A stretch of 64,000 nucleotides of DNA from an uncultured Clostridia bacterium (GTDB lineage: Bacteria; Bacillota; Clostridia; Christensenellales; Pumilibacteraceae): assembly GCA_947175335.1 (NCBI GenBank), contig CAMWMF010000004.1:62001-126000 (forward strand). Direction: 5' to 3'. Made by a program: the position numbers and the translations under genes. The notes below the pieces were generated by a model that was not told where the DNA came from, did not search any database, and saw nothing but the letters and a program-made list of their open reading frames with translations. This document shows positions 1-64,000 of the stretch, in pieces (within the stretch, counting starts at the first letter, position 1; the number at the start of each line of letters is the position of its first letter).

Positions 1-1356
1 AACCTTATATTCGGTCTTATCTTAGCGTTTTGCGAGGACGTCATTAGCGGCAAAATGGATGAGAAGCAGTTACAGCTTTTCAATGTATACCATAACATTA
101 CCAAGTATTGCTCGGAAGATACTACCGCGCTCAAACAGTATTTGCTTGAAGGGCGCGACGAGTATTCAAAGGTAAGAGGTCTTGTAAACACCGTGCTTAT
201 AACGAGCGACAAAACGCTTACAAGCTATCTGTCCGAAGTCAACGCGTACATACAGCAGCTTGCCGACGACGGAATACTGTCGATGACGAGCGAGAACGAT
301 ATAGACATCGTGAACATGGACGAAAAGCCAAACGCCATATTCGTAATCGTTCCCGACGAGCGTTTTACAAGACACCGCTTTGTAACGCTGTTCATCACGC
401 AAACGTACAAAGAGCTTGTCGAAAAGGCAAATCTAAACTTGCGGCGCAAGGATACGGAAACGGCAATACTCAAACGCAAAGCGTACTTCATCTTGGACGA
501 GTTCGGCAACCTTCCAAAGCTTGAGAACATAGAGGGTATGGTTACGGTAGGTCGTTCGCGCGGCATAAGGTATCTGTTCGTATTGCAAAGCTTTTCACAG
601 CTAAATGCGAAGTACGGAAAGGATATAGCCGACATTGTCAAAACTAACTGTAACGTAAAAATCTTCATAGGCAGCGACGATCCCGATACGCGTAAAGAGT
701 TTTCGGAATTGTGCGGGCAGAAGAAGATAAAAAACTTCTCGGTCAACACAAGCGCCGAAGTCAATGCAAGCAGTAACACGGGCGCGACAAATCAGCCGCT
801 TATAACAATCGGTATGCTTGAAAGACTGAACGGCAACGAGAAGGGCGACGCCATTGTATCGGTCAGGGGTTACGAGCCGATTTGGTCAAGATTTACACCG
901 TCGTATGAACTTGCGGACGTTTACTTCGAAGCAGGGAAAGCGGACATAGGAAAGCGCGAAGCACGGCTGTTTGAGAAACGTGATTACGTTTTCGATATTC
1001 TCAACGGCAACCCGACTCAAGAGGAAGATGCAGCGTTGGACGCATTGGAACGCCGAGAGCAAGAACAAGCCGAACAGGAAAGGACGAAAACGGTCAATGT
1101 TGACGAGTTGGACAAGCAGTGGAACGCCAAAGTAAAAGAAGTCCATGACAAAGTGTTCCGTGCGGCGGAAGCGCTTTTGGAAGAAGACGCGGCGGCGCTT
1201 ATTCGTGCGAAGCTCGAAGACAAGATAACGCTTATTAAAGTGTTTATAAGCAATTACGATATAAGCGTACAGCAAAAGTTAAAAGCGCTCATCAAGTTCT
1301 TGGAAGAAGAGCTGCCTAAACTTTTGGACTTGCAAAACCAAGCAAAAAACAAATAA
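1..1356 (+). CDS. VirD4/TraG-type IV coupling protein, 3' part
   Basis: The reading frame is open from base 1, so this is the C-terminal part of a longer gene and the ATG at 55 in the ORF track is internal. The product matches the ATPase region of conjugative coupling proteins, the inner-membrane motors that hand relaxase-bound DNA to the type IV channel. Seen directly: a Walker B-like 'ILDEFGNLPKLE', then 'LFVLQSFSQLNAKYG' and 'IFIGSDDPDTRKEFSELCG', in the order typical of the family. The Walker A half lies outside the window. The last 100 residues are highly charged and probably form a coiled coil. It opens the conjugation operon that continues with the genes downstream; 11 bases separate it from the next ATG. 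Family assignment is firm; the exact subfamily is inferred. Confidence 0.85.
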   Translation, partial: NLIFGLILAFCEDVISGKMDEKQLQLFNVYHNITKYCSEDTTALKQYLLEGRDEYSKVRGLVNTVLITSDKTLTSYLSEVNAYIQQLADDGILSMTSENDIDIVNMDEKPNAIFVIVPDERFTRHRFVTLFITQTYKELVEKANLNLRRKDTETAILKRKAYFILDEFGNLPKLENIEGMVTVGRSRGIRYLFVLQSFSQLNAKYGKDIADIVKTNCNVKIFIGSDDPDTRKEFSELCGQKKIKNFSVNTSAEVNASSNTGATNQPLITIGMLERLNGNEKGDAIVSVRGYEPIWSRFTPSYELADVYFEAGKADIGKREARLFEKRDYVFDILNGNPTQEEDAALDALERREQEQAEQERTKTVNVDELDKQWNAKVKEVHDKVFRAAEALLEEDAAALIRAKLEDKITLIKVFISNYDISVQQKLKALIKFLEEELPKLLDLQNQAKNK

Positions 1357-1367
1357 AAGGAGAAGTA

Positions 1368-2840
1368 ATGAAAAGGACAATTAAATCAACCGTTGTAACG
1401 CTCACGGCATGTGCGGCGTTATTTTTTGCCGGAATATTCTGTGCCGGATTCACTACGGCAAGCGCGGAAGGCGCGGCAGATCAATGTATCCATGTATACG
1501 AACAAACGGAAGTCGCGCCGACCTGTACCGAACAAGGCTATACGCTCTACACCTGTATGGAGTGCGGCGAAGAAAGGAAAGACGGCTATACGGAAGCAAA
1601 AGGGCATAACTACATCGAAACTTCGGTCGCTGTAACTTGCACATCGGCGGGTTATACGCTCTATGTTTGCGAGGATTGCGGTCACACGTATACTGAAACG
1701 ACAGCAGCGGCAAGCGGACATATATTCTACGACGTCGTAGTCCCGCCGACTTGTACGCACAAAGGGTATACAACGCATTTCTGTAAAACTTGCGGCTTTG
1801 AGTATACGGACAACTACATAAACGAACTCAAACACAGCTACAAGGAAAACGTTGTTGCGCCTACTTGTGCCGAGCAAGGTTATACGGAACATACTTGTTC
1901 GATTTGCGACGAAGTCTATTTCGACAACTACATTGACGCGCTCGGTCACAATTACGAAACGGAAATAACAAAGCCGACTTGCTTGGACGGCGGCTATACG
2001 ACTTACACTTGCGTGACTTGCGAGGATAGCTACGTTGCGGACTATACCGCGGCGACGGGACACACCTATGCGGAAACCATAGTCGAAGCGACTTGCATAA
2101 CCTACGGCTATTTCGAACACGTTTGTAAAGACTGCGACGACAGATATGTTACCGACTACGCTGCGCCCAAAGGACACAAGTATTTGGAAGTTCTTGTTCC
2201 TGCAACCGAGAACAGTCTTGGCTATACGCGCCATATATGCGTTGACTGCAATTACAGCTATCTTTCGGACTATGTAACGAGCGGCGACGTCGGGTATATT
2301 CCCGAACCCGAAGAGCCTGTCATACCCGAATTTCATAAGCACGTTTATGAAATTCAGACTATGGACGACGCCGAAAATATGAGTCTTATAGTTATGCGCG
2401 TATGCTACTGTGGCAAAGCGAAGCAGGGATATCTTTCGGTCACTTTCACGAACGACGAGGGCGAAATCACCGAGGACAAAATAACGGGCAACAGGATCGA
2501 CTATTCCGAAATGTTCGGACAAGTCATTATCTCTATTGCCGATGAGAATGGTGAACAGCTAAAGGCGGTAGTGGTGACTGCGCAAGAAAAGCAAGTCGAG
2601 CCTACGTTGCCCGACGAGCCTACAAAACCGGACGAGCCTAATGTTCCCGATGAGCCTAATAATCCCGATAATCCGACTGAGCCTACTACGCCCGAAGAGC
2701 CTAACAAGAACGTAGCCGAAACAAAAAGTAGCGGCAGCGGTGCGGCGGTGGCTATATTCGTAGTTCTCATCGTGCTTATACTCGGTGGTGTCGGCGGCTT
2801 TATAGCTTACAAGAAAATCAAAGCAAAGAAACAGAAATAA
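1368..2840 (+). CDS. Secreted, membrane-anchored protein with tandem His/CxxC repeats
   Basis: A 490-residue surface protein of unknown function. Residues 1-33 form a signal peptide ending 'TTASA'. Residues 40-310 hold about seven repeats of roughly 37 residues with the pattern H-x-Y-x6-P-T-C-x3-GYT-x3-C-x2-C, so each repeat offers one His and three Cys that could bind a metal. A linker rich in 'PDEP' and 'PTKP' units (about 415-450) is followed by a single membrane span and a basic tail 'KKIKAKKQK', which places the repeats outside the cell. It sits between the coupling protein and the pilin, with its own AGGAG site, so it is probably a surface part of the conjugation apparatus such as an adhesin. 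The same repeat occurs in the 7065-8972 product. Confidence 0.75.
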   Translation: MKRTIKSTVVTLTACAALFFAGIFCAGFTTASAEGAADQCIHVYEQTEVAPTCTEQGYTLYTCMECGEERKDGYTEAKGHNYIETSVAVTCTSAGYTLYVCEDCGHTYTETTAAASGHIFYDVVVPPTCTHKGYTTHFCKTCGFEYTDNYINELKHSYKENVVAPTCAEQGYTEHTCSICDEVYFDNYIDALGHNYETEITKPTCLDGGYTTYTCVTCEDSYVADYTAATGHTYAETIVEATCITYGYFEHVCKDCDDRYVTDYAAPKGHKYLEVLVPATENSLGYTRHICVDCNYSYLSDYVTSGDVGYIPEPEEPVIPEFHKHVYEIQTMDDAENMSLIVMRVCYCGKAKQGYLSVTFTNDEGEITEDKITGNRIDYSEMFGQVIISIADENGEQLKAVVVTAQEKQVEPTLPDEPTKPDEPNVPDEPNNPDNPTEPTTPEEPNKNVAETKSSGSGAAVAIFVVLIVLILGGVGGFIAYKKIKAKKQK

Positions 2841-2857
2841 TAGGAGGATTTAAATAG

Positions 2858-3157
2858 ATGTTAAACTTTTTATCGGCAGAAACCGACGGCTTGAACGGAA
2901 GCCTTGCGGAAATCGTCAGCAAACTCAAAGGCTTGATGGATAGTTTTTGGGTGTACATCGTTATAGCGCTTGCGGCGGTGGTCGTCGTTTGGGGCGCGTA
3001 CATAGGCATTAAAATAGCAATCGCACACCGCAACGAGGAAAAGATAAACGCCCGTGATATGGTGAAAAACTTAATAATAGGCATAGTCATAATCTTCGTT
3101 GTTGCGATGGGCGCTCCGCTGCTTATCAACGGCTTGTCCGCATGGGTAGGCGCGTAG
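2858..3157 (+). CDS. VirB2-like pilin subunit
   Basis: A 99-residue protein with two hydrophobic segments (about 30-53 and 72-93) joined by a short charged loop containing 'HRNEEKINARDMVKN'. This is the layout of VirB2/TrbC-type pilins and of the small pilin-like proteins found next to VirB6 and VirB4 genes in Gram-positive conjugative elements. It should insert in the membrane and polymerise as the pilus or channel surface component. The start follows an AGGAGG site 10 bases upstream. The two-helix region is clearly related to the last 70 residues of the 7065-8972 product. A perfect hairpin lies just after the gene. The role is inferred from topology and neighbours. Confidence 0.75.
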   Translation: MLNFLSAETDGLNGSLAEIVSKLKGLMDSFWVYIVIALAAVVVVWGAYIGIKIAIAHRNEEKINARDMVKNLIIGIVIIFVVAMGAPLLINGLSAWVGA

Positions 3158-3175
3158 AGCTGAATATCCGAACAG

Positions 3176-3197
3176 GGCGGCAAGGTAGCTTGCCGCC
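3176..3197 (+). promoter_or_regulatory. Perfect 9-bp hairpin in the pilin / VirB6 gap
   Basis: GGCGGCAAG pairs exactly with CTTGCCGCC around a GTAG loop. No strong T-run follows, so it is more likely an mRNA-stabilising or attenuating element than a full terminator. It could raise pilin mRNA over the genes downstream. Confidence 0.5.
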
Positions 3198-3222
3198 TTG
3201 CCTTTCGGGTAAAGGAGAGTAA

Positions 3223-4434
3223 ATGCTTATATTTTTTCAAGAGATATGTTTGCAGTTGTTCTTATGGCTGTTAAAACTAATCGACGGACTGATGGAAATC
3301 TTTTCGGCAATCGCCGGAGTTACGAACGTAAAGGTGAACGGACAGTCGGTAAACATTATCGAATATCTCGCGGGGAATAGCACGGTAGGCACCGTCTTTT
3401 GGTGCATATTCATATTAGCTGTCGGACTGACTTGTATCTTTACGATTGTCGGACTCGTTAAGAATATGATAGCGAACAACCGAAATATATCGAGCATCGT
3501 CGGCAAATTCTTTTTGGCGTTGCTCGGCACAATGGCAATGCTTGCCGTCGTGTTCTTAGGGATAATGATAGCCAACTCGTTGTTACAGTTGCTTGCTCGT
3601 ATCTTTGAGCTTAACACTTCCAAGAAACTGTCGAACGCGCTTTTCAACGCTTGCGTAGGAAATTGGGTCAACGGCTATAACATAAACAAAATCAATGTAA
3701 CGTCGTTGTCCGTGAGCGATATATTCGGCGATTACAATTCGGCGCTATTCGGCATTTGGCCCACGAGTTGGAAATGTAACGGTATGGTCAATCCCAACAC
3801 GTTTATGTACTTGCCTTCGCTTATTGCAGGTATAGCGCTTTTAATTGCGCTTATCATAGCAACGCTCAACCTTGCAAAGCGCGTGTACGAAATAATTTAC
3901 CTATACCTTTGCATGCCCGTATCAATGTCTACTTTGCCGCTCGATGACGGTGCGCGGTTTAAGAATTGGCGAGAGCAGTTCATTACCAAAATCATACTTG
4001 CTTACGGTGCGGTGTTATCGGTAAACGTATTTATACTTTTGCTGCCTATTATCCAATCGATGTCTATACCGAGCGTCGGCAGTTTCGGCAATTCGATATT
4101 CCGTATTTTTATGATAGTCGGCGGCGCTATGGTAATTCCCGCAGGACAGACATTGTTTGCAAGACTGTTCGGTACGGCGGACGATATGCATGCAGGTGGC
4201 AGTTGGCTACGTTCGGCATACTACGGCGGAAGAATGGTCGGCGCTATGACAATAGGCTTGGCTGTAAAAGGCGTTAAAGGTATTGCACACGTTGTCAGTC
4301 ACAGAGTACACCGCAACCGCGGCGGCAGTTCGGACAGCGGCGATTCATCGAGCAGCACGGATAACGGTGGCGATGAGAAATATACGGACGACGGCGGCGC
4401 GGCAACGAGCGCAACGGAAGGAGGAAGTGAATAA
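3223..4434 (+). CDS. VirB6-like polytopic membrane protein of the conjugation channel
   Basis: A 403-residue protein with several long hydrophobic stretches (about 1-30, 60-85, 95-125, 205-235, 265-290, 300-315) and a hydrophilic, Gly/Ser/Asp-rich C-terminal tail (about 355-403). Topology, length and position between a pilin and a VirB4 ATPase fit the VirB6/TrbL-type inner-membrane channel component. No catalytic motif is seen, and none is expected. Translation starts after AAAGGAG. The stop codon overlaps the next ATG by one base, so translation with VirB4 is likely coupled. The identity rests on topology and synteny rather than on sequence motifs. Confidence 0.7.
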   Translation: MLIFFQEICLQLFLWLLKLIDGLMEIFSAIAGVTNVKVNGQSVNIIEYLAGNSTVGTVFWCIFILAVGLTCIFTIVGLVKNMIANNRNISSIVGKFFLALLGTMAMLAVVFLGIMIANSLLQLLARIFELNTSKKLSNALFNACVGNWVNGYNINKINVTSLSVSDIFGDYNSALFGIWPTSWKCNGMVNPNTFMYLPSLIAGIALLIALIIATLNLAKRVYEIIYLYLCMPVSMSTLPLDDGARFKNWREQFITKIILAYGAVLSVNVFILLLPIIQSMSIPSVGSFGNSIFRIFMIVGGAMVIPAGQTLFARLFGTADDMHAGGSWLRSAYYGGRMVGAMTIGLAVKGVKGIAHVVSHRVHRNRGGSSDSGDSSSSTDNGGDEKYTDDGGAATSATEGGSE

Positions 4435-7064
4435 TGCGAATAATCCCCAAAAAAGTAAAAGTTAAGAATACCGTATGGAAATGCTATTCGATGGCGGACG
4501 TTATCGTCGCGCTCATTATGTTCGGCATTATCTTTATATCCGTAACAATGGGGCAATGGGTGATTGCAGTTATACTCGGACTGTTGACAGTCGGTATGTT
4601 CGTGCCTACGCCCGACGGTATCTTTTACACTTGTATCTTTGAGAACATACGGTTTTTGTTCTCAAAAAAGAAATACACAGTCGAAGCGAAGAACGCAAAA
4701 GAAAGCGTGGACGCGCTTGTAGACTTAAAAGAAATCAAGGACAACGGTCTGATCGCTTATAAGGGCGGTATGTTCGGCAGGGTAATTAAGGTCGGTCAAA
4801 AAAATTTCGGTGTCGAAGATGTAGTTCAGCAAAACATTGACATTAACTACTTTGCGAACGCGCTCAAACTGTTAGACCAAAACCAAAGCGCCGACATTGT
4901 AAAAATCGACCGCCCTGTAAACTTGGACGTCTTTTCAAGTGATTTGTTTGCGCGGTTGTCCGCGGTTAAGGATAGCGACGATGAAAGCGGCATCAAAGAG
5001 ATAAAAGAGCGTATGCTGACAGAGCGCATAGACCGCATAGACCGTTTGAACAATATCCGCAAGCAGTATTTGTCGGACTACTACATAATCGTTTACGGTC
5101 GTAACGAGCTTGATTTGGAAAGCATGGCGGTCAACGTGGCAAGCGAAATCGCTAAATGCGGACTCGATACACAGCTTTTGAACATGCGCGATACGGCGGT
5201 ATTCTTGAAGTACAGTTATTCGCGTAACTTCGACGAACGCGCAATCAAGGACTTGAAAGACGATGAGCTGCTCGATTGGGTGAAACCCAAAGAGATAGTT
5301 TTCCGTGCGAACAAGTACAAGATAGACGGAACGGAAGCGGCGGTGTTTGCCGTATCCGACTATCCGTTGCGCGTAAAGAACGCATGGGGAGCGGAGCTGT
5401 TCAACATACCTAATACTAAAGTCGTCATGCACATAAAACCCGTAGATAGGGTTAAGGCTATTCGGCGTATAGACAAGTGTATCGGCGAGATGGAAACGAA
5501 GCAAATTATTTCGGACAAGGCTAGCGAAGCGAACAGCGCGGAAACGCATAGGGCAACAATGGATACGCTTTTGGACGCGTTACAGACCGAAAACGAGAGC
5601 TTGTTCGACGTAACGCTCACGGTCACGGCTTATAACTACACGAACAACGACAGCTACAAGAAAGCGGTGCGGCGTTCATTGCTTACGGGAAGTTTTCGAC
5701 CGTCAACGCTTTACGGTTTGCAAATCGAAGGCTTTAAGTCGGCAGCGGTATCGCCAATATCTACACTTAAAAGCCAAGAGCGCGGTATAAACAGTTCGTC
5801 GCTTGCTGCGGCGTTCCCGTTTGTTCGCACATTTGTTATGGACGACGGCGGCGTACTGCTCGGTGAGAACAACAAAACGGGTTTTCCTTTCATCTTCAAT
5901 ATGTGGAAACGCGGCAATCTTTACCAGAACAGCAATGCGTTTATTATAGGTAAATCGGGTAGCGGTAAATCGTACTTCCTGAAAAACCTTGTCATAAACG
6001 AGTGGACGAACGGAACGCGGGTAATAATGCTCGATCCCGAAGCTGAATACCTTGCGCTTACGCGTAACCTTTACGGCAACGTAATCAATGTCGGTAACGC
6101 GAGAGAGGGTCGGATAAATCCCTTTCATATATATAAGATTCTGACAGAGGACGGAACGCCCGCCGACAGCAAGGTTACGTTTAATACTCACTTAAAAATG
6201 CTTGAATCGTTCTTTAAAATCGTGCTTGCGGACGCGCCGCTCGACGTTATCGAGCTTATAAACAACCTTGTCGTGGAAACTTACGAGCGCAAGGGAATAA
6301 CCGAAAACACGGATTGTTCCGACTTAACGGCGGAAGCCTTCCCGTTGTTTTCTGATTTGCTTAAAACGCTGCAAAGCAAGGATAGAGAGAAAATGGATGC
6401 GCTCACTCAAAGGGATATGCGCACGGCTGAGCTGTATTTGCAAAAGTTTGTAAATGGACGTTACTCGGATATTTGGAACGCGCCTTCGACTTTGCAAGTC
6501 AACGCTAACCTAATAGACTTTGACTTCCAAAGCTTGTTTGCGAACAAGAACAATGTTGTAGCAAACGCGCAAATGCTTTTGGTGTTTAGGTTTATTGAAC
6601 AAGAGGTAATAAATGCGCGTGAGTGTAACAAGAACGGCGCCAACTTGCGAACGCTTATAATCGCGGACGAAGCGCATTTGTATATCGACCCGAAGTTCCC
6701 GATAGCGTTAGACTTTTTCTACTCAATGAGTAAGCGTATTCGTAAGTACAACGGTAGCTTTATTCCAGCTACGCAGAACATAGCCGATTGGAACGCTAAC
6801 GAGGAATTGCGCGGCAAGACGAGCGCGATCATTAAGAACAGTCAGTACACGTTCATATTCAAACTGTCCGCGCCCGATATGAAAGACGTATTGGACGTTT
6901 ATAGGGCGGGCGACAGCTTTAACGACGAGGAACAGCGCATGATAATCTCGGCGGTAACGGGACAAGCGTTCTTTGTCGGCTCGACCGAGCTTCGCGCTTG
7001 CGTTCGCATACAAGCGGGCAAGTGCGCACGAAAATTATTTATAGAAGAAAAAAAGGAGAATTAA
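4434..7064 (+). CDS. VirB4-type conjugation ATPase
   Basis: An 876-residue protein with an N-terminal hydrophobic hairpin (about residues 22-62) and a large ATPase region. Walker A is 'IGKSGSGKSYFLKN' (about 503-516) and Walker B is 'LIIADEAHLYID' (about 742-753), followed by 'RIRKYNGSFIPATQN', all typical of VirB4/TraE/TraC. The enzyme energises pilus assembly and substrate passage at the inner membrane. The fused N-terminal membrane hairpin resembles the VirB3-VirB4 fusion seen in many Gram-positive systems. Length is normal for the family. It directly precedes the pilin-fusion gene, with no spacer between its stop and the next ATG. Confidence 0.9.
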   Translation: MRIIPKKVKVKNTVWKCYSMADVIVALIMFGIIFISVTMGQWVIAVILGLLTVGMFVPTPDGIFYTCIFENIRFLFSKKKYTVEAKNAKESVDALVDLKEIKDNGLIAYKGGMFGRVIKVGQKNFGVEDVVQQNIDINYFANALKLLDQNQSADIVKIDRPVNLDVFSSDLFARLSAVKDSDDESGIKEIKERMLTERIDRIDRLNNIRKQYLSDYYIIVYGRNELDLESMAVNVASEIAKCGLDTQLLNMRDTAVFLKYSYSRNFDERAIKDLKDDELLDWVKPKEIVFRANKYKIDGTEAAVFAVSDYPLRVKNAWGAELFNIPNTKVVMHIKPVDRVKAIRRIDKCIGEMETKQIISDKASEANSAETHRATMDTLLDALQTENESLFDVTLTVTAYNYTNNDSYKKAVRRSLLTGSFRPSTLYGLQIEGFKSAAVSPISTLKSQERGINSSSLAAAFPFVRTFVMDDGGVLLGENNKTGFPFIFNMWKRGNLYQNSNAFIIGKSGSGKSYFLKNLVINEWTNGTRVIMLDPEAEYLALTRNLYGNVINVGNAREGRINPFHIYKILTEDGTPADSKVTFNTHLKMLESFFKIVLADAPLDVIELINNLVVETYERKGITENTDCSDLTAEAFPLFSDLLKTLQSKDREKMDALTQRDMRTAELYLQKFVNGRYSDIWNAPSTLQVNANLIDFDFQSLFANKNNVVANAQMLLVFRFIEQEVINARECNKNGANLRTLIIADEAHLYIDPKFPIALDFFYSMSKRIRKYNGSFIPATQNIADWNANEELRGKTSAIIKNSQYTFIFKLSAPDMKDVLDVYRAGDSFNDEEQRMIISAVTGQAFFVGSTELRACVRIQAGKCARKLFIEEKKEN

Positions 7065-8972
7065 ATGAGAGTTAAAACTAAAAGCTTTTGGACTATTGTG
7101 GCGTTTGCCGTAGTTATGGCATTACTTGCATTGCTTTTCGTGTTCACGGATAAACCGAAACCTGCAAGTGCGAAAACTACACGTTCGGCACAATGTACAG
7201 TTCAAGGACGAGTGGAGTATCCGCTTGGATCATACTCTACTGTTAATGTTAAGAACAATTTTACGATAGAAATGGCGGCTTCCGTTCCTGTTGGAGCAGG
7301 TACTCTTGAACAACATGCAAAATTAGATTGGTCATCGGTAACAATAAAAGTCAATGTAAAAAGTTTGGATGCACATAAATATTTTGCGTTGTACAAAGAC
7401 GGAGAGGAATATTATATGCAGTCTTTGTCGGGTAAAAGTTCTATGATACTGTTTGACGACGAATTGCCGGATGGAGATTATAAGATGGTATATGCATTTG
7501 GCATGACCCAAGGAGGGTATACTTATCCTACTATGTATTACGTATTTCATTTTTCTATGGATACAACAGCTCCTGAATATACAGTTACGACTAATGGAGA
7601 ACCAATATCTTACTATTCGTACACCAATAAACCTATTCTATATTCGGCTTCCGATCCGAACTTTGAAGCTATCTATTATAAAGGTCCAAAATTAACCACG
7701 TATGGTATGACCTTAAATAAGTATTATCTTGTTGAAGCAACACCTAACAATACGGGTTGGTGGGAATTCTATGCTACCGACTCGTATGGGAACAAAACGA
7801 CAACTTATTTTAAAGTGTATTTGGATTGTACACTGCCGACACTTTCGTGCAGTTCGGAAGCCGCTTTCGGTGGGACGACGGGGAATGATTTTACGGTAAC
7901 AGCAACCGATGATTCGGGTCAGGCTAAACTATACGTAAAATATGAGAGTGAGGAATGGTTTTATGCCGATGGTGATTCTTACACTATTCCTATGACCGAG
8001 CGTAACGGTAGATATTATTTCTATGCCGAGGATAGGGTTGGAAACCGCACTCAAACTTCGTGGATCGTTTTGAGTACAGAAGATCCGGCCGGTAGATTGG
8101 TAAAGTCCGATTCCGACAACAGTGTTTCATTCGTATGGAATAACGAATATTGGACAGCGAAGTTGGACGGCGCGAATTATACGGAAGGACGTATCATAAG
8201 CACGGAAGGGCAGCACGTAATAGAGCTTTCAAATAATGCGTCGAAAAAGAAAACGTATACGTTCAGAATCGATCACTGCTACCAAGTAGTAAGTCAGACC
8301 GAGCCGACTTGTTCTGCGGACGGTAAAAGAGTTTCTGAGTGCAGCCAATGCGGGGATGTTTATGAGGAAGTGTTGTATTCGACAGGACATATTTATGGTG
8401 TGAATACCACACCGTCGTCGTGTACTGAAAAAGAGCATTTGATATATACTTGCAGTAGGTGCGGTGATCGGTATGAAGCCGAGGGCAATTATCCGTCAGG
8501 GCATACATACACAAACGAAGTAGTGATTGAGCCGACTTGTACGGAAGACGGCTTGCGTCGTAGCACGTGCGAGAATTGCGGTTATTCTTTCGATACGAAA
8601 ATAGAAGCCAACGGGCATGACTACAATATAACCGACTCGACTTCCAAAGACGGCATAACGACGAGGACTTATACTTGTTCGGAATGCGGTGACAGCTACA
8701 AACAAGAGCTTGGCGATCAGTACGAAGAAGTAAGCAACTACGTTGAGTATTTGTTTAAGCAGTATGAGCCGTACATGTGGTGGGTGCTGCTTGCTTCGGC
8801 AGGGGTGTGGAGTATAGTTATCGGCGTGATGATAGCTATTGCCAATAAGAACGAGGACAAAGAGAAAGCGAGGAAGATGCTTAAAAACTATGTCATCGGC
8901 TTGGTGGTTATAGCTGTTATCCTTGTCGCTTGCCCGTTCCTAATCCGCGGAATTGCGGCGCTTGTAACGTAA
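7065..8972 (+). CDS. Secreted ectodomain fused to a VirB2-like pilin domain
   Basis: A 635-residue mosaic protein. Residues 1-37 are a signal peptide. Residues 38-400 are beta-rich with Ig-like signatures ('DTTAPEYTV', 'YATDSYGNKT', 'YAEDRVGNRTQ'). Residues 405-555 hold about four copies of the His/Cys/CxxC repeat seen in the 1368-2840 product. Residues 560-635 hold two membrane spans with the loop 'NKNEDKEKARKMLKNYVIG', closely matching the pilin at 2858-3157. The simplest reading is a minor pilin or pilus-tip adhesin whose pilin domain anchors a receptor-binding ectodomain. The AAAGGAG site lies in the end of virB4. The Ig-like part is visibly more AT-rich than its neighbours. The function is inferred. 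Confidence 0.75.
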   Translation: MRVKTKSFWTIVAFAVVMALLALLFVFTDKPKPASAKTTRSAQCTVQGRVEYPLGSYSTVNVKNNFTIEMAASVPVGAGTLEQHAKLDWSSVTIKVNVKSLDAHKYFALYKDGEEYYMQSLSGKSSMILFDDELPDGDYKMVYAFGMTQGGYTYPTMYYVFHFSMDTTAPEYTVTTNGEPISYYSYTNKPILYSASDPNFEAIYYKGPKLTTYGMTLNKYYLVEATPNNTGWWEFYATDSYGNKTTTYFKVYLDCTLPTLSCSSEAAFGGTTGNDFTVTATDDSGQAKLYVKYESEEWFYADGDSYTIPMTERNGRYYFYAEDRVGNRTQTSWIVLSTEDPAGRLVKSDSDNSVSFVWNNEYWTAKLDGANYTEGRIISTEGQHVIELSNNASKKKTYTFRIDHCYQVVSQTEPTCSADGKRVSECSQCGDVYEEVLYSTGHIYGVNTTPSSCTEKEHLIYTCSRCGDRYEAEGNYPSGHTYTNEVVIEPTCTEDGLRRSTCENCGYSFDTKIEANGHDYNITDSTSKDGITTRTYTCSECGDSYKQELGDQYEEVSNYVEYLFKQYEPYMWWVLLASAGVWSIVIGVMIAIANKNEDKEKARKMLKNYVIGLVVIAVILVACPFLIRGIAALVT

Positions 8973-8984
8973 GAGGAAATATAT

Positions 8985-9034
8985 CGGTTAGGCTGCGCTC
9001 GGCAACGGGCGTAGCCTAATTCCGATTATTTTTT
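8985..9034 (+). terminator. Rho-independent terminator of the conjugation operon
   Basis: TTAGGCTGCGC pairs with GCGTAGCCTAA (one mismatch) around a short loop and is followed by ATTATTTTTT. It closes the operon after the pilin-fusion gene. Confidence 0.75.
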
Positions 9035-9054
9035 AAAATTTTTTCTTGAAAGGC

Positions 9055-9083
9055 TTGACAAATCCAAAATAATGTAGTATCGT
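9055..9083 (+). promoter_or_regulatory. SigmaA-type promoter of the TnpV-like gene
   Basis: A perfect TTGACA -35 is followed after 17 bases by TATCGT as a weak -10. The weak -10 overlaps a palindrome, which fits a regulated promoter. Confidence 0.6.
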
Positions 9084-9094
9084 ATCAATACGAT
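9079..9094. promoter_or_regulatory. Candidate operator, 7-bp inverted repeat over the -10
   Basis: ATCGTAT-CA-ATACGAT is a perfect inverted repeat lying across the -10 and the start site. A repressor bound here would block this promoter; the ribbon-helix-helix-like protein two genes downstream is the natural candidate. Confidence 0.5.
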
Positions 9095-9111
9095 TTATGG
9101 AGGTAATCGAT

Positions 9112-9480
9112 ATGACAAAGCAAGAGCAAGTGATTTTGAAAGCGGAACAAGGGCAGGGGCTTACGGTAGATGAAATAAAAATCTATCTCGCAACAGTAAA
9201 GCCTTTTCAACACGTATACGGTAAGTATGGCACTCTAAAAATGAAATATCTCGAAGAAAAAGGGATAGATTGGACGATTGCCGATTTGCCAACATATCTT
9301 CACGGCGTAGACGAGCAAGCTAACGAGTTGTATGAAACAATGCGGACAAAGCTTGAAAAAGACGAGCGGTATAAGCGCACGGGTGATTTTATGGAAGATT
9401 ATCGTCGTCAGACCGAAATGAATAGTCTTATAGAGGAAGAAATCTTAAACGAAATCGTTTACACGGGAGTAGCAGCATGA
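9112..9480 (+). CDS. TnpV-like mobile-element protein
   Basis: A 122-residue soluble protein. The start at 9112 is preferred over 9097 because GGAGG lies 8 bases before it; the 9097 ATG itself overlaps the ribosome site. The pattern 'YGKYGTLKMKYLEEKG', 'LPTYLHGVDEQANEL' and a C-terminal 'EMNSLIEEEILNEIVY' resembles the TnpV family carried by Clostridial mobile elements. The molecular function of TnpV is not established. Here it opens a short operon leading to the integrase, under a palindrome-bearing promoter, so it may take part in control or catalysis of excision. It overlaps the next gene by 4 bases (ATGA). Confidence 0.65.
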   Translation: MTKQEQVILKAEQGQGLTVDEIKIYLATVKPFQHVYGKYGTLKMKYLEEKGIDWTIADLPTYLHGVDEQANELYETMRTKLEKDERYKRTGDFMEDYRRQTEMNSLIEEEILNEIVYTGVAA

Positions 9481-9686
9481 AAACACCTAAATCTATTATT
9501 GACAAACGCTACGAAGATAAGCATAAGGAGGAGCGTAAAGCCGCTCACGCCGTTTGGGGCACTTCGATGAATCGTGAAGACTTTGAGGAACTGAATAAGT
9601 TCCTCAAAGATAATCACATTCCAAAGGTGCAACTTATTTATACCGGATGGGAAGCGCTCAAAGAGCAATTAAAAATTAATTCTTAG
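9477..9686 (+). CDS. Small ribbon-helix-helix-like protein
   Basis: A 69-residue basic protein translationally coupled to the TnpV-like gene. The stretch 'VWGTSMNREDFEELNKFLKD' followed by 'VQLIYTGWEALKEQL' has the strand-helix-helix rhythm of ribbon-helix-helix DNA-binding proteins. If so, it could bind the inverted repeat at 9079-9094 and regulate its own operon. No exact family is recognised and the fold call is an inference from pattern only. Confidence 0.45.
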   Translation: MKTPKSIIDKRYEDKHKEERKAAHAVWGTSMNREDFEELNKFLKDNHIPKVQLIYTGWEALKEQLKINS

Positions 9687-9704
9687 TACAAGGAGGAACA
9701 TGCT

Positions 9705-9749
9705 ATGAAGAGAGGACATTGTATTCAAAGCAATAAGGACACGGGATAG
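9705..9749 (+). CDS. Possible 14-residue leader peptide upstream of the integrase
   Basis: A short ORF (MKRGHCIQSNKDTG) starts 8 bases after a strong AGGAGG, a better ribosome site than the one in front of the integrase, and ends 24 bases before the integrase ATG. It may be a leader that controls integrase translation, or a decayed remnant of a longer gene. Evidence is limited to the ribosome site and position. Confidence 0.3.
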   Translation: MKRGHCIQSNKDTG

Positions 9750-9773
9750 ACCGAATATGTCCGAATAAGGTAA

Positions 9774-10991
9774 ATGAAACAAAATAGCTCACCACAGATT
9801 GATAGCTCAATAGCACTTTTACTCGAATCAATGAAAAAACAGAATGAGTTGTACGAGAAAGTGCTGACGGGATTGGTTCCAACAACAAAAATAGAGAGTA
9901 AGGTTGAAAGTCGCCGGAATGTGCTGAAATTCACAAAAAAGGAGATTCCTGACTTGAAAAAATTTTACGATAACATCTTTGCTGCGAATAATCTCATTGT
10001 ACATTATAGATTAAGACAAGACGGAGTATTCGAGGCAAGATTCCATAGGCAGGGTATAGATATTGAGGTATCATCCAAAGATTTACCCACATTAAGACAA
10101 AAATTTCTCGACAAACTTCATAATATAACAGCCGAGAAAATAGCAGGCAAAATTAAAACGTTTGCTGAATACGCAGACGAGTGGTTAAAAGTAAAAAAAG
10201 TAACCACAAAACCATTGACTTATAACGAGTATGAGCGAATGTTAAATCGAGATATACTTCCCATATTCGGAAATAAGCCGGCAAACGAAATTTGTAGAAG
10301 CGAGTTGCAAAACTTTTTGCTTTCAATCGTCGAGAATGGTACATTACGTACTGCTCATAAACTATTTTTAGTGCTTAGGTGCATATTCGATGTAGTAGCG
10401 GACGATTATAACATCACATCACCGATGAAGAAAGTGGTAGTACCTAATTACCAAAGCAAGAAAGGCTCGGCGTTCTCGTACGCAGAAGAAAAGCAACTTG
10501 TAAACTACTGTCTGACTAATCTGAACAAAGAATCATCTCATGCGCTTATGGTGCTTATTTACACTGGTTTAAGGCGTAGCGAGCTTGCAAGTCTAAAAAT
10601 AATAGACGGCAAATGGCTTGAATGCGACACGAGCAAAGAGCGTATGGGGCAAAATGTTGTTAGGCGCAAAATCCCATTTACACCTATGATGAAACGTGTA
10701 TTACCATATATCGACTTTGAAATGGCAAAACACGCTAACGTTAATACGTTACATGGGACGCTAAAACGATTGTTCCCTGAACACCACTTACATGAATTGC
10801 GTTACACATTTATTACGCGCTGTAAAGAGTGTGGCGTACATGGTGAAGTAGTTATGCTGTGGGATGGACACGAGGAAGATAAAACCGTTCATTCTTCGCG
10901 GATCGATAGGGGATACACAGATTTTTCAGACGAATTTATGTTGAAAGAAGCAGAGAAAGTAGATTACCTAAAATGGGACTTTCCGAGCTGA
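9774..10991 (+). CDS. Tyrosine recombinase / ICE integrase
   Basis: A 405-residue site-specific recombinase. An N-terminal arm-binding region is followed by a SAM-like core-binding domain ('FAEYADEWLKVKK', about residues 125-225) and a catalytic domain. Catalytic residues visible in order: Arg in 'YTGLRRSELASL', the HxxR box 'LHELRYTFITR', His in 'WDGHEED' and a Tyr nucleophile in 'RIDRGYTDFS'. It would insert and excise the element at an attachment site. The gene ends 140 bases from a tRNA-Gln 3' end, the usual arrangement for tRNA-targeting integrases. The start has only a weak AAGG site; Met20 ('MKKQNEL') is an alternative. No excisionase is recognised nearby. Confidence 0.85.
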   Translation: MKQNSSPQIDSSIALLLESMKKQNELYEKVLTGLVPTTKIESKVESRRNVLKFTKKEIPDLKKFYDNIFAANNLIVHYRLRQDGVFEARFHRQGIDIEVSSKDLPTLRQKFLDKLHNITAEKIAGKIKTFAEYADEWLKVKKVTTKPLTYNEYERMLNRDILPIFGNKPANEICRSELQNFLLSIVENGTLRTAHKLFLVLRCIFDVVADDYNITSPMKKVVVPNYQSKKGSAFSYAEEKQLVNYCLTNLNKESSHALMVLIYTGLRRSELASLKIIDGKWLECDTSKERMGQNVVRRKIPFTPMMKRVLPYIDFEMAKHANVNTLHGTLKRLFPEHHLHELRYTFITRCKECGVHGEVVMLWDGHEEDKTVHSSRIDRGYTDFSDEFMLKEAEKVDYLKWDFPS

Positions 10992-11010
10992 TTTTAAAAA
11001 AAATGGAACA

Positions 11011-11046
11011 CACTCCCAAATGCGCTCCCAAATTCACTCCCAAATC
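11011..11046. repeat. Three tandem 12-bp repeats near the element end
   Basis: CACTCCCAAATG, CGCTCCCAAATT and CACTCCCAAATC lie head to tail directly after the integrase. Their place between int and the tRNA suggests arm-type integrase binding sites. CAAATC (11041) also faces GATTTG (11062) as a short inverted repeat. Confidence 0.6.
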
Positions 11047-11129
11047 CGTCATAAGATTCCCGATTTGATGAAAAAGAAAAACACTACATATTGCGATTGA
11101 AGTAAAAACTACACAACATATAGTGCTTC

Positions 11130-11205
11130 TGGCAGGGGTAGAAAGATTCGAACTTTCGGAATGACGGAGTCAGAGTCCGTTGCCTTACCGCTTGGCGATA
11201 CCCCT
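11130..11205 (-). tRNA. tRNA-Gln (anticodon CTG), probable attachment site
   Basis: A 76-nt cloverleaf on the minus strand with encoded CCA. The anticodon stem ACGGA/TCCGT frames loop CTCTGAC, giving CTG. The T-loop is TTCGAAT. It is the last gene of the minus-strand tRNA cluster, and its 3' end faces the integrase, so its T-arm/acceptor half is the likely attachment core. Confidence 0.9.
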
Positions 11206-11212
11206 AAATATG

Positions 11213-11241
11213 AGCTTTGCCGTAAAAAGTACGGCAAAGCT
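11213..11241. repeat. Perfect 12-bp hairpin between the two tRNA-Gln genes
   Basis: AGCTTTGCCGTA and TACGGCAAAGCT form a perfect stem with a 5-base loop. There is no clear T-run on either strand. It may be a processing signal or weak terminator inside the tRNA transcript, or a mark of past recombination between the two tRNA-Gln copies. Confidence 0.5.
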
Positions 11242-11252
11242 GTTTGTGGGTG

Positions 11253-11327
11253 TGGCAGGGGTAGCAAGATTCGAACTTGCGAATGCGAAAGTCAAAGTCT
11301 CGTGCCTTACCGCTTGGCGATACCCCT
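11253..11327 (-). tRNA. tRNA-Gln (anticodon TTG)
   Basis: A minus-strand cloverleaf with encoded CCA. Anticodon loop CTTTGAC gives TTG. It shares the acceptor stem, D-arm and T-loop with the neighbouring CTG gene and differs mainly in the anticodon and T stems. Confidence 0.92.
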
Positions 11328-11330
11328 GTA

Positions 11331-11408
11331 TGGGGTGAGTAAAGGGATTCGAACCCTTGGCCTCCAGGGCCACAACCTGGCGCTCTAACCAGCTGAGCTA
11401 TACCCACC
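11331..11408 (-). tRNA. tRNA-His (anticodon GTG)
   Basis: A minus-strand cloverleaf with encoded CCA. The anticodon stem CCAGG/CCTGG frames TTGTGGC. The extra 5' G (-1) opposite C73, typical of tRNA-His, is present. Confidence 0.93.
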
Positions 11409-11412
11409 ATAA

Positions 11413-11489
11413 TGGCACGCCCGGGGGGATTCGAACCCTCGACAAACGCCTTAGAAGGGCGCTACTCTATCCAGCTGAGCTACGGGCGC
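11413..11489 (-). tRNA. tRNA-Arg (anticodon TCT)
   Basis: A minus-strand cloverleaf with encoded CCA. The stem GCGCC/GGCGT frames loop CTTCTAA, giving TCT, which reads AGA/AGG codons. Confidence 0.92.
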
Positions 11490-11495
11490 ACTTCA

Positions 11496-11569
11496 TGGAG
11501 CAGGTGATGGGAATCGAACCCACGTGGTCGGCTTGGAAGGCCGAAACTCTACCATTGAGCTACACCTGC
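11496..11569 (-). tRNA. tRNA-Gly (anticodon TCC)
   Basis: A minus-strand 74-nt cloverleaf with encoded CCA. The stem TCGGC/GCCGA frames loop CTTCCAA, giving TCC. It is the first gene of the five-tRNA transcript. Confidence 0.93.
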
Positions 11570-11581
11570 GCGTGCTTATCA

Positions 11582-11610
11582 AGAATAGCATATTTGCAAA
11601 GATTTGTCAA
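11582..11610 (-). promoter_or_regulatory. Promoter of the five-tRNA operon
   Basis: On the minus strand TTGACA is followed after 17 bases by TATTCT. It lies 12 bases before the first tRNA (Gly), as expected for a stable-RNA promoter. Confidence 0.8.
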
Positions 11611-11679
11611 CAATTTTAATCGGGTTATTTTAAATCGTGTAAATTTATATGCGGCAAACAGTAAATTGGGCATTGAAAT

Positions 11680-12324
11680 TTAACGCAATACAAACGGAAG
11701 CTCTAATAACTCCGTAAGGTTATTAACTTCATAAGTGGGTTTGTAGAACATTGACGGCGCGATTTGGTCCTTTGCAAAACCTTGTTTTATACGTACCGTT
11801 TGAAAGCCGAGCTTGTTCGCTGGCAATATGTCGTTGTCAAGCCTGTCGCCGACCATAACTGCACTATGAGCAGGGCAGCCGCTTTTTTCGAGCGCTATGG
11901 TAAACAGTCGTTCATCGGGCTTTGAAATACCGTAATCGGCGGACGACACAACTGTCGAAAAATACTTGTTTATATTCCAACTGCGTAAACGTTCTAAAAG
12001 GTCACCGCTTTGGTTGGCGATAATTCCAAGTTTAAACTTTTGGCCCAGATGTTCCAAGACAAGGCTAGTATCGTCGTAGAGCGTTTCCAATTCGCTTTTG
12101 TATTTTGCTGACTGAGTAAATCCGTATTTTGCTATTACGGACTTCCATTGCGATTTAAATTGGAGCGACGCAGTTTTTACGTCGTGCATAAGCATATCGG
12201 CGGTTATACCCAAATCCAAAGCTTGCTGGGTTTCCGCTTGTTCTTTGCAGCGTTCAATCCAAACGTTGTCCTCATTGACTAACGTGTAGCCTATATCGAA
12301 AAATATATATTTAACAGTTTCCAT
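11680..12324 (-). CDS. HAD-superfamily hydrolase
   Basis: A 214-residue phosphatase-like protein. HAD motif I is 'FFDIGYTLV' with Asp10 as nucleophile. The usual second Asp is Gly, as in some HAD phosphatases of the sugar-phosphate type. Motif II is 'IIANQSG', motif III Lys lies in 'ISKPDERLF', and motif IV is 'VMVGDRLDNDI'. A helical cap lies between motifs I and II. It probably dephosphorylates a small metabolite; the substrate cannot be told from sequence. Its start overlaps the end of the Nudix gene by 14 bases, so the two are co-translated. The family call is firm. Confidence 0.85.
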   Translation of the reverse strand: METVKYIFFDIGYTLVNEDNVWIERCKEQAETQQALDLGITADMLMHDVKTASLQFKSQWKSVIAKYGFTQSAKYKSELETLYDDTSLVLEHLGQKFKLGIIANQSGDLLERLRSWNINKYFSTVVSSADYGISKPDERLFTIALEKSGCPAHSAVMVGDRLDNDILPANKLGFQTVRIKQGFAKDQIAPSMFYKPTYEVNNLTELLELPFVLR

Positions 12325-12769
12325 TTACAATCATACCTATAATTTTTCTATCGATTTGCCATAAATCGGGCGGGAGATTATTGACGTCAAAAAATTGTAA
12401 TTTTAAGACCTCGCTATCTTGTTTGTGCAATTTTCCTGTGTAATCTTTGCATACGTAATGCACGTCCACAGAGAATATTTCGTCGCCGTTGGGGAATACG
12501 TGGTGCCCATCTTCGCCGCCAGTAACGTCGAATAAAGACAAATTTTCCACTTCCAAGCCGGTTTCTTCCAATGCTTCGCGCTTTGCCGCTTCAAGCGGAA
12601 TCTCGCCGATTTCAACAATCCCGCCGGGGACGCACCAAGTGTTGTCATCTTTACGTTTTGTAAGCAATACTTTACCGTCTTTGTCAAAAATATAAACACA
12701 CACGCCGACGGTTTGCAACGGGCGATGACCGATGCCGTCTATTTTGCGTAAATCCATTATATAGCTCAT
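12311..12769 (-). CDS. Nudix hydrolase
   Basis: A 152-residue protein with a complete Nudix box, 'GGIVEIGEIPLEAAKREALE' followed by ETGL, which binds Mg2+ and cleaves nucleoside-diphosphate-linked substrates. The substrate may be an oxidised nucleotide or a nucleotide sugar and cannot be fixed here. The start at 12769 has GAGG 10 bases upstream; Met5 ('MDLRKIDG') is an alternative. It is the first gene of a two-gene operon with the HAD hydrolase, a pairing that would suit two-step clean-up of a phosphorylated metabolite. Confidence 0.85.
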   Translation of the reverse strand: MSYIMDLRKIDGIGHRPLQTVGVCVYIFDKDGKVLLTKRKDDNTWCVPGGIVEIGEIPLEAAKREALEETGLEVENLSLFDVTGGEDGHHVFPNGDEIFSVDVHYVCKDYTGKLHKQDSEVLKLQFFDVNNLPPDLWQIDRKIIGMIVNGNC

Positions 12770-12792
12770 ATTGTTTCAACCTCGATGAAGAT

Positions 12793-12821
12793 ATTGTAAC
12801 AAATGCTATAAATATTTGCAA
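12793..12821 (-). promoter_or_regulatory. Promoter of the Nudix-HAD operon
   Basis: Minus-strand TTGCAA, 17 bases, TACAAT. It lies 23 bases before the Nudix ATG. Confidence 0.65.
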
Positions 12822-12936
12822 GTACATATTTATTATTGCAAAAAATCGCCGTAAAAGGCGAGCGGTTATTGTATTGTGGCATATCGCAAAATATTATATT
12901 TTTTTAACGCGTAAGAAAATAATGACTGCAAATTGC

Positions 12937-12966
12937 TTGACAATAATAATTTACGTGTGATAGAAT
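12937..12966 (+). promoter_or_regulatory. Promoter of tRNA-Lys / tRNA-Tyr
   Basis: TTGACA, 18 bases, TAGAAT, ending 20 bases before tRNA-Lys. Confidence 0.8.
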
Positions 12967-12986
12967 AATAAGGCTGTGTGACCCAT

Positions 12987-13062
12987 GGTCCATTAGCTCA
13001 GTTGGTAGAGCACTTGACTTTTAATCAAGTTGTCCCGCGTTCGAGTCGCGGATGGATCACCA
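12987..13062 (+). tRNA. tRNA-Lys (anticodon TTT)
   Basis: A 76-nt cloverleaf with encoded CCA. The anticodon stem CTTGA/TCAAG frames CTTTTAA. The ORF track entries over this stretch are artefacts. Confidence 0.95.
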
Positions 13063-13069
13063 AAAATAT

Positions 13070-13154
13070 GGACGGGTTCCCGAGTGGCCAAAGGGAACAG
13101 ACTGTAAATCTGTCAGCTTCGCTTTCGGTGGTTCGAATCCACCCCCGTCCACCA
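13070..13154 (+). tRNA. tRNA-Tyr (anticodon GTA)
   Basis: An 85-nt class II tRNA with a long variable arm and encoded CCA. The stem ACAGA/TCTGT frames CTGTAAA, giving GTA. Confidence 0.95.
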
Positions 13155-13190
13155 AAAACACCCCTACACTACTGTGTAGGGGTGTTTTTA
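13155..13190 (+). terminator. Terminator of the tRNA-Lys/Tyr transcript
   Basis: AACACCCCTACAC pairs perfectly with GTGTAGGGGTGTT around a TACT loop and runs into T residues. Confidence 0.92.
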
Positions 13191-13456
13191 TGTGTCCGTG
13201 GGTGGTCGAACCATGCAATGTTTTGGGTAACTCAAATTAATGGCAACGCTGAAAAACATTGCTTGGTTCGCTAGGCGCTTGCGCCGACCGAGTAAAATAA
13301 TGTGATTAAAAATGTTTACGATAAATACTATAATATATTAAAATACGTATCGCAAAGCCCGCCCGCGCAGTCCGCGGGCAATCCACCCCAATACTGCGCA
13401 CTTGATATATATCAAGACTCGCAAAAGTGTTATTATAATATTTTTACACTATACGC
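13191..13456. other. Non-coding stretch between tRNA terminator and next promoter
   Basis: No credible gene is seen. It contains small palindromes (GGCGCTTGCGCC near 13274; CCCGCG facing CGCGGG near 13362; TGATATATATCA near 13403) but no T-run beside them. They may be protein-binding sites or decayed terminators. Confidence 0.4.
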
Positions 13457-13485
13457 TTGAAAAAGCCATTACTGTGTTGTATAAT
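13457..13485 (+). promoter_or_regulatory. Promoter giving a probably leaderless mRNA
   Basis: TTGAAA, 17 bases, perfect TATAAT. Only 6 bases (TGAAAT) separate the -10 from the ATG at 13492, so transcription should start at or next to the start codon. No Shine-Dalgarno sequence can fit. Confidence 0.7.
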
Positions 13486-13491
13486 TGAAAT

Positions 13492-14004
13492 ATGGAATAT
13501 GAGAAAAAGCAAAAAATCCAATTAATTATATTGTCAGTTATTACATACTTATTGTGCATAACGCTTTTATTTATTGGTATTCTTAATCATATAACTAACA
13601 AAGGACGCGCTGATGCTATTAAGGGTGGAATTATAGTCGAAGCGGAATGGGCGAGCATAATTACGAACGGCAATGGTCGTGCGCCGTCAACATATGATTT
13701 AGGCTATGAATATGTAGATGAAAACGGAATTATATATAGAGAAAAATGTCCTTTTACTTTGCAGAGCTATGAAGAAGCCAAATCATATATGGGAAAGAAA
13801 GTAGAGATTTATATTGACGGCAAAGGACATAGCATACCAGTATATGAAGCAAAAAACTTTAATATAAATGATGCATGGATAACCATGGGTATTGCAATCG
13901 GTATAGCTGTGTGTTACACGGCTGGTCTTATTATATGGGGCGTAATAAACCATCGACGAAAAAAGCAAGAGAGTATTGAATGCGCGTCTAGCGGTACGGT
14001 GTAA
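13492..14004 (+). CDS. Two-span membrane protein with DUF3592-like domain
   Basis: A 170-residue protein with membrane spans at about 9-32 and 125-150. Between them lies a beta-rich domain ('VEAEWASIITNG', 'YREKCPFTLQSYEEAKSYMG', 'VEIYIDGKG') that resembles DUF3592, a small extracytoplasmic domain of unknown role. The same kind of domain forms the C-terminal part of the 52148-53527 product. It stands alone after the tRNA terminator, with its own promoter. No function is known for the family, and the DUF call is by pattern. Confidence 0.6.
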   Translation: MEYEKKQKIQLIILSVITYLLCITLLFIGILNHITNKGRADAIKGGIIVEAEWASIITNGNGRAPSTYDLGYEYVDENGIIYREKCPFTLQSYEEAKSYMGKKVEIYIDGKGHSIPVYEAKNFNINDAWITMGIAIGIAVCYTAGLIIWGVINHRRKKQESIECASSGTV

Positions 14005-14085
14005 ATAGATTTCTAAAAACTTGTTTTAGCTTCGACTGTTCCACCACCATACGTTGCATTTGATAAATACAAGCGCTTAGCGTTA

Positions 14086-14115
14086 TTGACAAACGTATAA
14101 CGAAAAGCGTATAAT
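14086..14115 (+). promoter_or_regulatory. Promoter of the flavin reductase-like gene
   Basis: Perfect TTGACA and perfect TATAAT with an 18-base spacer; GGAGG precedes the gene 32 bases later. Confidence 0.82.
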
Positions 14116-14147
14116 TTTTAAAGAGCATTAAAATCTCGGAGGACAAT

Positions 14148-15059
14148 ATGAGTTCGTTTAATGATCTTAGGATAGTGGATAACTTTTACCAAACCTCGGC
14201 GTTTTTCCCTATGCCGACGATTTTGGTGGGCACGGTTTCCGAAAACGGTAAGACCAATTTAGGCTCGTATTCGCTGTGCTTTCCGTACTATATTGCGGGC
14301 AAGGATTATTACGCAATGATATTGGAGTGCCGCAACAGCTCCAATACGGCTCAAAACATTTTGCGTGGCAGTCGCGTTTCGCTCAACTTTATTACCGACG
14401 AGCGCAAGTATTTCCGCGAGGCGGTGCGGCTCGGCTTCCCTGGAGATACGACCGACGAGAAAATGAAGGACTGCATTTTTACGCTCGAACAAGGTCAAGC
14501 CGAAGGTGAACGCCCGCTTGTCGTAAAGGAAGCGTATCAAGTATTCGAGTGCACTTGGGACGACAGCCTTGAAGACGCCCACCTTGACAAGGCGGGGATG
14601 CTGGACGGATACGAACCGCCGTACCGAAACTTTAACGGAATTACAAGCAAGTTCGGCGCGCACTTTATACTCAAAATAGACAAGATACTTATGAAAGATA
14701 AGTATTACGACGCGATAGTAAACGGCGTTACCGCCAAGGGCTTTCCCAAGGTGCCCGTCGATTACGGTTACCGTGACAGTACCAACTTTTGGTGCTCGGC
14801 GTTCAAGAAGCCTTTCCCCGAAAAAATCCAAGCAAAGGACGGCGATTTGAATTCGGTCAAGTACGCCGCAAAACGCATTGACCCCGACGTGACTTTTACC
14901 GACGAAGCATGCGCCAAGCTCGTAAAAATCCCGCGCATTTTCTTGAAAGCCGCGCTCTCGCAAATGGTAAGCATAGCCAAGCAAGAGGGCATAACGGTTA
15001 TAGACGAAGCCGCGCTTGAAATAATCAACGACAAGCGCCGCAGTGAGAAAAAGCGGTAG
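14148..15059 (+). CDS. Flavin reductase-like (FMN-binding split-barrel) protein
   Basis: A 303-residue soluble protein. The first 190 residues have the look of the flavin reductase-like domain: 'PMPTILVGTVSENGKTNLGS' near the N-terminus, the buried strand 'VSLNFITDE' and a later 'FGAHFILKIDKI'. Such proteins bind FMN and reduce flavin or a related acceptor with NAD(P)H. The C-terminal 100 residues, ending in a highly charged tail, are not recognised. The strong promoter and GGAGG site suggest good expression. A small membrane protein and a PNPOx-like protein follow in the same direction and may share the transcript. The reaction is inferred from the fold family only. Confidence 0.65.
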   Translation: MSSFNDLRIVDNFYQTSAFFPMPTILVGTVSENGKTNLGSYSLCFPYYIAGKDYYAMILECRNSSNTAQNILRGSRVSLNFITDERKYFREAVRLGFPGDTTDEKMKDCIFTLEQGQAEGERPLVVKEAYQVFECTWDDSLEDAHLDKAGMLDGYEPPYRNFNGITSKFGAHFILKIDKILMKDKYYDAIVNGVTAKGFPKVPVDYGYRDSTNFWCSAFKKPFPEKIQAKDGDLNSVKYAAKRIDPDVTFTDEACAKLVKIPRIFLKAALSQMVSIAKQEGITVIDEAALEIINDKRRSEKKR

Positions 15060-15117
15060 CTGTTTTTGTCGCGAAAAATTTTCCCAATTCGTTGTTTGAG
15101 AAGGGAGCTTAATATAC

Positions 15118-15618
15118 ATGACCGATAATATCGATACGGTTGACAAGTTAACATCTAAACTCGAACGCGCGATGGGCGGATTGAATATCACGCTCGGCGT
15201 GGTGCTGGGAATTGACGGCATTATTCTTGCCGTTATGGCTTTTTGTTGCTTGCTTATGTCGTTTTCGCTGTTCTTTATGGCGGCTATTCCCGCATTTTTG
15301 GTGATAGGGTTTTTGTGCTTGATGGCGTTCGGCGGTGCAATCGCAAACATTGCAACCGGCATAGGGACTTTGTTTGCATCTAAAAAGCAAACAAAGGTAT
15401 TAATATTTGTTCCGATTGTGACGATAGCCGTAGATATAGCAGTAATACCAGCGAACGTGATTGCGCTTATATGCGGCGCGTATCTGCTCTATACCGAAGT
15501 CAACTGGCTTTCCGTTTTGATTTTTATAGTCGCGGCGTGCGCGATAATGCTTGCGGTAGTAAGCCTTGTGCTTAGCATAATACGAATAGTCAAACGGAAA
15601 AAGTCCGTTAATCAATAA
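15118..15618 (+). CDS. Four-span membrane protein, unknown
   Basis: A 166-residue hydrophobic protein with about four membrane spans (30-58, 62-85, 96-122, 128-155), a short polar N-terminus and a basic C-terminus 'VKRKKSVNQ'. GGGAG lies 12 bases before the start. No family is recognised. It sits between two flavin-fold genes, but nothing in its sequence ties it to them. Confidence 0.65.
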   Translation: MTDNIDTVDKLTSKLERAMGGLNITLGVVLGIDGIILAVMAFCCLLMSFSLFFMAAIPAFLVIGFLCLMAFGGAIANIATGIGTLFASKKQTKVLIFVPIVTIAVDIAVIPANVIALICGAYLLYTEVNWLSVLIFIVAACAIMLAVVSLVLSIIRIVKRKKSVNQ

Positions 15619-15647
15619 GCAATAATAATTCAACAGAGGAGTAACGT

Positions 15648-16064
15648 ATGACAAAACAAGATATACTTGACTTTATTAAAGAACAAAAGACGGCGTTTAT
15701 AGGCTCGGTGGACGAGAATGGATATCCCGTAATTCGCGCTATGCTTGCACCGCGCGTGATTGACGGCAACGATATTTATTTTTCCACCAACACTTCGTCC
15801 AAAAAGGTGGCGCAGTATCTTGCAAACAACAAGGCTTGCGTGTACTTTTACAAGCGTGGACGGTTTAAGTATCAAGGCGCGACTTTAATAGGCGATATGG
15901 CGGTATGTCAAGATCAACCGACAAAGGATATGATTTGGCGTTTCGGCGATAAACTGTTCTATAAAAAGGGCGTGACCGACCCAGATTACAGCGTACTGAA
16001 ATTCACTTGTAAGTCCGCCGAATACTACTGCGATTTTAAAATAGAAACGGTCTTATTCGATTAG
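15648..16064 (+). CDS. Pyridoxamine 5'-phosphate oxidase-like FMN-binding protein
   Basis: A 138-residue split-barrel protein. 'KTAFIGSVDENGYPVIRAM' at the N-terminus, 'IYFSTNTSSKKVAQYLANN' and 'GATLIGDMAVCQD' match the PNPOx-like family that binds FMN or F420-like cofactors. These small members are usually uncharacterised reductases rather than true PdxH; the length is far below PdxH (about 215). GAGGAG precedes the start. The gene is followed by a strong bidirectional terminator. The substrate is unknown. Confidence 0.75.
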   Translation: MTKQDILDFIKEQKTAFIGSVDENGYPVIRAMLAPRVIDGNDIYFSTNTSSKKVAQYLANNKACVYFYKRGRFKYQGATLIGDMAVCQDQPTKDMIWRFGDKLFYKKGVTDPDYSVLKFTCKSAEYYCDFKIETVLFD

Positions 16065-16090
16065 TTTGCAAGTTTAAAAAAATATAAACA

Positions 16091-16126
16091 AAAAGCCGCA
16101 CGGTGTATGCCGTGCGGTTGTTTTTT
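16091..16126. terminator. Bidirectional terminator
   Basis: GCCGCACGG pairs with CCGTGCGGT around TGTATG, with a T-run on the plus side and an A-run on the other. It serves the PNPOx-like gene and the convergent dehydrogenase gene. Confidence 0.88.
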
Positions 16127-17072
16127 AATATCCTTTTTTGAGGTCGACAACGTTTCGGGGCGTATTGCCGGATAGGTAACTTAAAACGTTGTTTAGCGTA
16201 TCGTCTACGTACTTACTGTGCCCGTCGTCCACCTGCATAGCCTTGTGTGATGAAAGCACAATGTTGTCAAGCTTGTCTAACGGCTCGTCAAACGGTTTAA
16301 GTATAGGACTGTCGGGAGTAGGTTTTTGTCGCCAAGTATCTATTGTCGCGCCGGCAAGCTCACCGTTTTTAAGCGACAAATACAGCGCATGTTCGTCTAT
16401 GCAGTTGCTTCTGCCCACGTTGACGATATACTTGCCTTTGAGCAGTTTAAAGATTTTCGCGTCAAACATATTGTCGGTGTCGGGCGTTTGGGGTAGGGCA
16501 ATCATAATCAAGTCGGTCTTTTGGCACAGTACTTGGAGCGTCGGTACAAGCGAAATATCGCCGTAATCTTTGCCGCGGTCTACGGTGTAGGTGGGTATGC
16601 CGTTGCCGCACAGAACCTTGTTGATTGCCTTGCCAATACTGCCGTAGCCGACGATGCCGACCTTCATATCGAAAAGATTTTTCCAATACGGATTGGATAT
16701 ATCCCAATCGCCATTGCGCATTTTTCTATCGAACTCAGTTATGCGCGTTGTAATAGAAAGAGCAAGCGCAAACGCGTACCGCGCAATGTATTCGGAATTT
16801 ATATGCGAATTGCACAGCATTACGCCTTTGTCGCTAAGCGCGTCAAGCGGAAAACCGTCCACGCCCGTTTTGTATGCGAACACCGCTTTTAGCTTGTCGG
16901 CCGTTTTCAGCTTGTTTTCGGGCATATTTTTGCCGATAAAAATATCTATGCCGTCGAGCGAGTAGTTTTCCAAATCGGCTATCGTAACGTCCGCAACGCG
17001 CGTTAGCTCGGCGTACATACGGTCGAAGTCCTTGTCGGGCTTGGCTATGCTAAGCAAAATTTTCTTTTTCAT
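16125..17072 (-). CDS. D-isomer-specific 2-hydroxyacid dehydrogenase family protein
   Basis: A 315-residue NAD(P)-dependent dehydrogenase. The Rossmann motif 'VGIVGYGSIG' lies near residue 138. The catalytic Arg region is 'IVNVGRSNCID' and the His is in 'NIVLSSHKAM'. The family oxidises or reduces 2-hydroxy/2-keto acids (lactate, glycerate, phosphoglycerate and relatives). It overlaps the upstream sugar kinase by 4 bases. With a KDG-kinase-like partner, a role in sugar-acid metabolism is plausible, but the substrate cannot be read from sequence. It is the last gene of a four-gene minus-strand operon. Confidence 0.8.
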   Translation of the reverse strand: MKKKILLSIAKPDKDFDRMYAELTRVADVTIADLENYSLDGIDIFIGKNMPENKLKTADKLKAVFAYKTGVDGFPLDALSDKGVMLCNSHINSEYIARYAFALALSITTRITEFDRKMRNGDWDISNPYWKNLFDMKVGIVGYGSIGKAINKVLCGNGIPTYTVDRGKDYGDISLVPTLQVLCQKTDLIMIALPQTPDTDNMFDAKIFKLLKGKYIVNVGRSNCIDEHALYLSLKNGELAGATIDTWRQKPTPDSPILKPFDEPLDKLDNIVLSSHKAMQVDDGHSKYVDDTLNNVLSYLSGNTPRNVVDLKKGY

Positions 17073-18040
17073 TTAAGCAAATCTCCAAAGGTCGCTTTGT
17101 AGGCGAGTACCTCGTTTTCGGTTCCCGTAAACGTATCGCCGGCTATTTTGTGCTTCAACGCAAAAGCCGCGATAGCAAACGTCGTTGCGGACTTTAAATC
17201 CTTGCCGCTTAATAGTCCGTGCAACATAGCGCCGTCAAACGCGTCGCCGCCGCCTATTTTTTCGGTAACGGCAAATTCCACGACGGGTGATGAGTAGCGT
17301 TCTACGGACTGTCCGTCGTTGTGGTAAACGGTAACCTTTACGCTGTGCTTATCCGACGATAATATTTTGCGGTCGCGCAGTACCAAATATTCGCTGTTGT
17401 ATTTACTGTAATATTCAGCTTCGGTCGTTCCCAAAAACACGGAAAGATCGAGCGTGCTTGCCAAAACGATATCCGCCTTGCTGGCTGCTTGTCTAAGGTA
17501 CTGTGCGGCGGTTGCCGTATCCCAAAGCTTTGCGCGGTAATTAAAGTCGAAGCTGACTTTTACGCCGCGGCGCTTTGCTTCGTCGATAAGCCTAAAAGCG
17601 AGCTGTCTACTGCTTTCGGACAGTGCGAACGATATGCCGCTTATATGGAAAAGCGTTACGCCGTCGAATATGCGGTCGTAATCGTAATCGTCTTGCGTAA
17701 GGCGAGTGAACTCGGAAAACTTGCGCATATATATCACGTTAGAGCCGCGGCTGCCGTTGCCGTTTTCCACAAAGTAAATGCCCATAACGTCGCCGCGCCG
17801 CACGATATTCGTAGTGTCTATGTCGAAGCTTTTTATGTGGTTTACCGCGGCATTGCCGAGTTCGGTGTCGGGCAGGGCGGTAAGATATTGGGTATCGTAC
17901 CCGAACTGCGAAAGGCATGCCAGCACGTTACATTCCGTTCCGCCGTAGCACGCGTCAAACGCGGTTGCCGATGCAATGCCGACATTGCCTGCGGACAGGC
18001 GCAACATGATTTCTCCGAAAGCCGAAATTTTTCCGTTCAT
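17069..18040 (-). CDS. PfkB-family sugar kinase, 2-keto-3-deoxygluconate kinase-like
   Basis: A 323-residue ribokinase-fold protein. The N-terminal 'FGEIMLRLS' and 'GGTECNVLACLSQFG' and the C-terminal PfkB signature 'KIGGGDAFDGAMLHGLLSG', containing the catalytic Asp and anion hole, are all present. The opening 'GEIMLRL' is typical of KDG kinases, which phosphorylate 2-keto-3-deoxygluconate in hexuronate breakdown. No KDPG aldolase or uronate gene is visible nearby, so another sugar acid is possible. Coupled to the 2-hydroxyacid dehydrogenase by a 4-base overlap. Confidence 0.8.
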   Translation of the reverse strand: MNGKISAFGEIMLRLSAGNVGIASATAFDACYGGTECNVLACLSQFGYDTQYLTALPDTELGNAAVNHIKSFDIDTTNIVRRGDVMGIYFVENGNGSRGSNVIYMRKFSEFTRLTQDDYDYDRIFDGVTLFHISGISFALSESSRQLAFRLIDEAKRRGVKVSFDFNYRAKLWDTATAAQYLRQAASKADIVLASTLDLSVFLGTTEAEYYSKYNSEYLVLRDRKILSSDKHSVKVTVYHNDGQSVERYSSPVVEFAVTEKIGGGDAFDGAMLHGLLSGKDLKSATTFAIAAFALKHKIAGDTFTGTENEVLAYKATFGDLLK

Positions 18041-18049
18041 ACCGTCACC

Positions 18050-19588
18050 TCACATTGAAAGCTCTTTTTGTATTCTTTCGTTACAAATATTGGCGTAATA
18101 CATGCAAGCAAGCAGTGCCTCGCCACATTCTCGCTTTAAACTGCCGTTGAACGCCCGAAGACAGCGGAACCCAAATCCGTCCGTCGCTTGCGTAAGCCGC
18201 CCGACACGCGGGTAGTATTCGCGTTTTACGCGCTTTATTTTGCGCGCCTTGACTTTGAGCGAGTAGCCGTAATCGATAAATACGTCTTTCATATCGATTA
18301 GGTAGAAATCGCTGTCCAACTTGTCGGTTGTAAGCGACGGAAGCGCCTTGTCGGGCTTTTGTCCGGACAGCGCTGTCACGGCAAACTTTTTCGATTTGCT
18401 TTGCAGTATTTCCGTCAGCTCGTCGGCGGTGTATTTTGCGATAACGTAAAAGTACATATTGGGCTTGCCGCCTTCCAACAGGTCGCGCGCAATTCCCAAA
18501 AGATTGGTGGAAAGATCGAAGCCGATAAGGTCGGACTCGTCAAGCCCGAAATTCTTTTTTACGGTGGTCAAAATGATTTTACGGAAGGTGTCGTTGGCGT
18601 GTTTTGGAGTGTTGCCGATTTTGCCGTCATCTTCGAGTATGACGTCCGATTTTTTCATAGCGAGCGAAATTGGCTGGGCGAACTTGTTTTTCCATGTGGT
18701 TTTGCTGTGTCCGCGCTTTTCCAAAAGAAGGTAGCCGTCCTTGGAAAAAATAAGGCCGTTAATGCCTATTTGGTTGGCAAGTTGAGACTTGGACAGGGGA
18801 CTTACTTTTGCGCCGTATTCGAACATCCCGCGTATAGAAACGGTATCGTCAAGCTTGTAATCCATACAGCGGTTGGTGACAAGCATATCGTAATACTGCG
18901 TGCGGCGGGTGTTGAGCACAAGCCTGCCGTCCGAAAACTCTATGTCGTCCAAGCGGATCGTGTCGTTGTTGCGCGAGGTTGAATTTTTGTGCGCGCCCAT
19001 AAGCGCAAGCTTATTTTCGGTGACGAACCGAGGAAGCTCGAACATATCGGTGCTGTCGTTAAAGGTTACTTGTGTATCGCCCAAAATATTGGCAAAAATG
19101 CTAACGCTCGGCAGTTGAAGCTTGCCGTTCATATACGAGTTTATATCGGCTTGACGCGCTTTGTAGCCGTCGGAGTATTTGTCGGCAATCGGATTTTTAG
19201 GCGGCTTGCGGCTGCTTGCAACATTGTATAGTGACATGACAACGCCGTCCTTGTCGCAAAAATCCTTGGTTTTGTCCATTGCGTATTTGGCGTGCTTGTT
19301 GTAGCGGCAAATGATTTTGTGATGGTCGTCGTCGATTTTGTACGATTCTTCGAGTAGCTTCATGCACTTGACGACGATGCTTGCCACAATCAACGACACG
19401 GCGGCAATCAGGAATATGGAAATAACGTCCACGCTGGTGACAATTTCCATAATCTTTTCGCCGATTTTTTCGGGCGGTGAGAACGCTCCGCCCAAGGCGA
19501 GTATGCCAACGATACAGCCGATAAGGAATATCAACCGCACCCAAAAGTTGCCGATTAGCTTTTGCATGAATTTTAAAAATCGTTTCAT
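18050..19588 (-). CDS. Membrane-anchored protein with Nudix-like domain
   Basis: A 512-residue protein with two membrane spans (about 13-35 and 54-74) followed by a long cytoplasmic region. Residues 270-400 resemble a Nudix fold: 'GINGLIFSKDGYLLLEKRG' is a typical first strand pair. The expected REUxEE box is replaced by 'FRKIILTTVKKNFGL', so metal-dependent hydrolysis is doubtful. The last 100 residues carry Arg- and Cys-containing stretches of unknown fold. It lies 24 bases after birA and 9 bases before the sugar kinase. It may sense or bind a nucleotide-linked ligand at the membrane. No family name is certain. Confidence 0.55.
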   Translation of the reverse strand: MKRFLKFMQKLIGNFWVRLIFLIGCIVGILALGGAFSPPEKIGEKIMEIVTSVDVISIFLIAAVSLIVASIVVKCMKLLEESYKIDDDHHKIICRYNKHAKYAMDKTKDFCDKDGVVMSLYNVASSRKPPKNPIADKYSDGYKARQADINSYMNGKLQLPSVSIFANILGDTQVTFNDSTDMFELPRFVTENKLALMGAHKNSTSRNNDTIRLDDIEFSDGRLVLNTRRTQYYDMLVTNRCMDYKLDDTVSIRGMFEYGAKVSPLSKSQLANQIGINGLIFSKDGYLLLEKRGHSKTTWKNKFAQPISLAMKKSDVILEDDGKIGNTPKHANDTFRKIILTTVKKNFGLDESDLIGFDLSTNLLGIARDLLEGGKPNMYFYVIAKYTADELTEILQSKSKKFAVTALSGQKPDKALPSLTTDKLDSDFYLIDMKDVFIDYGYSLKVKARKIKRVKREYYPRVGRLTQATDGFGFRCLRAFNGSLKRECGEALLACMYYANICNERIQKELSM

Positions 19589-19612
19589 ATCTAAAAGTGC
19601 CTCTATATTCCG

Positions 19613-20356
19613 TTATAGTCTATCGTCGTCGTCCAATATTACCGCACCGTCTACGTTGCGTATTATAGATACTTCGCCTGCGTCCACCGCGACGGTGGCG
19701 TTGCCTATGCGCACGATAAGCGAGCCGTCGTCGGCTATTTGTTCGGCATAGCCGCGCACCGTCAAGCCGTTGTGCGTAAATTCCACCGTTCTGCCTACGT
19801 TTATGCACAGGTTGCCGTAACGGATATTATCGAAAGTGGCAATCGTCGCGCGCTTTATCATTCTAAGTAGACCCGTTACAAATGCCGAGGCGCGGGCGAC
19901 AGGCGCTTCCAAAGATATTGCAATATCGCCGAGCCCCGCTTTTTCAAGCTCTTTGGGATTGGTGGCGAAGTTTATGCCTATGCCCACGAGATACTCGGCT
20001 TTGCGCACCGCTTTGCACAAAATGCCCGCGACCTTCTTGTCGTAGAGCATTACGTCGTTGACCCATTTTATTTTGGTTTGCACGCCCAATATTGCCTCAA
20101 TGGCGTCGTGTACTGCAAGCCCCACGGCGGGGGTAAGCGTGTGCGGGTTTATGTACACGCCCTGCACGCGCATAACTATGTAAAGTCCGCCGTCGGGGCA
20201 AAAAAATGTATGATCGCCTCTGCCGACGCCCTTGGTTTGGCGTTGCGCGATTATAGCGTCGTACTTGCCGATCTCGTCGAAGGTGGATTCGCAAGTATCG
20301 ACAAACTTGACGTTAAGCCCCGTATGCAAACGAATGAATTTTTCGTTGAGTATCAT
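19613..20356 (-). CDS. birA: Biotin--[acetyl-CoA-carboxylase] ligase
   Basis: A 247-residue protein that activates biotin with ATP and attaches it to biotin carrier proteins. Visible: the biotin-binding 'RQTKGVGRGDHTF' loop, 'GGLYIVMR', the substrate Lys region 'KIKWVNDVMLYDKKVAGIL' and 'LVGIGINFATNP', followed by the small C-terminal beta domain. No N-terminal helix-turn-helix is present, so it is the monofunctional ligase and not a repressor. The ATG lies 6 bases after a TACAAT -10 with no ribosome site, so the mRNA is probably leaderless. First gene of the minus-strand operon. Confidence 0.88.
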   Translation of the reverse strand: MILNEKFIRLHTGLNVKFVDTCESTFDEIGKYDAIIAQRQTKGVGRGDHTFFCPDGGLYIVMRVQGVYINPHTLTPAVGLAVHDAIEAILGVQTKIKWVNDVMLYDKKVAGILCKAVRKAEYLVGIGINFATNPKELEKAGLGDIAISLEAPVARASAFVTGLLRMIKRATIATFDNIRYGNLCINVGRTVEFTHNGLTVRGYAEQIADDGSLIVRIGNATVAVDAGEVSIIRNVDGAVILDDDDRL

Positions 20357-20362
20357 AATTGT

Positions 20363-20391
20363 ATTGTAATATATAAATAATAAAAAATCAA
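20363..20391 (-). promoter_or_regulatory. birA promoter, probably leaderless
   Basis: Minus-strand TTGATT, 17 bases, TACAAT, then ACAATT and the ATG. The start codon falls where transcription should begin. Confidence 0.65.
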
Positions 20392-20432
20392 GTTTTTTGG
20401 TAATACAAATATTAAAAGTCGCGCGTAAAGGG

Positions 20433-20461
20433 TTGATATTTATTCAAAAATAGTTTACAAT
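20433..20461 (+). promoter_or_regulatory. tyrS promoter
   Basis: TTGATA, 17 bases, TACAAT. No T-box leader is present between this promoter and the gene. Confidence 0.7.
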
Positions 20462-20493
20462 ATGGTGTAACAAATACGATAGGAGAATTGTAT

Positions 20494-21708
20494 ATGAAGC
20501 AAAACGTTTTCGACACGCTTGAAGCCCGCGGTTTTATTAAGCAAACTGTGTACAAGGACGACTTGTACAAACTTTTGGGGTCGCAGTCGGTCACGTTTTA
20601 TTGCGGGTTCGATCCGACGGCGGACAGCCTGCACATAGGTCACTTTATCCCGCTTATGGCTGCGTCCATTATGCAAAAGGCGGGACACAAGCCTATACTG
20701 CTTGTGGGCGGCGGTACGGCAATGATAGGCGATCCGTCTGGGCGCAACGATATGCGGCAAATGATGACGCGCGAAACGGTGGAAGGGTACGTGGAAAAAA
20801 TCAAACCCCAACTCGCGCGGTTTTTGAGCTTTGAAGGCGAAAACGCGGCGGTCATAGTCAACAACGCCGATTGGCTGTGCAAGCTTAACTATATAGACTT
20901 TTTGCGCGATTACGGCGCGTATCTTTCGGTAAACAAAATGCTGACCGCAGACTGTTTTAAAACGCGGCTGGAAAAGGGTTTGAGCTTTTTGGAATTCAAC
21001 TATATGCCTATGCAAGCGTACGACTTTTTGCGCCTTTTCACCGATTACGGTTGCATGCTGGAAATCGGCGGCAACGACCAGTGGAGCAATATTTTGGCGG
21101 GCGCCGACTTTATTCGCCGCGTAGCGCACAAGGACGCATATGCCCTTACTTGCTCTTTGCTCGAAACCAAGGACGGCAAAAAGATGGGCAAGACCCAAAA
21201 GGGCGCGCTGTGGCTGGATGCGAACAAAACCACGCCGTATGAGATGTACCAGTACTTCCGCAACGTCGACGACGAGGAAGTGGAAAACTGCCTGCGGCTT
21301 TTGACTTATGTTGATTTGAACGAAATAAAGGAAATGTGTGCGCACCGCGACGAGCGCATAAATAACGCCAAAAAGCGGCTTGCTTACGAGGTGACAAAGA
21401 TTATTCACGGCGAAGCGGCGGCTGTCGACGCGCAAGCTAAGGCGCAGGCGGCGTTCGAGGGCGGCAATGCCGAAATGCCTACCGTGACGATAAGCGCAAA
21501 CGGCGAAAGCGGTCTATTGGACGTTATGGTGGCGTGCAAGGTGTGCGCGTCCAAGGGCGAGGCGCGTAGGCTTATAGAAGGCGGTGGCGTTAAGATAGAC
21601 GACAAAAAGGTTGACAACGTTACCGGCAAGGTGGGCGATTACACAGGCAATACCGAGTTCGTTTTGTGCAAGGGCAAAAAGGTTCGCCTTAAAGTAATAA
21701 TGCAATGA
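20494..21708 (+). CDS. tyrS: Tyrosyl-tRNA synthetase
   Basis: A 404-residue class I synthetase that charges tRNA-Tyr in the cytoplasm. The HIGH motif is 'DSLHIGHF' (about residue 45) and the KMSKS loop is 'GKKMGKTQ'. 'GGNDQWSNI' binds tyrosine. The C-terminal S4 RNA-binding domain begins 'LLDVMVACKVCASKGEARR'. ATG at 20494, 8 bases after AGGAG, is preferred over the TTG at 20488 used by the ORF track. It overlaps yigZ by 4 bases. The leader is short and lacks a T-box, which is unusual for a Firmicutes aminoacyl-tRNA synthetase gene. Confidence 0.95.
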   Translation: MKQNVFDTLEARGFIKQTVYKDDLYKLLGSQSVTFYCGFDPTADSLHIGHFIPLMAASIMQKAGHKPILLVGGGTAMIGDPSGRNDMRQMMTRETVEGYVEKIKPQLARFLSFEGENAAVIVNNADWLCKLNYIDFLRDYGAYLSVNKMLTADCFKTRLEKGLSFLEFNYMPMQAYDFLRLFTDYGCMLEIGGNDQWSNILAGADFIRRVAHKDAYALTCSLLETKDGKKMGKTQKGALWLDANKTTPYEMYQYFRNVDDEEVENCLRLLTYVDLNEIKEMCAHRDERINNAKKRLAYEVTKIIHGEAAAVDAQAKAQAAFEGGNAEMPTVTISANGESGLLDVMVACKVCASKGEARRLIEGGGVKIDDKKVDNVTGKVGDYTGNTEFVLCKGKKVRLKVIMQ

Positions 21709-22313
21709 TAGTTTGCGTCAACGAGGGCGAAAAAGAGCTTGTCATCAAGAAGTCGCGGTTTATAGCTATATCGCGGCATATAGAAACGCGCGACGACGTT
21801 AAGCCGATTATCGATGCGCTAAAAGCCGAGCACCCCGATGCGCGCCATGTGTGTTACGGATATATAGCCGACGAAAAGGGCGACGACTTCGGTTACGACG
21901 ACAACGGCGAGCCGACGGGCACTGCGGGCAAGCCCATATATTCGGCGCTTGCTTCGAGCGATGCGCGTAAGACATGCATAGCGGTAGTGCGCTACTTCGG
22001 CGGCATCAAGCTGGGCGCGGGCGGACTTACTCGCGCGTACAGGCAGAGCGCCGCTGACCTTATAGCCCAAGTGGGCGTAAGCAAGGCGGAAAAGCGCACG
22101 GCGATAGAAATATGCTGCAACAACGAGGTGTATAAGCGCGTAAACGCCGTTGTGCGCGGTGTTAACGGCACAATCGAACAAATACGCTACGAAGCCAACG
22201 TGTCGTTTACGGCGGTAATACCGACCGAAAATGCGAACGAACTTATAAAGACTTTGGACGGACTTAAAGCGGAGTATAGGATAGTCGGCGAGCGGTACGC
22301 AGCTGTACAATAA
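21705..22313 (+). CDS. yigZ: YigZ/IMPACT family protein
   Basis: A 202-residue protein of the widespread YigZ (IMPACT) family. 'KKSRFIAI', 'DARHVCYGYI', 'DNGEPTGTAGKPI' and 'IAVVRYFGGIKLGAGGLTRAY' are the family hallmarks. The exact role is unsettled; the eukaryotic relative modulates translation control, and the bacterial protein has an RNA-binding-like C-terminal domain. It is translationally coupled to tyrS through an ATGA overlap, in line with a translation-related role. Confidence 0.88.
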   Translation: MIVCVNEGEKELVIKKSRFIAISRHIETRDDVKPIIDALKAEHPDARHVCYGYIADEKGDDFGYDDNGEPTGTAGKPIYSALASSDARKTCIAVVRYFGGIKLGAGGLTRAYRQSAADLIAQVGVSKAEKRTAIEICCNNEVYKRVNAVVRGVNGTIEQIRYEANVSFTAVIPTENANELIKTLDGLKAEYRIVGERYAAVQ

Positions 22314-22347
22314 CAGCGAGTAGGCTGCCGATATATACGGGGAAATT

Positions 22348-23301
22348 ATGCAAGCTGAACAAATTATCAAACAAATAAAAAGCGTGTGCGGACTGGAAGT
22401 AAGCGAGGTTAAAACGCCGAATGATATTCCTGACGGCGGGATTTTGCGCGACGAAAAAAATGGCGTTATTGTTTTTTCGGTTACAAAGGACGGCAGGACG
22501 TATTCGTTTAGTATGCGCGGCAACAGCGAAAGCGATATGGTCACCGCAGCGCTTGCGCGCGAGTATGTAATAGGACTGCTTGCCAAAGCTCCGTCCGATC
22601 CGTTTGCCGAATTTTTGCGCGGCGCGAGTAGTGTTCCGCAAGGCGTACATGTGGGCAAGTCCGACTATTTTGTGTTTGCCGTGTACAGCGAGGCTGGCAA
22701 CCACAACGTTACCGAATACCTTGCCACAATGGCGGACGGGCATGATTTTGTGACCGATATGTCGGAAGGCATTACCGCGTTTTGCAAGGTGTCGGACAAC
22801 GATACGGACTATCGCTCTGCGGGCGAGTTTGCCGCAGTATTAAAGGAAAATCTTTCCGAGGAGCTTAAAGAACACGTAAAAATCGGCGTGGGTGGCGTTG
22901 CGCACGGTGTGTCCGAATTGCCCAAATATTACGCATACGCAAAATCCGCGCTTATAGGCGGCGCGGAGTTCGATCCGTTAAGCGATATATATTCCTACAA
23001 GGAATACGCGCTTATAAAGTCACTGGCATTGCTTACGTCGGCGGATAAGGAGCGGTACGTAAAGACTGTGCTCGATAGGTCATACCGCGAGGTGCTGTCC
23101 GATTCCGAATTGATGACGGCGGCGGACGCATTTATCAAGCACTCGCTCAACATATCGGAAGCGAGCAGGCATATGTACGTTCACCGCAATACGCTCATTT
23201 ATCGGCTGGACAAGATAGAGCGGCTCACCGGACTTAACATACGCAACTTTAACGACGCAATGACTTTCCGTATTGCGTGCTTAGTTTACAAAATGTTATA
23301 G
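22348..23301 (+). CDS. PucR/CdaR-type transcriptional regulator
   Basis: A 317-residue protein. The C-terminal 55 residues ('ALNISEASRHMYVHRNTLIY' region, then 'RLDKIERLTGLNIRN') are the PucR-type helix-turn-helix that ends purine, sugar-diacid and related regulators. The preceding 200 residues resemble the GGDEF-like sensory region common in this group, but no ligand motif is evident. The start follows GGGGAAATT. It lies 34 bases after yigZ and may be part of that transcript. The regulated pathway is unknown. Confidence 0.75.
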   Translation: MQAEQIIKQIKSVCGLEVSEVKTPNDIPDGGILRDEKNGVIVFSVTKDGRTYSFSMRGNSESDMVTAALAREYVIGLLAKAPSDPFAEFLRGASSVPQGVHVGKSDYFVFAVYSEAGNHNVTEYLATMADGHDFVTDMSEGITAFCKVSDNDTDYRSAGEFAAVLKENLSEELKEHVKIGVGGVAHGVSELPKYYAYAKSALIGGAEFDPLSDIYSYKEYALIKSLALLTSADKERYVKTVLDRSYREVLSDSELMTAADAFIKHSLNISEASRHMYVHRNTLIYRLDKIERLTGLNIRNFNDAMTFRIACLVYKML

Positions 23302-23307
23302 ACAATG

Positions 23308-23547
23308 CTACGACCGCGCTTTCGTGCCGAAATATTTTATAATAAGCCCGAGCGTTTGAGCGGGGATTAGCTTTTTAAGCGTCGCGAACGAATCTATGCG
23401 CGGCGCTTTTTGATTGTTTTCGTACATTTGCGACAATAACGAGGTCAGTGCCGACGGGTCTGGATTTTCGGTCAGTTTGAGCAAGGCTTGTTCTTTTTCG
23501 CCAAGCTTGCCTTTAAGCAGCAGCGGAAGTATTTGTTTAATGTCCAT
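23308..23547 (-). CDS. Small helical protein, unknown
   Basis: A 79-residue protein. The start at 23547 is chosen because AAGGAG lies 6-7 bases upstream; the longer ORF-track start has no ribosome site. The sequence is mostly helical ('MDIKQILPLLLKGKLGEKEQ', then 'LTSLLSQMYEN') without Cys, membrane spans or known motif. It is divergent from the small gene at 23611, with only 63 bases between the start codons. No family is recognised. Confidence 0.55.
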   Translation of the reverse strand: MDIKQILPLLLKGKLGEKEQALLKLTENPDPSALTSLLSQMYENNQKAPRIDSFATLKKLIPAQTLGLIIKYFGTKARS

Positions 23548-23610
23548 AAATAACTCCTTATGTAACTTTATTTGACTGTTATTCATAAAATATTGCGTGG
23601 AGGATTTTTT

Positions 23611-23880
23611 ATGCGCAGTATACGGGATTTCGGACATGACGGTAATAAAAATGATAACTCGACGCTAAAAGAAGACGTGCAGGCGGTCGCCGCAAAATAC
23701 GCGGGCAGGAGCGAGGAGGAGCTGCTTCGCGCACTCAAACAGAATGTAGCTGCGGCAAAGCGTAACGGCACGTTTTCTACCGAACAGTTGGACGGCTTTG
23801 TGTCGTTTGTGTCGTCCGGCTTGGACGAGCAATCGCGGCAGCGGCTTCTATCGCTTGTGGAAATGATAAAAGCGGAGTAG
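23611..23880 (+). CDS. Small helical protein, unknown
   Basis: An 89-residue charged protein. The start at 23611 follows GGAGG by 7 bases; the upstream start in the ORF track lies in the divergent gene's leader. It begins 'MRSIRDFGHDGN' and continues as two or three amphipathic helices ('SEEELLRALKQNVAAAKRNG', 'SSGLDEQSRQRLLSLVEM'). No motif is recognised. The head-to-head layout with the 79-residue gene suggests a common regulatory region and perhaps a joint function. Confidence 0.55.
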   Translation: MRSIRDFGHDGNKNDNSTLKEDVQAVAAKYAGRSEEELLRALKQNVAAAKRNGTFSTEQLDGFVSFVSSGLDEQSRQRLLSLVEMIKAE

Positions 23881-23895
23881 GTTTTTGCACTAACT

Positions 23896-25017
23896 CTACT
23901 TACTTATTTCTCTAATCGCTTTTACAAAGAACTCAACTTCGCTTGCGGTGTTGTGGTAGGACAGCGACGCGCGCACCGCGCCGCAGTCTAGCGTGCCTAA
24001 ATACGTATGGCACAGCGGTGCGCAGTGCAATCCGCAGCGCACGGCAATATCGTACTGTTCGTTCAAAATGTTGCCGACGGCGGCGGCGTTTGTTTTTGCG
24101 AGGTTAAAGCATACGATGTTAGGTAAAGTGTTATACTTGCCGTAAATCTTGACGCCGCTAATTTTGCTCAGCTCGGTGCGCAGCAAGTCGCCGATATTCG
24201 CAAGGTTGCGCGTTACGCTAAGCGGCTGTCTTTGGTAGTGCGTTATTGCCGCAATCAATGCGAATATAGAATTGACGGGCAGCGTACCGCTTTCAAACCC
24301 TTCGGGGAAGTCGGTCGGTTGTACAAGCGTATGCGACGCCGTGCCCGTGCCGCCCAACCGCAGCGGCAACAGCGGAGGATTGCCGCGTACACACAAGCAC
24401 CCCAAGCCTTGCGGACCGTGCAGCCCTTTGTGCGGAGAAAAGCATAGATAATTACACCCGATTTCGCGCATGTTCACGTCCAAATATCCGACTGACTGTG
24501 CACCGTCTATAAGGTAGGGTATTCCGTGGCGTTTTGCGATATTGCCTATTTGCGCGACGGGCGCGACAACGCCTGTAACGTTTGAAGCGTGATTGACCGC
24601 GATAAGGTAGGTGTTGGGACGAATGGCGCGTTCCACCTCGGCGGGGTCGATAACGCCGTGCGCGTTTGGTTTGACTGCGGTATATGAGACGTTCATACGC
24701 TTGCTCAGCTCATGAATGGGGCGGAGCGTGCTGTTGTGCTCGTATATTGTCGTCACTATATGTCCGCCTTTTTTGGCTGTGCCGAATATAACGGTATTAA
24801 GCGCGTCCGTGCAGTTGAATGTGAACGCCGTATCGTCGCAAGCGGTAAGCTTTTGCACCGCTTTTCGCGCCTCGTAAACTATTTGGGCGGCTTTAATGGC
24901 AGCGGAATGACTGCCGCGTCCTGCGTTCGCACTGAGGCTTTTTAGCGCGTACGCGTCGGCTTTTATTACGCATTCGGGTTTGATCATAGTGGTTGCGGCG
25001 TTGTCGAAATAAATCAT
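23896..25017 (-). CDS. Cysteine desulfurase-like class V aminotransferase
   Basis: A PLP enzyme of the NifS/Csd type that takes sulfur (or selenium) from cysteine. It begins 'MIYFDNAATTMIKPE', a standard family opening. 'DGAQSVGYLDVNM' holds the PLP-ring Asp, and 'FSPHKGLHGPQGLGC' holds the Schiff-base Lys. The C-terminal 'VRCGLHCAPLCHTYLGTLD' carries Cys residues in the active-loop position. ATG at 25017 is preferred, with GGAG upstream; a GTG at 25029 is possible. It is divergent from a DUF3343 gene, a known neighbour of this subgroup of desulfurases. Confidence 0.85.
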   Translation of the reverse strand: MIYFDNAATTMIKPECVIKADAYALKSLSANAGRGSHSAAIKAAQIVYEARKAVQKLTACDDTAFTFNCTDALNTVIFGTAKKGGHIVTTIYEHNSTLRPIHELSKRMNVSYTAVKPNAHGVIDPAEVERAIRPNTYLIAVNHASNVTGVVAPVAQIGNIAKRHGIPYLIDGAQSVGYLDVNMREIGCNYLCFSPHKGLHGPQGLGCLCVRGNPPLLPLRLGGTGTASHTLVQPTDFPEGFESGTLPVNSIFALIAAITHYQRQPLSVTRNLANIGDLLRTELSKISGVKIYGKYNTLPNIVCFNLAKTNAAAVGNILNEQYDIAVRCGLHCAPLCHTYLGTLDCGAVRASLSYHNTASEVEFFVKAIREISK

Positions 25018-25125
25018 GACAGAAGGCACTCCAAATTCATATAACGGAATAAGACCGTAAAAAGACTGTTATTAGTTAATGGCGAATTTTGACGGTTTAG
25101 AACTATTAAGAGGAAATTATAGCGT

Positions 25126-25380
25126 ATGAATTACATTTTTTCGTTTTCTTCACGTAACAGTGCAATAAGGTTTTGCGACGCGGTAGCTGCGGTAGGTGGG
25201 CGCGCCAAGTTGGTCAACGCGCCGATAGAAAGCGGGTCGGGCTGCGGACTCGCCGTCAAGTGCAACGATTACAAGCTGTGTCAAAACGTACTCAACTGCG
25301 GGCACTTCGGGTACTTGCGGGAGATATACGAGTACGACGGTCAAACATATAAATCTTTATACAGACAATCGAATTATTAA
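25126..25380 (+). CDS. DUF3343 protein, putative sulfur/selenium carrier
   Basis: An 84-residue protein matching the DUF3343 pattern: 'FSFSSRNSAIRFCDAVAAVG', then 'GSGCGLAVKCNDYKLC'. The conserved Cys residues could carry sulfane sulfur or selenium. DUF3343 genes often neighbour NifS-like desulfurases, as here, where the two genes are divergent 108 bases apart. A role as acceptor of the desulfurase product is an inference from this context. Confidence 0.7.
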   Translation: MNYIFSFSSRNSAIRFCDAVAAVGGRAKLVNAPIESGSGCGLAVKCNDYKLCQNVLNCGHFGYLREIYEYDGQTYKSLYRQSNY

Positions 25381-25386
25381 AATACC

Positions 25387-25415
25387 TTTACATTTATTTT
25401 TTATTGTGGTACAAT
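25387..25415 (+). promoter_or_regulatory. Promoter of the nth-obg-nadD operon
   Basis: TTTACA, 17 bases ending TTGTGG, TACAAT. It overlaps the ORF-track start at 25406, which supports the downstream start of nth. Confidence 0.75.
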
Positions 25416-25486
25416 GTATACGAGCAAGTATGCCTTGCTTACATTTTTCGTGCCCGATAGTAGGCGAAGCGGCAAAAACACATACT

Positions 25487-26116
25487 ATGAACGAACAATT
25501 ACTCGAAAAACTGAAACAAACTTATCCCGACGCATGTTGCGAGCTGGAATACGGCAATGATTTTGAATTGCTTATTTCGGTTATACTAAGCGCACAGTGT
25601 ACGGACAAGCGTGTCAACATAGTTACGCGCAAGCTTTTCGGTGTGGCTAACACGCCGCAAGCTTTTTGCGATATGCCGCTCGAAACGTTGGAAGAGTATA
25701 TCAAAAGCTGCGGACTGTACAAAAACAAGGCGGCGAACATAAAAAAGTGCTGCGAGGAGTTAGTGAACAAATTCGGCGGCAAAGTGCCGAGTACAATGAA
25801 CGAGCTGTTGTCGCTGGCGGGCGTGGGCAGAAAAACGGCCAACGTAATGCTGAGCGTCGCGTTCGGTCAGCCGGCGATAGCGGTGGACACACACGTATTC
25901 CGCGTAGCGAATAGGCTTGGCCTTACTCGCGGCAAAACGCCCGACGAGGTGGAAAAAGACTTGTGTGCGGCGTTCAAGCCCGAAGATTACCGCGACGTGC
26001 ATTTTTTGCTTATCAGGCACGGCAGGGACTGCTGTCATGCCCGCACACCCGATTGCGAGGGCTGCACTGTAAAAGAGCATTGTCCGCACGGAATATCGTA
26101 TGCACAGATAATTTAA
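25487..26116 (+). CDS. nth: Endonuclease III
   Basis: A 209-residue DNA glycosylase/AP lyase that removes oxidised pyrimidines. The helix-hairpin-helix 'LAGVGRKTANVMLSVAFG' includes the catalytic Lys, the catalytic Asp is in 'AIAVDTHVFR', and the 4Fe-4S loop reads C-x6-C-x2-C-x5-C ('CHARTPDCEGCTVKEHC'). The start at 25487 gives the standard length; the ORF-track start lies within the promoter. The ribosome site is poor. It leads a long operon containing obgE and the fused nadD gene. Confidence 0.93.
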   Translation: MNEQLLEKLKQTYPDACCELEYGNDFELLISVILSAQCTDKRVNIVTRKLFGVANTPQAFCDMPLETLEEYIKSCGLYKNKAANIKKCCEELVNKFGGKVPSTMNELLSLAGVGRKTANVMLSVAFGQPAIAVDTHVFRVANRLGLTRGKTPDEVEKDLCAAFKPEDYRDVHFLLIRHGRDCCHARTPDCEGCTVKEHCPHGISYAQII

Positions 26117-26126
26117 GTGGGTCAAT

Positions 26127-27377
26127 ATGTTTATAGACAGAGCAAAAATTTATATAAAGGCTGGCGACGGCGGCGACGGCTGTACGTCGTTCTATACCGA
26201 AAAGTACGTGCCCAACGGCGGCCCCGACGGCGGCGACGGCGGCGACGGCGGCAGCGTGGTGTTCAAGGTAAATCCCAACGCGGCGTCGCTTTCCGAATTC
26301 CGCTTCGGCAAGCATTACCGTGCCGAAAACGGCAGCAACGGTTCGGGCAAAAATCGTCATGGCAAAAACGGCGCCGATTTGGTTTTGTACGTGCCGCGCG
26401 GCACTGTGTTGCGCGACGAGCAGTCGGGCGCTATTATTGCGGACATGTTCTATCCCGACGACAGCGTTACGGTGCTTAAAGGCGGAATAGGCGGCAAGGG
26501 CAATGCCCGATTCAAGTCGTCGCGCAGGCAAGCGCCCGGGTTCAGCCAAAAGGGCGAGCCGACCAAGGAACGCTCAATTGTTTTGGAGTTAAAAACCATT
26601 GCCGACGTCGGACTTGCGGGACTTCCAAATGCGGGTAAGTCGACGTTGCTGTCTGTGCTTACGGGTGCAAATCCCAAGATAGCGAACTATCCGTTCACAA
26701 CGCTCACGCCCAACCTCGGCGTGTGCTACGTGGACGAGAATTCTTTTACGGTAGCGGACATCCCCGGACTTATAGAGGGCGCGGCGGACGGCGCGGGGCT
26801 CGGCCACAGGTTTTTGCGGCACATAGACCGCACGCGCATAATCGTACACGTTGTCGACATATCAACCGACGGCGACGCGGTCAAGGATTACGAAATAGTC
26901 AACAACGAGCTGTTTAGGTATAATAAAGAGTTGATGGACGTGCCGCAGCTGATTGCGCTCAACAAAATCGATTGTGCGGATAAGGATAAAATCAAGGATT
27001 TCCGCGCACGCGTAAAGGGCGAGATTTACGAGATAAGCGGCGTTACGCACAGCGGACTGGACGCGCTGTCACGCGCGATATCGCGGCGGCTTGCGACACT
27101 TCCGCCTCCGTCGCCGATAGAGTTCGAGCCGTTCGCGTACGAGGAAGTCGATCCCAATTCCTACGCCATATCACGCGCGGACGACGGCGCGTACGTGCTT
27201 AGCGGCGCGATGATAGAAAAGCTTGCCCGCACGGTAGTGCTGGACGACCGCGACAGCTTTATGTACTTTCAGCGTAGGTTGGATGTTGGCGGCGTAACCA
27301 AGGCGCTCAAAAAAGCGGGAATAAAATCGGGCGATTTAGTCAGAATACTCGATACGGAGTTTACTTATGAAGAATAA
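26127..27377 (+). CDS. obgE: GTPase Obg
   Basis: A 416-residue essential GTPase for 50S ribosome maturation and stress control. The glycine-rich Obg fold fills residues 1-158 ('GGDGGDGCTSFYTEKYVPNG', 'GGKGNARFKSSRRQAPGFS'). The G domain holds G1 'GLPNAGKSTLL', G2 'YPFTTLTPNLG', G3 'DIPGLIEGA' and G4 'NKID'. The C-terminal OCT domain (about 345-416) is present. It starts 11 bases after nth. Its last codons overlap the start of the nadD fusion by 11 bases. Confidence 0.96.
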   Translation: MFIDRAKIYIKAGDGGDGCTSFYTEKYVPNGGPDGGDGGDGGSVVFKVNPNAASLSEFRFGKHYRAENGSNGSGKNRHGKNGADLVLYVPRGTVLRDEQSGAIIADMFYPDDSVTVLKGGIGGKGNARFKSSRRQAPGFSQKGEPTKERSIVLELKTIADVGLAGLPNAGKSTLLSVLTGANPKIANYPFTTLTPNLGVCYVDENSFTVADIPGLIEGAADGAGLGHRFLRHIDRTRIIVHVVDISTDGDAVKDYEIVNNELFRYNKELMDVPQLIALNKIDCADKDKIKDFRARVKGEIYEISGVTHSGLDALSRAISRRLATLPPPSPIEFEPFAYEEVDPNSYAISRADDGAYVLSGAMIEKLARTVVLDDRDSFMYFQRRLDVGGVTKALKKAGIKSGDLVRILDTEFTYEE

Positions 27378-28950
27378 CATTACAAAAATAGCAATATTCG
27401 GCGGCAGCTTCAATCCGCCGCACTACGGACATGTGGATATCGTAAAAAACTTGGAAAAGAATTTCGACCGCGTTATAGTAATGCCGTCGTATATTTCGCC
27501 GTTCAAGCAGGACAGCCAAGGCGACACGGCACGTTACACGTTGTGCAAAAAGGTTTTTGCCTCGCAAAAGACGGAGGTCAGCCGTTACGAAATAGCCAAA
27601 AAGGGCGTCAGTTACAGCGTTGACACCGCGGCGTATCTTGCAAAACGCATAGAAGGGCAGTTGTACTGGGTAATAGGCAGCGAGGAGATAAACCGCCTTG
27701 ACTGTTGGCGCGATATAGACAAGCTTAAAACGCTTGTAACGTTCTACGTGGTAAAGCGCCCCAACTACAAGATTGACGAGAACGCGCTTAAAGCGCTTAA
27801 AAAGCGCAAGATAAAAATCAAGCTTGCGCCGTTCTCCGGGTTGGATATATCTTCTACCGAAACCAAAATCGATATCGCGTTTGGCCGGCCCAATAAGTAC
27901 TTGCCGTCCGTCGTATACGACGCTGTTGTTAAAAAGGGCATGTTCAATCCGTACGGAAAGTATGTGCAGGCGCTGTATCGTTACGGTCTTACATCCAAGC
28001 GTATACGGCACACGCATGGCACGGCTGTGCGCGGCATGGAGCTTGCCAAAATGTACGGCGCGTCTGTCAACGACGCCGTAATAGCGTGTATCCTTCACGA
28101 CATAGCAAAAACCGAGAATCCCAATAAATACGCGGATAAAATAGATATTTCCGAATATCCGCAGGATACCGTGCACGCACCGATAGGCGCGTATATAGCG
28201 CAGCAAGAGTTCGGCGTTTCGGACGAAATCGCGCAAGCCATACGCCTTCACTCCATGGCGGATGCCGACATGACGGTGCTTGACGAAATCGTCTATCTTG
28301 CGGACAAGACCGAGCGCGGACGGGCGTACAAAACTCTCGACTACGTGCGGTACTTGTGCGAGGTCGACCGCGAGCTTGCCATGCAGTACGCGCTAAACGA
28401 AATAAATTCGCTAGAATGGGCGGAGCATAACGAATTTTCGCTGCGTGCTATAAACTACTATGAACACATTTGCCACGGCAAGGAATATCCAGCCGCGCCC
28501 GAATATGCGCCCGCCGTCGAAATTCCGTTGCCCGAAGCTAACGTCGAGCACGAGCAGCCGCAGCAAAAACCCGAAAATCGTAAAAAAGAATTTGTGCCGT
28601 CGGGCGACGAAATTAAAGATATAGCGACGGTTGCGGCGGGCGAGCTCAGCTTGCACAAGGCGCGCAACGTGGATATAGTAAGCCTTAACGGCAAGACGAT
28701 AGTAGCCGATTATTTTGTAATCGCTTCCGCGTCGTCCAGTACGGCTGTCAAGGCGCTTATGGGCTATGTAGAGGACAAGCTTACCAAACAGTTCGGAATA
28801 AACCCCACTAAGCGCGACATAAATACAGAATGGATAGCGCTCGATTACGGCGGCGTGATTATCCACATATTCACCGACAAAATGCGCGAGTTCTACAATA
28901 TAGAACGACTTTGGTCGGACGGAAATAATATAGAGCGGTACGAGGATTAA
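27367..28950 (+). CDS. nadD: NadD-YqeK-RsfS triple fusion
   Basis: A 527-residue protein joining three activities normally encoded by separate adjacent genes. Residues 1-195: nicotinate-nucleotide adenylyltransferase, with 'FGGSFNPPHYGHVDI' and 'DISSTETK' (NAD synthesis). Residues 200-385: YqeK-type HD hydrolase (Ap4A hydrolysis in studied members), with 'HTHGTAVRGMELA', 'CILHDIAKTE' and 'YLADKTERGR'. Residues 385-410 are a Pro/Glu-rich linker. Residues 412-527: ribosomal silencing factor RsfS ('ADYFVIASASSSTAVKAL', 'EWIALDYGGVIIHIF'). No internal stop is seen, and GGAG lies within the end of obgE. All three motif sets look intact. Confidence 0.93.
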   Translation: MKNNITKIAIFGGSFNPPHYGHVDIVKNLEKNFDRVIVMPSYISPFKQDSQGDTARYTLCKKVFASQKTEVSRYEIAKKGVSYSVDTAAYLAKRIEGQLYWVIGSEEINRLDCWRDIDKLKTLVTFYVVKRPNYKIDENALKALKKRKIKIKLAPFSGLDISSTETKIDIAFGRPNKYLPSVVYDAVVKKGMFNPYGKYVQALYRYGLTSKRIRHTHGTAVRGMELAKMYGASVNDAVIACILHDIAKTENPNKYADKIDISEYPQDTVHAPIGAYIAQQEFGVSDEIAQAIRLHSMADADMTVLDEIVYLADKTERGRAYKTLDYVRYLCEVDRELAMQYALNEINSLEWAEHNEFSLRAINYYEHICHGKEYPAAPEYAPAVEIPLPEANVEHEQPQQKPENRKKEFVPSGDEIKDIATVAAGELSLHKARNVDIVSLNGKTIVADYFVIASASSSTAVKALMGYVEDKLTKQFGINPTKRDINTEWIALDYGGVIIHIFTDKMREFYNIERLWSDGNNIERYED

Positions 28951-28952
28951 CA

Positions 28953-29834
28953 GTGCAATTCGAAGCCGATTTAATCAAATTATTGCAGCGGGCGTCCAAC
29001 GGCTTTACCGACGCGGTGTTTTTGGGCATTTCTCAGCTGGGCACGGAGCTTGCGTTTTTGGCAATTGCCGTCGTGCTGTACTGGGTTTTGGACAAGCGGT
29101 ATGCGTACAGGTTTTTCAATGTTTATATTTTGGGCGTTGCAATCACAAACTTTTTAAAGCTCGGCTTCAAACGCACGCGCCCGTTCAACGCATACGACGT
29201 GCGCAGTATAGGCGATCCCGAGCCAACGTATTCATTCCCGTCGGGACATACGGAAAGCATAGCGTCCATTTCCACACTTCTCACAATCAAGTACGGACAA
29301 AAAAGCAAAGCCGTGCCCATTGTATGCATAGCCGCAACACTGCTTGTCATGCTGTCGCGTATGTACTTGGGACAGCACTATTTGTCGGACGTTTTTTGCG
29401 GTCTTACCGTGGGCGTGTTTTGCGCCATAGCGTTTAACGCGCTGTTATCGCTGTTCGGCGATAAAGAAGAACTGTTTATAATCCCGAACATAATAGTGTC
29501 GGTAATAATCATTTCCGTGCTGGCGGGCGTAGGTATGCTTAACAGTCCGAGCGGCGCGGATATACTCAAAGGCCTTGGCGCGTTTGTGGCGTTCGATATA
29601 GGCTACTTCGTGGAAAAGCGTTACGTCAAGTACGACGTGGCAAGCAACAGACTTTGGTGGACTGTAGCATTGCGGCTTGTCGTCGGGCTGGGCGTGGCGG
29701 TAGGCATACAACAGGGCTTCAAGCTGTTTTTGCCGCAAAGCATTCCCATGCTGTACTGCTTTTTGCGGTATTTCCTCATGGCGGCATGGGCGGCGCTGGC
29801 AGCTCCCGCACTGTTCAAAAAGCTTAAAATATAG
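28953..29834 (+). CDS. PAP2-family membrane phosphatase
   Basis: A 293-residue polytopic protein with the three phosphatase motifs: 'KRTRPF' (about 69-74), 'SFPSGHTES' (about 93-101) and 'SRMYLGQHYLSDV' (about 133-145). The fold acts on lipid phosphates such as phosphatidic acid or undecaprenyl pyrophosphate with the active site outside the membrane. The C-terminal third has extra spans not required for catalysis. GTG start just after the fusion gene, with GAGG upstream. The lipid substrate is unknown; an envelope role fits the MurF-like gene further down the operon. Confidence 0.85.
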   Translation: MQFEADLIKLLQRASNGFTDAVFLGISQLGTELAFLAIAVVLYWVLDKRYAYRFFNVYILGVAITNFLKLGFKRTRPFNAYDVRSIGDPEPTYSFPSGHTESIASISTLLTIKYGQKSKAVPIVCIAATLLVMLSRMYLGQHYLSDVFCGLTVGVFCAIAFNALLSLFGDKEELFIIPNIIVSVIIISVLAGVGMLNSPSGADILKGLGAFVAFDIGYFVEKRYVKYDVASNRLWWTVALRLVVGLGVAVGIQQGFKLFLPQSIPMLYCFLRYFLMAAWAALAAPALFKKLKI

Positions 29835-29840
29835 GTGCGT

Positions 29841-30269
29841 ATGCAAACGACAACTTACATAATAAAATCGCCTAAAAAGATGGAAAGCTTCGGCAAGCAC
29901 CTTGCGCGCGAATTGTCGGGCGGGGATATAATTTTGCTGACGGGCGAGCTTGGCGCGGGCAAAACCGTGTTGTGCAAGGGAATAGCCAAAGGCCTGAGCG
30001 TTAAGGCGCAGGTTGTTTCTCCGACGTTTACCATAATGAACGAATACTTCGGCGGGGTTTATAAGTTTTGCCACTTTGACGCATATAGACTGGAAAGCGC
30101 GGACGAGGCGGCGGAGGCCGGACTTACCGACTTTTTCGGCGCGGACGACACCGTTTGCGCAGTGGAGTGGTGGCAAAACATAAAAGATATGTTTGACGGC
30201 TGCCGCACAATCAAGATTACGATAAACAAGATAGACGACAAAAAGAGAGAGGTGACGGTGGAAAAATGA
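29841..30269 (+). CDS. tsaE: tRNA t6A synthesis ATPase TsaE
   Basis: A 142-residue P-loop ATPase that works with TsaB and TsaD to make N6-threonylcarbamoyl-adenosine in tRNAs reading ANN codons. Walker A is 'LTGELGAGKTVLCKG', followed by 'VSPTFTIMNEY', 'FDAYRLES' and 'VCAVEWWQ', all characteristic. ATG at 29841 is taken over the GTG at 29835. It overlaps tsaB by 4 bases. TsaD is not in the window. Confidence 0.93.
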   Translation: MQTTTYIIKSPKKMESFGKHLARELSGGDIILLTGELGAGKTVLCKGIAKGLSVKAQVVSPTFTIMNEYFGGVYKFCHFDAYRLESADEAAEAGLTDFFGADDTVCAVEWWQNIKDMFDGCRTIKITINKIDDKKREVTVEK

Positions 30270-30886
30270 AAAGCTATTTGATGATAGATACCGCCGAGGG
30301 TACGCGCGCACTGCTGTTTAGCGGCGGCGAATACTATTACGACGAGAATTTGAAAAACGCCGGCTCGGAAACACTCATGCCTATGATAGACGGACTGCTG
30401 AAAAAAGCGGGCGCTACTCTTAACGATATCGATATATTCGGCGCGTGCGTAGGCCCGGGCTCGTTTACGGGGCTGCGTATAGGGCTGACTACTATAAAAA
30501 CGTTTTGCTATTCGCTCGGCAAGCCGTGCTTTGGCGTAAACAATTTGCGACTCAATTCATATAACAATAACAGCGACAAGGTTATTTCGGTAGCCGACGC
30601 GGGCAACAAGGTGTGCTACGTCGCTAGGTTTGACGGCGACAATACGCTTGATCCCGCGACATGCATGACGCTGGACGACGCATTAAAGTTTGTCAATGCG
30701 CACAAGGATTACGCCGTATCCACCGACAACAAGCTGGCAGGCATATTTACCGGAACGGTAGGCATTGGCATGCGCGAAATGAAGATTGCCGCGGAAAAGC
30801 ATATGGCAGAAGTGCTAGACCAAAAGGAGCTGTTGCCGCTGTATATACGCAAGGCACAGCCCGAACGCGGTGAGGGCGATTTGTGA
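30266..30886 (+). CDS. tsaB: tRNA t6A synthesis protein TsaB
   Basis: A 206-residue ASKHA-fold scaffold for t6A synthesis; it bridges TsaD and TsaE. The N-terminal 'MIDTAEGTRALLF' and the motif 'GACVGPGSFTGLRIGLTTIK' are the family signature. The length is slightly below typical TsaB (about 220-230). It overlaps its neighbours by 4 bases on each side in the order tsaE-tsaB-rimI, common in Firmicutes. Confidence 0.93.
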   Translation: MKSYLMIDTAEGTRALLFSGGEYYYDENLKNAGSETLMPMIDGLLKKAGATLNDIDIFGACVGPGSFTGLRIGLTTIKTFCYSLGKPCFGVNNLRLNSYNNNSDKVISVADAGNKVCYVARFDGDNTLDPATCMTLDDALKFVNAHKDYAVSTDNKLAGIFTGTVGIGMREMKIAAEKHMAEVLDQKELLPLYIRKAQPERGEGDL

Positions 30887-31323
30887 TTAGCGGCACTGTA
30901 ACGGTGCGCAAGGCCGAACGCCGTGACGCGCACAATATCGCGGCGGCAGAGCAGGCGTACATAGACTGTCCGTGGACGGAAAACCAAATAGCCGAAGAAA
31001 TATCAAGCGGTGCCATATTTTTGGTCGCGGAAGCAAACGGCGAGTTTTGCGGATACGTGTCCGGCGAGGTTACTGCCGACGAGTGCGAAATATCCAATAT
31101 CGCCGTAACGGAACAGTATAGGCGAATGGGCGTAGGCAAAACGCTTCTTACGTCGCTGTTGAACGAGCTTACGGTTCGCGGCGTACACAGCGTATTCTTG
31201 CTTGTACGCGACGGAAACGTGCCCGCTACGGCACTTTACCAAAGTCTTGGGTTTACACGCGTAGGGCAGAGAAAAAACTACTACAAAGGAAAAGACGCGC
31301 TGATTATGCGACTAAATTTGTAG
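30883..31323 (+). CDS. rimI: Ribosomal-protein-alanine N-acetyltransferase-like GNAT
   Basis: A 146-residue GNAT acetyltransferase. 'NIAVTEQYRRMGVGKTLLTS' is the acetyl-CoA-binding motif A, and 'NVPATALYQSLGFTRVG' with 'RKNYYKGKDALIMRL' matches RimI, which acetylates the N-terminus of ribosomal protein S18. GTG start overlapping the tsaB stop (GTGA). The position directly after tsaB is the usual one for rimI. Confidence 0.9.
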   Translation: MISGTVTVRKAERRDAHNIAAAEQAYIDCPWTENQIAEEISSGAIFLVAEANGEFCGYVSGEVTADECEISNIAVTEQYRRMGVGKTLLTSLLNELTVRGVHSVFLLVRDGNVPATALYQSLGFTRVGQRKNYYKGKDALIMRLNL

Positions 31324-31337
31324 GAAGTGTATTGTTT

Positions 31338-32048
31338 ATGGAAACGACTGTGGACGGAGTGCGGTGCGAGTACGAAATGTGCCGCGCACATGACGATACA
31401 AATACAGTCGTTTTGTTTTTGCACGGCTGGGGCGGAGACTTGCGCTCGTTTGCGGGTGCGTACAAAGCGGCCTCCGACTGGGGTGTAAATTGCGTAAACT
31501 TTGCGTTCCCCAAAAAGGTGCCGAGCAGCTGGGGCGTATACGAATACGCCGCGTGCGTGCGCGACTTTATGTTGGAGCAGGGCATAGAAAAACCGATAAT
31601 AGTCGGGCACAGCTTCGGCGGGCGGGTTGCTATCATACTCGCTGCGCAGGGCTTGGCGCAAAAAATAATGCTTGTGGATAGCGCGGGGCTTAAACCGAAG
31701 TTCAGTCTTAAAAAGAAAATACGTATTGCGCGTTATCATCATAGGGTTAAGCGTGGCAAATCCCTTGACGGATTCGGTTCAACCGATTATAATAAAGTAG
31801 ATACGGATATGCGCGGCGTGTTTGTGCGCATAGTCAACACTCATTTGGATAGGCTGCTACCGTATATCAAGTGCCAAACGCTTATATTTTGGGGCAAGCG
31901 CGACCGCGACACTCCGCCGTATATGGCCAAGCGTTTGCTACGCGGTATAGAAAACAGCTTGCTCATAATGACGGACGGCGGACACTATTCGTATATAGAC
32001 TGTAAGTACAAGTTCACATTACAGCTAAAAAACTTCGTAACGGAATAA
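31338..32048 (+). CDS. Alpha/beta hydrolase
   Basis: A 236-residue serine hydrolase. The oxyanion region is 'LFLHGWGGD', the nucleophile elbow is 'IVGHSFGGR', the acid lies in 'FWGKRDRDTPP' and the His in 'TDGGHYSYI', so the triad is complete. Substrate unknown; it could be a lipid or cell-wall ester given its neighbours. ATG at 31338 is favoured over the TTG at 31332. It is in line with rimI and the MurF-like gene, with gaps under 20 bases. Confidence 0.85.
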   Translation: METTVDGVRCEYEMCRAHDDTNTVVLFLHGWGGDLRSFAGAYKAASDWGVNCVNFAFPKKVPSSWGVYEYAACVRDFMLEQGIEKPIIVGHSFGGRVAIILAAQGLAQKIMLVDSAGLKPKFSLKKKIRIARYHHRVKRGKSLDGFGSTDYNKVDTDMRGVFVRIVNTHLDRLLPYIKCQTLIFWGKRDRDTPPYMAKRLLRGIENSLLIMTDGGHYSYIDCKYKFTLQLKNFVTE

Positions 32049-32052
32049 GCAT

Positions 32053-33621
32053 ATGGAATTTTATATCTCTGTCGCTGCTCTCGGAGTTGCGGCAATACTG
32101 TCGGCGATAATAAGCATACCGATGCTGAAAATCATACAGCTGTCGGGCTACAAGGCACACGGCGTTTTCGGCTGGTGGAAAAGCACAAATTACGACGTGC
32201 TTATCCGATATTCCGCGCTCATGCTGTTTTCGTTCATTACAGAGATAATTTATATCACTTGTTTTTCGGCATTCGAATGGGCGCGGTACTGCGCAGTGGC
32301 GTTCTATTGCATCTTCGCAATAGTTTTTGTAGTAGCAGTACGGCGCAACGGCGCAAACAAAATCAAGTTCACAGGTCGTATGATACGGCTGTTTATCGTA
32401 AACCTTATATTACTGCTTGCGGTGGGTGGTGCGATTGCGCTTGCAACGTACTATTCGGTGTATTGCCAAACGCTTACCGCGGCAATGGGTATAGCCGTTC
32501 CGTTTGTGGCGTTGCTTGCCAACTTAATTACTTATCCGTTTGAAAAGCTAAACAATCATAAATACGTTAAACGCGCCAAAAACAAGCTGAAAGAACAGTC
32601 GCCCATAGTTATAGGCATAACCGGCAGCTACGGCAAGACAACGGCAAAGAATTTGCTTAAAGCTATGCTGGAAGCAAAGTACACCGTGCTTGCCACTCCG
32701 GGCAGCTACAACACGCCTATGGGCGTATGCAAGACTGTAAACAACAGCCTTAACGGCGAGCAAGTATTTATTGCCGAGCTGGGCGCACGCTATAAGGGCG
32801 ACATCAAGGAACTGTGCGACATAGTAAATCCCGCCTACGGAATTATAACCGCGGTGGGCGATATGCACGCCGAAACAATGGGAACAAGAGCGGACATAGC
32901 CAACGTAAAGTACGAGCTTGCGGCGACGCTTCCCGATAACGGTGTGCTTGCACTAAACGGATATAACGAGGATTGCAAAGCGCTTGCAGAGCGTAAGCCC
33001 GCTTGCAAAACGGTTGTATCGGGCGACGGCGTAGCGTACGAAAATCTTGTTATAGACGGGCGTGGCACAAGCTTTTGCTTGGTAGCGGGCGATAAGCGGA
33101 AAGATATTACCGCAAAGCTTTTGGGCGCGCACATAGCCGAAACGGTGTGCGTGTGCGCGGCAATCGCTTTGGAATTGGGTGTGTCGCTTGACGATATCGC
33201 CGCGGCAGTGGAAAAGGCACAGCCCGTCGAACACAGATTGCAGCTGCTGGAAAGCGGCAGTGCCGTGACGGTTATAGACGATGCGTTCAACGCCAACCCG
33301 ATTGGCGCAAAAAACGCGCTGGACGTGTTAAAATGCTTTGAAGGCACTAAGGTGATTATAACCCCGGGGTTTGTCGAGTTAGGCGCACTGGAAAAGCCTA
33401 GCAACGTCGAACTGGGCAAACAAATATCCGCAGTGTGCGACTACGCTTTTCTTGTCGGCTCTCGTGCCGAGGACATAAAAAGCGGCGCGGTAAAGAACGG
33501 AATGGATGATAGTAAAATCACGATATTCGCATCGCGCAATGCTGCGGTGGAAGCATTAAAGGAAATCGACGGCAACAAGGTCGTGCTGTTCGAAAACGAT
33601 TTGCCCGACAACATAGTGTAG
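32053..33621 (+). CDS. MurF-like Mur ligase with N-terminal membrane domain
   Basis: A 522-residue protein. Residues 1-165 contain about five membrane spans in place of the UDP-binding first domain of ordinary MurF. Residues 180-522 are a Mur ligase core and C-terminal domain: P-loop 'GITGSYGKTTAKNLLKAML' (about 188-206), 'GSYNTPMGVCKTVNN', 'IAELGARYKGDI', 'EHRLQLLESG' and 'DDAFNANPIG', closest to MurF, which adds D-Ala-D-Ala to the peptidoglycan precursor. Membrane anchoring would place the ligase near lipid-linked precursors. It may be the cell's MurF or a paralogue with another acceptor. Confidence 0.8.
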   Translation: MEFYISVAALGVAAILSAIISIPMLKIIQLSGYKAHGVFGWWKSTNYDVLIRYSALMLFSFITEIIYITCFSAFEWARYCAVAFYCIFAIVFVVAVRRNGANKIKFTGRMIRLFIVNLILLLAVGGAIALATYYSVYCQTLTAAMGIAVPFVALLANLITYPFEKLNNHKYVKRAKNKLKEQSPIVIGITGSYGKTTAKNLLKAMLEAKYTVLATPGSYNTPMGVCKTVNNSLNGEQVFIAELGARYKGDIKELCDIVNPAYGIITAVGDMHAETMGTRADIANVKYELAATLPDNGVLALNGYNEDCKALAERKPACKTVVSGDGVAYENLVIDGRGTSFCLVAGDKRKDITAKLLGAHIAETVCVCAAIALELGVSLDDIAAAVEKAQPVEHRLQLLESGSAVTVIDDAFNANPIGAKNALDVLKCFEGTKVIITPGFVELGALEKPSNVELGKQISAVCDYAFLVGSRAEDIKSGAVKNGMDDSKITIFASRNAAVEALKEIDGNKVVLFENDLPDNIV

Positions 33622-33633
33622 GTGAACAAACAG

Positions 33634-34356
33634 ATGAAAAGAACGGTACTCATAACCGGCGGCGCACGCGGCATAGGCAGGCAAATGGCGATTGACTTCG
33701 GCAATGCCGGATATAACGTGATTATCAATTACAATAAGTCGGAAAAGCAGGCTATGGAGCTTGTAAACGAGCTTAACGCCAAGGAAATAGCGTGCCAAGC
33801 CATACAAGCCGATATATCGGATGCAAAGCAGGTACAAGCTATGCACGATAAGATTGCGTTTGGACACGTGGATACGCTTATCAACAACGCAGGTATAGCG
33901 CATATAGGCTTGTTGCAAACGGATAGCGAAGAGGACTTCGACAGGGTAATAGGCGTGGACTTAAAGGGCGTATGGCTGGCTACGCGTGCGTTTTTGCCAG
34001 ATATGGTACAAAACGGGTTCGGCAGGATAATAAACATCAGCTCGTTTTGGTCGGAGCGTGGATCGAGTACGGAAACTGCGTACTCTGCAGCCAAGGCCGG
34101 TGTAAACGGACTTACCAAAGCGCTTTCCCGCGAGGTAGGACTTGCAAACGTGACTGTAAACGCTATTATAGCGGGTTTGATTGCAACGGAGATGAACGAC
34201 AACGTGCCGCCAGACGCGCTTATAAAAATAGTCGATAATACGCCCGTACAGCGCATAGGCAGACCGGAGGACATAAGCCACGCCGCGCTTTTCCTTGCAG
34301 AAGAAAAATCGTCCTTTATCAACGGCGCACTGCTTCACGTTGACGGCGGATATTAA
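33634..34356 (+). CDS. SDR-family oxidoreductase, FabG-like
   Basis: A 240-residue short-chain dehydrogenase. The cofactor loop is 'TGGARGIGRQ', the 'NNAG' motif is present, and the catalytic Ser lies in 'INISSFWSERG' with the Tyr/Lys in 'AYSAAKAGVNGLTKAL'; it ends 'VDGGY'. FabG-type enzymes reduce 3-oxoacyl-ACP, but many SDRs have other substrates, and no other fatty acid genes lie here. ATG at 33634 sits 8 bases after AGGTGA; the GTG at 33622 abuts the MurF stop. Last gene of the long operon. Confidence 0.82.
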   Translation: MKRTVLITGGARGIGRQMAIDFGNAGYNVIINYNKSEKQAMELVNELNAKEIACQAIQADISDAKQVQAMHDKIAFGHVDTLINNAGIAHIGLLQTDSEEDFDRVIGVDLKGVWLATRAFLPDMVQNGFGRIINISSFWSERGSSTETAYSAAKAGVNGLTKALSREVGLANVTVNAIIAGLIATEMNDNVPPDALIKIVDNTPVQRIGRPEDISHAALFLAEEKSSFINGALLHVDGGY

Positions 34357-34360
34357 TTTT

Positions 34361-34393
34361 AATTAAGAATTAAGAATGCAGAATTAAGAATTA
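34361..34393 (+). repeat. Heptamer repeat, AATTAAG type, copy 1
   Basis: AATTAAG, AATTAAG, AATGCAG, AATTAAG, then AATTA. It begins 4 bases after the SDR stop codon and is identical to the copy at 57951. Confidence 0.75.
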
Positions 34394-34397
34394 TAAT

Positions 34398-34509
34398 AAG
34401 GTTGAGATACTTCGCTGCGCTCAGTATGACAAAAAGAGATTGATTAAATGTGCCAATACTTTTGTTACTCTGAGCAAGCGCATAGTGCGCGGTGAAGAGT
34501 TTCAACCTT
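34398..34509. repeat. Degenerate inverted repeat, GGTTGAGAT/TTTCAACC type
   Basis: A 35-base arm (AAGGTTGAGATACTTCGCTG...) faces a longer, diverged arm ending TTTCAACCTT. The left arm is related to the hairpin at 57990-58070. Together with the heptamer repeat it fills the gap after the SDR gene and may act as a terminator. Confidence 0.6.
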
Positions 34510-34518
34510 TTTAACTGC

Positions 34519-34547
34519 TTGTATTTTTGTGTTCAATATGATATAAT
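34519..34547 (+). promoter_or_regulatory. Promoter of the PH-like membrane protein gene
   Basis: TTGTAT, 17 bases, TATAAT. Confidence 0.7.
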
Positions 34548-34613
34548 GGCTGTACGCTACGAAGCAATCGCGTGCGATTATAAACGATAATTTATAAAAT
34601 AGAGGTGTTTGTT

Positions 34614-35162
34614 ATGCGCGGAGCATTACTGTCCGTATTGCCTATACTTATAGCTATGATAGTTGTAAATTTAGTTATGTCTTACATTGCTCCGCGTTTA
34701 AAGAAACGCGAAGAAAAAGACAATAAAAACGCGGCGGCACAAAGAGAAGTGCGTACAGACAAAGCACTCTCTTTGTTTTATAAAATCGCAGTAGTTTTTA
34801 TCACATTGGTATGTTTGGCGTTTTTTATTTTTTTTATGATACCGCAAGCGCGCGAGGCATTGGAAGATGATGGTATAACATTACTTATAATTTTCGGTAT
34901 ATGTCTTGTTGCAATTTATATTTCTACATGGGTAATGTTAAGACAGGTAAAATACAATGATCAATACTGCGAATACATAAACGCATTAGGACTTAGAAAA
35001 AGGTTCGCGTATGAGGATATAATCAAAGTTAAATATTCATTAGGCATTGTTCGCGTGAGTACAGCCAAAAAGAGTTTTATAATATTCAAGACTTTTGCAG
35101 GCTGTGGCGAGTTTGTCGCATTTATAAAAGAAAAGAATCCCAACGTAACTATTATAATATAA
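34614..35162 (+). CDS. Membrane protein with PH-like domain
   Basis: A 182-residue protein with spans at about 4-24, 53-75 and 85-108, then a small domain with the strand pattern of bacterial PH-like domains: 'CEYINALGLRKRFAYEDIIK', 'IVRVSTAKKSFIIF', and a final helix 'CGEFVAFIKEKNP'. No function is known. ATG at 34614 lies 8 bases after AGAGG. A similar module forms the first half of the 52148-53527 product. The fold call is from pattern only. Confidence 0.6.
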   Translation: MRGALLSVLPILIAMIVVNLVMSYIAPRLKKREEKDNKNAAAQREVRTDKALSLFYKIAVVFITLVCLAFFIFFMIPQAREALEDDGITLLIIFGICLVAIYISTWVMLRQVKYNDQYCEYINALGLRKRFAYEDIIKVKYSLGIVRVSTAKKSFIIFKTFAGCGEFVAFIKEKNPNVTIII

Positions 35163-35265
35163 AATGTAGTAATCAAAAGACACAGCAATTATCAAGAACA
35201 ATTAGTACACCGGTTCGTTGTATAAATTACAAATTTTCTTTTTAATACGTTCAATTGTACGCATT

Positions 35266-35302
35266 AAAAAAGCTCTCGAATAAAACGTTCGAGAGCTTTT
35301 TT
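35266..35302. terminator. Bidirectional terminator
   Basis: AAAAAAGCTCTCGAA pairs perfectly with TTCGAGAGCTTTTTT around TAAAACG. It serves both convergent genes. Confidence 0.92.
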
Positions 35303-35316
35303 GTTTTGGTTATTGA

Positions 35317-38300
35317 TTAGTCATCCAAATCTTCTGCGGGCTTTTGAGCAGGCTTTTCGGGTTCTTGCTCGGCAGGTTGTTCGACGGGTTGCTCTGTTGC
35401 TTCGTCGTCCGTATGGGCTTCCGTTTCGGACTCGTCGCCGTTTTCGGGTTGCGGTACGGGAATTTCCTCGTACAGGTCCTCGTTATTGGCCTTTTTTGCT
35501 TTGACTGTATTTTTATTTTCAGTTTGCGCTCTGAGACGTTCGATATCGTCCATAACGTCGTTGCGGTCGTACTCGGTGGAGTAGGTGACCTTGCGCTTCT
35601 TTTTGAAGTGATCGCGAACACGTACAACCACAATCAGTATGACAACCGCGATCAACGCAATGCTAAATATTATTGTCGGGATAATCCACCACTGAATTTC
35701 GCTCGACGGCGCTTCTGTATTGGAGTTGTCGGTATCGGGATTAGTCTCGGAAAGCTCGACGGCTATTACCTGTGCGTCATTGGATTTTTGAGCGGTTTCG
35801 TAATCGAGGTTGTCGATTTCGGTCATTTCGATTGCGCCGACAATCAAACGGCCTTGGATATATCCTTCTTTTTGATCGCCGCCGAATGTGATGTCTAAGC
35901 CTATGCTTCCGCCGTTGTCGCCGGTAGAGATATAGAAGGAATAGGTCTTAAAGGTTTCGTAATCGCGGCTGTCTTCGTTATTCACGTCCGCAATGGTGGT
36001 GGTGTCCTTAATGTTGGTAAACGCTGCGGACGAACCTGTAAGCGTTATGCCTGCGCCGATAGAGGTTGTATCATTGCGCACTTCGTCGGTAACGCGTACT
36101 TTAATCTTAACGTCAATGCGATAATACTTGTTGGCGACAAGCGCAAGTGAATTGTCGTAGGTGTATTTGGTGCGGTTTTTGTCGGTGTTGTAAATATACA
36201 ACATATTGCCGGTCAAGCCGTCGGCCTTGAAGCCGGGATAAATTTCCAAGCCCTTTCTGTCGTCGACGTTAAACATACCGTACTCGACGCTGCTGTTGGC
36301 AGAGGACATTTTCCATTGATAGGGAACGCCGAAGCCATCGTCATTCGCATAGGAGTAGACGTCGTAGTAGTCGAGCGAAGGTGTTGCAAAGGAGTATATG
36401 CCGTAGTTAAGGCTGCCGTGTGTGGCGACAGTGTTTTTATATTCTTGGAGCTTGGCGTTAAACTCGTCGGCCACATTACCGTCGCCCTCGGCTTTCCATT
36501 CGTTAAGCGCGGCTTGCTTTACGTAAACGTAGCCGGACGAAAGCTTTTGCTTGTTGTCAGTTCTGTCGTTCAAGCCCAACCAAATTTCGAGATAAACGGT
36601 TTGGTCGGAAAGGGGAGCGGCAAGGTAGAAGGTGTACGTCCTAAACTGCCGTTTGGTATCGGTAATGTTTTCGATAGTGGAAACAACGTTTCCGTCGGTT
36701 GTTTTAAGGACGAGCGACGCGCCGTATCCATCTACCTGACCTACCATCATATCAACGGTAAGCTTGTTAGCTGTATCGGTAGAAAGTGTTATGGAAGGCG
36801 ATTGATAGCAAAACGCCGTTTTTGTGGGGGAAGAAAGCAACAATACGTTTTGATCGTCTGCATCCGGCCTTACCACGTAGGGGATGGCGCCGCTTGCCGC
36901 AATGGCGTTGAAAGTGTCGTAGTCGGTTGGTATAATGCCGTGTACAACGTCGTCGGTATTAACCGCGGAAGGGTTAAAGCCGGTTGTGTTGACGGCGTCG
37001 GTGGTAAGGTAATTCCAATCTGCAACGGGCATAGGGAACTTGATTTCGTCCATATCGCCGACGTTGACAAAGTTGCCGTTTACGATATTTGTGGAATTTT
37101 CGGTATCGTCTATGGTGAACACGTTGCCGCCGTCCGCTTCGGACATAGCGGTATAATCGGAATATTTAAGCTCGGTAAGCGTTACGTTATCGAACATTGC
37201 AATACCGGACGACTGCGCGTCGGGTGCACCCAACCAAAGCTCGAAGCTTACGTTGTAGTCATACAGCATAGAACCGTGGATATAGATTATTTGTTCCTTC
37301 CAGCCGTAGTGTGCCTTGTCGGAGCTGTCGCCGGTAAGGTTGGTGTATTCTTTGAGTAACGTCTCTTTTTCGGCGGTGGTGTTGTTTGTAGTGAGCTTGC
37401 CTTTAATGCGTACTGAAATACCGTTGCCGTCCTCGATGTTATCATCCTTTACCCAAACGGAGAAGCGGTAATACTTAAACCGTTCTATCTTGACAAAGGG
37501 GGAAGCGACGCCTGCCGCCGCCTTGGTAAACTCGTCGCCGTTGTACGTGCTGATGACCATGATATTGGCCTCGCGCGCGCCGGCAAAGAAAGGGGATTCC
37601 TTTTTTAAGAATTCCTTGCCTTCCGCTTTGCCGTAAGGCGCCCACGGATTTTGAGAAAAGCCGTAAACGTTGTTGGCGGAGTCAAGGTCTTTGATTATCA
37701 TTTCGGAATTGTAAACATCCTTGTGAGCGGTGCCGGCAAAGGTTGCGTTTTCGTCGTACGCGTCGTAGGGGACGTTTTTGGTATTCCATTCGGTAATGTT
37801 TTGGGAGAAGGTGCCTATTTCCTTGCCGTCCGTCGTGGTGAACGACTTGGTTTCGTTAAGGTCTATAGCCATCGAGGTGCCTTTGCCGTAAACATTGTCT
37901 TTGCCTGCAAGCTTTTCAAAGCTGAGCGTTTCCGCGGCAAAGTCGAACGCCGAAATGCGCTCGGCCTTGACGTCATCGAAAAATACGTAGCCATGCGCAG
38001 GACGCACTGACGTATCGGGGTCTTCATCGTCGCCTGTTACTGCGTCGCCCAAGCCCAAGCTGAGGCGTACCGTCTTGGACAGGGAAGCGGACGTGCGCAC
38101 GTAAAGAGAGTATTTGACCCAACCGTAATTGTTGGTCGCGTCAAGCTCGAGCTTGTTGTCGTCGTTGTAATTGTCTTTTACCGTGTCGATATTGTTAAAC
38201 GCAAAGTACTGGCCGAGACCGGTAAGCTTGACCGTTGCGCCCGTTTGCGCGGCAAAGCTACCCGTTTTTACCCACACCGAAAAGCGGTAGAAGGAGTTGG

Positions 38301-38778
38301 TGGCCAAAGTCATTTCTTCCGACTTGTATGCGTACGCAACGCTTCCGCCTTGCGCAGTGTTTATCATAAGCGTCTTTTTGTCGCCGCCGAATTCGGTACC
38401 CTCGCCGAATATGGATTTGGGGATATCGGTTTCTTTGGCGTACTCGGGGTACTGGTCAAGTTTATATTCCTTATTGCCGCCCGACGAGTATACGGACGGT
38501 GTAAGATCTACAACGCCGCTTACGGGCTTGTACTTGCCGCCGTCCACGTTTTCGCCCGACCACGAGCTGGGGTTGGCGGGGTAGCTACCCGACGACGAAC
38601 TGAACTGCGTATTGCTTAACGAGAGCGCGGTCGTCTCGAACTCTTTTGTGTCCTCCACTTCGTCGGCGTGCGCGGGGCGAATCGCCATAAATGTCGCGCC
38701 GAACAAAAGCGAAACCGCAATCAGGATTGACAGCAGTAAGGTTATCGATTTGTTTTTCAGTCTCTTGATAGTGTGCAT
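35317..38778 (-). CDS. Large surface protein with four carbohydrate-binding-like repeats
   Basis: A 1153-residue protein. Residues 1-38 are a signal peptide ending 'RPAHA'. The exterior part carries about four related beta-sandwich modules, each with a 'YYRFSVWVK' / 'KLTVDMMVG' / 'YYRIDVKIK' strand, then 'VKLTG' / 'VRIKG' / 'ITLTG', and a later 'VYLEIWLG' / 'SFELWLG' / 'LSLGLG' strand, as in CBM-type jelly rolls. One membrane span (about 1065-1088, 'WWIIPTIIFSIALIAVV') is followed by a basic stretch and a 60-residue acidic, Pro/Glu-rich cytoplasmic tail. No catalytic domain or sortase motif is seen. Probable adhesin or glycan-binding receptor; the tail may contact cytoplasmic partners. Confidence 0.75.
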   Translation of the reverse strand: MHTIKRLKNKSITLLLSILIAVSLLFGATFMAIRPAHADEVEDTKEFETTALSLSNTQFSSSSGSYPANPSSWSGENVDGGKYKPVSGVVDLTPSVYSSGGNKEYKLDQYPEYAKETDIPKSIFGEGTEFGGDKKTLMINTAQGGSVAYAYKSEEMTLATNSFYRFSVWVKTGSFAAQTGATVKLTGLGQYFAFNNIDTVKDNYNDDNKLELDATNNYGWVKYSLYVRTSASLSKTVRLSLGLGDAVTGDDEDPDTSVRPAHGYVFFDDVKAERISAFDFAAETLSFEKLAGKDNVYGKGTSMAIDLNETKSFTTTDGKEIGTFSQNITEWNTKNVPYDAYDENATFAGTAHKDVYNSEMIIKDLDSANNVYGFSQNPWAPYGKAEGKEFLKKESPFFAGAREANIMVISTYNGDEFTKAAAGVASPFVKIERFKYYRFSVWVKDDNIEDGNGISVRIKGKLTTNNTTAEKETLLKEYTNLTGDSSDKAHYGWKEQIIYIHGSMLYDYNVSFELWLGAPDAQSSGIAMFDNVTLTELKYSDYTAMSEADGGNVFTIDDTENSTNIVNGNFVNVGDMDEIKFPMPVADWNYLTTDAVNTTGFNPSAVNTDDVVHGIIPTDYDTFNAIAASGAIPYVVRPDADDQNVLLLSSPTKTAFCYQSPSITLSTDTANKLTVDMMVGQVDGYGASLVLKTTDGNVVSTIENITDTKRQFRTYTFYLAAPLSDQTVYLEIWLGLNDRTDNKQKLSSGYVYVKQAALNEWKAEGDGNVADEFNAKLQEYKNTVATHGSLNYGIYSFATPSLDYYDVYSYANDDGFGVPYQWKMSSANSSVEYGMFNVDDRKGLEIYPGFKADGLTGNMLYIYNTDKNRTKYTYDNSLALVANKYYRIDVKIKVRVTDEVRNDTTSIGAGITLTGSSAAFTNIKDTTTIADVNNEDSRDYETFKTYSFYISTGDNGGSIGLDITFGGDQKEGYIQGRLIVGAIEMTEIDNLDYETAQKSNDAQVIAVELSETNPDTDNSNTEAPSSEIQWWIIPTIIFSIALIAVVILIVVVRVRDHFKKKRKVTYSTEYDRNDVMDDIERLRAQTENKNTVKAKKANNEDLYEEIPVPQPENGDESETEAHTDDEATEQPVEQPAEQEPEKPAQKPAEDLDD

Positions 38779-38819
38779 AAAACACCTTTATAATGGTTGA
38801 TTTTTCTTGTACAATGTAT

Positions 38820-38848
38820 ATTATATAATATGTTAGAGTAAATTGCAA
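38820..38848 (-). promoter_or_regulatory. Promoter of the large surface protein
   Basis: Minus-strand TTGCAA, 17 bases, TATAAT, about 40 bases before the ATG. Confidence 0.7.
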
Positions 38849-38954
38849 ATGATTTTGGGCATAAATCACCGCTAACGTAAAATATTTTGTCGCGCGTGTC
38901 GTTGGCGCGGCGGTATATGCAATATTTTTTGCAAAAGTAAGAAAAACTATTTAT

Positions 38955-39317
38955 ATGAACGGAAAGACAAAAACAATGCTCGTTTGCGGCGGCAGCGTCG
39001 CCGTCGGGCTGGTATCCGGATTTTTCGGCGGCGGGGGCGGAATGCTCGCCGTACCGCTGCTCGCACTGAGCGGACTGGATCAAAAACGCTCCCATGCCAC
39101 AGCACTGCTCGTAATTTTGCCGATATGCATAATAAGCGCTTCGATATACATTGCCGCAGGGTTCTTTGACGGACAAATCGTACTGTGCGCGTGCATCGGC
39201 GTAGTGCTGGGCGGAATAGTGGGCGCGGCGTTGCTCAACAAACTCAACCCCACGCTTATCGGCATAATGTTTGCGCTGATGATGATAGGCATTGGAATTA
39301 AGCTGGTGATAGTATGA
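38955..39317 (+). CDS. TauE/SafE-family transporter, first half-protein
   Basis: A 120-residue protein with about four membrane spans and the family hallmark 'GLVSGFFGGGGGMLAVPLL' near its start. Full TauE/SafE (TSUP) proteins are about 250 residues built from two such halves; this is only the first. The second is the next gene, overlapping by 4 bases, so the two should assemble as a heterodimer that exports a sulfur-containing or other organic anion. The ribosome site is weak. The substrate is unknown. Confidence 0.82.
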   Translation: MNGKTKTMLVCGGSVAVGLVSGFFGGGGGMLAVPLLALSGLDQKRSHATALLVILPICIISASIYIAAGFFDGQIVLCACIGVVLGGIVGAALLNKLNPTLIGIMFALMMIGIGIKLVIV

Positions 39318-39754
39318 CGGCACAACAGATTATAATAATCGTATCGTTTTTCGGCGGGATAATAGGCGGTATGGGTATGGGCGGAGGAACGCTGTTAATA
39401 CCGCTTTTGACGCTTGCGGCGGGATTAAGCCAACACCTTGCGCAAGCCGTCAACTTGATAGCGTTTATCCCTATGTCCGTCGTCGCGCTTGTTATACACA
39501 AAAAGAACGGATACGTAACCTTCGGCAAGACGGTGCATATTGTTGTGCTTGCGGCTATCGGGGCGGTGGGCGGAAGCTTTTTGGCAAAGTATTCGGGCGG
39601 TTATATTTTGCGCGCATGCTACGGTGCCTTTTTGATAGCTCTCGGCGTATTCCAATTAGGTAAAACAATTAAGACTGCCGTAGAAAACAAAAAAAGTCAA
39701 AATTCCCAATCAAAAAGAGGGCGGCTTATACCACCCTCAATTCCGAATTCCTAA
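39314..39754 (+). CDS. TauE/SafE-family transporter, second half-protein
   Basis: A 146-residue partner of the preceding half-transporter. 'FFGGIIGGMGMGGGTLLIPLL' repeats the Gly-rich hallmark, followed by three further spans. The last 20 residues ('SQSKRGRLIPPSIPNS') are polar and are encoded by the arm of a terminator-like hairpin and the first bases of a heptamer repeat, so the repeat supplies the stop codon. This suggests that a repeat insertion changed the original C-terminus. Confidence 0.82.
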   Translation: MTAQQIIIIVSFFGGIIGGMGMGGGTLLIPLLTLAAGLSQHLAQAVNLIAFIPMSVVALVIHKKNGYVTFGKTVHIVVLAAIGAVGGSFLAKYSGGYILRACYGAFLIALGVFQLGKTIKTAVENKKSQNSQSKRGRLIPPSIPNS

Positions 39755-39770
39755 TTCATAATTCCGAATT
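39739..39770 (-). repeat. Heptamer repeat copy, AATTCGG type
   Basis: Read on the minus strand: AATTCGG, AATTATG, AATTAGG, AATTCGG, AATT. It lies between the convergent TauE half gene and gdhA, next to a GAGGGCGG/CCACCCTC hairpin. Confidence 0.75.
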
Positions 39771-39773
39771 AAA

Positions 39774-41162
<1,389 letters not shown>

Positions 41163-41165
41163 TTA

Positions 41166-41195
41166 ATTATATAAAGGCAAACTGTGCTTTGTCAA
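41166..41195 (-). promoter_or_regulatory. gdhA promoter
   Basis: Minus-strand TTGACA, 18 bases, TATAAT, about 64 bases before the ATG. Confidence 0.78.
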
Positions 41196-41290
41196 GTATT
41201 TTAATCGAATATTTTTATCTTATAGCCACAAGTAGGGCGTTTTGTCAATATAAAATATATCCATTCTACGTTTCGGTTAGTCGTTTCATA

Positions 41291-41319
41291 TTTACAAATC
41301 AGTCGATTTATTGTATACT
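41291..41319 (+). promoter_or_regulatory. Promoter of the XRE-InlB-GLUG gene
   Basis: TTTACA, 17 bases, TATACT, with GGGAG before the ATG at 41350. Confidence 0.72.
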
Positions 41320-41336
41320 GAAACCACAATAAATCG
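41304..41336. promoter_or_regulatory. Candidate autoregulatory operator
   Basis: CGATTTATTGT and ACAATAAATCG form a perfect 11-bp inverted repeat with an 11-base spacer that spans the -10 box and start site. It is the natural target for the XRE domain encoded just downstream. Confidence 0.6.
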
Positions 41337-41349
41337 ATAGGGAGTACGT

Positions 41350-44300
41350 ATGCGGGATTACGGTGGGGCTTTGCGAAAGCTCCGAAAACACTATGATTAT
41401 ACGCAACGGCAAATTGCAGACAAACTAAACGTTTCGTATCAAGCCGTCAGTAAATGGGAAAACGGTACTAACCAAATAGATATTGACACTATGCGAAGGT
41501 TGTGTAGCGTTTTCGACTTAACTTCGGACGACTTTATGCGCATTGCCGACGGTGTAGAGGTAAGCATGGTGCTCAAAACCGCAGTGCGGCAACAATCGGA
41601 ACCGACGCCTAATACCGAGCGCGAATCGGTGATTTTGCCGGAGTCTAAGCCTATGTCGGAGTCTGTGCCTGAACCGAAACCGACGCATGAGCCTACGCAT
41701 GTTGCGCATGCGGACGACAAATGTATAGAAGTCGCGGCGCCGCCTACAAAAAAGAATATGGAAACGATACCCGCAATACTTGCATTGTGCTTGTTTGCGG
41801 TAATAGTTATATTCACTATCGTGACGTGCGTTACGTTTATTCCGCGCCGAAAAAGCGTGTTGCCAAAGACGGTAAGCGTAAAGCTTATGGACGGCGATAA
41901 AGTGTTTTGGCAAAAAGAACTGCCGTTCGGCGCCACGATTACGGTGCCGAGCACAGATAAGGACGGATATAAGTTTGACGGCTGGTATGCCGACGTTGAA
42001 TTGAGTACGGCCAAACCTTTGCCGACTACCGCCTATGCGGATATTACGCTGTACGGCAAATGGAGAATTAGCAATTCGTATACGATACGATTTATAGATT
42101 ATTATGGGCGGAGCACAATGCCCGATTTGACGGTTAAAATAGGTGAATCGGTCAAACTGCCTAAATCTACGTACAAGAATTCGGACGGCAAGCAGATGCT
42201 GTATTGGCGCACGAGCACCGGAGCTACGTACGAGGACGGCGACGTAGTTAAAGACCTTGCAAAGCGCGACGGCGACGTAGTTAAGCTTACGGCAAGCTGG
42301 GACGCTATTTGCGTGTTACTTACTTACGACGGCAACGGCGGCGTCAGTTATTATCATGACGACGATAGCATTGAGTTCTATTCCGACAGTCAAATCAAGA
42401 TTGATAGCACCGGCTGGCACAAAATGGGTTATACGCTTGCCGGGTGGACGATTGACGGCAAGCTTTATAAGAATGGCGATTGGTATACTTCCGGCACGCA
42501 CTGCGTTGCAAATAAAACCGCGGTTGCCGTTTGGGCGCCTAATACGTACAATATTTCTTACAAGTGTTATTTTTATGATATCAATGGAAATATGGCGTGG
42601 CACAGCGAATGTAAGCACAAGCTAAAAACCGAGGAATTTGTGTATGACGAATCGGGCTATGTCGTTTACAATCCGTATGCAACCGAACATCTCGGCTACG
42701 AGTTGGGCGATATTTCCGGAATGAAAGTCGGCGAAGAGTATGAATTGGATATGCCGATGACGATTGATTTTAGGGTGAATTGGTATCCGAAATCATACGA
42801 TAACGTTACCATTGAGATAGAAAACGACGAAGGAATGCAAACGTACAAAAACGTTTATTCTTGGGTTTATGCTACGGACATAGAAGAAGAAGTACGCAAT
42901 CTTATCGGGAACGAAATACAAAAGAAATCGGGACATACCGTAGACGAATGCACCGTGTACTTAAACGGTGAGGAATACGACGGTGATTATAAATATATTA
43001 CGACCGATGAGGACGACGAAATACGAATATGCTTTACGCAAACAATGAATTCGTATGACCTTACGTTAAGCGGGTATTACGATAACAGCGGCATAGGCGC
43101 AAAAATCATAGATGAAGCAACATTGCAGTATGACGAGGAGTACACGTTGCCGACACCTCCGGCGCGCGTCGGATATAAGTTTGACGGCTGGAAAATAGGC
43201 GACGAGCTGTATGAAGCAGGCACTGTTGTAAGTAAGCTTGCGGAATACGGCAGTATAAACGTAACGATACAGTGGACGGCTATACAATACGGCATAACGT
43301 TTGACGTGGACGGCGACGCCGAGCTTGTTACTCCGCAAATCGTAAAATACGACGAAAAGTTTAAAATGCCAAAGTGTCCTATAAGCAAAAGCGACTACGT
43401 TTTTATGGGCTGGGAATGTAACGACAAGGCGTATCCGGCCGATTTGCAAGTAAGCAATATCACCGTTGTAGACAACGCTTTGCTTACGTTTACGGCTAAG
43501 TGGTGTGAGCCATATAAAGGGCGCGGCACGGAAGAATCGCCATATAGAGTTGATTCGTACGAGCAATTGTTCAACTTATATTTATTTGCTATGCAAGGCA
43601 CGAATAACAAAGCATATTACCGACTAACTGCCGACGTAGATTGCGAAAACAAATCTTTGTATCCGATAGACGGTTTTAGCGGCGTGTTCGACGGAGATTT
43701 CCATACGGTTTCCAATGCAAAGCTAAATGCCGGGTATTTTGATTCGACTGCCAATATGGTGGGATTGTTCGGCTCAATGTACGGCACGGTAAAGAATATC
43801 GGTATAGATAATTACAGCATAAACGCAACGAATTGCAAATACGTAGGCGCATTGGCGGCAATGGTTAGCGGCAAAGGCGTTGTATCGCAAGTGTGGACGA
43901 GCGGCAACATCGTGGTTAAATCGAACGGATATTGTTACTTTGGCGGACTTATAGGAGAGTTTTCCGGCGGGACGGCTACAAACTGCTATTCCGACGGAAC
44001 TATGGCTGTTACAGCCGTTACCGACGAGTTTTGCAAGTTTTGTGTAGGTGGGTTAGTCGGTAGCCTCGGGTTTACGTCGTCGTTTACAAAATCTATGGCA
44101 ACTGTCGAACACTGCTATGCTAACGTAAAAATAGATATAAACGCCGACGGAGCGGACGTTGCCGGATTGGTAGGCGCAGTGGACTACGGCACTGTAAACA
44201 GCTCGTTTGTAATGGGCAGTATAACCGCTGTGGGTGAATCGTTCTATGCGGAATGGGGACAAATGTTGTATCCAAGAAGTAGTGTGTTTACCGACGGATT

Positions 44301-44502
44301 TGTGTACGCGTGCGACGGTTATACCGTAGTTGCCAATAATCAAACCGTCGCCCCTTCGTCAAGCGTAAAACGCACGGCGCTCAGTAATTTGTGCTCGGCG
44401 CAATGGATAGAAAGCAACTTGGAGTTTGATACCGATTCGGTTTGGAAGGTTATAGACGAGTTGCCTAAGCTTGCTGGATTTCAAAAAGGAGATAATGTGT
44501 AA
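41350..44502 (+). CDS. XRE-family HTH fused through a membrane span to InlB-type and GLUG repeats
   Basis: A 1050-residue protein with an unusual layout. Residues 1-67 are a Cro/C1 helix-turn-helix ('YTQRQIADKLNVSYQAVSKW'). A Pro/Glu-rich linker (about 80-130) leads to one membrane span (about 141-163). The exterior part carries about five Listeria-Bacteroides (InlB B-type) repeats, e.g. 'GYKFDGWYAD'...'ITLYGKW', 'GYKFDGWKIG' and 'YVFMGWECND', followed by GLUG-type repeats ('MVGLFGSMYGTVKNIGI', 'YFGGLIGEFSGG', 'CVGGLVGSLG'). The order implies a DNA-binding head inside and an adhesin-like sensor outside. The stop overlaps the next ATG by one base. The family parts are clear; the signalling idea is inference. 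Confidence 0.82.
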   Translation: MRDYGGALRKLRKHYDYTQRQIADKLNVSYQAVSKWENGTNQIDIDTMRRLCSVFDLTSDDFMRIADGVEVSMVLKTAVRQQSEPTPNTERESVILPESKPMSESVPEPKPTHEPTHVAHADDKCIEVAAPPTKKNMETIPAILALCLFAVIVIFTIVTCVTFIPRRKSVLPKTVSVKLMDGDKVFWQKELPFGATITVPSTDKDGYKFDGWYADVELSTAKPLPTTAYADITLYGKWRISNSYTIRFIDYYGRSTMPDLTVKIGESVKLPKSTYKNSDGKQMLYWRTSTGATYEDGDVVKDLAKRDGDVVKLTASWDAICVLLTYDGNGGVSYYHDDDSIEFYSDSQIKIDSTGWHKMGYTLAGWTIDGKLYKNGDWYTSGTHCVANKTAVAVWAPNTYNISYKCYFYDINGNMAWHSECKHKLKTEEFVYDESGYVVYNPYATEHLGYELGDISGMKVGEEYELDMPMTIDFRVNWYPKSYDNVTIEIENDEGMQTYKNVYSWVYATDIEEEVRNLIGNEIQKKSGHTVDECTVYLNGEEYDGDYKYITTDEDDEIRICFTQTMNSYDLTLSGYYDNSGIGAKIIDEATLQYDEEYTLPTPPARVGYKFDGWKIGDELYEAGTVVSKLAEYGSINVTIQWTAIQYGITFDVDGDAELVTPQIVKYDEKFKMPKCPISKSDYVFMGWECNDKAYPADLQVSNITVVDNALLTFTAKWCEPYKGRGTEESPYRVDSYEQLFNLYLFAMQGTNNKAYYRLTADVDCENKSLYPIDGFSGVFDGDFHTVSNAKLNAGYFDSTANMVGLFGSMYGTVKNIGIDNYSINATNCKYVGALAAMVSGKGVVSQVWTSGNIVVKSNGYCYFGGLIGEFSGGTATNCYSDGTMAVTAVTDEFCKFCVGGLVGSLGFTSSFTKSMATVEHCYANVKIDINADGADVAGLVGAVDYGTVNSSFVMGSITAVGESFYAEWGQMLYPRSSVFTDGFVYACDGYTVVANNQTVAPSSSVKRTALSNLCSAQWIESNLEFDTDSVWKVIDELPKLAGFQKGDNV

Positions 44503-44966
44503 TGACCGAAACGATTAATAGTGAGTCGACTAAAAATATAGATCTCGTTTATACAGAAAGTTTTTGGACCGGTAGGCGACAACTGCGTTACGGCGAAATT
44601 GAGCTTACCCGCAAAAGTAACAAAAAGTTTGTAGGCGAAACTGACGGTGGGGAAGTAGAGTTTAGCGTGCATGGCAATAGGTTTAAAGGCATTTACGTCG
44701 AATCCGCGACGTTGCAAGGCCCTGTTTGCGTCGTGCGAAAGTTGACTGTGCTCGAATACATTTTGGCTGTATTGGTGCTGGTGCCCGCGCTTATTTTCGG
44801 CGCGGTCGGCGGGGCCGTGGGTGGTGTAATAGCTTGCGTCAACCTTTACGTAATGCCGAAAATCGAAACGCTGTGGCTTAAAATTACCGTAGCGTTGGAG
44901 TTTACGGCAGTGTCGGGATTTACCGCGTTTTGGATTGCGTATGCCTTTGGAACGTTATTTTGGTAG
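44502..44966 (+). CDS. Two-span membrane protein, unknown
   Basis: A 154-residue protein translationally coupled to the XRE-InlB-GLUG gene. The first 80 residues are polar with a beta-strand rhythm ('LRYGEIELTRKSNKKFVGET', 'VEFSVHGNRFKGIYV'); two spans follow (about 85-112 and 125-150), the first Gly-rich. No family is recognised. The one-base overlap suggests that the two proteins act together. Confidence 0.6.
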   Translation: MTETINSESTKNIDLVYTESFWTGRRQLRYGEIELTRKSNKKFVGETDGGEVEFSVHGNRFKGIYVESATLQGPVCVVRKLTVLEYILAVLVLVPALIFGAVGGAVGGVIACVNLYVMPKIETLWLKITVALEFTAVSGFTAFWIAYAFGTLFW

Positions 44967-45096
44967 TTAAAATCAAACGACTAAATTGTGTGTGCCAATA
45001 AGTATGCGCAGTGTATGCTTTGTGTTTTTATCGTATTTGGACGTATGATTTAATGTTAAAATCGTATGATTGTGACTATTATATTGCAAATAAGGA

Positions 45097-45125
45097 TTGA
45101 CCTTGCAAAAAAAATATGATATAAT
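45097..45125 (+). promoter_or_regulatory. degV promoter
   Basis: TTGACC, 17 bases, TATAAT. A small palindrome GTATAAT-A-ATTATAC (45156-45170) lies in the leader. Confidence 0.72.
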
Positions 45126-45213
45126 GTAATCGCATTGAATATGGATTTAGTGAAAGTATAATAATTATACGGCAGGTCCAAAAAACGAGCAAATACTGCA
45201 TGGCGGTGAAAAA

Positions 45214-46053
45214 ATGGTAAAATTTATTGTCGATTCTACTTTCGGATTGACGCGGGAGTACGTCGAGCAATACGATATAAAAGTAGTCAGCCTTACGTTG
45301 ACGCTTGGCAGCAAGGAGTATGACGAGGGCTTCCGCGAAATGTGGCCCGATTTTTACAAAAAGCTTGCCAAAAGCAAGACGGGCGGCAAAACATCCCAAC
45401 CGTCGCCCGAAAAGTTTAAAAAGGCGATTGATGAAATTTACGCGCAGGACGAGGGCAGCGAGATTTTGATTTTTACCATTGCGGATAGGCTTAGCGGCAC
45501 CATCGGCTCTGCAAACATAGCGGTTTCCGACTACGAGGGTAAAAAAATAGCGGCTGTCAATTCCGGTGAGGCGGGGCCTTCGGCACTTATGTTTATGCGC
45601 GAGATAGTAAAGGCGCAACAGGCGGGCGCAACGTTCGAGCAGCTTTTGGAATTAGCAGCCGACCTGCAACAGCGCATAGCAATGCAGTTTATACCCGCGT
45701 CGCTTACCGAGCTTGCTCGAGGCGGCAGGGTTAACAAATTGCTGTCCCGCGTCGGTAACATTCTGAAAATCAAACCGGTATTTGAGTTTGCAAAAAACGA
45801 TCTTTCCATTTATGCAAAAACACTCGGGTTCAACCGTGCGGCGGAAGCGGCAATCGCGCGCTTGCCGCAAAAGTTTGACAGCATAATGCTTTACTATATC
45901 GGCGACGACAAGTTTATCGAGCCGCTCAAAGCGCGCTTGGAAAGCAAGCTTGGTATTAAGGACGTAGAGGTAGAGCCTATGTGCCTTGTCGGCGGCGTGC
46001 ATATCGGTATAGGCACGGTCGGCATTGTAACGCTCGCAAGCAAAGAACAGTAA
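45214..46053 (+). CDS. DegV-family fatty acid-binding protein
   Basis: A 279-residue DegV (FakB-like) protein. 'KFIVDSTFGLTREYVEQYDI' opens the fold, 'KTSQPSPEKF' is the conserved T-S-Q-P lipid-head loop, and 'LTELARGGRVNK' and 'VHIGIGTVGIV' are further hallmarks. Family members bind a fatty acid and present it to the kinase FakA for phospholipid synthesis. FakA is not in this window. A GGCGG site precedes the start; the gene is followed by a strong terminator. Confidence 0.88.
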   Translation: MVKFIVDSTFGLTREYVEQYDIKVVSLTLTLGSKEYDEGFREMWPDFYKKLAKSKTGGKTSQPSPEKFKKAIDEIYAQDEGSEILIFTIADRLSGTIGSANIAVSDYEGKKIAAVNSGEAGPSALMFMREIVKAQQAGATFEQLLELAADLQQRIAMQFIPASLTELARGGRVNKLLSRVGNILKIKPVFEFAKNDLSIYAKTLGFNRAAEAAIARLPQKFDSIMLYYIGDDKFIEPLKARLESKLGIKDVEVEPMCLVGGVHIGIGTVGIVTLASKEQ

Positions 46054-46136
46054 TTCGGCACAGTAAATATAGCAAAATATAAACTCTCGGCATTACCGTA
46101 GTTCCCGTAGGGAATTTTACCACAGAGAATAAGTAT

Positions 46137-46178
46137 AGCGCACTATACCTTGCAAGCAAGGCGAGTGCGCTTTTGCTT
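46137..46178 (+). terminator. degV terminator
   Basis: AGCGCACT pairs with AGTGCGCT around an inner CCTTGC/GCAAGG hairpin, followed by TTTTGCTTT. Confidence 0.8.
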
Positions 46179-46247
46179 TACATTTTAATCTGATTATTGT
46201 ATAGTAATAGAGTGATAAACAGTAGTTTAACGAGGTGTTTGATATCA

Positions 46248-46730
46248 ATGCAGAATAATGAAATTGAAATACGCAGAGCAAAACTGTCTGATATTGAAAG
46301 AATTGACTGCTTGCTTTTTCAGGTACACAAAGTACACAGCGATGCGCGTCCCGACTTATTTGTTTCGGGGGCAAAAAAATATACTGACGAACAGTTAAGG
46401 CAAATTCTTAAAGACGAAACTAAACCCATATTCGTTGCAACCGAAAACTGCAAGGTGTTAGGTTATGCGTTTTGCGTGTTAATTAACAACGGCGACGAGC
46501 CGTCGCATACCGATAATACAACGCTTTATATTGACGATTTGTGCGTGGACGAAACTTGTCGCGGTAAAGGTATAGGCAAGCTGTTGTATAATTTCGTGGT
46601 TGAGTATGCCAAAAAATGCGGTTGCTATAATGTAACGCTTAATGTATGGGCGGATAATAAAAACGCAGTTGCTTTCTATGAAAAGATAGGGTTGCATATA
46701 CAAAAAATAGGTATGGAAAAGATATTGTAA
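46248..46730 (+). CDS. GNAT-family acetyltransferase
   Basis: A 160-residue N-acetyltransferase. 'IDDLCVDETCRGKGIGKLLY' is motif A (acetyl-CoA pyrophosphate loop), and 'LNVWADNKNAVAFYEKIGL' is motif B. The acceptor is unknown. The start at 46248 follows GAGG; the longer ORF-track start at a TTG is unlikely. It is flanked by terminators on both sides, so it is a single-gene unit. Confidence 0.82.
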   Translation: MQNNEIEIRRAKLSDIERIDCLLFQVHKVHSDARPDLFVSGAKKYTDEQLRQILKDETKPIFVATENCKVLGYAFCVLINNGDEPSHTDNTTLYIDDLCVDETCRGKGIGKLLYNFVVEYAKKCGCYNVTLNVWADNKNAVAFYEKIGLHIQKIGMEKIL

Positions 46731-46779
46731 GATAAATTTCAATTTATCTTACTTAATATGCAATTATCCGTAGATAGTA

Positions 46780-46811
46780 AAAGCCCTCGAATATGTTCGT
46801 TCGAGGGCTTT
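46780..46811. terminator. Bidirectional terminator
   Basis: AAAGCCCTCGAA pairs perfectly with TTCGAGGGCTTT around an 8-base loop between convergent genes. Confidence 0.85.
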
Positions 46812-46827
46812 GTAGTTTACTATTTAT

Positions 46828-47445
46828 TTACGGTTTGAAGCGGACGTCGACTACGGATATTTTTCCGCCACAGTCGGGGCAGGGTGCGCGGGCGGTGAGT
46901 CCGTCGAACATATAGCCCATATTCGCGTCGTTTACCAATGCAAGCTCGCTGTTGCAGTTGGGGCATTTGGGGGTGTAAAGGAAGGTGCGTTCTTTTTTGT
47001 CTTCCACCGAGCGTACCTTTAAGAACATGCCCTGCGTGAGTTTTTTGCACTTTCTGCAATAGAATATGCAGTTGAACGCCATAAAGCCCTCGGACATTTG
47101 CGCGGCTGCCCACAGTCCCATGCTCTTGTTAAGCCTGTCTATTTGGTCTTGCGTGTACTTGCCGTAAATGGTGCGGATATCTTCCGCGTCGAACAGGTTT
47201 ATGGACTGGGCACACACGTCGTAGTTTATCATAGACATTGCGTCGGCGTTGTTCATCATGAACGCCGTGCGCTGCGCCTCGTTTTTGTTCATAAGCATGC
47301 GGTTGACTGCTTCGAGCAGCTTATCCGCGTCGCGCTCGGGCATCTTTGCCATTGCGTCTTGCAGCATCGGCATGTCCTGCGCGCCTATCGTAAAGGTGTG
47401 GGTCTTTTCGCATTTGGCGCATTTAAAAGAAACGGTTTTAGTCAT
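46828..47445 (-). CDS. Cys-rich zinc-ribbon protein, unknown
   Basis: A 205-residue protein. The start at 47445 follows GAGG by 7 bases; the ORF-track start is upstream of it and lacks a site. CxxC pairs are visible at the N-terminus ('FKCAKCEKTH'), in the middle ('FYCRKCKKL' with 'PKCPNCNSE') and near the end ('APCPDCGGK'), enough for two zinc ribbons. The rest is helical and acidic. No known family is recognised. Possible nucleic-acid or protein-binding role, by analogy with other zinc ribbons. Confidence 0.6.
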   Translation of the reverse strand: MTKTVSFKCAKCEKTHTFTIGAQDMPMLQDAMAKMPERDADKLLEAVNRMLMNKNEAQRTAFMMNNADAMSMINYDVCAQSINLFDAEDIRTIYGKYTQDQIDRLNKSMGLWAAAQMSEGFMAFNCIFYCRKCKKLTQGMFLKVRSVEDKKERTFLYTPKCPNCNSELALVNDANMGYMFDGLTARAPCPDCGGKISVVDVRFKP

Positions 47446-47476
47446 TCTATTCCTCGTGCTATTGATTACTATATAC

Positions 47477-47505
47477 ATTATATCATGTCAAAAGTCATAA
47501 TTCAA
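47477..47505 (-). promoter_or_regulatory. Promoter of the zinc-ribbon gene
   Basis: Minus-strand TTGAAT, 17 bases, TATAAT. Confidence 0.6.
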
Positions 47506-47579
47506 GTATTTTTTCGACTTAATACTCAATTTCTTGTCGGGCAATTTGCCGAACACAAAAGGAGCACACTCATACTAAA

Positions 47580-48026
47580 ATGTTTGACTTCTTTTTCGAC
47601 AAAATGTATAATGATTATGTGGAAAACACGACTGTGCAAAGGCTGACGCCCGTCGGGCTGGCGTTTATAGGCGACGCGGTTCACACGCTGTACGTCAGGG
47701 AATACGTTACGGCGGCGAGCGACGGCGTTGTGGGAACGCTACACACCGCAGCGTCGCGACTGGTCAATGCCAAGTGCCAAGCCGCAGTGCTGGACGAGCT
47801 TATCAAGGCTAACGCGCTCACAGCAGGCGAGGCGGACATAGCGCGGCGAGCCAAAAACGCGCACCTGCATTCCAGAGCCAAAACGGCTTCGCCCGACGAT
47901 TACCACAAAGCTACGGCGTTAGAGGCGGTTATCGGGTACGTACACATGTCGGGTGATACCGAGCGCGAGCGCGAACTGCTTCGGCAATGCGTCGATATAG
48001 GTTTAAGAGTAACGGTAAAGCCGTGA
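47580..48026 (+). CDS. mrnC: Mini-ribonuclease III
   Basis: A 148-residue RNase III-like catalytic domain without a dsRNA-binding domain, which trims 23S rRNA precursors in Firmicutes. 'GLAFIGDAVHTLYVREYV' (catalytic Asp), 'RRAKNAHLHSRAK' and 'YHKATALEAVIGYVHMSGD' (catalytic Glu) are the family hallmarks. AAAGGAG lies somewhat far upstream, and Met9 is an alternative start. It leads into thyX and rlmB, in the Firmicutes-like grouping of mrnC with a 2'-O-methyltransferase. Confidence 0.92.
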   Translation: MFDFFFDKMYNDYVENTTVQRLTPVGLAFIGDAVHTLYVREYVTAASDGVVGTLHTAASRLVNAKCQAAVLDELIKANALTAGEADIARRAKNAHLHSRAKTASPDDYHKATALEAVIGYVHMSGDTERERELLRQCVDIGLRVTVKP

Positions 48027-48076
48027 AATAATAGACTTTTGTTGCTAAATAAGCAATACACTAATAAGGAACGATC

Positions 48077-48817
48077 ATGCAAGTCAAACCCAAGGTCAAA
48101 TTGATACGCTACACATCCGATCCCGAAGCGACGGTCGCGCTTGCCGCAAGGCTTTGCTATTCCGACAAAGAGCTGGACGATTTGACGGAAAACATCATGG
48201 CCAAGGACAACAGCAAGTTCATAGCCCGTCTTATGGACATGGGACACTTGTCGCCGGTAGAGCATGCGTCGTTCACGTTTTCGATAGAGGGCGTGTCGCG
48301 CGCGTTTTTGGCGCAAATCACGCGGCACAGGATAGCGTCGTTTTCGGTGCGTTCACAGCGTTACGTGTCGGAAAGCGCGTTTAACTATATTATCCCGCCC
48401 GCAATAGAAGCCATGGGCGCGGCGGCGGTCGCACGATACGAGGGGCAAATGGCTACCATGATGAACTGGTACCGCGACTGGCAAAGCGCGCTCGGTCACG
48501 GCGAATCGTCCAATGAGGACGCGCGGTTCGTTCTCCCCAACGCTTGCGAAACAAAAATGATAGTTACGATGAACGCGCGCGAGCTTATGCACTTTTTCGA
48601 ACTGCGCTGCTGCAACCGTGCGCAGTGGGAAATTCGCGCCGTGGCATGGATGATGCTGGAGGAGGCTATCAAGGTTGCGCCCAATCTGTTCAGTCATTGT
48701 GGCCCGGGTTGCGTTAACGGCGGCTGTCCCGAAGGCGCCAAGTCGTGCGGCAGGGCGGCGGAAGTGAAAAAGCAGCACAGCGAAATGCTGAAAAGCATAA
48801 ACACTGACAACAAATAA
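48077..48817 (+). CDS. thyX: FAD-dependent thymidylate synthase
   Basis: A 246-residue enzyme that converts dUMP to dTMP with flavin and methylene-tetrahydrofolate. The ThyX motif RHRxxSxxxxSxR is present as 'RHRIASFSVRSQRYV'. 'SPVEHASFTFSIEGVSRAF' and 'RELMHFFELRCCNRAQWEIR' complete the family pattern. The Cys-rich end ('CGPGCVNGGCPEGAKSCG') resembles some Clostridial members. AAGGAA precedes the start. It lies between mrnC and rlmB. Confidence 0.94.
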   Translation: MQVKPKVKLIRYTSDPEATVALAARLCYSDKELDDLTENIMAKDNSKFIARLMDMGHLSPVEHASFTFSIEGVSRAFLAQITRHRIASFSVRSQRYVSESAFNYIIPPAIEAMGAAAVARYEGQMATMMNWYRDWQSALGHGESSNEDARFVLPNACETKMIVTMNARELMHFFELRCCNRAQWEIRAVAWMMLEEAIKVAPNLFSHCGPGCVNGGCPEGAKSCGRAAEVKKQHSEMLKSINTDNK

Positions 48818-48830
48818 ACGGCGGTAGCAT

Positions 48831-49559
48831 ATTAAAATCTTCGGCAAAAACGCCGTTATCGAACGGCTTAAAAGCGGCGGCGGATTCATCCGCATAGAGC
48901 TTAGGGAAAGCGCGGACGAGCGCACCACCGAAATAGTTACGCTCGCCAAACGCGCGGGCGTGCCATATCGGTTTTGCGACAAAAAGTGCTTGGACAGGGC
49001 GGCGGAGGGCGCCGTTCATCAAGGCTGTATCGGCTACGCGTCCGACTTTCAATATTGCGATATCGACGACATTTTTGCGCTAGCCGAAAGCCGAAACGAG
49101 CAGCCGTTTATCGTAATTCCCGACGGCATAGAGGATCCGCACAACCTCGGCAGCATACTTCGGTCGTGCGAGTGCGGCGGCGTTCACGGCGTAATAATCG
49201 GCAAGAACAGACAGGTAGCCGTAACCGACACCGTAATCAAGGTGGCGGAGGGCGCGGCGGAATACGTTAAAGTCGCGCGAGTGGTAAACGTAAACGACGC
49301 CATACGCGAGATTAAAGAGCGCGGCGTGTGGGTGTACGCACTCGACATGGGCGGCGAGGACATTTACAAAGCTAATCTATCGGGCGCGGTCGCGTTGGTT
49401 GTCGGCGCGGAAGGCAAGGGAGTATCAAAGCTCACAAAGCAGCTTTGCGACGGTGTGCTGTCGCTCCCGTTGCGCGGCAAAATAAATTCGCTCAACGCTT
49501 CGGTGGCGGCGGCGCTCGGAATATATGCGCGCATAGCGCACGACGATATAAATTCGTAA
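48831..49559 (+). CDS. rlmB: TrmH/RlmB-family 23S rRNA 2'-O-methyltransferase, ATT start
   Basis: A SPOUT methyltransferase. The core is 'EDPHNLGSILRSCECGGVHG', then 'VALVVGAEGKGVSKL' and 'LPLRGKINSLNASVAAALG', which form the knot that binds S-adenosylmethionine. The ORF track begins at an internal GTG (48960), but the same frame is open upstream and encodes the family N-terminus ('KIFGKNAVIERLKSGG'). A stop lies at 48825 and the only initiation-like codon in the right place is ATT at 48831, seven bases after a GGCGGT site. So translation seems to start at ATT, or the base has mutated from ATG. Thirteen bases after thyX. Confidence 0.82.
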   Translation: MKIFGKNAVIERLKSGGGFIRIELRESADERTTEIVTLAKRAGVPYRFCDKKCLDRAAEGAVHQGCIGYASDFQYCDIDDIFALAESRNEQPFIVIPDGIEDPHNLGSILRSCECGGVHGVIIGKNRQVAVTDTVIKVAEGAAEYVKVARVVNVNDAIREIKERGVWVYALDMGGEDIYKANLSGAVALVVGAEGKGVSKLTKQLCDGVLSLPLRGKINSLNASVAAALGIYARIAHDDINS

Positions 49560-49574
49560 ACGAATTTGTTAAAT

Positions 49575-49635
49575 AACCGCTATCGCGGTTGTGATATGCG
49601 CCTTGGCGCGTGATATGTTCGGCGGTACGCCGAAC
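49575..49635. repeat. Series of three small hairpins spaced by TGATATG
   Basis: AACCGC/GCGGTT, GCGCC/GGCGC and GTTCGGC/GCCGAAC follow one another, separated by copies of TGATATG. They lie between rlmB and tpiA and may act as terminators or REP-like elements. Confidence 0.6.
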
Positions 49636-49678
49636 ATTAAGAACAAATAACAATTCATTTTATCAAAAAGGAGATATT

Positions 49679-50431
49679 ATGAGAAAGCCCATCATTGCGG
49701 GAAACTGGAAAATGAACAAGACGGCGGCGGAGTGCCGCGAGCTTATAACCGCGCTTGCGCCCAAAGTAACTGACGCCAAGTGCGACGTGGTGGTGTGCGT
49801 GCCGTTTACCGATATCGCGCTTGCCGCCGAGCTTACCAAAGGCACCAATATCAAAGTCGGCGCGCAAAACATTGCGTGGGCGGACAACGGCGCGTTTACC
49901 GGCGAGATTTCCGCGGCGATGTTAAAGGAAGCGGGCGCGACCTACGTTATTATCGGTCACAGCGAACGCCGCCAATACTTCGGCGAAACGGACAAGACGG
50001 TCAACGCTCGGCTTGTTCAGGCGCTCAAAAACGGCTTTAACCCTATCGTGTGTGTGGGCGAAATGCTTGCAGAGCGCGAGGGTGGCAAGACCGAAACGGT
50101 GTGCCGCACGCAGGTTGTCGGCGCGTTCGAGGGAATAACCGCCGAGGACGCCGCTAAAGTCGTTATAGCGTACGAACCCGTTTGGGCTATCGGCACCGGC
50201 AAGACGGCTACCGACGAGCAGGCCAACGAAACGATAGGCTATATCCGCTCGGTCGTTAAAGAGCTGTACGGCGCGAAAATTGCCGACGGTATGCGTATTC
50301 AGTACGGCGGCAGCATGAACGCCAAAAACGTCGACGGACTTATGGCGCAAGACCAAATCGACGGCGGACTTATAGGCGGCGCCAGCTTAAAACCGGATGA
50401 TTTCGCATATATCGTCAATGCTGCAAAATAA
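49679..50431 (+). CDS. tpiA: Triosephosphate isomerase
   Basis: A 250-residue glycolytic TIM-barrel enzyme interconverting dihydroxyacetone phosphate and glyceraldehyde-3-phosphate. 'IAGNWKMNKT' has the catalytic Lys, 'IIGHSERRQYF' the His, 'IAYEPVWAIGTGKTA' the Glu and flexible loop, and 'GGLIGGASL' the phosphate site. The start at 49679 has AAGGAG 5 bases upstream; the ORF-track start is within the hairpin region. It is followed by gpmI. Confidence 0.97.
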   Translation: MRKPIIAGNWKMNKTAAECRELITALAPKVTDAKCDVVVCVPFTDIALAAELTKGTNIKVGAQNIAWADNGAFTGEISAAMLKEAGATYVIIGHSERRQYFGETDKTVNARLVQALKNGFNPIVCVGEMLAEREGGKTETVCRTQVVGAFEGITAEDAAKVVIAYEPVWAIGTGKTATDEQANETIGYIRSVVKELYGAKIADGMRIQYGGSMNAKNVDGLMAQDQIDGGLIGGASLKPDDFAYIVNAAK

Positions 50432-50474
50432 TATATAATATATCAATTTTGTAATTTACCAAGAGGTTAAAATA

Positions 50475-51992
50475 ATGAACGCACTTATTATTCTCGACGG
50501 ATTCGGCTACAACCCCGACGACTACGGCAACGCGGTAAAAAAGGCTAAAAAGCCGTTTATCGATATGCTCATGAATAAGTACCCGCTTACGTACATCAAC
50601 GCGTCGGGTTACGCCGTTGGCTTGCCGGAAGGGCAGATGGGCAACAGCGAGGTAGGTCACCTCAACCTCGGCGCAGGTCGGGTTGTGTACCAGGATATCA
50701 CCACAATCGACGACGCCATCAAAAACGGCTCGTTCGGCAAGAACTCTGCGTTCAATGCGGTTATCGACGCGGTCAACGCCAAGGACGGCGCGGCGCTGCA
50801 CTTGGTCGGACTTTTGAGCAACGGCGGCGTTCACAGCATGAACACCCACCTCTATGCACTGCTCGAGCTGTGCAAGGCGCGCGGCGTGAAAAAGGTGTAC
50901 GTGCATTGCATTACCGACGGCCGCGACGTTCCGCCCGATTCGGGCAGAGCGTTCATACGCGAGCTTGAAGAAAAATTGAAAGAAGTCGGCGTGGGCGCGA
51001 TAGCGACCGTTGTCGGCAGATATTATTATATGGATAGGGACAACCGCTGGGAGCGCGTGGCGCGCGGCTACAACGCGGTGTTCGCCGCGTCGGGCAAGCA
51101 CTTTTCCACAGCCGATTCGGCAATAGCATCCAGCTATGCCGCAGGCACTATGGACGAGTTTGTCGAGCCCGTCGTTATAGGCGACTACAAGGGCTTGAAC
51201 GCGGGCGACGGCATGATATTCTACAACTTCCGCGCCGACCGCGCACGTCAAATTTCCCGCGCCATAACCGAGCCCGAGTTCGATTGCTTCGAACGCATGG
51301 GCGGCTATAAGCCTATCACATACGTCGGCATGACACAGTACGACGTTACGCTCAAAAATATACTTACGGCGTTCCCGCCGCGCCACTTAAAGAACACGCT
51401 CGGCGAATACCTTGCGGCTAAGGGCTACACGCAGGCGCGCGTTGCCGAAACCGAAAAGTACGCGCACGTTACCTTCTTCTTTAACGGCGGCGTGGAAAAA
51501 CCCAACGACAACGAAACGCGCGTGCTTGTTGCAAGTCCCAAGGTCGCTACTTACGACCTTCAACCGGAGATGAGCGCATACGAGGTTGCCGACAAAGCGG
51601 TGGAGCAGGTGGAAAGCGGCAAGGACGTGCTTATACTCAACTTTGCCAACTGCGACATGGTAGGACATACCGGCGTTATGAACGCAGCCGTTAAAGCTGT
51701 GGAAGCCGTTGACGAGTGCTTGAAAAAAGTAGTGGAAGCGATTTGGAAGAGCGGCGGCACGGCAATAGTCACCGCCGACCACGGCAACGCCGAAGTTATG
51801 AAGTTCGAGGGCGGCTCGCCTTGCACCTCGCACACCACCAACGTCGTTCCGCTCGTCGTTGCAGGCGACAAGTATTTGGGCGCCAAGCTCAAAGAGGGCA
51901 AAGCGCTTTGCGACGTAGCGCCCACACTGCTCGACATTATGGGCGTGGAAAAGCCCGAGGAAATGACGGGCGAGAGCATAATACAAAAATAA
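50475..51992 (+). CDS. gpmI: 2,3-bisphosphoglycerate-independent phosphoglycerate mutase
   Basis: A 505-residue Mn-dependent enzyme of lower glycolysis. 'ILDGFGY' and 'GQMGNSEVGHLNLGAGR' (with the phospho-Ser) form one metal site; 'YNFRADRARQISRA' and 'ADHGNAEVM' are other hallmarks. The length is normal. It lies 43 bases after tpiA and is probably cotranscribed. The stop codon abuts a heptamer repeat and then a terminator. Confidence 0.97.
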   Translation: MNALIILDGFGYNPDDYGNAVKKAKKPFIDMLMNKYPLTYINASGYAVGLPEGQMGNSEVGHLNLGAGRVVYQDITTIDDAIKNGSFGKNSAFNAVIDAVNAKDGAALHLVGLLSNGGVHSMNTHLYALLELCKARGVKKVYVHCITDGRDVPPDSGRAFIRELEEKLKEVGVGAIATVVGRYYYMDRDNRWERVARGYNAVFAASGKHFSTADSAIASSYAAGTMDEFVEPVVIGDYKGLNAGDGMIFYNFRADRARQISRAITEPEFDCFERMGGYKPITYVGMTQYDVTLKNILTAFPPRHLKNTLGEYLAAKGYTQARVAETEKYAHVTFFFNGGVEKPNDNETRVLVASPKVATYDLQPEMSAYEVADKAVEQVESGKDVLILNFANCDMVGHTGVMNAAVKAVEAVDECLKKVVEAIWKSGGTAIVTADHGNAEVMKFEGGSPCTSHTTNVVPLVVAGDKYLGAKLKEGKALCDVAPTLLDIMGVEKPEEMTGESIIQK

Positions 51993-52022
51993 TTCGGAAT
52001 TCGGAATTATGAATTCGGAATT
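51991..52022 (+). repeat. Heptamer repeat, AATTCGG type
   Basis: AATTCGG, AATTCGG, AATTATG, AATTCGG, AATT. It overlaps the gpmI stop codon and sits directly before the terminator hairpin. Confidence 0.8.
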
Positions 52023-52050
52023 GAGGACGGCGATAAGCCGTCCTCTTTTA
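52023..52050 (+). terminator. tpiA-gpmI terminator
   Basis: GAGGACGGC pairs with GCCGTCCTC around GATAA and is followed by TTTTAATTT. Confidence 0.88.
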
Positions 52051-52097
52051 ATTTGTAATAATTACATAAAACTTGTAAAAACTGTCGGCAAACGGCA

Positions 52098-52126
52098 TTG
52101 AACGGCGTAAATACACATGTTACATT
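52098..52126 (+). promoter_or_regulatory. Promoter of the 459-aa membrane protein
   Basis: TTGAAC, 17 bases, TACATT. Confidence 0.6.
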
Positions 52127-52147
52127 ATTAGTAAGAGGATTATAGCA

Positions 52148-53527
52148 ATGCTGATTATTTTTATAGTTACAACTGTGATATTGGCGGGTTTGTATTTACT
52201 TATTAATATTTGCAATAAAAAAATGAAAAGACCCGATTTCGATTTTTCGACGGGTGCGACAAAGCCCTTGTTGATTTTCGGACACGTAGGGTTTTGCATT
52301 TCTTTTTTGTTTGTCGCGTCGGAAATAATCGGTTATTATACTTGGAACGACCGAACCTCGCTTTGGGCGATATACGGCATATTTTTGTCCTTTGCTGTTA
52401 TTTGTCTTCTTATGCTTTGCGATTTGTATTTTGATTACGAGGCAATCAAGGGCGACGAGGTATACGTTCGCAGGTTTTTCAAAATCAAAATAATAAACGT
52501 AAACGACATTCGGCGTATTCACAACGGACAACTGTATATCGGGTTTTACGATGAATACAATAAACGTCTGTTTCTTGCCGATGCGATGACGAACGGTATC
52601 ACAGTATTAATCGGGCTTATCAATGAAAGAAAATCGAACGCGGAAAACGAAACCCAAAAAGAAACCCGCGTTCAAGAAAATGCCGTTTTGGAAAAGCTTG
52701 GGCGTGAATACCGAGCAAGCTACCCAGTAAGACGAAAAAAATTTTTAAGAAACTTTTCGGTGTTTAGCATACTGTTTTTGCCGGCTCTCTTGTTGCTGAT
52801 GTATTTTATCGGTTCTTATACTGCTCAAATTATATTCATAGGTGTACTGTACGCCTTTGCTTTGGTGATTAGTTTATTGATGTGTCTTAACAATATGAAA
52901 ACCGAGTTAAGCAAAGATGACGCTTGGCTTGGCGATAAATACAAGTACACAAACAAAAAGGTAAAAGGCGCGAGTAAACACAAATTCAAAATGATATGTA
53001 TATTTTGCGCTTGCTTTATGTTTTTAGGCGCTACGTTAATGTTTGCTTTTTTGGGTGTGTTTAGCGAAGAACCCAACTACGACGAGTATACTCCCGTGAC
53101 GGGACGTATCGAATATTGCCGCGAACAAACTGGCAAGTACAGATATATAGCAATAGGATTTTACGATATGCCGACGGAGTACCGATTGGATTCCATATAT
53201 TTAGACGAGTTCGATTATTCGTTTTTCAAAGAAGTCAAAATAGGCGATAAGGTTACGATTTACGTAGACAACGATAAAGACCGCGAGTTTTCGCTGCGCG
53301 GCGTAAGCAAAAATCAGTGGAATTCTTTCTATTATTTGTCGACGTACAGAAAGGAATATTTTACGTATGAGGATTACGTTAAAAGCCGCGAACATAACAA
53401 TATGGTAGAATACATTATTGCGGGCGTCGGCATAACAATGTTTGTCGCAGCTGCGGCTACTATACCGATTTCTTACTTTGTTTGCAACCGGCGCGCGGCG
53501 GGCGAGGAAATAGAAATATATAAGTAA
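52148..53527 (+). CDS. Polytopic membrane protein with PH-like and DUF3592-like domains
   Basis: A 459-residue protein with about seven membrane spans in three groups (1-100, 205-310, 420-445). Between the first groups lies a PH-like module ('EVYVRRFFKIKIINVNDIRR', 'QLYIGFYDEYNKRLFLAD'), as in the 34614 product. Before the last span lies a DUF3592-like module ('VTGRIEYCREQ', 'KIGDKVTIYVDNDKD'), as in the 13492 product. Function unknown. AGAGG precedes the start, and a heptamer repeat and a terminator follow the stop. Confidence 0.6.
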   Translation: MLIIFIVTTVILAGLYLLINICNKKMKRPDFDFSTGATKPLLIFGHVGFCISFLFVASEIIGYYTWNDRTSLWAIYGIFLSFAVICLLMLCDLYFDYEAIKGDEVYVRRFFKIKIINVNDIRRIHNGQLYIGFYDEYNKRLFLADAMTNGITVLIGLINERKSNAENETQKETRVQENAVLEKLGREYRASYPVRRKKFLRNFSVFSILFLPALLLLMYFIGSYTAQIIFIGVLYAFALVISLLMCLNNMKTELSKDDAWLGDKYKYTNKKVKGASKHKFKMICIFCACFMFLGATLMFAFLGVFSEEPNYDEYTPVTGRIEYCREQTGKYRYIAIGFYDMPTEYRLDSIYLDEFDYSFFKEVKIGDKVTIYVDNDKDREFSLRGVSKNQWNSFYYLSTYRKEYFTYEDYVKSREHNNMVEYIIAGVGITMFVAAAATIPISYFVCNRRAAGEEIEIYK

Positions 53528-53557
53528 TTCGGAATTCGGAATTATGAATTAGGAATT
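53526..53557 (+). repeat. Heptamer repeat, AATTCGG type
   Basis: AATTCGG, AATTCGG, AATTATG, AATTAGG, AATT, beginning at the stop codon of the membrane protein. Confidence 0.8.
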
Positions 53558-53600
53558 AAAAAGGATGAGATTCCTCACGCAAATAGTGGGGAATCTTTTT
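53558..53600 (+). terminator. Terminator-like hairpin with GGATGAGAT start
   Basis: GATTCCTCAC pairs with GTGGGGAATC, flanked by an A-run and CTTTTT. The left arm resembles the 57990 hairpin. Confidence 0.75.
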
Positions 53601-53646
53601 CTTGTAAAAATTACAAGTATTTTGCAAAAAATGTATGCAAATCGTA

Positions 53647-53675
53647 TTGTCAAGTTTTAATGTATGTGGTACTAT
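53647..53675 (+). promoter_or_regulatory. Promoter of the SPFH gene
   Basis: TTGTCA, 17 bases ending ATGTGG, TACTAT. The leader then carries the perfect palindrome GCGGGGCGCCCCGC (53689-53702), a possible regulatory hairpin. Confidence 0.62.
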
Positions 53676-53740
53676 ATATTTGTAAATCGCGGGGCGCCCC
53701 GCACAAATAAGAATACATACAAAAAGGAGATTATGTAATT

Positions 53741-54916
53741 ATGGCAATCGGTGTAGTATTGGGACTACTTTTCGCGGCGCTTATGGTAGCGGGTGCAGTC
53801 GCATTTGTTCTCGCCACAAAAAAGACGAGCAAAACGGTGCGCGCAGGCAATCGCGTCGTTCCGCGCGAAGGCGAAGTAAAGCCGCTGTGGAAAATTTTGC
53901 GCTGGGTCGGTTTGGGCTGCGGCGTGTTGTTTGCGCTGTTGGTGTTCTTTATCCCCGGCAGCTTCCACACCGTCAATGCGGGCGAAATCGCAGTGGTAAA
54001 ACATTTGGGTGAAATTAGGGAAGTCCGCACCGCCGGCACGTACTTCGATTTTTGGATCACAGAAAAATACGATTATTACGACGCCAAGGTGCAAACGCTG
54101 GATATCCGCGACAACGCGTACTCCAAGGACGCGCAAACGATGGATATTTGCATGACCGTGCAGTATCAGATAGATACGAGCAAGGTTAAAGAAATAGCCA
54201 CGACCTACGGCTCGCTGGAAGCTTTGTCCGCAAAAATCCGTAGCGTGTCCATAGAGCGTGCCAAGTCCGTTCTGTCCAGCGACTCGGCTATGACTATTAT
54301 CGAAACGCGCGCTAGCATATCGCCCAAAGTCGAGGAAGCTATACAGGGCGCTATTTCGGAAAGCTACTATGTAACAATCAATACCGCCGTTCTTACCAAC
54401 ATCGACTTTTCGGACGCGTTCGAGCAGACTGTCGAGCAAAAGATGATAGCAGAGCAGGAACAGAAAAAGGCGGAATACGAGGCTGAAAAGGCCAAGATAG
54501 AAGCTGCCGCAGCCGCGAGTGTTGCGGAAACAAAAGCGAAAGCCGAGCTTGCGGTTGCCAAGCTTGCCGCCGAGGCGCGCATTGCCGCCGCGGAAGGCGA
54601 CGCCAAAGCGCAGATTGCTATCGCCAAGGCCGAAGCGCGTGCCACCAAGCTGAAATCGCTCGAGGTTGCGCGTATGCTCGGGTTCGAGGTTAAGGAAGTA
54701 ACTGCGGCAACGACGGACGAGGCCGGCAACGTTGTTACCGAGGCGGAGTACGAAATTAATTTCGAGGGCAAGAGTGCCGCGGAAATCGCCGTAATATCCG
54801 AGTACCTCAAATATATCGAGTATCTGTCCAAGTGGAACGGCGAGCTGCCCGACGTAATGACGGGTGATTCGGCTACGATTTTGATACCCGCGCCGAACAC
54901 AACCGTTAAACCGTAA
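53741..54916 (+). CDS. SPFH/Band 7 (prohibitin-like) membrane protein
   Basis: A 391-residue protein with two N-terminal spans (about 3-27 and 52-73), an SPFH domain (about 75-245; 'VNAGEIAVVKHLGEIREV', 'MDICMTVQYQIDTSKVKE') and a long Ala/Glu-rich coiled coil (about 235-310, 'KIEAAAAASVAETKAKAELA'). Such proteins oligomerise into membrane microdomain scaffolds; partner proteins are unknown. AAAGGAG precedes the start. It stands alone between a promoter and a terminator. Confidence 0.85.
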   Translation: MAIGVVLGLLFAALMVAGAVAFVLATKKTSKTVRAGNRVVPREGEVKPLWKILRWVGLGCGVLFALLVFFIPGSFHTVNAGEIAVVKHLGEIREVRTAGTYFDFWITEKYDYYDAKVQTLDIRDNAYSKDAQTMDICMTVQYQIDTSKVKEIATTYGSLEALSAKIRSVSIERAKSVLSSDSAMTIIETRASISPKVEEAIQGAISESYYVTINTAVLTNIDFSDAFEQTVEQKMIAEQEQKKAEYEAEKAKIEAAAAASVAETKAKAELAVAKLAAEARIAAAEGDAKAQIAIAKAEARATKLKSLEVARMLGFEVKEVTAATTDEAGNVVTEAEYEINFEGKSAAEIAVISEYLKYIEYLSKWNGELPDVMTGDSATILIPAPNTTVKP

Positions 54917-54944
54917 ATCGAATAATCATAAATAACAATGCACG

Positions 54945-54984
54945 ACAAGCCGTGGAAATATCCATGGCTTGTTGTTGCTTTTTG
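54945..54984 (+). terminator. Terminator of the SPFH gene
   Basis: ACAAGCCGTGG pairs with CCATGGCTTGT (one G-T) and is followed by a T-rich tract ending TTTTTG. Confidence 0.82.
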
Positions 54985-55046
54985 TATCGATACGGCATAA
55001 ACAATTATTATCGCGTTAATATTTATAATAGGTAAAGGAGCTGACT

Positions 55047-56021
55047 ATGTGTACTGCGTTAAAGTATAATTCCAATAATTTCTTTTTCGGGCGTACGCTC
55101 GACAACGACTGCGCGTATAAAGAGGAGATAGTAATTACGCCGCGGCGGCGCAAGCTTTACTTCCGCGAGATGGGCACTATTCCCGCGCACCATGCCATTA
55201 TCGGCGTGGCGTACGTGGTGGACGGAACCCCGCTGTATTACGACGCCTGCAACGACAGGGGGCTTGCCATGGCGGGACTTAACTACGTGGGCAACGCGAC
55301 GTTTTGCAAGCCCGAGTGCGGCAAGGATAACGTCGCCACGTTCGAGTTTATTCCGTGGATACTGTGTCAATGCGCTACCGTCGAGCAAGCCAAGCAGCTG
55401 CTTAGCCGCATAAACCTGACCGACACGCCGTTCAGTGACACCTTGCCGGCCGCCGAGCTGCACTGGATGATTGCCGATAAAACCGCGGCAATCGTCGTCG
55501 AATGCGACAAGGACGGCATGCACGTGTACGACAACAATGTTGGCGTGCTTACCAACAATCCGCCGTTCCCCACGCAAATGTTTTGCCTTAACAATTACAT
55601 GAGCCTTACGCCCAAGCCGCCCACCGTCGGGTTTTCCGACAAGCTGGAATTTAACAAATACAGCCGCGGTATGGGCGCGCTGGGATTGCCGGGTGATTTG
55701 TCGTCGCAGTCGCGGTTTGTGCGCGCGGCGTTTACCGCGCTCAATTCGCCGGCGTGCGAGGACTGCGAGCATAGCGTCAGTCAGTATTTTCACATAATGG
55801 GTACGGTCGATCAAACGCGCGGCTGCTGCATACTGGACAACGGCCATTACGAAACGACTATATATACGACGTGCTATAACGTTGATAAGGGCGTGCTGTA
55901 CTATACAAGCTACGACAACCGCCAAATAACCGCCGTGGATATGAACAAGGTCAACCTTGACGGCACAGCATTAGTGCGCTATCCCATGATTAAGGGCGAG
56001 CATATTTTAATGCAGAATTAA
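55047..56021 (+). CDS. Choloylglycine hydrolase (bile salt hydrolase)
   Basis: A 324-residue Ntn-hydrolase. It begins 'MCTALKYNSN', so Cys2 becomes the N-terminal nucleophile after Met removal. 'FFFGRTLDND' gives Arg and Asp, 'AGLNYVGNATF' the Asn, 'VLTNNPPFPTQM' the second Asn, and 'LPGDLSSQSRFVRAAF' the catalytic Arg. This full set and the length fit bile salt hydrolases rather than penicillin V acylases. It would cleave glycine or taurine from conjugated bile acids, which points to a gut habitat. No signal peptide is seen, so it is cytoplasmic. AAAGGAG precedes the start. Confidence 0.88.
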   Translation: MCTALKYNSNNFFFGRTLDNDCAYKEEIVITPRRRKLYFREMGTIPAHHAIIGVAYVVDGTPLYYDACNDRGLAMAGLNYVGNATFCKPECGKDNVATFEFIPWILCQCATVEQAKQLLSRINLTDTPFSDTLPAAELHWMIADKTAAIVVECDKDGMHVYDNNVGVLTNNPPFPTQMFCLNNYMSLTPKPPTVGFSDKLEFNKYSRGMGALGLPGDLSSQSRFVRAAFTALNSPACEDCEHSVSQYFHIMGTVDQTRGCCILDNGHYETTIYTTCYNVDKGVLYYTSYDNRQITAVDMNKVNLDGTALVRYPMIKGEHILMQN

Positions 56022-56047
56022 CCTACTTCTTTTGAAAAAGAAGTAGG
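56022..56047 (+). terminator. Hairpin after the bile salt hydrolase gene
   Basis: CCTACTTCTTTT pairs with AAAAGAAGTAGG. No T-run follows, so termination would be weak. Confidence 0.5.
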
Positions 56048-56178
56048 CAAGAAAACTTTACGCGTATTGTTTGGTTGTTTATTTTGCTAATATGTTCTTT
56101 GATAGGTCATAATTTATTATTGCGTTTTACGTTGCTTGGAAAAGAAGTAGGCAAGAAAACTTTACACGTATTGTTTAG
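56036..56178 (+). repeat. Pair of 39-bp direct repeats
   Basis: A 39-base unit beginning AAAAGAAGTAGGCAAGAAAA occurs at 56036-56074 and 56140-56178, differing at two positions. The gap holds no gene. This fills the 240-base space before the DnaJ gene. Confidence 0.75.
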
Positions 56179-56225
56179 TATTGATTATAGTGTGTCATCC
56201 TCTTTGATAATCCCGGATTAAAATG

Positions 56226-56254
56226 TTGACAAATTTCGCGCCTTATTGTACAAT
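56226..56254 (+). promoter_or_regulatory. Promoter of the DnaJ-domain gene, probably leaderless
   Basis: Perfect TTGACA, 17 bases, TACAAT, with only 8 bases before the ATG at 56263 and no ribosome site. Confidence 0.68.
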
Positions 56255-56262
56255 TAAGTCGT

Positions 56263-56904
56263 ATGAAGAACTACTATCAGATTTTGGGCGTAAAGCCGAC
56301 TGCGACTGAAGCGGAGATAAAAAGCAGCTACCGCGTGCTCGCCAAAAAATACCATCCCGACGTCAACCCCGACGACGCGTCGGCGGCAAGCAAGTTTGCG
56401 GACATAAACGAAGCGAACGCGGTGTTGTCCGACCCGCAGTCTCGCGCGGAATACGACGCCAAGCTGAGAGAGGCGAGTGCTCCTCATCCCAGCCAGGAAG
56501 AGATTATTGCACGCCAGCGCGCTCAGGCCCAGGAAGCGGCGCGGCAGGCGGCATTCCGCAACATGAACATGAATATGAACATGGGTGGCCGACATGATTC
56601 GATGACCGCGGCGCGTATGCGTGCGCAAGTGCAAGCGAACATGGCGCAAGCGCAGATACAAGCCCTGGTCAACCAGGCGTACCAGCAAGGCGTAGCCGAA
56701 GCGCGTGCGCAAATGGACGCGGAAATCAAAAAGCTTAAAGCGGCGCTTGCAACGGCAGTTGCCGAAAACAAAAAAATCAAGCCGCTCCAAGACAGCGAAG
56801 CAGAGCTTAAACGCAAGCTGCGCGACGCCGAGGACGACAGGCGCGATTTGGAGCAGGAGCTGTTCACCGCGACCGCGAAAACACGCTTGCCAACACCCGC
56901 ATAA
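56263..56904 (+). CDS. DnaJ-domain protein, N-terminal part of a frame-split gene
   Basis: Residues 1-65 are a J domain with the HPD signature ('YHPDVNPDD'), which stimulates Hsp70 ATPase. A Met/Asn-rich stretch ('[10 protein letters not shown]') and a coiled coil (about 145-205) follow. The frame ends after '[10 protein letters not shown]', which breaks the coiled coil, while the overlapping frame continues it ('[18 protein letters not shown]') into the next ORF. The two ORFs therefore look like one gene of about 560 codons interrupted by a single-base shift near 56865-56880, either a true mutation, programmed shift or sequence error. No classical slippery heptamer is seen. Confidence 0.78.
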
Positions 56905-56909
56905 AGGAA

Positions 56910-57950
56910 TTGGAAGAAGCGCTGTCCGAGCAGGGCGGCAACGCGGCAAAGCGTGCCAGAAACGAAAACTCCGAGCTCAAAGCCGAGCTTGACAAAGCCA
57001 AAAAGACGATAAAAGAACTGGAACGCGAAAAGTCCGCTATCCAATCGGAAAAGGAAAAGATAGAAAAAGAAAAGTCCGATTTGTCCGACAACGTGAGCAA
57101 GCTCGAACGCGACAACAAGCAATATGACTTGAAGAATTCCGCGCAGATACGACTTCAACAGGATAAACGCAGACAGCTTCAAGACGAGATAGACGCGCTC
57201 AACAAAAAGATAGAAGAACTCACCGCCGAGGTGGAAACGTTGCGCGCCGAAAACGAGCAGTGGCAACAGTACGCCAAGAGCGAGGAATTTTTGTCCGATA
57301 CCGAAAAGCGCATAGAGGCATGGACCAAAAAGACCAATGCCGACAAGCGCCTTGCCAAGCCCACGCTTTACGGCGATTTGGGCGTGCTCATTTGGGCGAC
57401 GGACGAGGAAATCGAGGAAACGTACAACAAACTGCACAAGCGCTATGCCGGCAAGTCGGGTGACGCGATAGTAGCCAAGCTGCAAAAGGTTCAGGCGGCG
57501 TACGACGTGCTGGGCGACGCACAAAAGCGCAAGGAATACAACGCGAGCATAAACATAACCGAGGAACGTATCGAAGCGGAGCGCAAGCTCATTGCCGAAA
57601 ACGAAAAAATCATGGACGAATACCGCAGCCAGCTTGCCAACAAAGAATTCTGGATGAAGTTTGACGAGCTTACCGCCGCGGCAATGGAAGGCGACGCCGA
57701 ATCGCAGTACACGCTGGGTACGCTATACTACTCCGGCGAGGATATCGACATCGACTACGATCAAGCGTATTTCTGGTTCAAGGAGGCGGCAAAGCAAAAG
57801 CATGCCGACGCCATGTACTATTTGGGCCTGTGCTACCTAAACGGTCACGGCACGGAAAAGAACGAAACAAACGGTCAAGGCTTTATCCGCCAAGCCGCCA
57901 AGCTCGGCTCCAAGCCCGCGCAAAAAGAAATGAAAAAGCAAGGTCAATAA
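56910..57950 (+). CDS. Coiled coil / J-like / Sel1 protein, C-terminal part of a frame-split gene
   Basis: The ORF-track start is a TTG inside a coiled coil, with no ribosome site, so it is not a natural start. Residues 1-125 are a long coiled coil. Residues 140-215 look like a second, degenerate J domain ('LGVLIWATDEEIEETYNKLH', then 'VQAAYDVLGDAQKRKEYNA') without HPD. Residues 255-335 hold two Sel1 repeats ('AESQYTLGTLYYSGEDI', 'ADAMYYLGLCYLNGHG'). Together with the preceding ORF it forms a J / coiled-coil / J-like / Sel1 scaffold that may recruit Hsp70 to a client. Whether the gene is intact is uncertain. Confidence 0.72.
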   Translation: MEEALSEQGGNAAKRARNENSELKAELDKAKKTIKELEREKSAIQSEKEKIEKEKSDLSDNVSKLERDNKQYDLKNSAQIRLQQDKRRQLQDEIDALNKKIEELTAEVETLRAENEQWQQYAKSEEFLSDTEKRIEAWTKKTNADKRLAKPTLYGDLGVLIWATDEEIEETYNKLHKRYAGKSGDAIVAKLQKVQAAYDVLGDAQKRKEYNASINITEERIEAERKLIAENEKIMDEYRSQLANKEFWMKFDELTAAAMEGDAESQYTLGTLYYSGEDIDIDYDQAYFWFKEAAKQKHADAMYYLGLCYLNGHGTEKNETNGQGFIRQAAKLGSKPAQKEMKKQGQ

Positions 57951-57983
57951 AATTAAGAATTAAGAATGCAGAATTAAGAATTA
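57951..57983 (+). repeat. Heptamer repeat, AATTAAG type, copy 2
   Basis: Identical to the 34361 copy: AATTAAG, AATTAAG, AATGCAG, AATTAAG, AATTA. It starts one base after the stop codon. Confidence 0.78.
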
Positions 57984-57989
57984 TAAAAT

Positions 57990-58070
57990 AAGGATGAGAT
58001 TCCTCGCGTTGCTCGGAATGACAAGTAAAATTCTTTTGTCATCCTGAGCGTAGCGAAGGATCTCATCCTT
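57990..58070. repeat. 35-bp inverted repeat, GGATGAGAT family
   Basis: The arm AAGGATGAGATTCCTCGCGT... (57990-58024) and its inverted partner (58036-58070) match at 28 of 35 positions. The hairpin lies between convergent genes and could end transcription from both sides. Confidence 0.75.
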
Positions 58071-58089
58071 TTTATTCTTAATAATTTAT

Positions 58090-58704
58090 TTATCTCGGGA
58101 AGTAAATAAGTAGCGAGCCGTGCTTTACGCTTATTTTTGCGGGCTTGTCGGTTGTGGCGTTGGATACGCCGAGCGGAAAGTCAGGAGTGAGCTCCACGTC
58201 GTTTAGGATATAGCTCAGGTTTTTGTAGGTCACGCCGCTTGCCGTGCCGCCGTACGCGAATACGGAAACAGTGCCGTGCGCCGTCTTCGGCAATGTTATA
58301 TCGCCGTCGGTTATCACCGTCGCTATTGCCGATTGGTCCACCAAAAAGCCGCGCGCGTCGTATGCGTTTAGATACGCAAGCGTAGAAATGTTGGCATAGG
58401 TATGGTCGGGGCGACCGCCCGTGCCGCCGTACAGCACAAACGTTTTGTACCCGCGGCGTAGTCCCAGTTTGACTGCGGCGAGCATGTCCGTGTCGTCCTT
58501 GTCGCGGTTGAGCTTAATCACATGCGCGGCGGCTTCCGGCACGCTGCCCGAATCGAAGTCGCCGATTACGACGTTAGGTTCCAGTCCCGCTGCGATTGCC
58601 GCGGCATATCCGCCGTCGGCGGCTATGATAAGGTCGTCCTTTGAAAAATGCTTGCGCGGCGAATACGTTTCGCCCGCACCGAAAATTACGCACAGTTTTT
58701 CCAT
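58090..58704 (-). CDS. thiN: Thiamine diphosphokinase
   Basis: A 204-residue enzyme that makes thiamine diphosphate from thiamine and ATP. 'IIAADGGYAAAIAAGLEP', 'VIGDFDSGSVP', 'KDDTDMLAAVKLGLRRGY' and 'GGTGGRPDHTYANI' are the conserved family blocks; the C-terminal domain is beta-rich. The start at 58704 lies 6 bases after TATAAT, so the mRNA is probably leaderless; the longer ORF-track start lies within the promoter. No other thiamine genes or TPP riboswitch are seen here. Confidence 0.9.
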   Translation of the reverse strand: MEKLCVIFGAGETYSPRKHFSKDDLIIAADGGYAAAIAAGLEPNVVIGDFDSGSVPEAAAHVIKLNRDKDDTDMLAAVKLGLRRGYKTFVLYGGTGGRPDHTYANISTLAYLNAYDARGFLVDQSAIATVITDGDITLPKTAHGTVSVFAYGGTASGVTYKNLSYILNDVELTPDFPLGVSNATTDKPAKISVKHGSLLIYFPR

Positions 58705-58710
58705 ACGTTG

Positions 58711-58739
58711 ATTATACCATAAAGAAAACAATATTGCAA
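58711..58739 (-). promoter_or_regulatory. thiN promoter, probably leaderless
   Basis: Minus-strand TTGCAA, 17 bases ending TATGG, perfect TATAAT, then CAACGT and the ATG. Confidence 0.72.
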
Positions 58740-58795
58740 TTATCGATTGTAAATCCACTCATCTAATTATATAAGGGCGCGAAGCGCAGTCAATC

Positions 58796-58827
58796 AATTC
58801 CGAATTCATAATTCCGAATCCCGAATT
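58796..58827 (-). repeat. Heptamer repeat, AATTCGG type
   Basis: On the minus strand AATTCGG, GATTCGG, AATTATG, AATTCGG, AATT. On its left lies AAGGGCGCGAAGCGCAGTC, which recurs beside the copy at 59529. Confidence 0.75.
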
Positions 58828-58838
58828 ATTTATAGCTG

Positions 58839-58867
58839 TTTACATTTTCGGAAAAATGCGGTATAAT
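58839..58867 (+). promoter_or_regulatory. Promoter of the DJ-1 family gene
   Basis: TTTACA, 17 bases ending ATGCGG, TATAAT. Confidence 0.75.
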
Positions 58868-58895
58868 AACACATATCAATAATCGAGAGGTTACT

Positions 58896-59444
58896 ATGTC
58901 AAAGGTTTACGCTATGATAGCCGACGGCACAGAGGAGGTGGAGTGCCTTGCCGTTGTGGACCTATTGCGCCGCGCGGGGATAGACACTGCGCTCGTATCG
59001 GTGGACGGCAAGCAAATCGTCGGCTCGCACAAAATAAAAATCCAAGCGGACTTGACCGTGAGCGAAACGGACTTGTCGGGCGCGGACTTGATTTTCCTTC
59101 CGGGCGGCATGCCGGGGTCGGAGCATCTTGCAAGCTGTAAGCCGCTTATGTCTGCGATAGATAAGCAAATCAAGTCGGGCAAACGCATTGCGGCGATTTG
59201 CGCGGCGCCTGCGGTCGTGCTGGGCGCCAACGGATATTTGCGCGGAAAAAAGGCGACGTGCTTTCCCGGCTTCGAGGGCGGCTGCATAGGCGCGAGCATG
59301 GATATGACCGCACGAGTTGTAACGGACGGAAACATAACTACTTCGCGCGGGCTGGGCTGCGCCGTCGATTTGGGTTTGGAGCTTATACGCTTGCTAAAAG
59401 GCGATGACGTTGCGCAAAAGGTAAAAGCGGCGATACAATATTAA
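58896..59444 (+). CDS. DJ-1/PfpI-family protein
   Basis: A 182-residue protein of the DJ-1/YajL group. It opens 'YAMIADGTEEVECLAVVDLL' with the conserved Glu, and the nucleophile elbow 'IAAICAAPAVVLG' holds the reactive Cys near residue 106, as in DJ-1. 'CFPGFEGGCIGASM' and 'NITTSRGLG' are further hallmarks. Proposed roles of the family include protein or metabolite deglycation and redox protection; which applies here is unknown. GAGAGG precedes the start. It is divergent from thiN. Confidence 0.88.
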   Translation: MSKVYAMIADGTEEVECLAVVDLLRRAGIDTALVSVDGKQIVGSHKIKIQADLTVSETDLSGADLIFLPGGMPGSEHLASCKPLMSAIDKQIKSGKRIAAICAAPAVVLGANGYLRGKKATCFPGFEGGCIGASMDMTARVVTDGNITTSRGLGCAVDLGLELIRLLKGDDVAQKVKAAIQY

Positions 59445-59467
59445 TTTGGAATTATGAATTAGGAATT
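59443..59467 (+). repeat. Heptamer repeat, short copy
   Basis: AATTTGG, AATTATG, AATTAGG, AATT: one heptamer fewer than the standard unit. It overlaps the stop codon of the DJ-1 gene and faces the inverted copy at 59529. Confidence 0.7.
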
Positions 59468-59528
59468 ATTATTTTGTGCCTTACGGCACTTTTAATAAAT
59501 CTAATAAGGGCGCGAAGCGCAGTCCGCC

Positions 59529-59560
59529 AATTCCGAATTCAGCATTCCGAATTCCGAATT
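59529..59560 (-). repeat. Heptamer repeat, AATTCGG type
   Basis: On the minus strand AATTCGG, AATTCGG, AATGCTG, AATTCGG, AATT. With the copy at 59443 it bounds a 118-bp segment with inverted ends and inner hairpins (GTGCC/GGCAC; GCGCGAAGCGC), like a small MITE. Confidence 0.75.
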
Positions 59561-59564
59561 GTAC

Positions 59565-59593
59565 TTGCATTTTACATATCATTGTGGTAAAAT
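59565..59593 (+). promoter_or_regulatory. Promoter of the Sel1-repeat gene
   Basis: TTGCAT, 17 bases ending TTGTGG, TAAAAT, starting 4 bases after the heptamer repeat. Confidence 0.65.
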
Positions 59594-59637
59594 ATTTATA
59601 AGGTCATTGCATACTAATGTAATACCGAGAGGTTAAT

Positions 59638-60693
59638 ATGGCAAAAAACAACAATCAAAGCGGGCTTTCGCCCACCGAATTTTTGGCGAAGAAGTACTTC
59701 GACCAAGCAGAGAAGCATTTTACCGGCGACGGCATGCCGGTGGACTTTAAAAAAGCCGTAGACGGCTACGAGCAGAGTGCAAGGCTGGGATACGCGCCCG
59801 CCATATTCTCGCTGGGCGTATGTTATATACGCGGCTTAGGCGTTGAGCACGACGAGAAAAAGGCGTACGAGCTTATCAGCCAAGCGGCGGAAATGGGAAA
59901 CCTTGACGCGCAGTTCACTATGGGGCACTTCTACTTCGAGGGTCAGGTTGTCGAGCGCGACTACAATAAGGCTGTGGAAATATTCCAAGCCTCCGCGGAT
60001 AAAAATCACCCGGGCGGACTCAACGACCTCGGTTTTTGCTATCAGCACGGACTGGGTGTGGAAGTCGATTTGGAAAAGGCGTTCGATTGCTTTATGCGTT
60101 CGGCGGAGAACGATTTTGCCGCGGCGCAAAACAATGTGGGAGACTGCTACAACTTTGGGCGCGGCGTCAAGGCGGACGGTGAAAAGGCGTATTTGTACTA
60201 TTACCGCGCCGCGCAAAACGGATATCCGATTGCGCAAAACAACGTCGGTATGTGCTATCTTAACGGCAGGGGTGTAAAAATGGACTATGCCCAGGCTGTG
60301 CATTGGTTCGAGCAGGCGGGTAAGTTGGGCAATCCCGTAGCCGTCGCCAACCTCGGCTTTTGCTACGAAACAGGCAGGGGGTTGGAGAAGAACGAGGAAA
60401 AGGCGGTTCAGCTGTACACTATAGCCGCCGATGCGGACAGCGCGCCTGCGCAGTACAACCTTGCCAAATGCTTGCGCGACGGCGTGGGAATAAAAGCGGA
60501 CGAACGGCGTGCCTTCTCACTGTTTAAGCGTGCCGCCGAACAAAGCTTTCCCGTCGCATACGCCGACCTTGCCGATTGCTACGCGCGTGGCATAGGCACA
60601 AAGGTGGACGAGGCGCTTGCCGAAAAGTATAAAAAACTCGCCGAGGAGGCGGGCTTTCCCAATTCCACAGCTAAGGCTGCGGACGACAAGTAG
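59638..60693 (+). CDS. Sel1-repeat protein
   Basis: A 351-residue protein made almost wholly of about eight Sel1-like repeats of 36 residues ('APAIFSLGVCYIRGLGV', 'LDAQFTMGHFYFEGQVV', 'PIAQNNVGMCYLNGRGV' and so on). These alpha-solenoids serve as protein-binding scaffolds. No signal peptide is seen, so it is cytoplasmic; the first 25 residues are not repeat-like. GAGAGG precedes the start. Together with the split J/Sel1 gene it is the second Sel1 protein within 3 kb. The partner is unknown. Confidence 0.88.
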   Translation: MAKNNNQSGLSPTEFLAKKYFDQAEKHFTGDGMPVDFKKAVDGYEQSARLGYAPAIFSLGVCYIRGLGVEHDEKKAYELISQAAEMGNLDAQFTMGHFYFEGQVVERDYNKAVEIFQASADKNHPGGLNDLGFCYQHGLGVEVDLEKAFDCFMRSAENDFAAAQNNVGDCYNFGRGVKADGEKAYLYYYRAAQNGYPIAQNNVGMCYLNGRGVKMDYAQAVHWFEQAGKLGNPVAVANLGFCYETGRGLEKNEEKAVQLYTIAADADSAPAQYNLAKCLRDGVGIKADERRAFSLFKRAAEQSFPVAYADLADCYARGIGTKVDEALAEKYKKLAEEAGFPNSTAKAADDK

Positions 60694-60735
60694 ACAAGCA
60701 GATATATATGTTGTAACTATCCTGTACAAAAACCG

Positions 60736-60763
60736 CGGCGGACTTGGTCCGTCGTGTTTTTTT
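60736..60763 (+). terminator. Terminator of the Sel1 gene
   Basis: CGGCGGAC pairs with GTCCGTCG (one G-T) around a TTG loop and is followed by TGTTTTTTT. Confidence 0.85.
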
Positions 60764-60805
60764 GCGGTAAAAACGGTCGATAATACGCTATATCGCGCGC
60801 ATTGC

Positions 60806-60834
60806 TTGACTAAATTGCGCTCATGTGGTAATAT
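60806..60834 (+). promoter_or_regulatory. Promoter of the flippase-pssA-psd operon
   Basis: TTGACT, 17 bases ending ATGTGG, TAATAT. Confidence 0.68.
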
Positions 60835-60876
60835 ATAAATAGTGTGACCTAAAATTGTCACAAAAAGTGAGATTGT

Positions 60877-62202
60877 ATGACAAAAAAGGCAAAAAAACAA
60901 ATAATAAACATAGCGTTCCTTATCGTGTTGATAAGCGTTACGTTTATCGTGATTTTTGTCAGTCAGGATATTAACATACATGATATCGGTCAATTCCTTT
61001 ATAACTGCAATCCGTGGTTTATCGTCGGCGCGTTCGGCGGGCTTTTGGGCTACATTATTTTCGAGGCGATAAGTCTGCACATAATAGCGCACGCGCTCGG
61101 CCGCAAAAGCAAGTTCACGTCGTCGGTAGCGTATTCCACCGCCGACCTGTACTACTCGGCAATCACGCCGTCGGCAAGCGGCGGACAACCCGCTTCCGCG
61201 TTCTATATGATGCGCGACGGCATGAGCGGCGGCACGGCGGGCTTTACCGTACTGTTCAACATAATAGCGTACACCGTGGCGACAATACTCGTCGGATTAT
61301 TCGGCGTTGTGGCATGCCCCGGCATGTTCGGTCAGATAGGGCACTGGCTGGCAAAAACGCTTGTTATAGTCGGATTTGTTATTCAGCTTGCACTGCTTGC
61401 ACTGCTTTTGCTTTGCTTGTTTCGCGCGAGGGTGATACTTGCAATAGGCAACTGGGGCATAACGCTGCTCTCCAAAATGCATATTGTAAAAAAGACGGAC
61501 AAGTGGCGCGGCAAGCTGGAAGGCGTTGTAACCAAATACCGTTCCTGCCGCACCGTAATAAAAAAGCACCCCATGCTGTTTGTAAACTCGCTGCTGCTTA
61601 ACATCGCGCAGCGCGTGTCGCAAACGCTAATCCCGTGTTTTGTAATTATGGCTTCGCCGTTATTCGGCAAGGTTGACGTCAGCTTTTTGGAGCTGTTCTG
61701 CATGCAGGCGTACGTCATGATAGGGTACAACTCCATACCGCTTCCCGGCGGCACGGGCGTGTACGAATATCTGTATCCCAACGTATTCGGCATAGGCTTC
61801 CCCGGCATGATGACGGAAGTGCTTGCGGCAATGATGGTGTCGCGCGCAATTTCGTTCTATATAAGCATGATTGTTACCGGGCTGTACACGCTGGTATACC
61901 ACGCGGTAGGCATTAAAAAGATAAAGGCCGAGGTTGGCACTCCGCCTCCCGATATACCCGAGGACGTGGACGTGTACACCGCGCTGAAAAGCGATTCTGT
62001 TATAAAATCGATTGCCGACGAGGAACAGTCTGTGCCGTCGGCGCCCAGAAAGCACAAAAAGTCCGCCAATGCGGAAAACGTGGCCGAGCAGTCGGTAGAA
62101 CAATCGGCACAAGCTCAATCGGACAATCCCGCCGAACAATCGGCACAAATTCAATATGACGAACAGTCAAAGGATGAACCCCAAGATGACGGAAACAACT
62201 GA
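60877..62202 (+). CDS. Lysylphosphatidylglycerol synthase TM-region / flippase-like membrane protein
   Basis: A 441-residue protein with about eight membrane spans in residues 8-350. 'ITPSASGGQPASAFYMMRDG' and 'NSIPLPGGTGVYEYLY' are the hallmark loops of the LPG_synthase_TM (UPF0104) family, the membrane half of MprF that moves lipids between leaflets. The catalytic GNAT-like half of MprF is absent. The C-terminal 90 residues are cytoplasmic, with 'EQSVEQSAQAQ'-like low complexity. It overlaps the pssA frame and is cotranscribed with phosphatidylserine and PE genes, so lipid translocation is a reasonable inference. Confidence 0.82.
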   Translation: MTKKAKKQIINIAFLIVLISVTFIVIFVSQDINIHDIGQFLYNCNPWFIVGAFGGLLGYIIFEAISLHIIAHALGRKSKFTSSVAYSTADLYYSAITPSASGGQPASAFYMMRDGMSGGTAGFTVLFNIIAYTVATILVGLFGVVACPGMFGQIGHWLAKTLVIVGFVIQLALLALLLLCLFRARVILAIGNWGITLLSKMHIVKKTDKWRGKLEGVVTKYRSCRTVIKKHPMLFVNSLLLNIAQRVSQTLIPCFVIMASPLFGKVDVSFLELFCMQAYVMIGYNSIPLPGGTGVYEYLYPNVFGIGFPGMMTEVLAAMMVSRAISFYISMIVTGLYTLVYHAVGIKKIKAEVGTPPPDIPEDVDVYTALKSDSVIKSIADEEQSVPSAPRKHKKSANAENVAEQSVEQSAQAQSDNPAEQSAQIQYDEQSKDEPQDDGNN

Positions 62203-63025
62203 AAGACCGGACGATACGGTCGAGCAAAACAGCGCCCCCGCCACCACGCAAACGGAAGGACAAAAACCTCACCGCGACCCTGTGCTTAAACACTTTGTGG
62301 GGTATTGGCACTACGGCGTCATACTTACATATCTTTCACTCGCGTTATCCATTTGCGGCATATGCTTTGCTGCGGCGTACGGCGGCCCGCGCAGGGACGA
62401 TATTGCGGCGTTTTTCCTTTTGCTTGCAGGGCTTTGCGACGCCTTTGACGGTATGGTCGCCAAAACGCGCAAGCACCGTTCGGACAACGACAAGCTGTTC
62501 GGCATGAACATAGACTCGCTCAGCGACATGGTGTCGTTTGGCGTTGCGCCGATAATGGTAGGCGTGGCTATGGGCATGACGCGTTGGTATTACTGCATTG
62601 TTTACGTTATTTTTGCGCTTTGCGGACTTGTACGGCTTGCGTACTACGACGTCAGCGAAGTCAACAGACTTAAAGATCCCACTTCGACAAGGCGGGACAG
62701 CTACGAGGGCTTGCCTATAACCAACGTGTCGTTGGCGTTGCCCGTGTTCTATCTTTTTGCAACGTTATTCGATAAGCATCCCGAATGGATAGGACTTAAC
62801 AGCAATACAATAATAATATACCAAAGCATCATCATGATGACGTGCTATTTGCTTTGCGCGTTCCTGTTTGTGTTCAAGTTCAAAATGTTCAAGGCGCGCG
62901 TTAAAGGTCTTATAATAACGGTAGTCACCATAACGGTTATTGTAATAGGCCTTGCGCTTATTCGCTACTACGTGTTTGACGTTGTATTGTTTGCGCCGCT
63001 TACAAGAACGCCTATGGGTATATAA
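62186..63025 (+). CDS. pssA: CDP-diacylglycerol--serine O-phosphatidyltransferase
   Basis: A CDP-alcohol phosphatidyltransferase of about 279 residues with several membrane spans. The signature is 'CDAFDGMVAKTRKHR' followed by 'LFGMNIDSLSDMVSFGVAP', giving the conserved Asp residues of the PssA class I type. It makes phosphatidylserine from CDP-diacylglycerol and serine. The start is not certain: Met codons at 62156, 62174 and 62186 all overlap the previous gene; 62186 is placed after AAGGA. psd follows 5 bases after the stop, so the pair makes phosphatidylethanolamine. Confidence 0.87.
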   Translation: MTETTERPDDTVEQNSAPATTQTEGQKPHRDPVLKHFVGYWHYGVILTYLSLALSICGICFAAAYGGPRRDDIAAFFLLLAGLCDAFDGMVAKTRKHRSDNDKLFGMNIDSLSDMVSFGVAPIMVGVAMGMTRWYYCIVYVIFALCGLVRLAYYDVSEVNRLKDPTSTRRDSYEGLPITNVSLALPVFYLFATLFDKHPEWIGLNSNTIIIYQSIIMMTCYLLCAFLFVFKFKMFKARVKGLIITVVTITVIVIGLALIRYYVFDVVLFAPLTRTPMGI

Positions 63026-63030
63026 CCGGA

Positions 63031-63879
63031 ATGAGAGAAATAGTAGAAAAGCCGCAGGTTCCCAAATCGCTGAGATTTTTATATTACACAAGGTTCGGCG
63101 GGTTGTGTCTGCGCCTTATTAATCGGCGGTGGCTGAGCAAGCTGGTCGGTCATCACCTCGACGGCAAGCTATCCCGCCGCAAAATAAAAAAGTATATCAA
63201 AAAGAACGGCATTGACATGTCGGAATTTATAGAGGAAGATTACAAAAGCTTTAACGCTTTTTTCACTCGGCACATCAAGCCCGAGCTTCGTCCGTTCGAT
63301 ACGGAGCCCGACGCACTGTGCAGTCCGTGCGACGGCAAGGTGTCGGCGTACAGAATAGACGACGAGTTAAAGTTTAACGTAAAGGGTTACGACTACACGG
63401 TGGAAACGCTGTTAAAGAATGCCGAGCTTGCCGAGCATTACCGCGGCGGACTGTGCATTGTTTTTAGATTGTGCGTAACCGATTACCATAGATACCACTT
63501 TTTCGACGGCGGTACGGCAAGCGGTAATACCTTTATCAAAGGTCGGCTGCACACCGTCCAGCCCGTCGCGCTGGAAAACCGCAGGGTGTTCACCGAAAAC
63601 TGTCGGGAATACACCGTGTTGGACACCGATAACTTCGGCAAGGCGGTGATGGTGGAAGTGGGCGCAATGATGGTGGGGCGCATAGTCAACGCCGTCAAGG
63701 ACGGCCGCTTCGAGCGCGGTCAGGAAAAGGGCAAGTTCGAGTTTGGCGGCTCCACCGTAATACTGTTGCTGGAAAAGGACAGGGCGGAGCTTGACGACGA
63801 GTTTTTTATCAACACTGCAGCCGATAAGGAAACGGTTGTCAAGTGCGGTGAGAAAATAGGACGGAAAATTCGGAATTAG
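63031..63879 (+). CDS. psd: Phosphatidylserine decarboxylase
   Basis: A 282-residue proenzyme that decarboxylates phosphatidylserine to phosphatidylethanolamine. 'SFNAFFTRHIKPELRPFD' and 'LCSPCDGKVSAY' are N-terminal hallmarks, 'VTDYHRYHFFDGG' holds the catalytic His, and 'KFEFGGSTVILLLEKD' contains the GGST self-cleavage site whose Ser becomes the pyruvoyl group. It resembles the Clostridial type. The stop codon falls in a short AATTCGG/AATTAGA piece of the heptamer repeat, so the last residues may be repeat-derived. Confidence 0.93.
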   Translation: MREIVEKPQVPKSLRFLYYTRFGGLCLRLINRRWLSKLVGHHLDGKLSRRKIKKYIKKNGIDMSEFIEEDYKSFNAFFTRHIKPELRPFDTEPDALCSPCDGKVSAYRIDDELKFNVKGYDYTVETLLKNAELAEHYRGGLCIVFRLCVTDYHRYHFFDGGTASGNTFIKGRLHTVQPVALENRRVFTENCREYTVLDTDNFGKAVMVEVGAMMVGRIVNAVKDGRFERGQEKGKFEFGGSTVILLLEKDRAELDDEFFINTAADKETVVKCGEKIGRKIRN

Positions 63880-63885
63880 AAATTT
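63868..63885 (+). repeat. Partial heptamer repeat at the psd stop codon
   Basis: AATTCGG, AATTAGA, AATT; only two heptamers. It contains the psd stop codon. Confidence 0.45.
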
Positions 63886-63911
63886 GTCAATCTTTACTTA
63901 TCTTAAAATGC

Positions 63912-63940
63912 TTGATTAATTTTTGATAGTTTGTTATAAC
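63912..63940 (+). promoter_or_regulatory. Promoter near the right edge
   Basis: TTGATT, 17 bases, TATAAC, ahead of the partial gene at 63969. Confidence 0.5.
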
Positions 63941-63968
63941 TCATGTAGAGTTCATACAGAGGTCGAAT

Positions 63969-64000
63969 ATGAGCACCGAAACCCAACAAAACGAAATAAC
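63969..64000 (+). CDS. Start of a gene cut by the window edge
   Basis: An ATG with AGAGG 6 bases upstream opens 'MSTETQQNEI' and runs off the window. Too short to identify. Confidence 0.45.
   Translation, partial: MSTETQQNEI

Follow-up and report, generated by a model that had tools for sequence, protein, structure and literature searches.

A probable transmembrane regulator with an adhesin-like exterior

The window, a 64,000-nucleotide stretch of DNA, carries a gene (41350–44502, forward strand) whose single intact frame runs from ATG to TAA and encodes a 1050-residue protein with an XRE-type helix–turn–helix (HTH) head, one transmembrane (TM) helix and a long exterior of surface-protein repeats. 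We consider that this protein is probably a single-pass transmembrane one-component regulator, which would repress its own two-gene operon through an inverted repeat and be relieved of repression at its exterior. Within one bacterial order, at least six kinds of exterior are found attached to this HTH–TM module. The source of the window (G000:C4:62001–126000) is a 1.96-Mb draft genome in 52 contigs, 94% complete, whose gene content suggests a member of gut-type lineages of the Bacillota. The features on which the argument draws are as follows.

41174–45079, no strand: insertion of about 3.9 kb between gdhA and degV, holding both genes and the promoter (limits from the closest sister genome, G012)
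41291–41319, forward strand: sigma-70-like promoter TTTACA-N17-TATACT (consensus scan, 10 of 12 matches, a level frequent by chance)
41303–41337, no strand: operator-like perfect inverted repeat with 12-bp arms at 41303–41314 and 41326–41337, bracketing the −10 box and the predicted start site
41350–44502, forward strand: predicted membrane regulator, 1050 aa, HTH–linker–TM–InlB repeats–GLUG-like β-helix (Pfam, hydropathy, AlphaFold2)
41371–41535, forward strand: HTH_3 (Cro/C1, XRE) DNA-binding domain, residues 8–62 (Pfam E 4e-14, above cut-off)
41587–41766, forward strand: Pro/Glu-rich linker, residues 80–139 (sequence; pLDDT below 50 in the model)
41776–41832, forward strand: single TM helix, residues 143–161 (hydropathy 3.11; model helix 140–163)
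41857–43509, forward strand: InlB-type (Flg_new) β-grasp repeats, residues ~170–720, part divergent (Pfam E 3e-23)
43513–44229, forward strand: GLUG-like β-helix, residues ~722–960 (sub-threshold Glug; confident strands; Foldseek)
44502–44966, forward strand: co-inserted 154-aa membrane protein, small β domain and 2–3 TM helices (one-base overlap with the regulator)

AlphaFold2 models the HTH fold with confidence (block pLDDT 84–95), Foldseek matches the model to C.BclI, ClgR and P22 c2, and the top phmmer match of the domain in the PDB is the ImmR HTH. Residues R12, K13, Q19, S34, W36, E37 and G39, which occupy DNA-contact positions, are invariant in eight members of the class described below. 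Hydropathy finds no hydrophobic span in the protein other than residues 143–161, and beyond it lies a predicted extracytoplasmic part of about 885 residues. Four stretches of this exterior match Flg_new/InlB above the Pfam cut-off (82 bits), and NCBIfam TIGR02543 scores 38.8 bits against a cut-off of 20.95, marking the exterior as that of an InlB B-repeat protein. The Glug match is weak (E 0.006, 17.3 bits against a Pfam cut-off of 20.5). Overall pLDDT is 58, with the linker and several repeats poorly modelled; InlB β-grasp pieces are recovered, together with a confident β-rich rod or β-helix at residues ~720–960. As Glug falls below its cut-off while the model has a β-helix-like fold, we use the term GLUG-like. 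The preliminary description had proposed, from the letters of the DNA, one polypeptide with an HTH, a Pro-rich linker, one membrane span and 850 extracellular residues of InlB and GLUG adhesin repeats; the intact frame, Pfam, hydropathy and AlphaFold2 confirm this layout, the length is close to ours and the InlB assignment holds, while GLUG is reduced to a GLUG-like β-helix.

Foldseek aligns the modelled exterior with IgA1-protease-type proteins (3n6z, 7uvk, 6xjb); these matches inform on shape and say nothing of what is bound. A sequence search of the PDB with the exterior gave no match. Within its own genome nothing else matches the GLUG-like part significantly, and no secreted homologue of the exterior adjoins the regulator. 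A genome-contig search with the whole protein returned just one unrelated XRE protein and no close relative in a named organism. Elsewhere in the same genome, contigs G000:C24 and G000:C6 hold InlB-repeat open frames of more than 3000 codons, giant surface proteins.

Recurrence of the HTH–TM head with different exteriors

A search for other HTH–TM–InlB/GLUG proteins had been proposed as a check, and it succeeds. Genome G008, of the same genus, encodes a co-linear 1179-aa homologue with the same architecture: an HTH of 54% identity, a Pro-rich linker, one TM helix, InlB repeats and a GLUG-like end. After the TM helix this protein has an extra Trypsin_2/HtrA-like domain, in which the catalytic motifs TNFHVV, DVALI and GNSGG are all three present. 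Besides this homologue we find at least eight other proteins built of an HTH, one TM helix and an ectodomain, spread over three families of the order (f1, f11 and f17). Their exteriors combine InlB with BspA leucine-rich repeats (two members in G050), InlB with RCC1 (one in G038), or, in a tandem pair in G076, are cadherin-like and Flg_new_2 plus LRR; the G013 member has two HTHs and a GLUG-like exterior, that of G168 an internalin-like LRR exterior, and that of G347 an exterior without an assigned family. Such reuse of one head points to a class of sensors assembled from the parts of surface proteins. The XRE–TM protein at L045:6990–10529, whose exterior includes an HtrA-like serine protease domain that keeps its catalytic motifs, is a possible protease–regulator fusion.

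Wider searches give a sparser picture. In a phylum-wide sample, among the matches listed, which are those with the best HTH scores and not a census, no frame other than the window regulator exceeds 550 aa; of four frames read from these matches, one has a single TM helix, with an exterior of about 390 aa. Among the matches listed from plasmid records, InlB or GLUG proteins are annotated separately and none covers the HTH. A literature search, its coverage leaving out most subscription journals, found no paper naming both Flg_new and HTH_3. Many long HTH frames were set aside as multi-TM or soluble proteins. Two other kinds of XRE protein deserve mention: soluble 520–620-aa proteins, conserved across genomes of the order (L162, L163, L168 and L170), in which the HTH precedes long repeats that look helical, and a 406-aa protein at L175:749–1969 in which, by sequence only, an XRE HTH is apparently fused to a PfkB-type sugar kinase.

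A two-gene insertion between gdhA and degV

Comparison of the window by blastn with the gdhA–degV region of its sisters finds the two genes adjacent in all six genomes. In the closest sister, G012, the flanks are 95–96% identical and about 120 bp separate the aligned blocks, compared with 3.9 kb here. The insert has 45% G+C against 50–54% in the flanking genes, and no transposase or integrase open frame was seen within it. Gain in the lineage of the window is a simpler reading than loss in six sisters, and the two genes appear to have been inserted recently as a unit.

The second gene of the unit shares one base with the end of the regulator gene, within the sequence TAATG. Its product has no Pfam match, and its model gave no significant fold match in Foldseek, with a weak, non-significant likeness to the FAIM N-terminal domain. 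The family is present in 16 of 76 genomes and outside the window is a stand-alone gene. The coupled two-span protein of the preliminary description is thus upheld as regards the one-base overlap, the joint insertion and the two to three TM helices, and less so as regards coupling, given the stand-alone life of the family elsewhere. A role as dedicated partner is weakened in particular by the homologues in 15 other genomes, which are not beside such regulators at the loci whose flanks were read. The family is unannotated and is recognisable by an E-x-x-W-T-G-K/R motif, a small β domain and TM helices containing GGAIGG (loci L101–L111).

Two further observations concern other parts of the window. 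Positions 38955–39754 hold two overlapping short frames of 120 and 146 aa, the first corresponding to the C-terminal half of TauE/SafE and the second similar by eye, a possible half-transporter pair. At 35317–38778 lies a gene for a 1153-aa surface protein with an N-terminal signal, a C-terminal TM helix and an acidic tail, with no significant Pfam family.

Orientation in the membrane and a candidate operator

Nine of ten class members have more Lys/Arg on the N-terminal side of the TM helix, and the sole exception is the window regulator, whose two Lys/Arg before and four after the helix are opposite to the positive-inside rule for an HTH inside the cell. Proteins of the same genus and family that are related to the exterior carry N-terminal signal peptides and are secreted. 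Because these relatives are secreted and the other nine members obey the rule, a single-pass protein with the HTH inside and the repeats outside is the best reading, one that we infer from sequence. The preliminary description had suggested that the protein would be a one-component transmembrane regulator acting directly on DNA; the kept DNA-binding residues, the secreted relatives, the nine other members and the operator-like repeat favour that view, and the protein's own TM flanks speak against it.

The operator-like repeat, TCGATTTATTGT-N11-ACAATAAATCGA, did not figure in the preliminary description. It occurs once in the genome even with up to three mismatches allowed, and an equally good repeat arose in 32 of 20,000 dinucleotide shuffles of the intergenic region. 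Single arms, with one mismatch allowed, have 19 matches genome-wide, of which the repeat accounts for two, compared with 6 for a reversed control. Across the whole genome, then, the full repeat is one site, single arms are little above background and no regulon is visible. An RNA hairpin is unlikely, as from the predicted start site the right arm alone would be transcribed. Being perfect, unique and placed around the −10 box and start site of the gene's own promoter, the repeat makes an autoregulating transmembrane transcription regulator the best reading. A comparable arrangement exists in G013, where a perfect 20-bp palindrome, unique in its genome, lies 35 bp upstream of the adhesin–regulator operon. 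Upstream of most other class members no palindrome is better than chance or of comparable strength, and palindrome-based autoregulation is therefore not general to the class.

These data also bear on an alternative that we regard as unlikely, in which the protein is an adhesin or surface rod and the HTH, no longer regulatory, anchors it in the cytoplasm or binds other proteins there. The exterior is far larger than the regulator part and its relatives are secreted surface proteins, and membrane HTH proteins that bind protein instead of DNA are known: the HTH of RodZ binds the protein MreB. However, the head matches HTH_3 and not the HTH_25 of RodZ, and neither HTH_25 nor the DUF4115 exterior of RodZ is among the Pfam matches of the regulator with E values up to 1. 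Invariant DNA-contact positions across the class, a unique perfect inverted repeat on the promoter and a class member with two tandem HTHs likewise argue against a mere anchor.

A model for regulation from outside the cell

For the preferred reading, autoregulation by a transmembrane regulator, we envisage the following sequence of events. The cytoplasmic HTH, in dimeric or higher oligomeric form, would bind the repeat straddling its own −10 box and start site, so that at rest the two-gene operon would be repressed. Through a flexible linker and the TM helix this head would connect to an extracytoplasmic rod of InlB repeats ending in the GLUG-like β-helix; occupancy of the rod, tension on it or its proteolysis may alter the oligomeric state of the HTH or release it from the membrane, and the operon would then be expressed. 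The small co-translated membrane protein could have a modulating role like that of ToxS or TcpH. More generally, the HTH–TM module would be an adaptor repeatedly fused to surface-protein exteriors. The domain layout, its recurrence in other genomes, the two-gene insertion and the unique repeat are observed; topology, DNA binding, repression and signalling are predicted parts of this scheme, and surface contact or a host glycan, the stimulus first proposed, is a fair guess and no more.

Regulated proteolysis offers a different and rather improbable route, whereby shedding or cleavage of the exterior would lead to intramembrane cleavage and a soluble HTH would act at distant promoters. The architecture parallels that of RsgI anti-sigma factors (PMC12203970) and the G008 sister protein has an HtrA-like protease in its exterior, but no autocleavage domain is recognised in the 1050 residues and the only strong operator candidate lies at the regulator's own promoter. 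That an XRE gene and an adhesin gene were merely joined by chance or in the assembly, with no joint function, is very improbable: the genome is a 52-contig draft and the gene is missing at the gdhA–degV site in sisters, but a co-linear homologue exists in a separate genome alongside the other members of the class, the 1050 codons run without interruption and both flanks align cleanly with sisters. A sequencing join of two genes, raised in the preliminary description, is excluded by the co-linear homologues in separate genomes and the clean sister-genome synteny.

Secreted twins beside some regulators

Three class members lie beside a gene for a secreted version of their own exterior. In G013 the regulator gene lies 12 bp downstream of a gene for a 1163-aa protein that has a lipobox, InlB repeats and a GLUG-like part; the last of these is similar to the exterior of the regulator (E 3e-24), and the genome contains no copy besides these two. 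In G168 a 1606-aa secreted LRR protein, encoded 70 bp downstream of the regulator, matches its exterior (E 1.6e-29) and is one of four such genes there. Next to the G347 regulator lies a gene for the same exterior (49% identical over 392 aa, E 1.6e-128); the lipoprotein signal in front of it is in another reading frame in the assembly. For loci that are not a random sample, twins at three of about ten appear to be more than expected from gene order alone. We tentatively raise the idea, well short of probable, that such sensors mirror themselves: an XRE–TM adaptor would carry an exterior copied from the surface protein that it controls, and the tethered twin would read what the adhesins meet and adjust their production, and the protein at 41350–44502 would stand alone, governing itself and its small membrane partner. 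Two of these neighbourhoods merit separate note: at L179:3955–5430 a membrane regulator with tandem XRE HTHs lies 12 bp after a lipoprotein-type InlB/GLUG-like gene, and at L178:6900–7300 a lipoprotein signal peptide is out of frame with the next open frame, through an assembly error or a broken gene.

Relation to known systems

BcrR carries an N-terminal XRE-like HTH and several TM helices. It is the membrane-bound one-component bacitracin regulator of Enterococcus faecalis, which controls a promoter directly in a Gram-positive bacterium and has no obvious extracellular domain (PMC3968067). The missing exterior and the several TM helices set it apart from the window regulator. The many short HTH–multi-TM proteins of the same genome and order are closer to BcrR than the window regulator is. 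Transmembrane transcription regulators (TTRs) such as ToxR, TcpP and CadC are most commonly single-pass, with the HTH the commonest DNA-binding domain in a census (PMC10269533). Like the window regulator, TTRs hold a DNA-binding domain and at least one TM helix in one polypeptide; here these are an HTH_3 domain above the cut-off, with fold and DNA-contact residues kept, and a helix found by both hydropathy and the model. For both ToxR and TcpP, the gene that follows codes for a small membrane partner (ToxS, TcpH), and in the window, too, a small membrane gene follows that of the regulator. Whereas ToxR, TcpP and CadC use a winged helix, the window regulator has an XRE-type HTH and an adhesin-type exterior of some 885 residues.

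In the RsgI anti-sigma-I factors of Clostridium thermocellum, stepwise proteolysis is driven by variable sensor domains (CBM, GH, peptidase-like); the modular scheme is the same, with a sigma factor as output and proteolysis as the signalling route (PMC12203970). The target of RsgI is a sigma factor, not DNA, and neither its N-terminal anti-sigma-I domain nor its periplasmic autocleavage domain has a Pfam or NCBIfam match in the window regulator, whose N terminus is HTH_3. Surface proteins with InlB B-repeats or GLUG domains have exteriors like that of the regulator, but are secreted or surface-bound and lack an HTH.

Transmembrane regulators are common, yet the route from outside stimulus to DNA is poorly understood, and BcrR offers no obvious exterior to study. 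With a candidate operator, multiple exteriors and three secreted twins, signal transfer and ligand identity become testable by domain swap, and regulation is tied to the many unexplained surface repeat proteins of uncultured bacteria. As predicted here, the regulator is of the TTR type, a kind already known.
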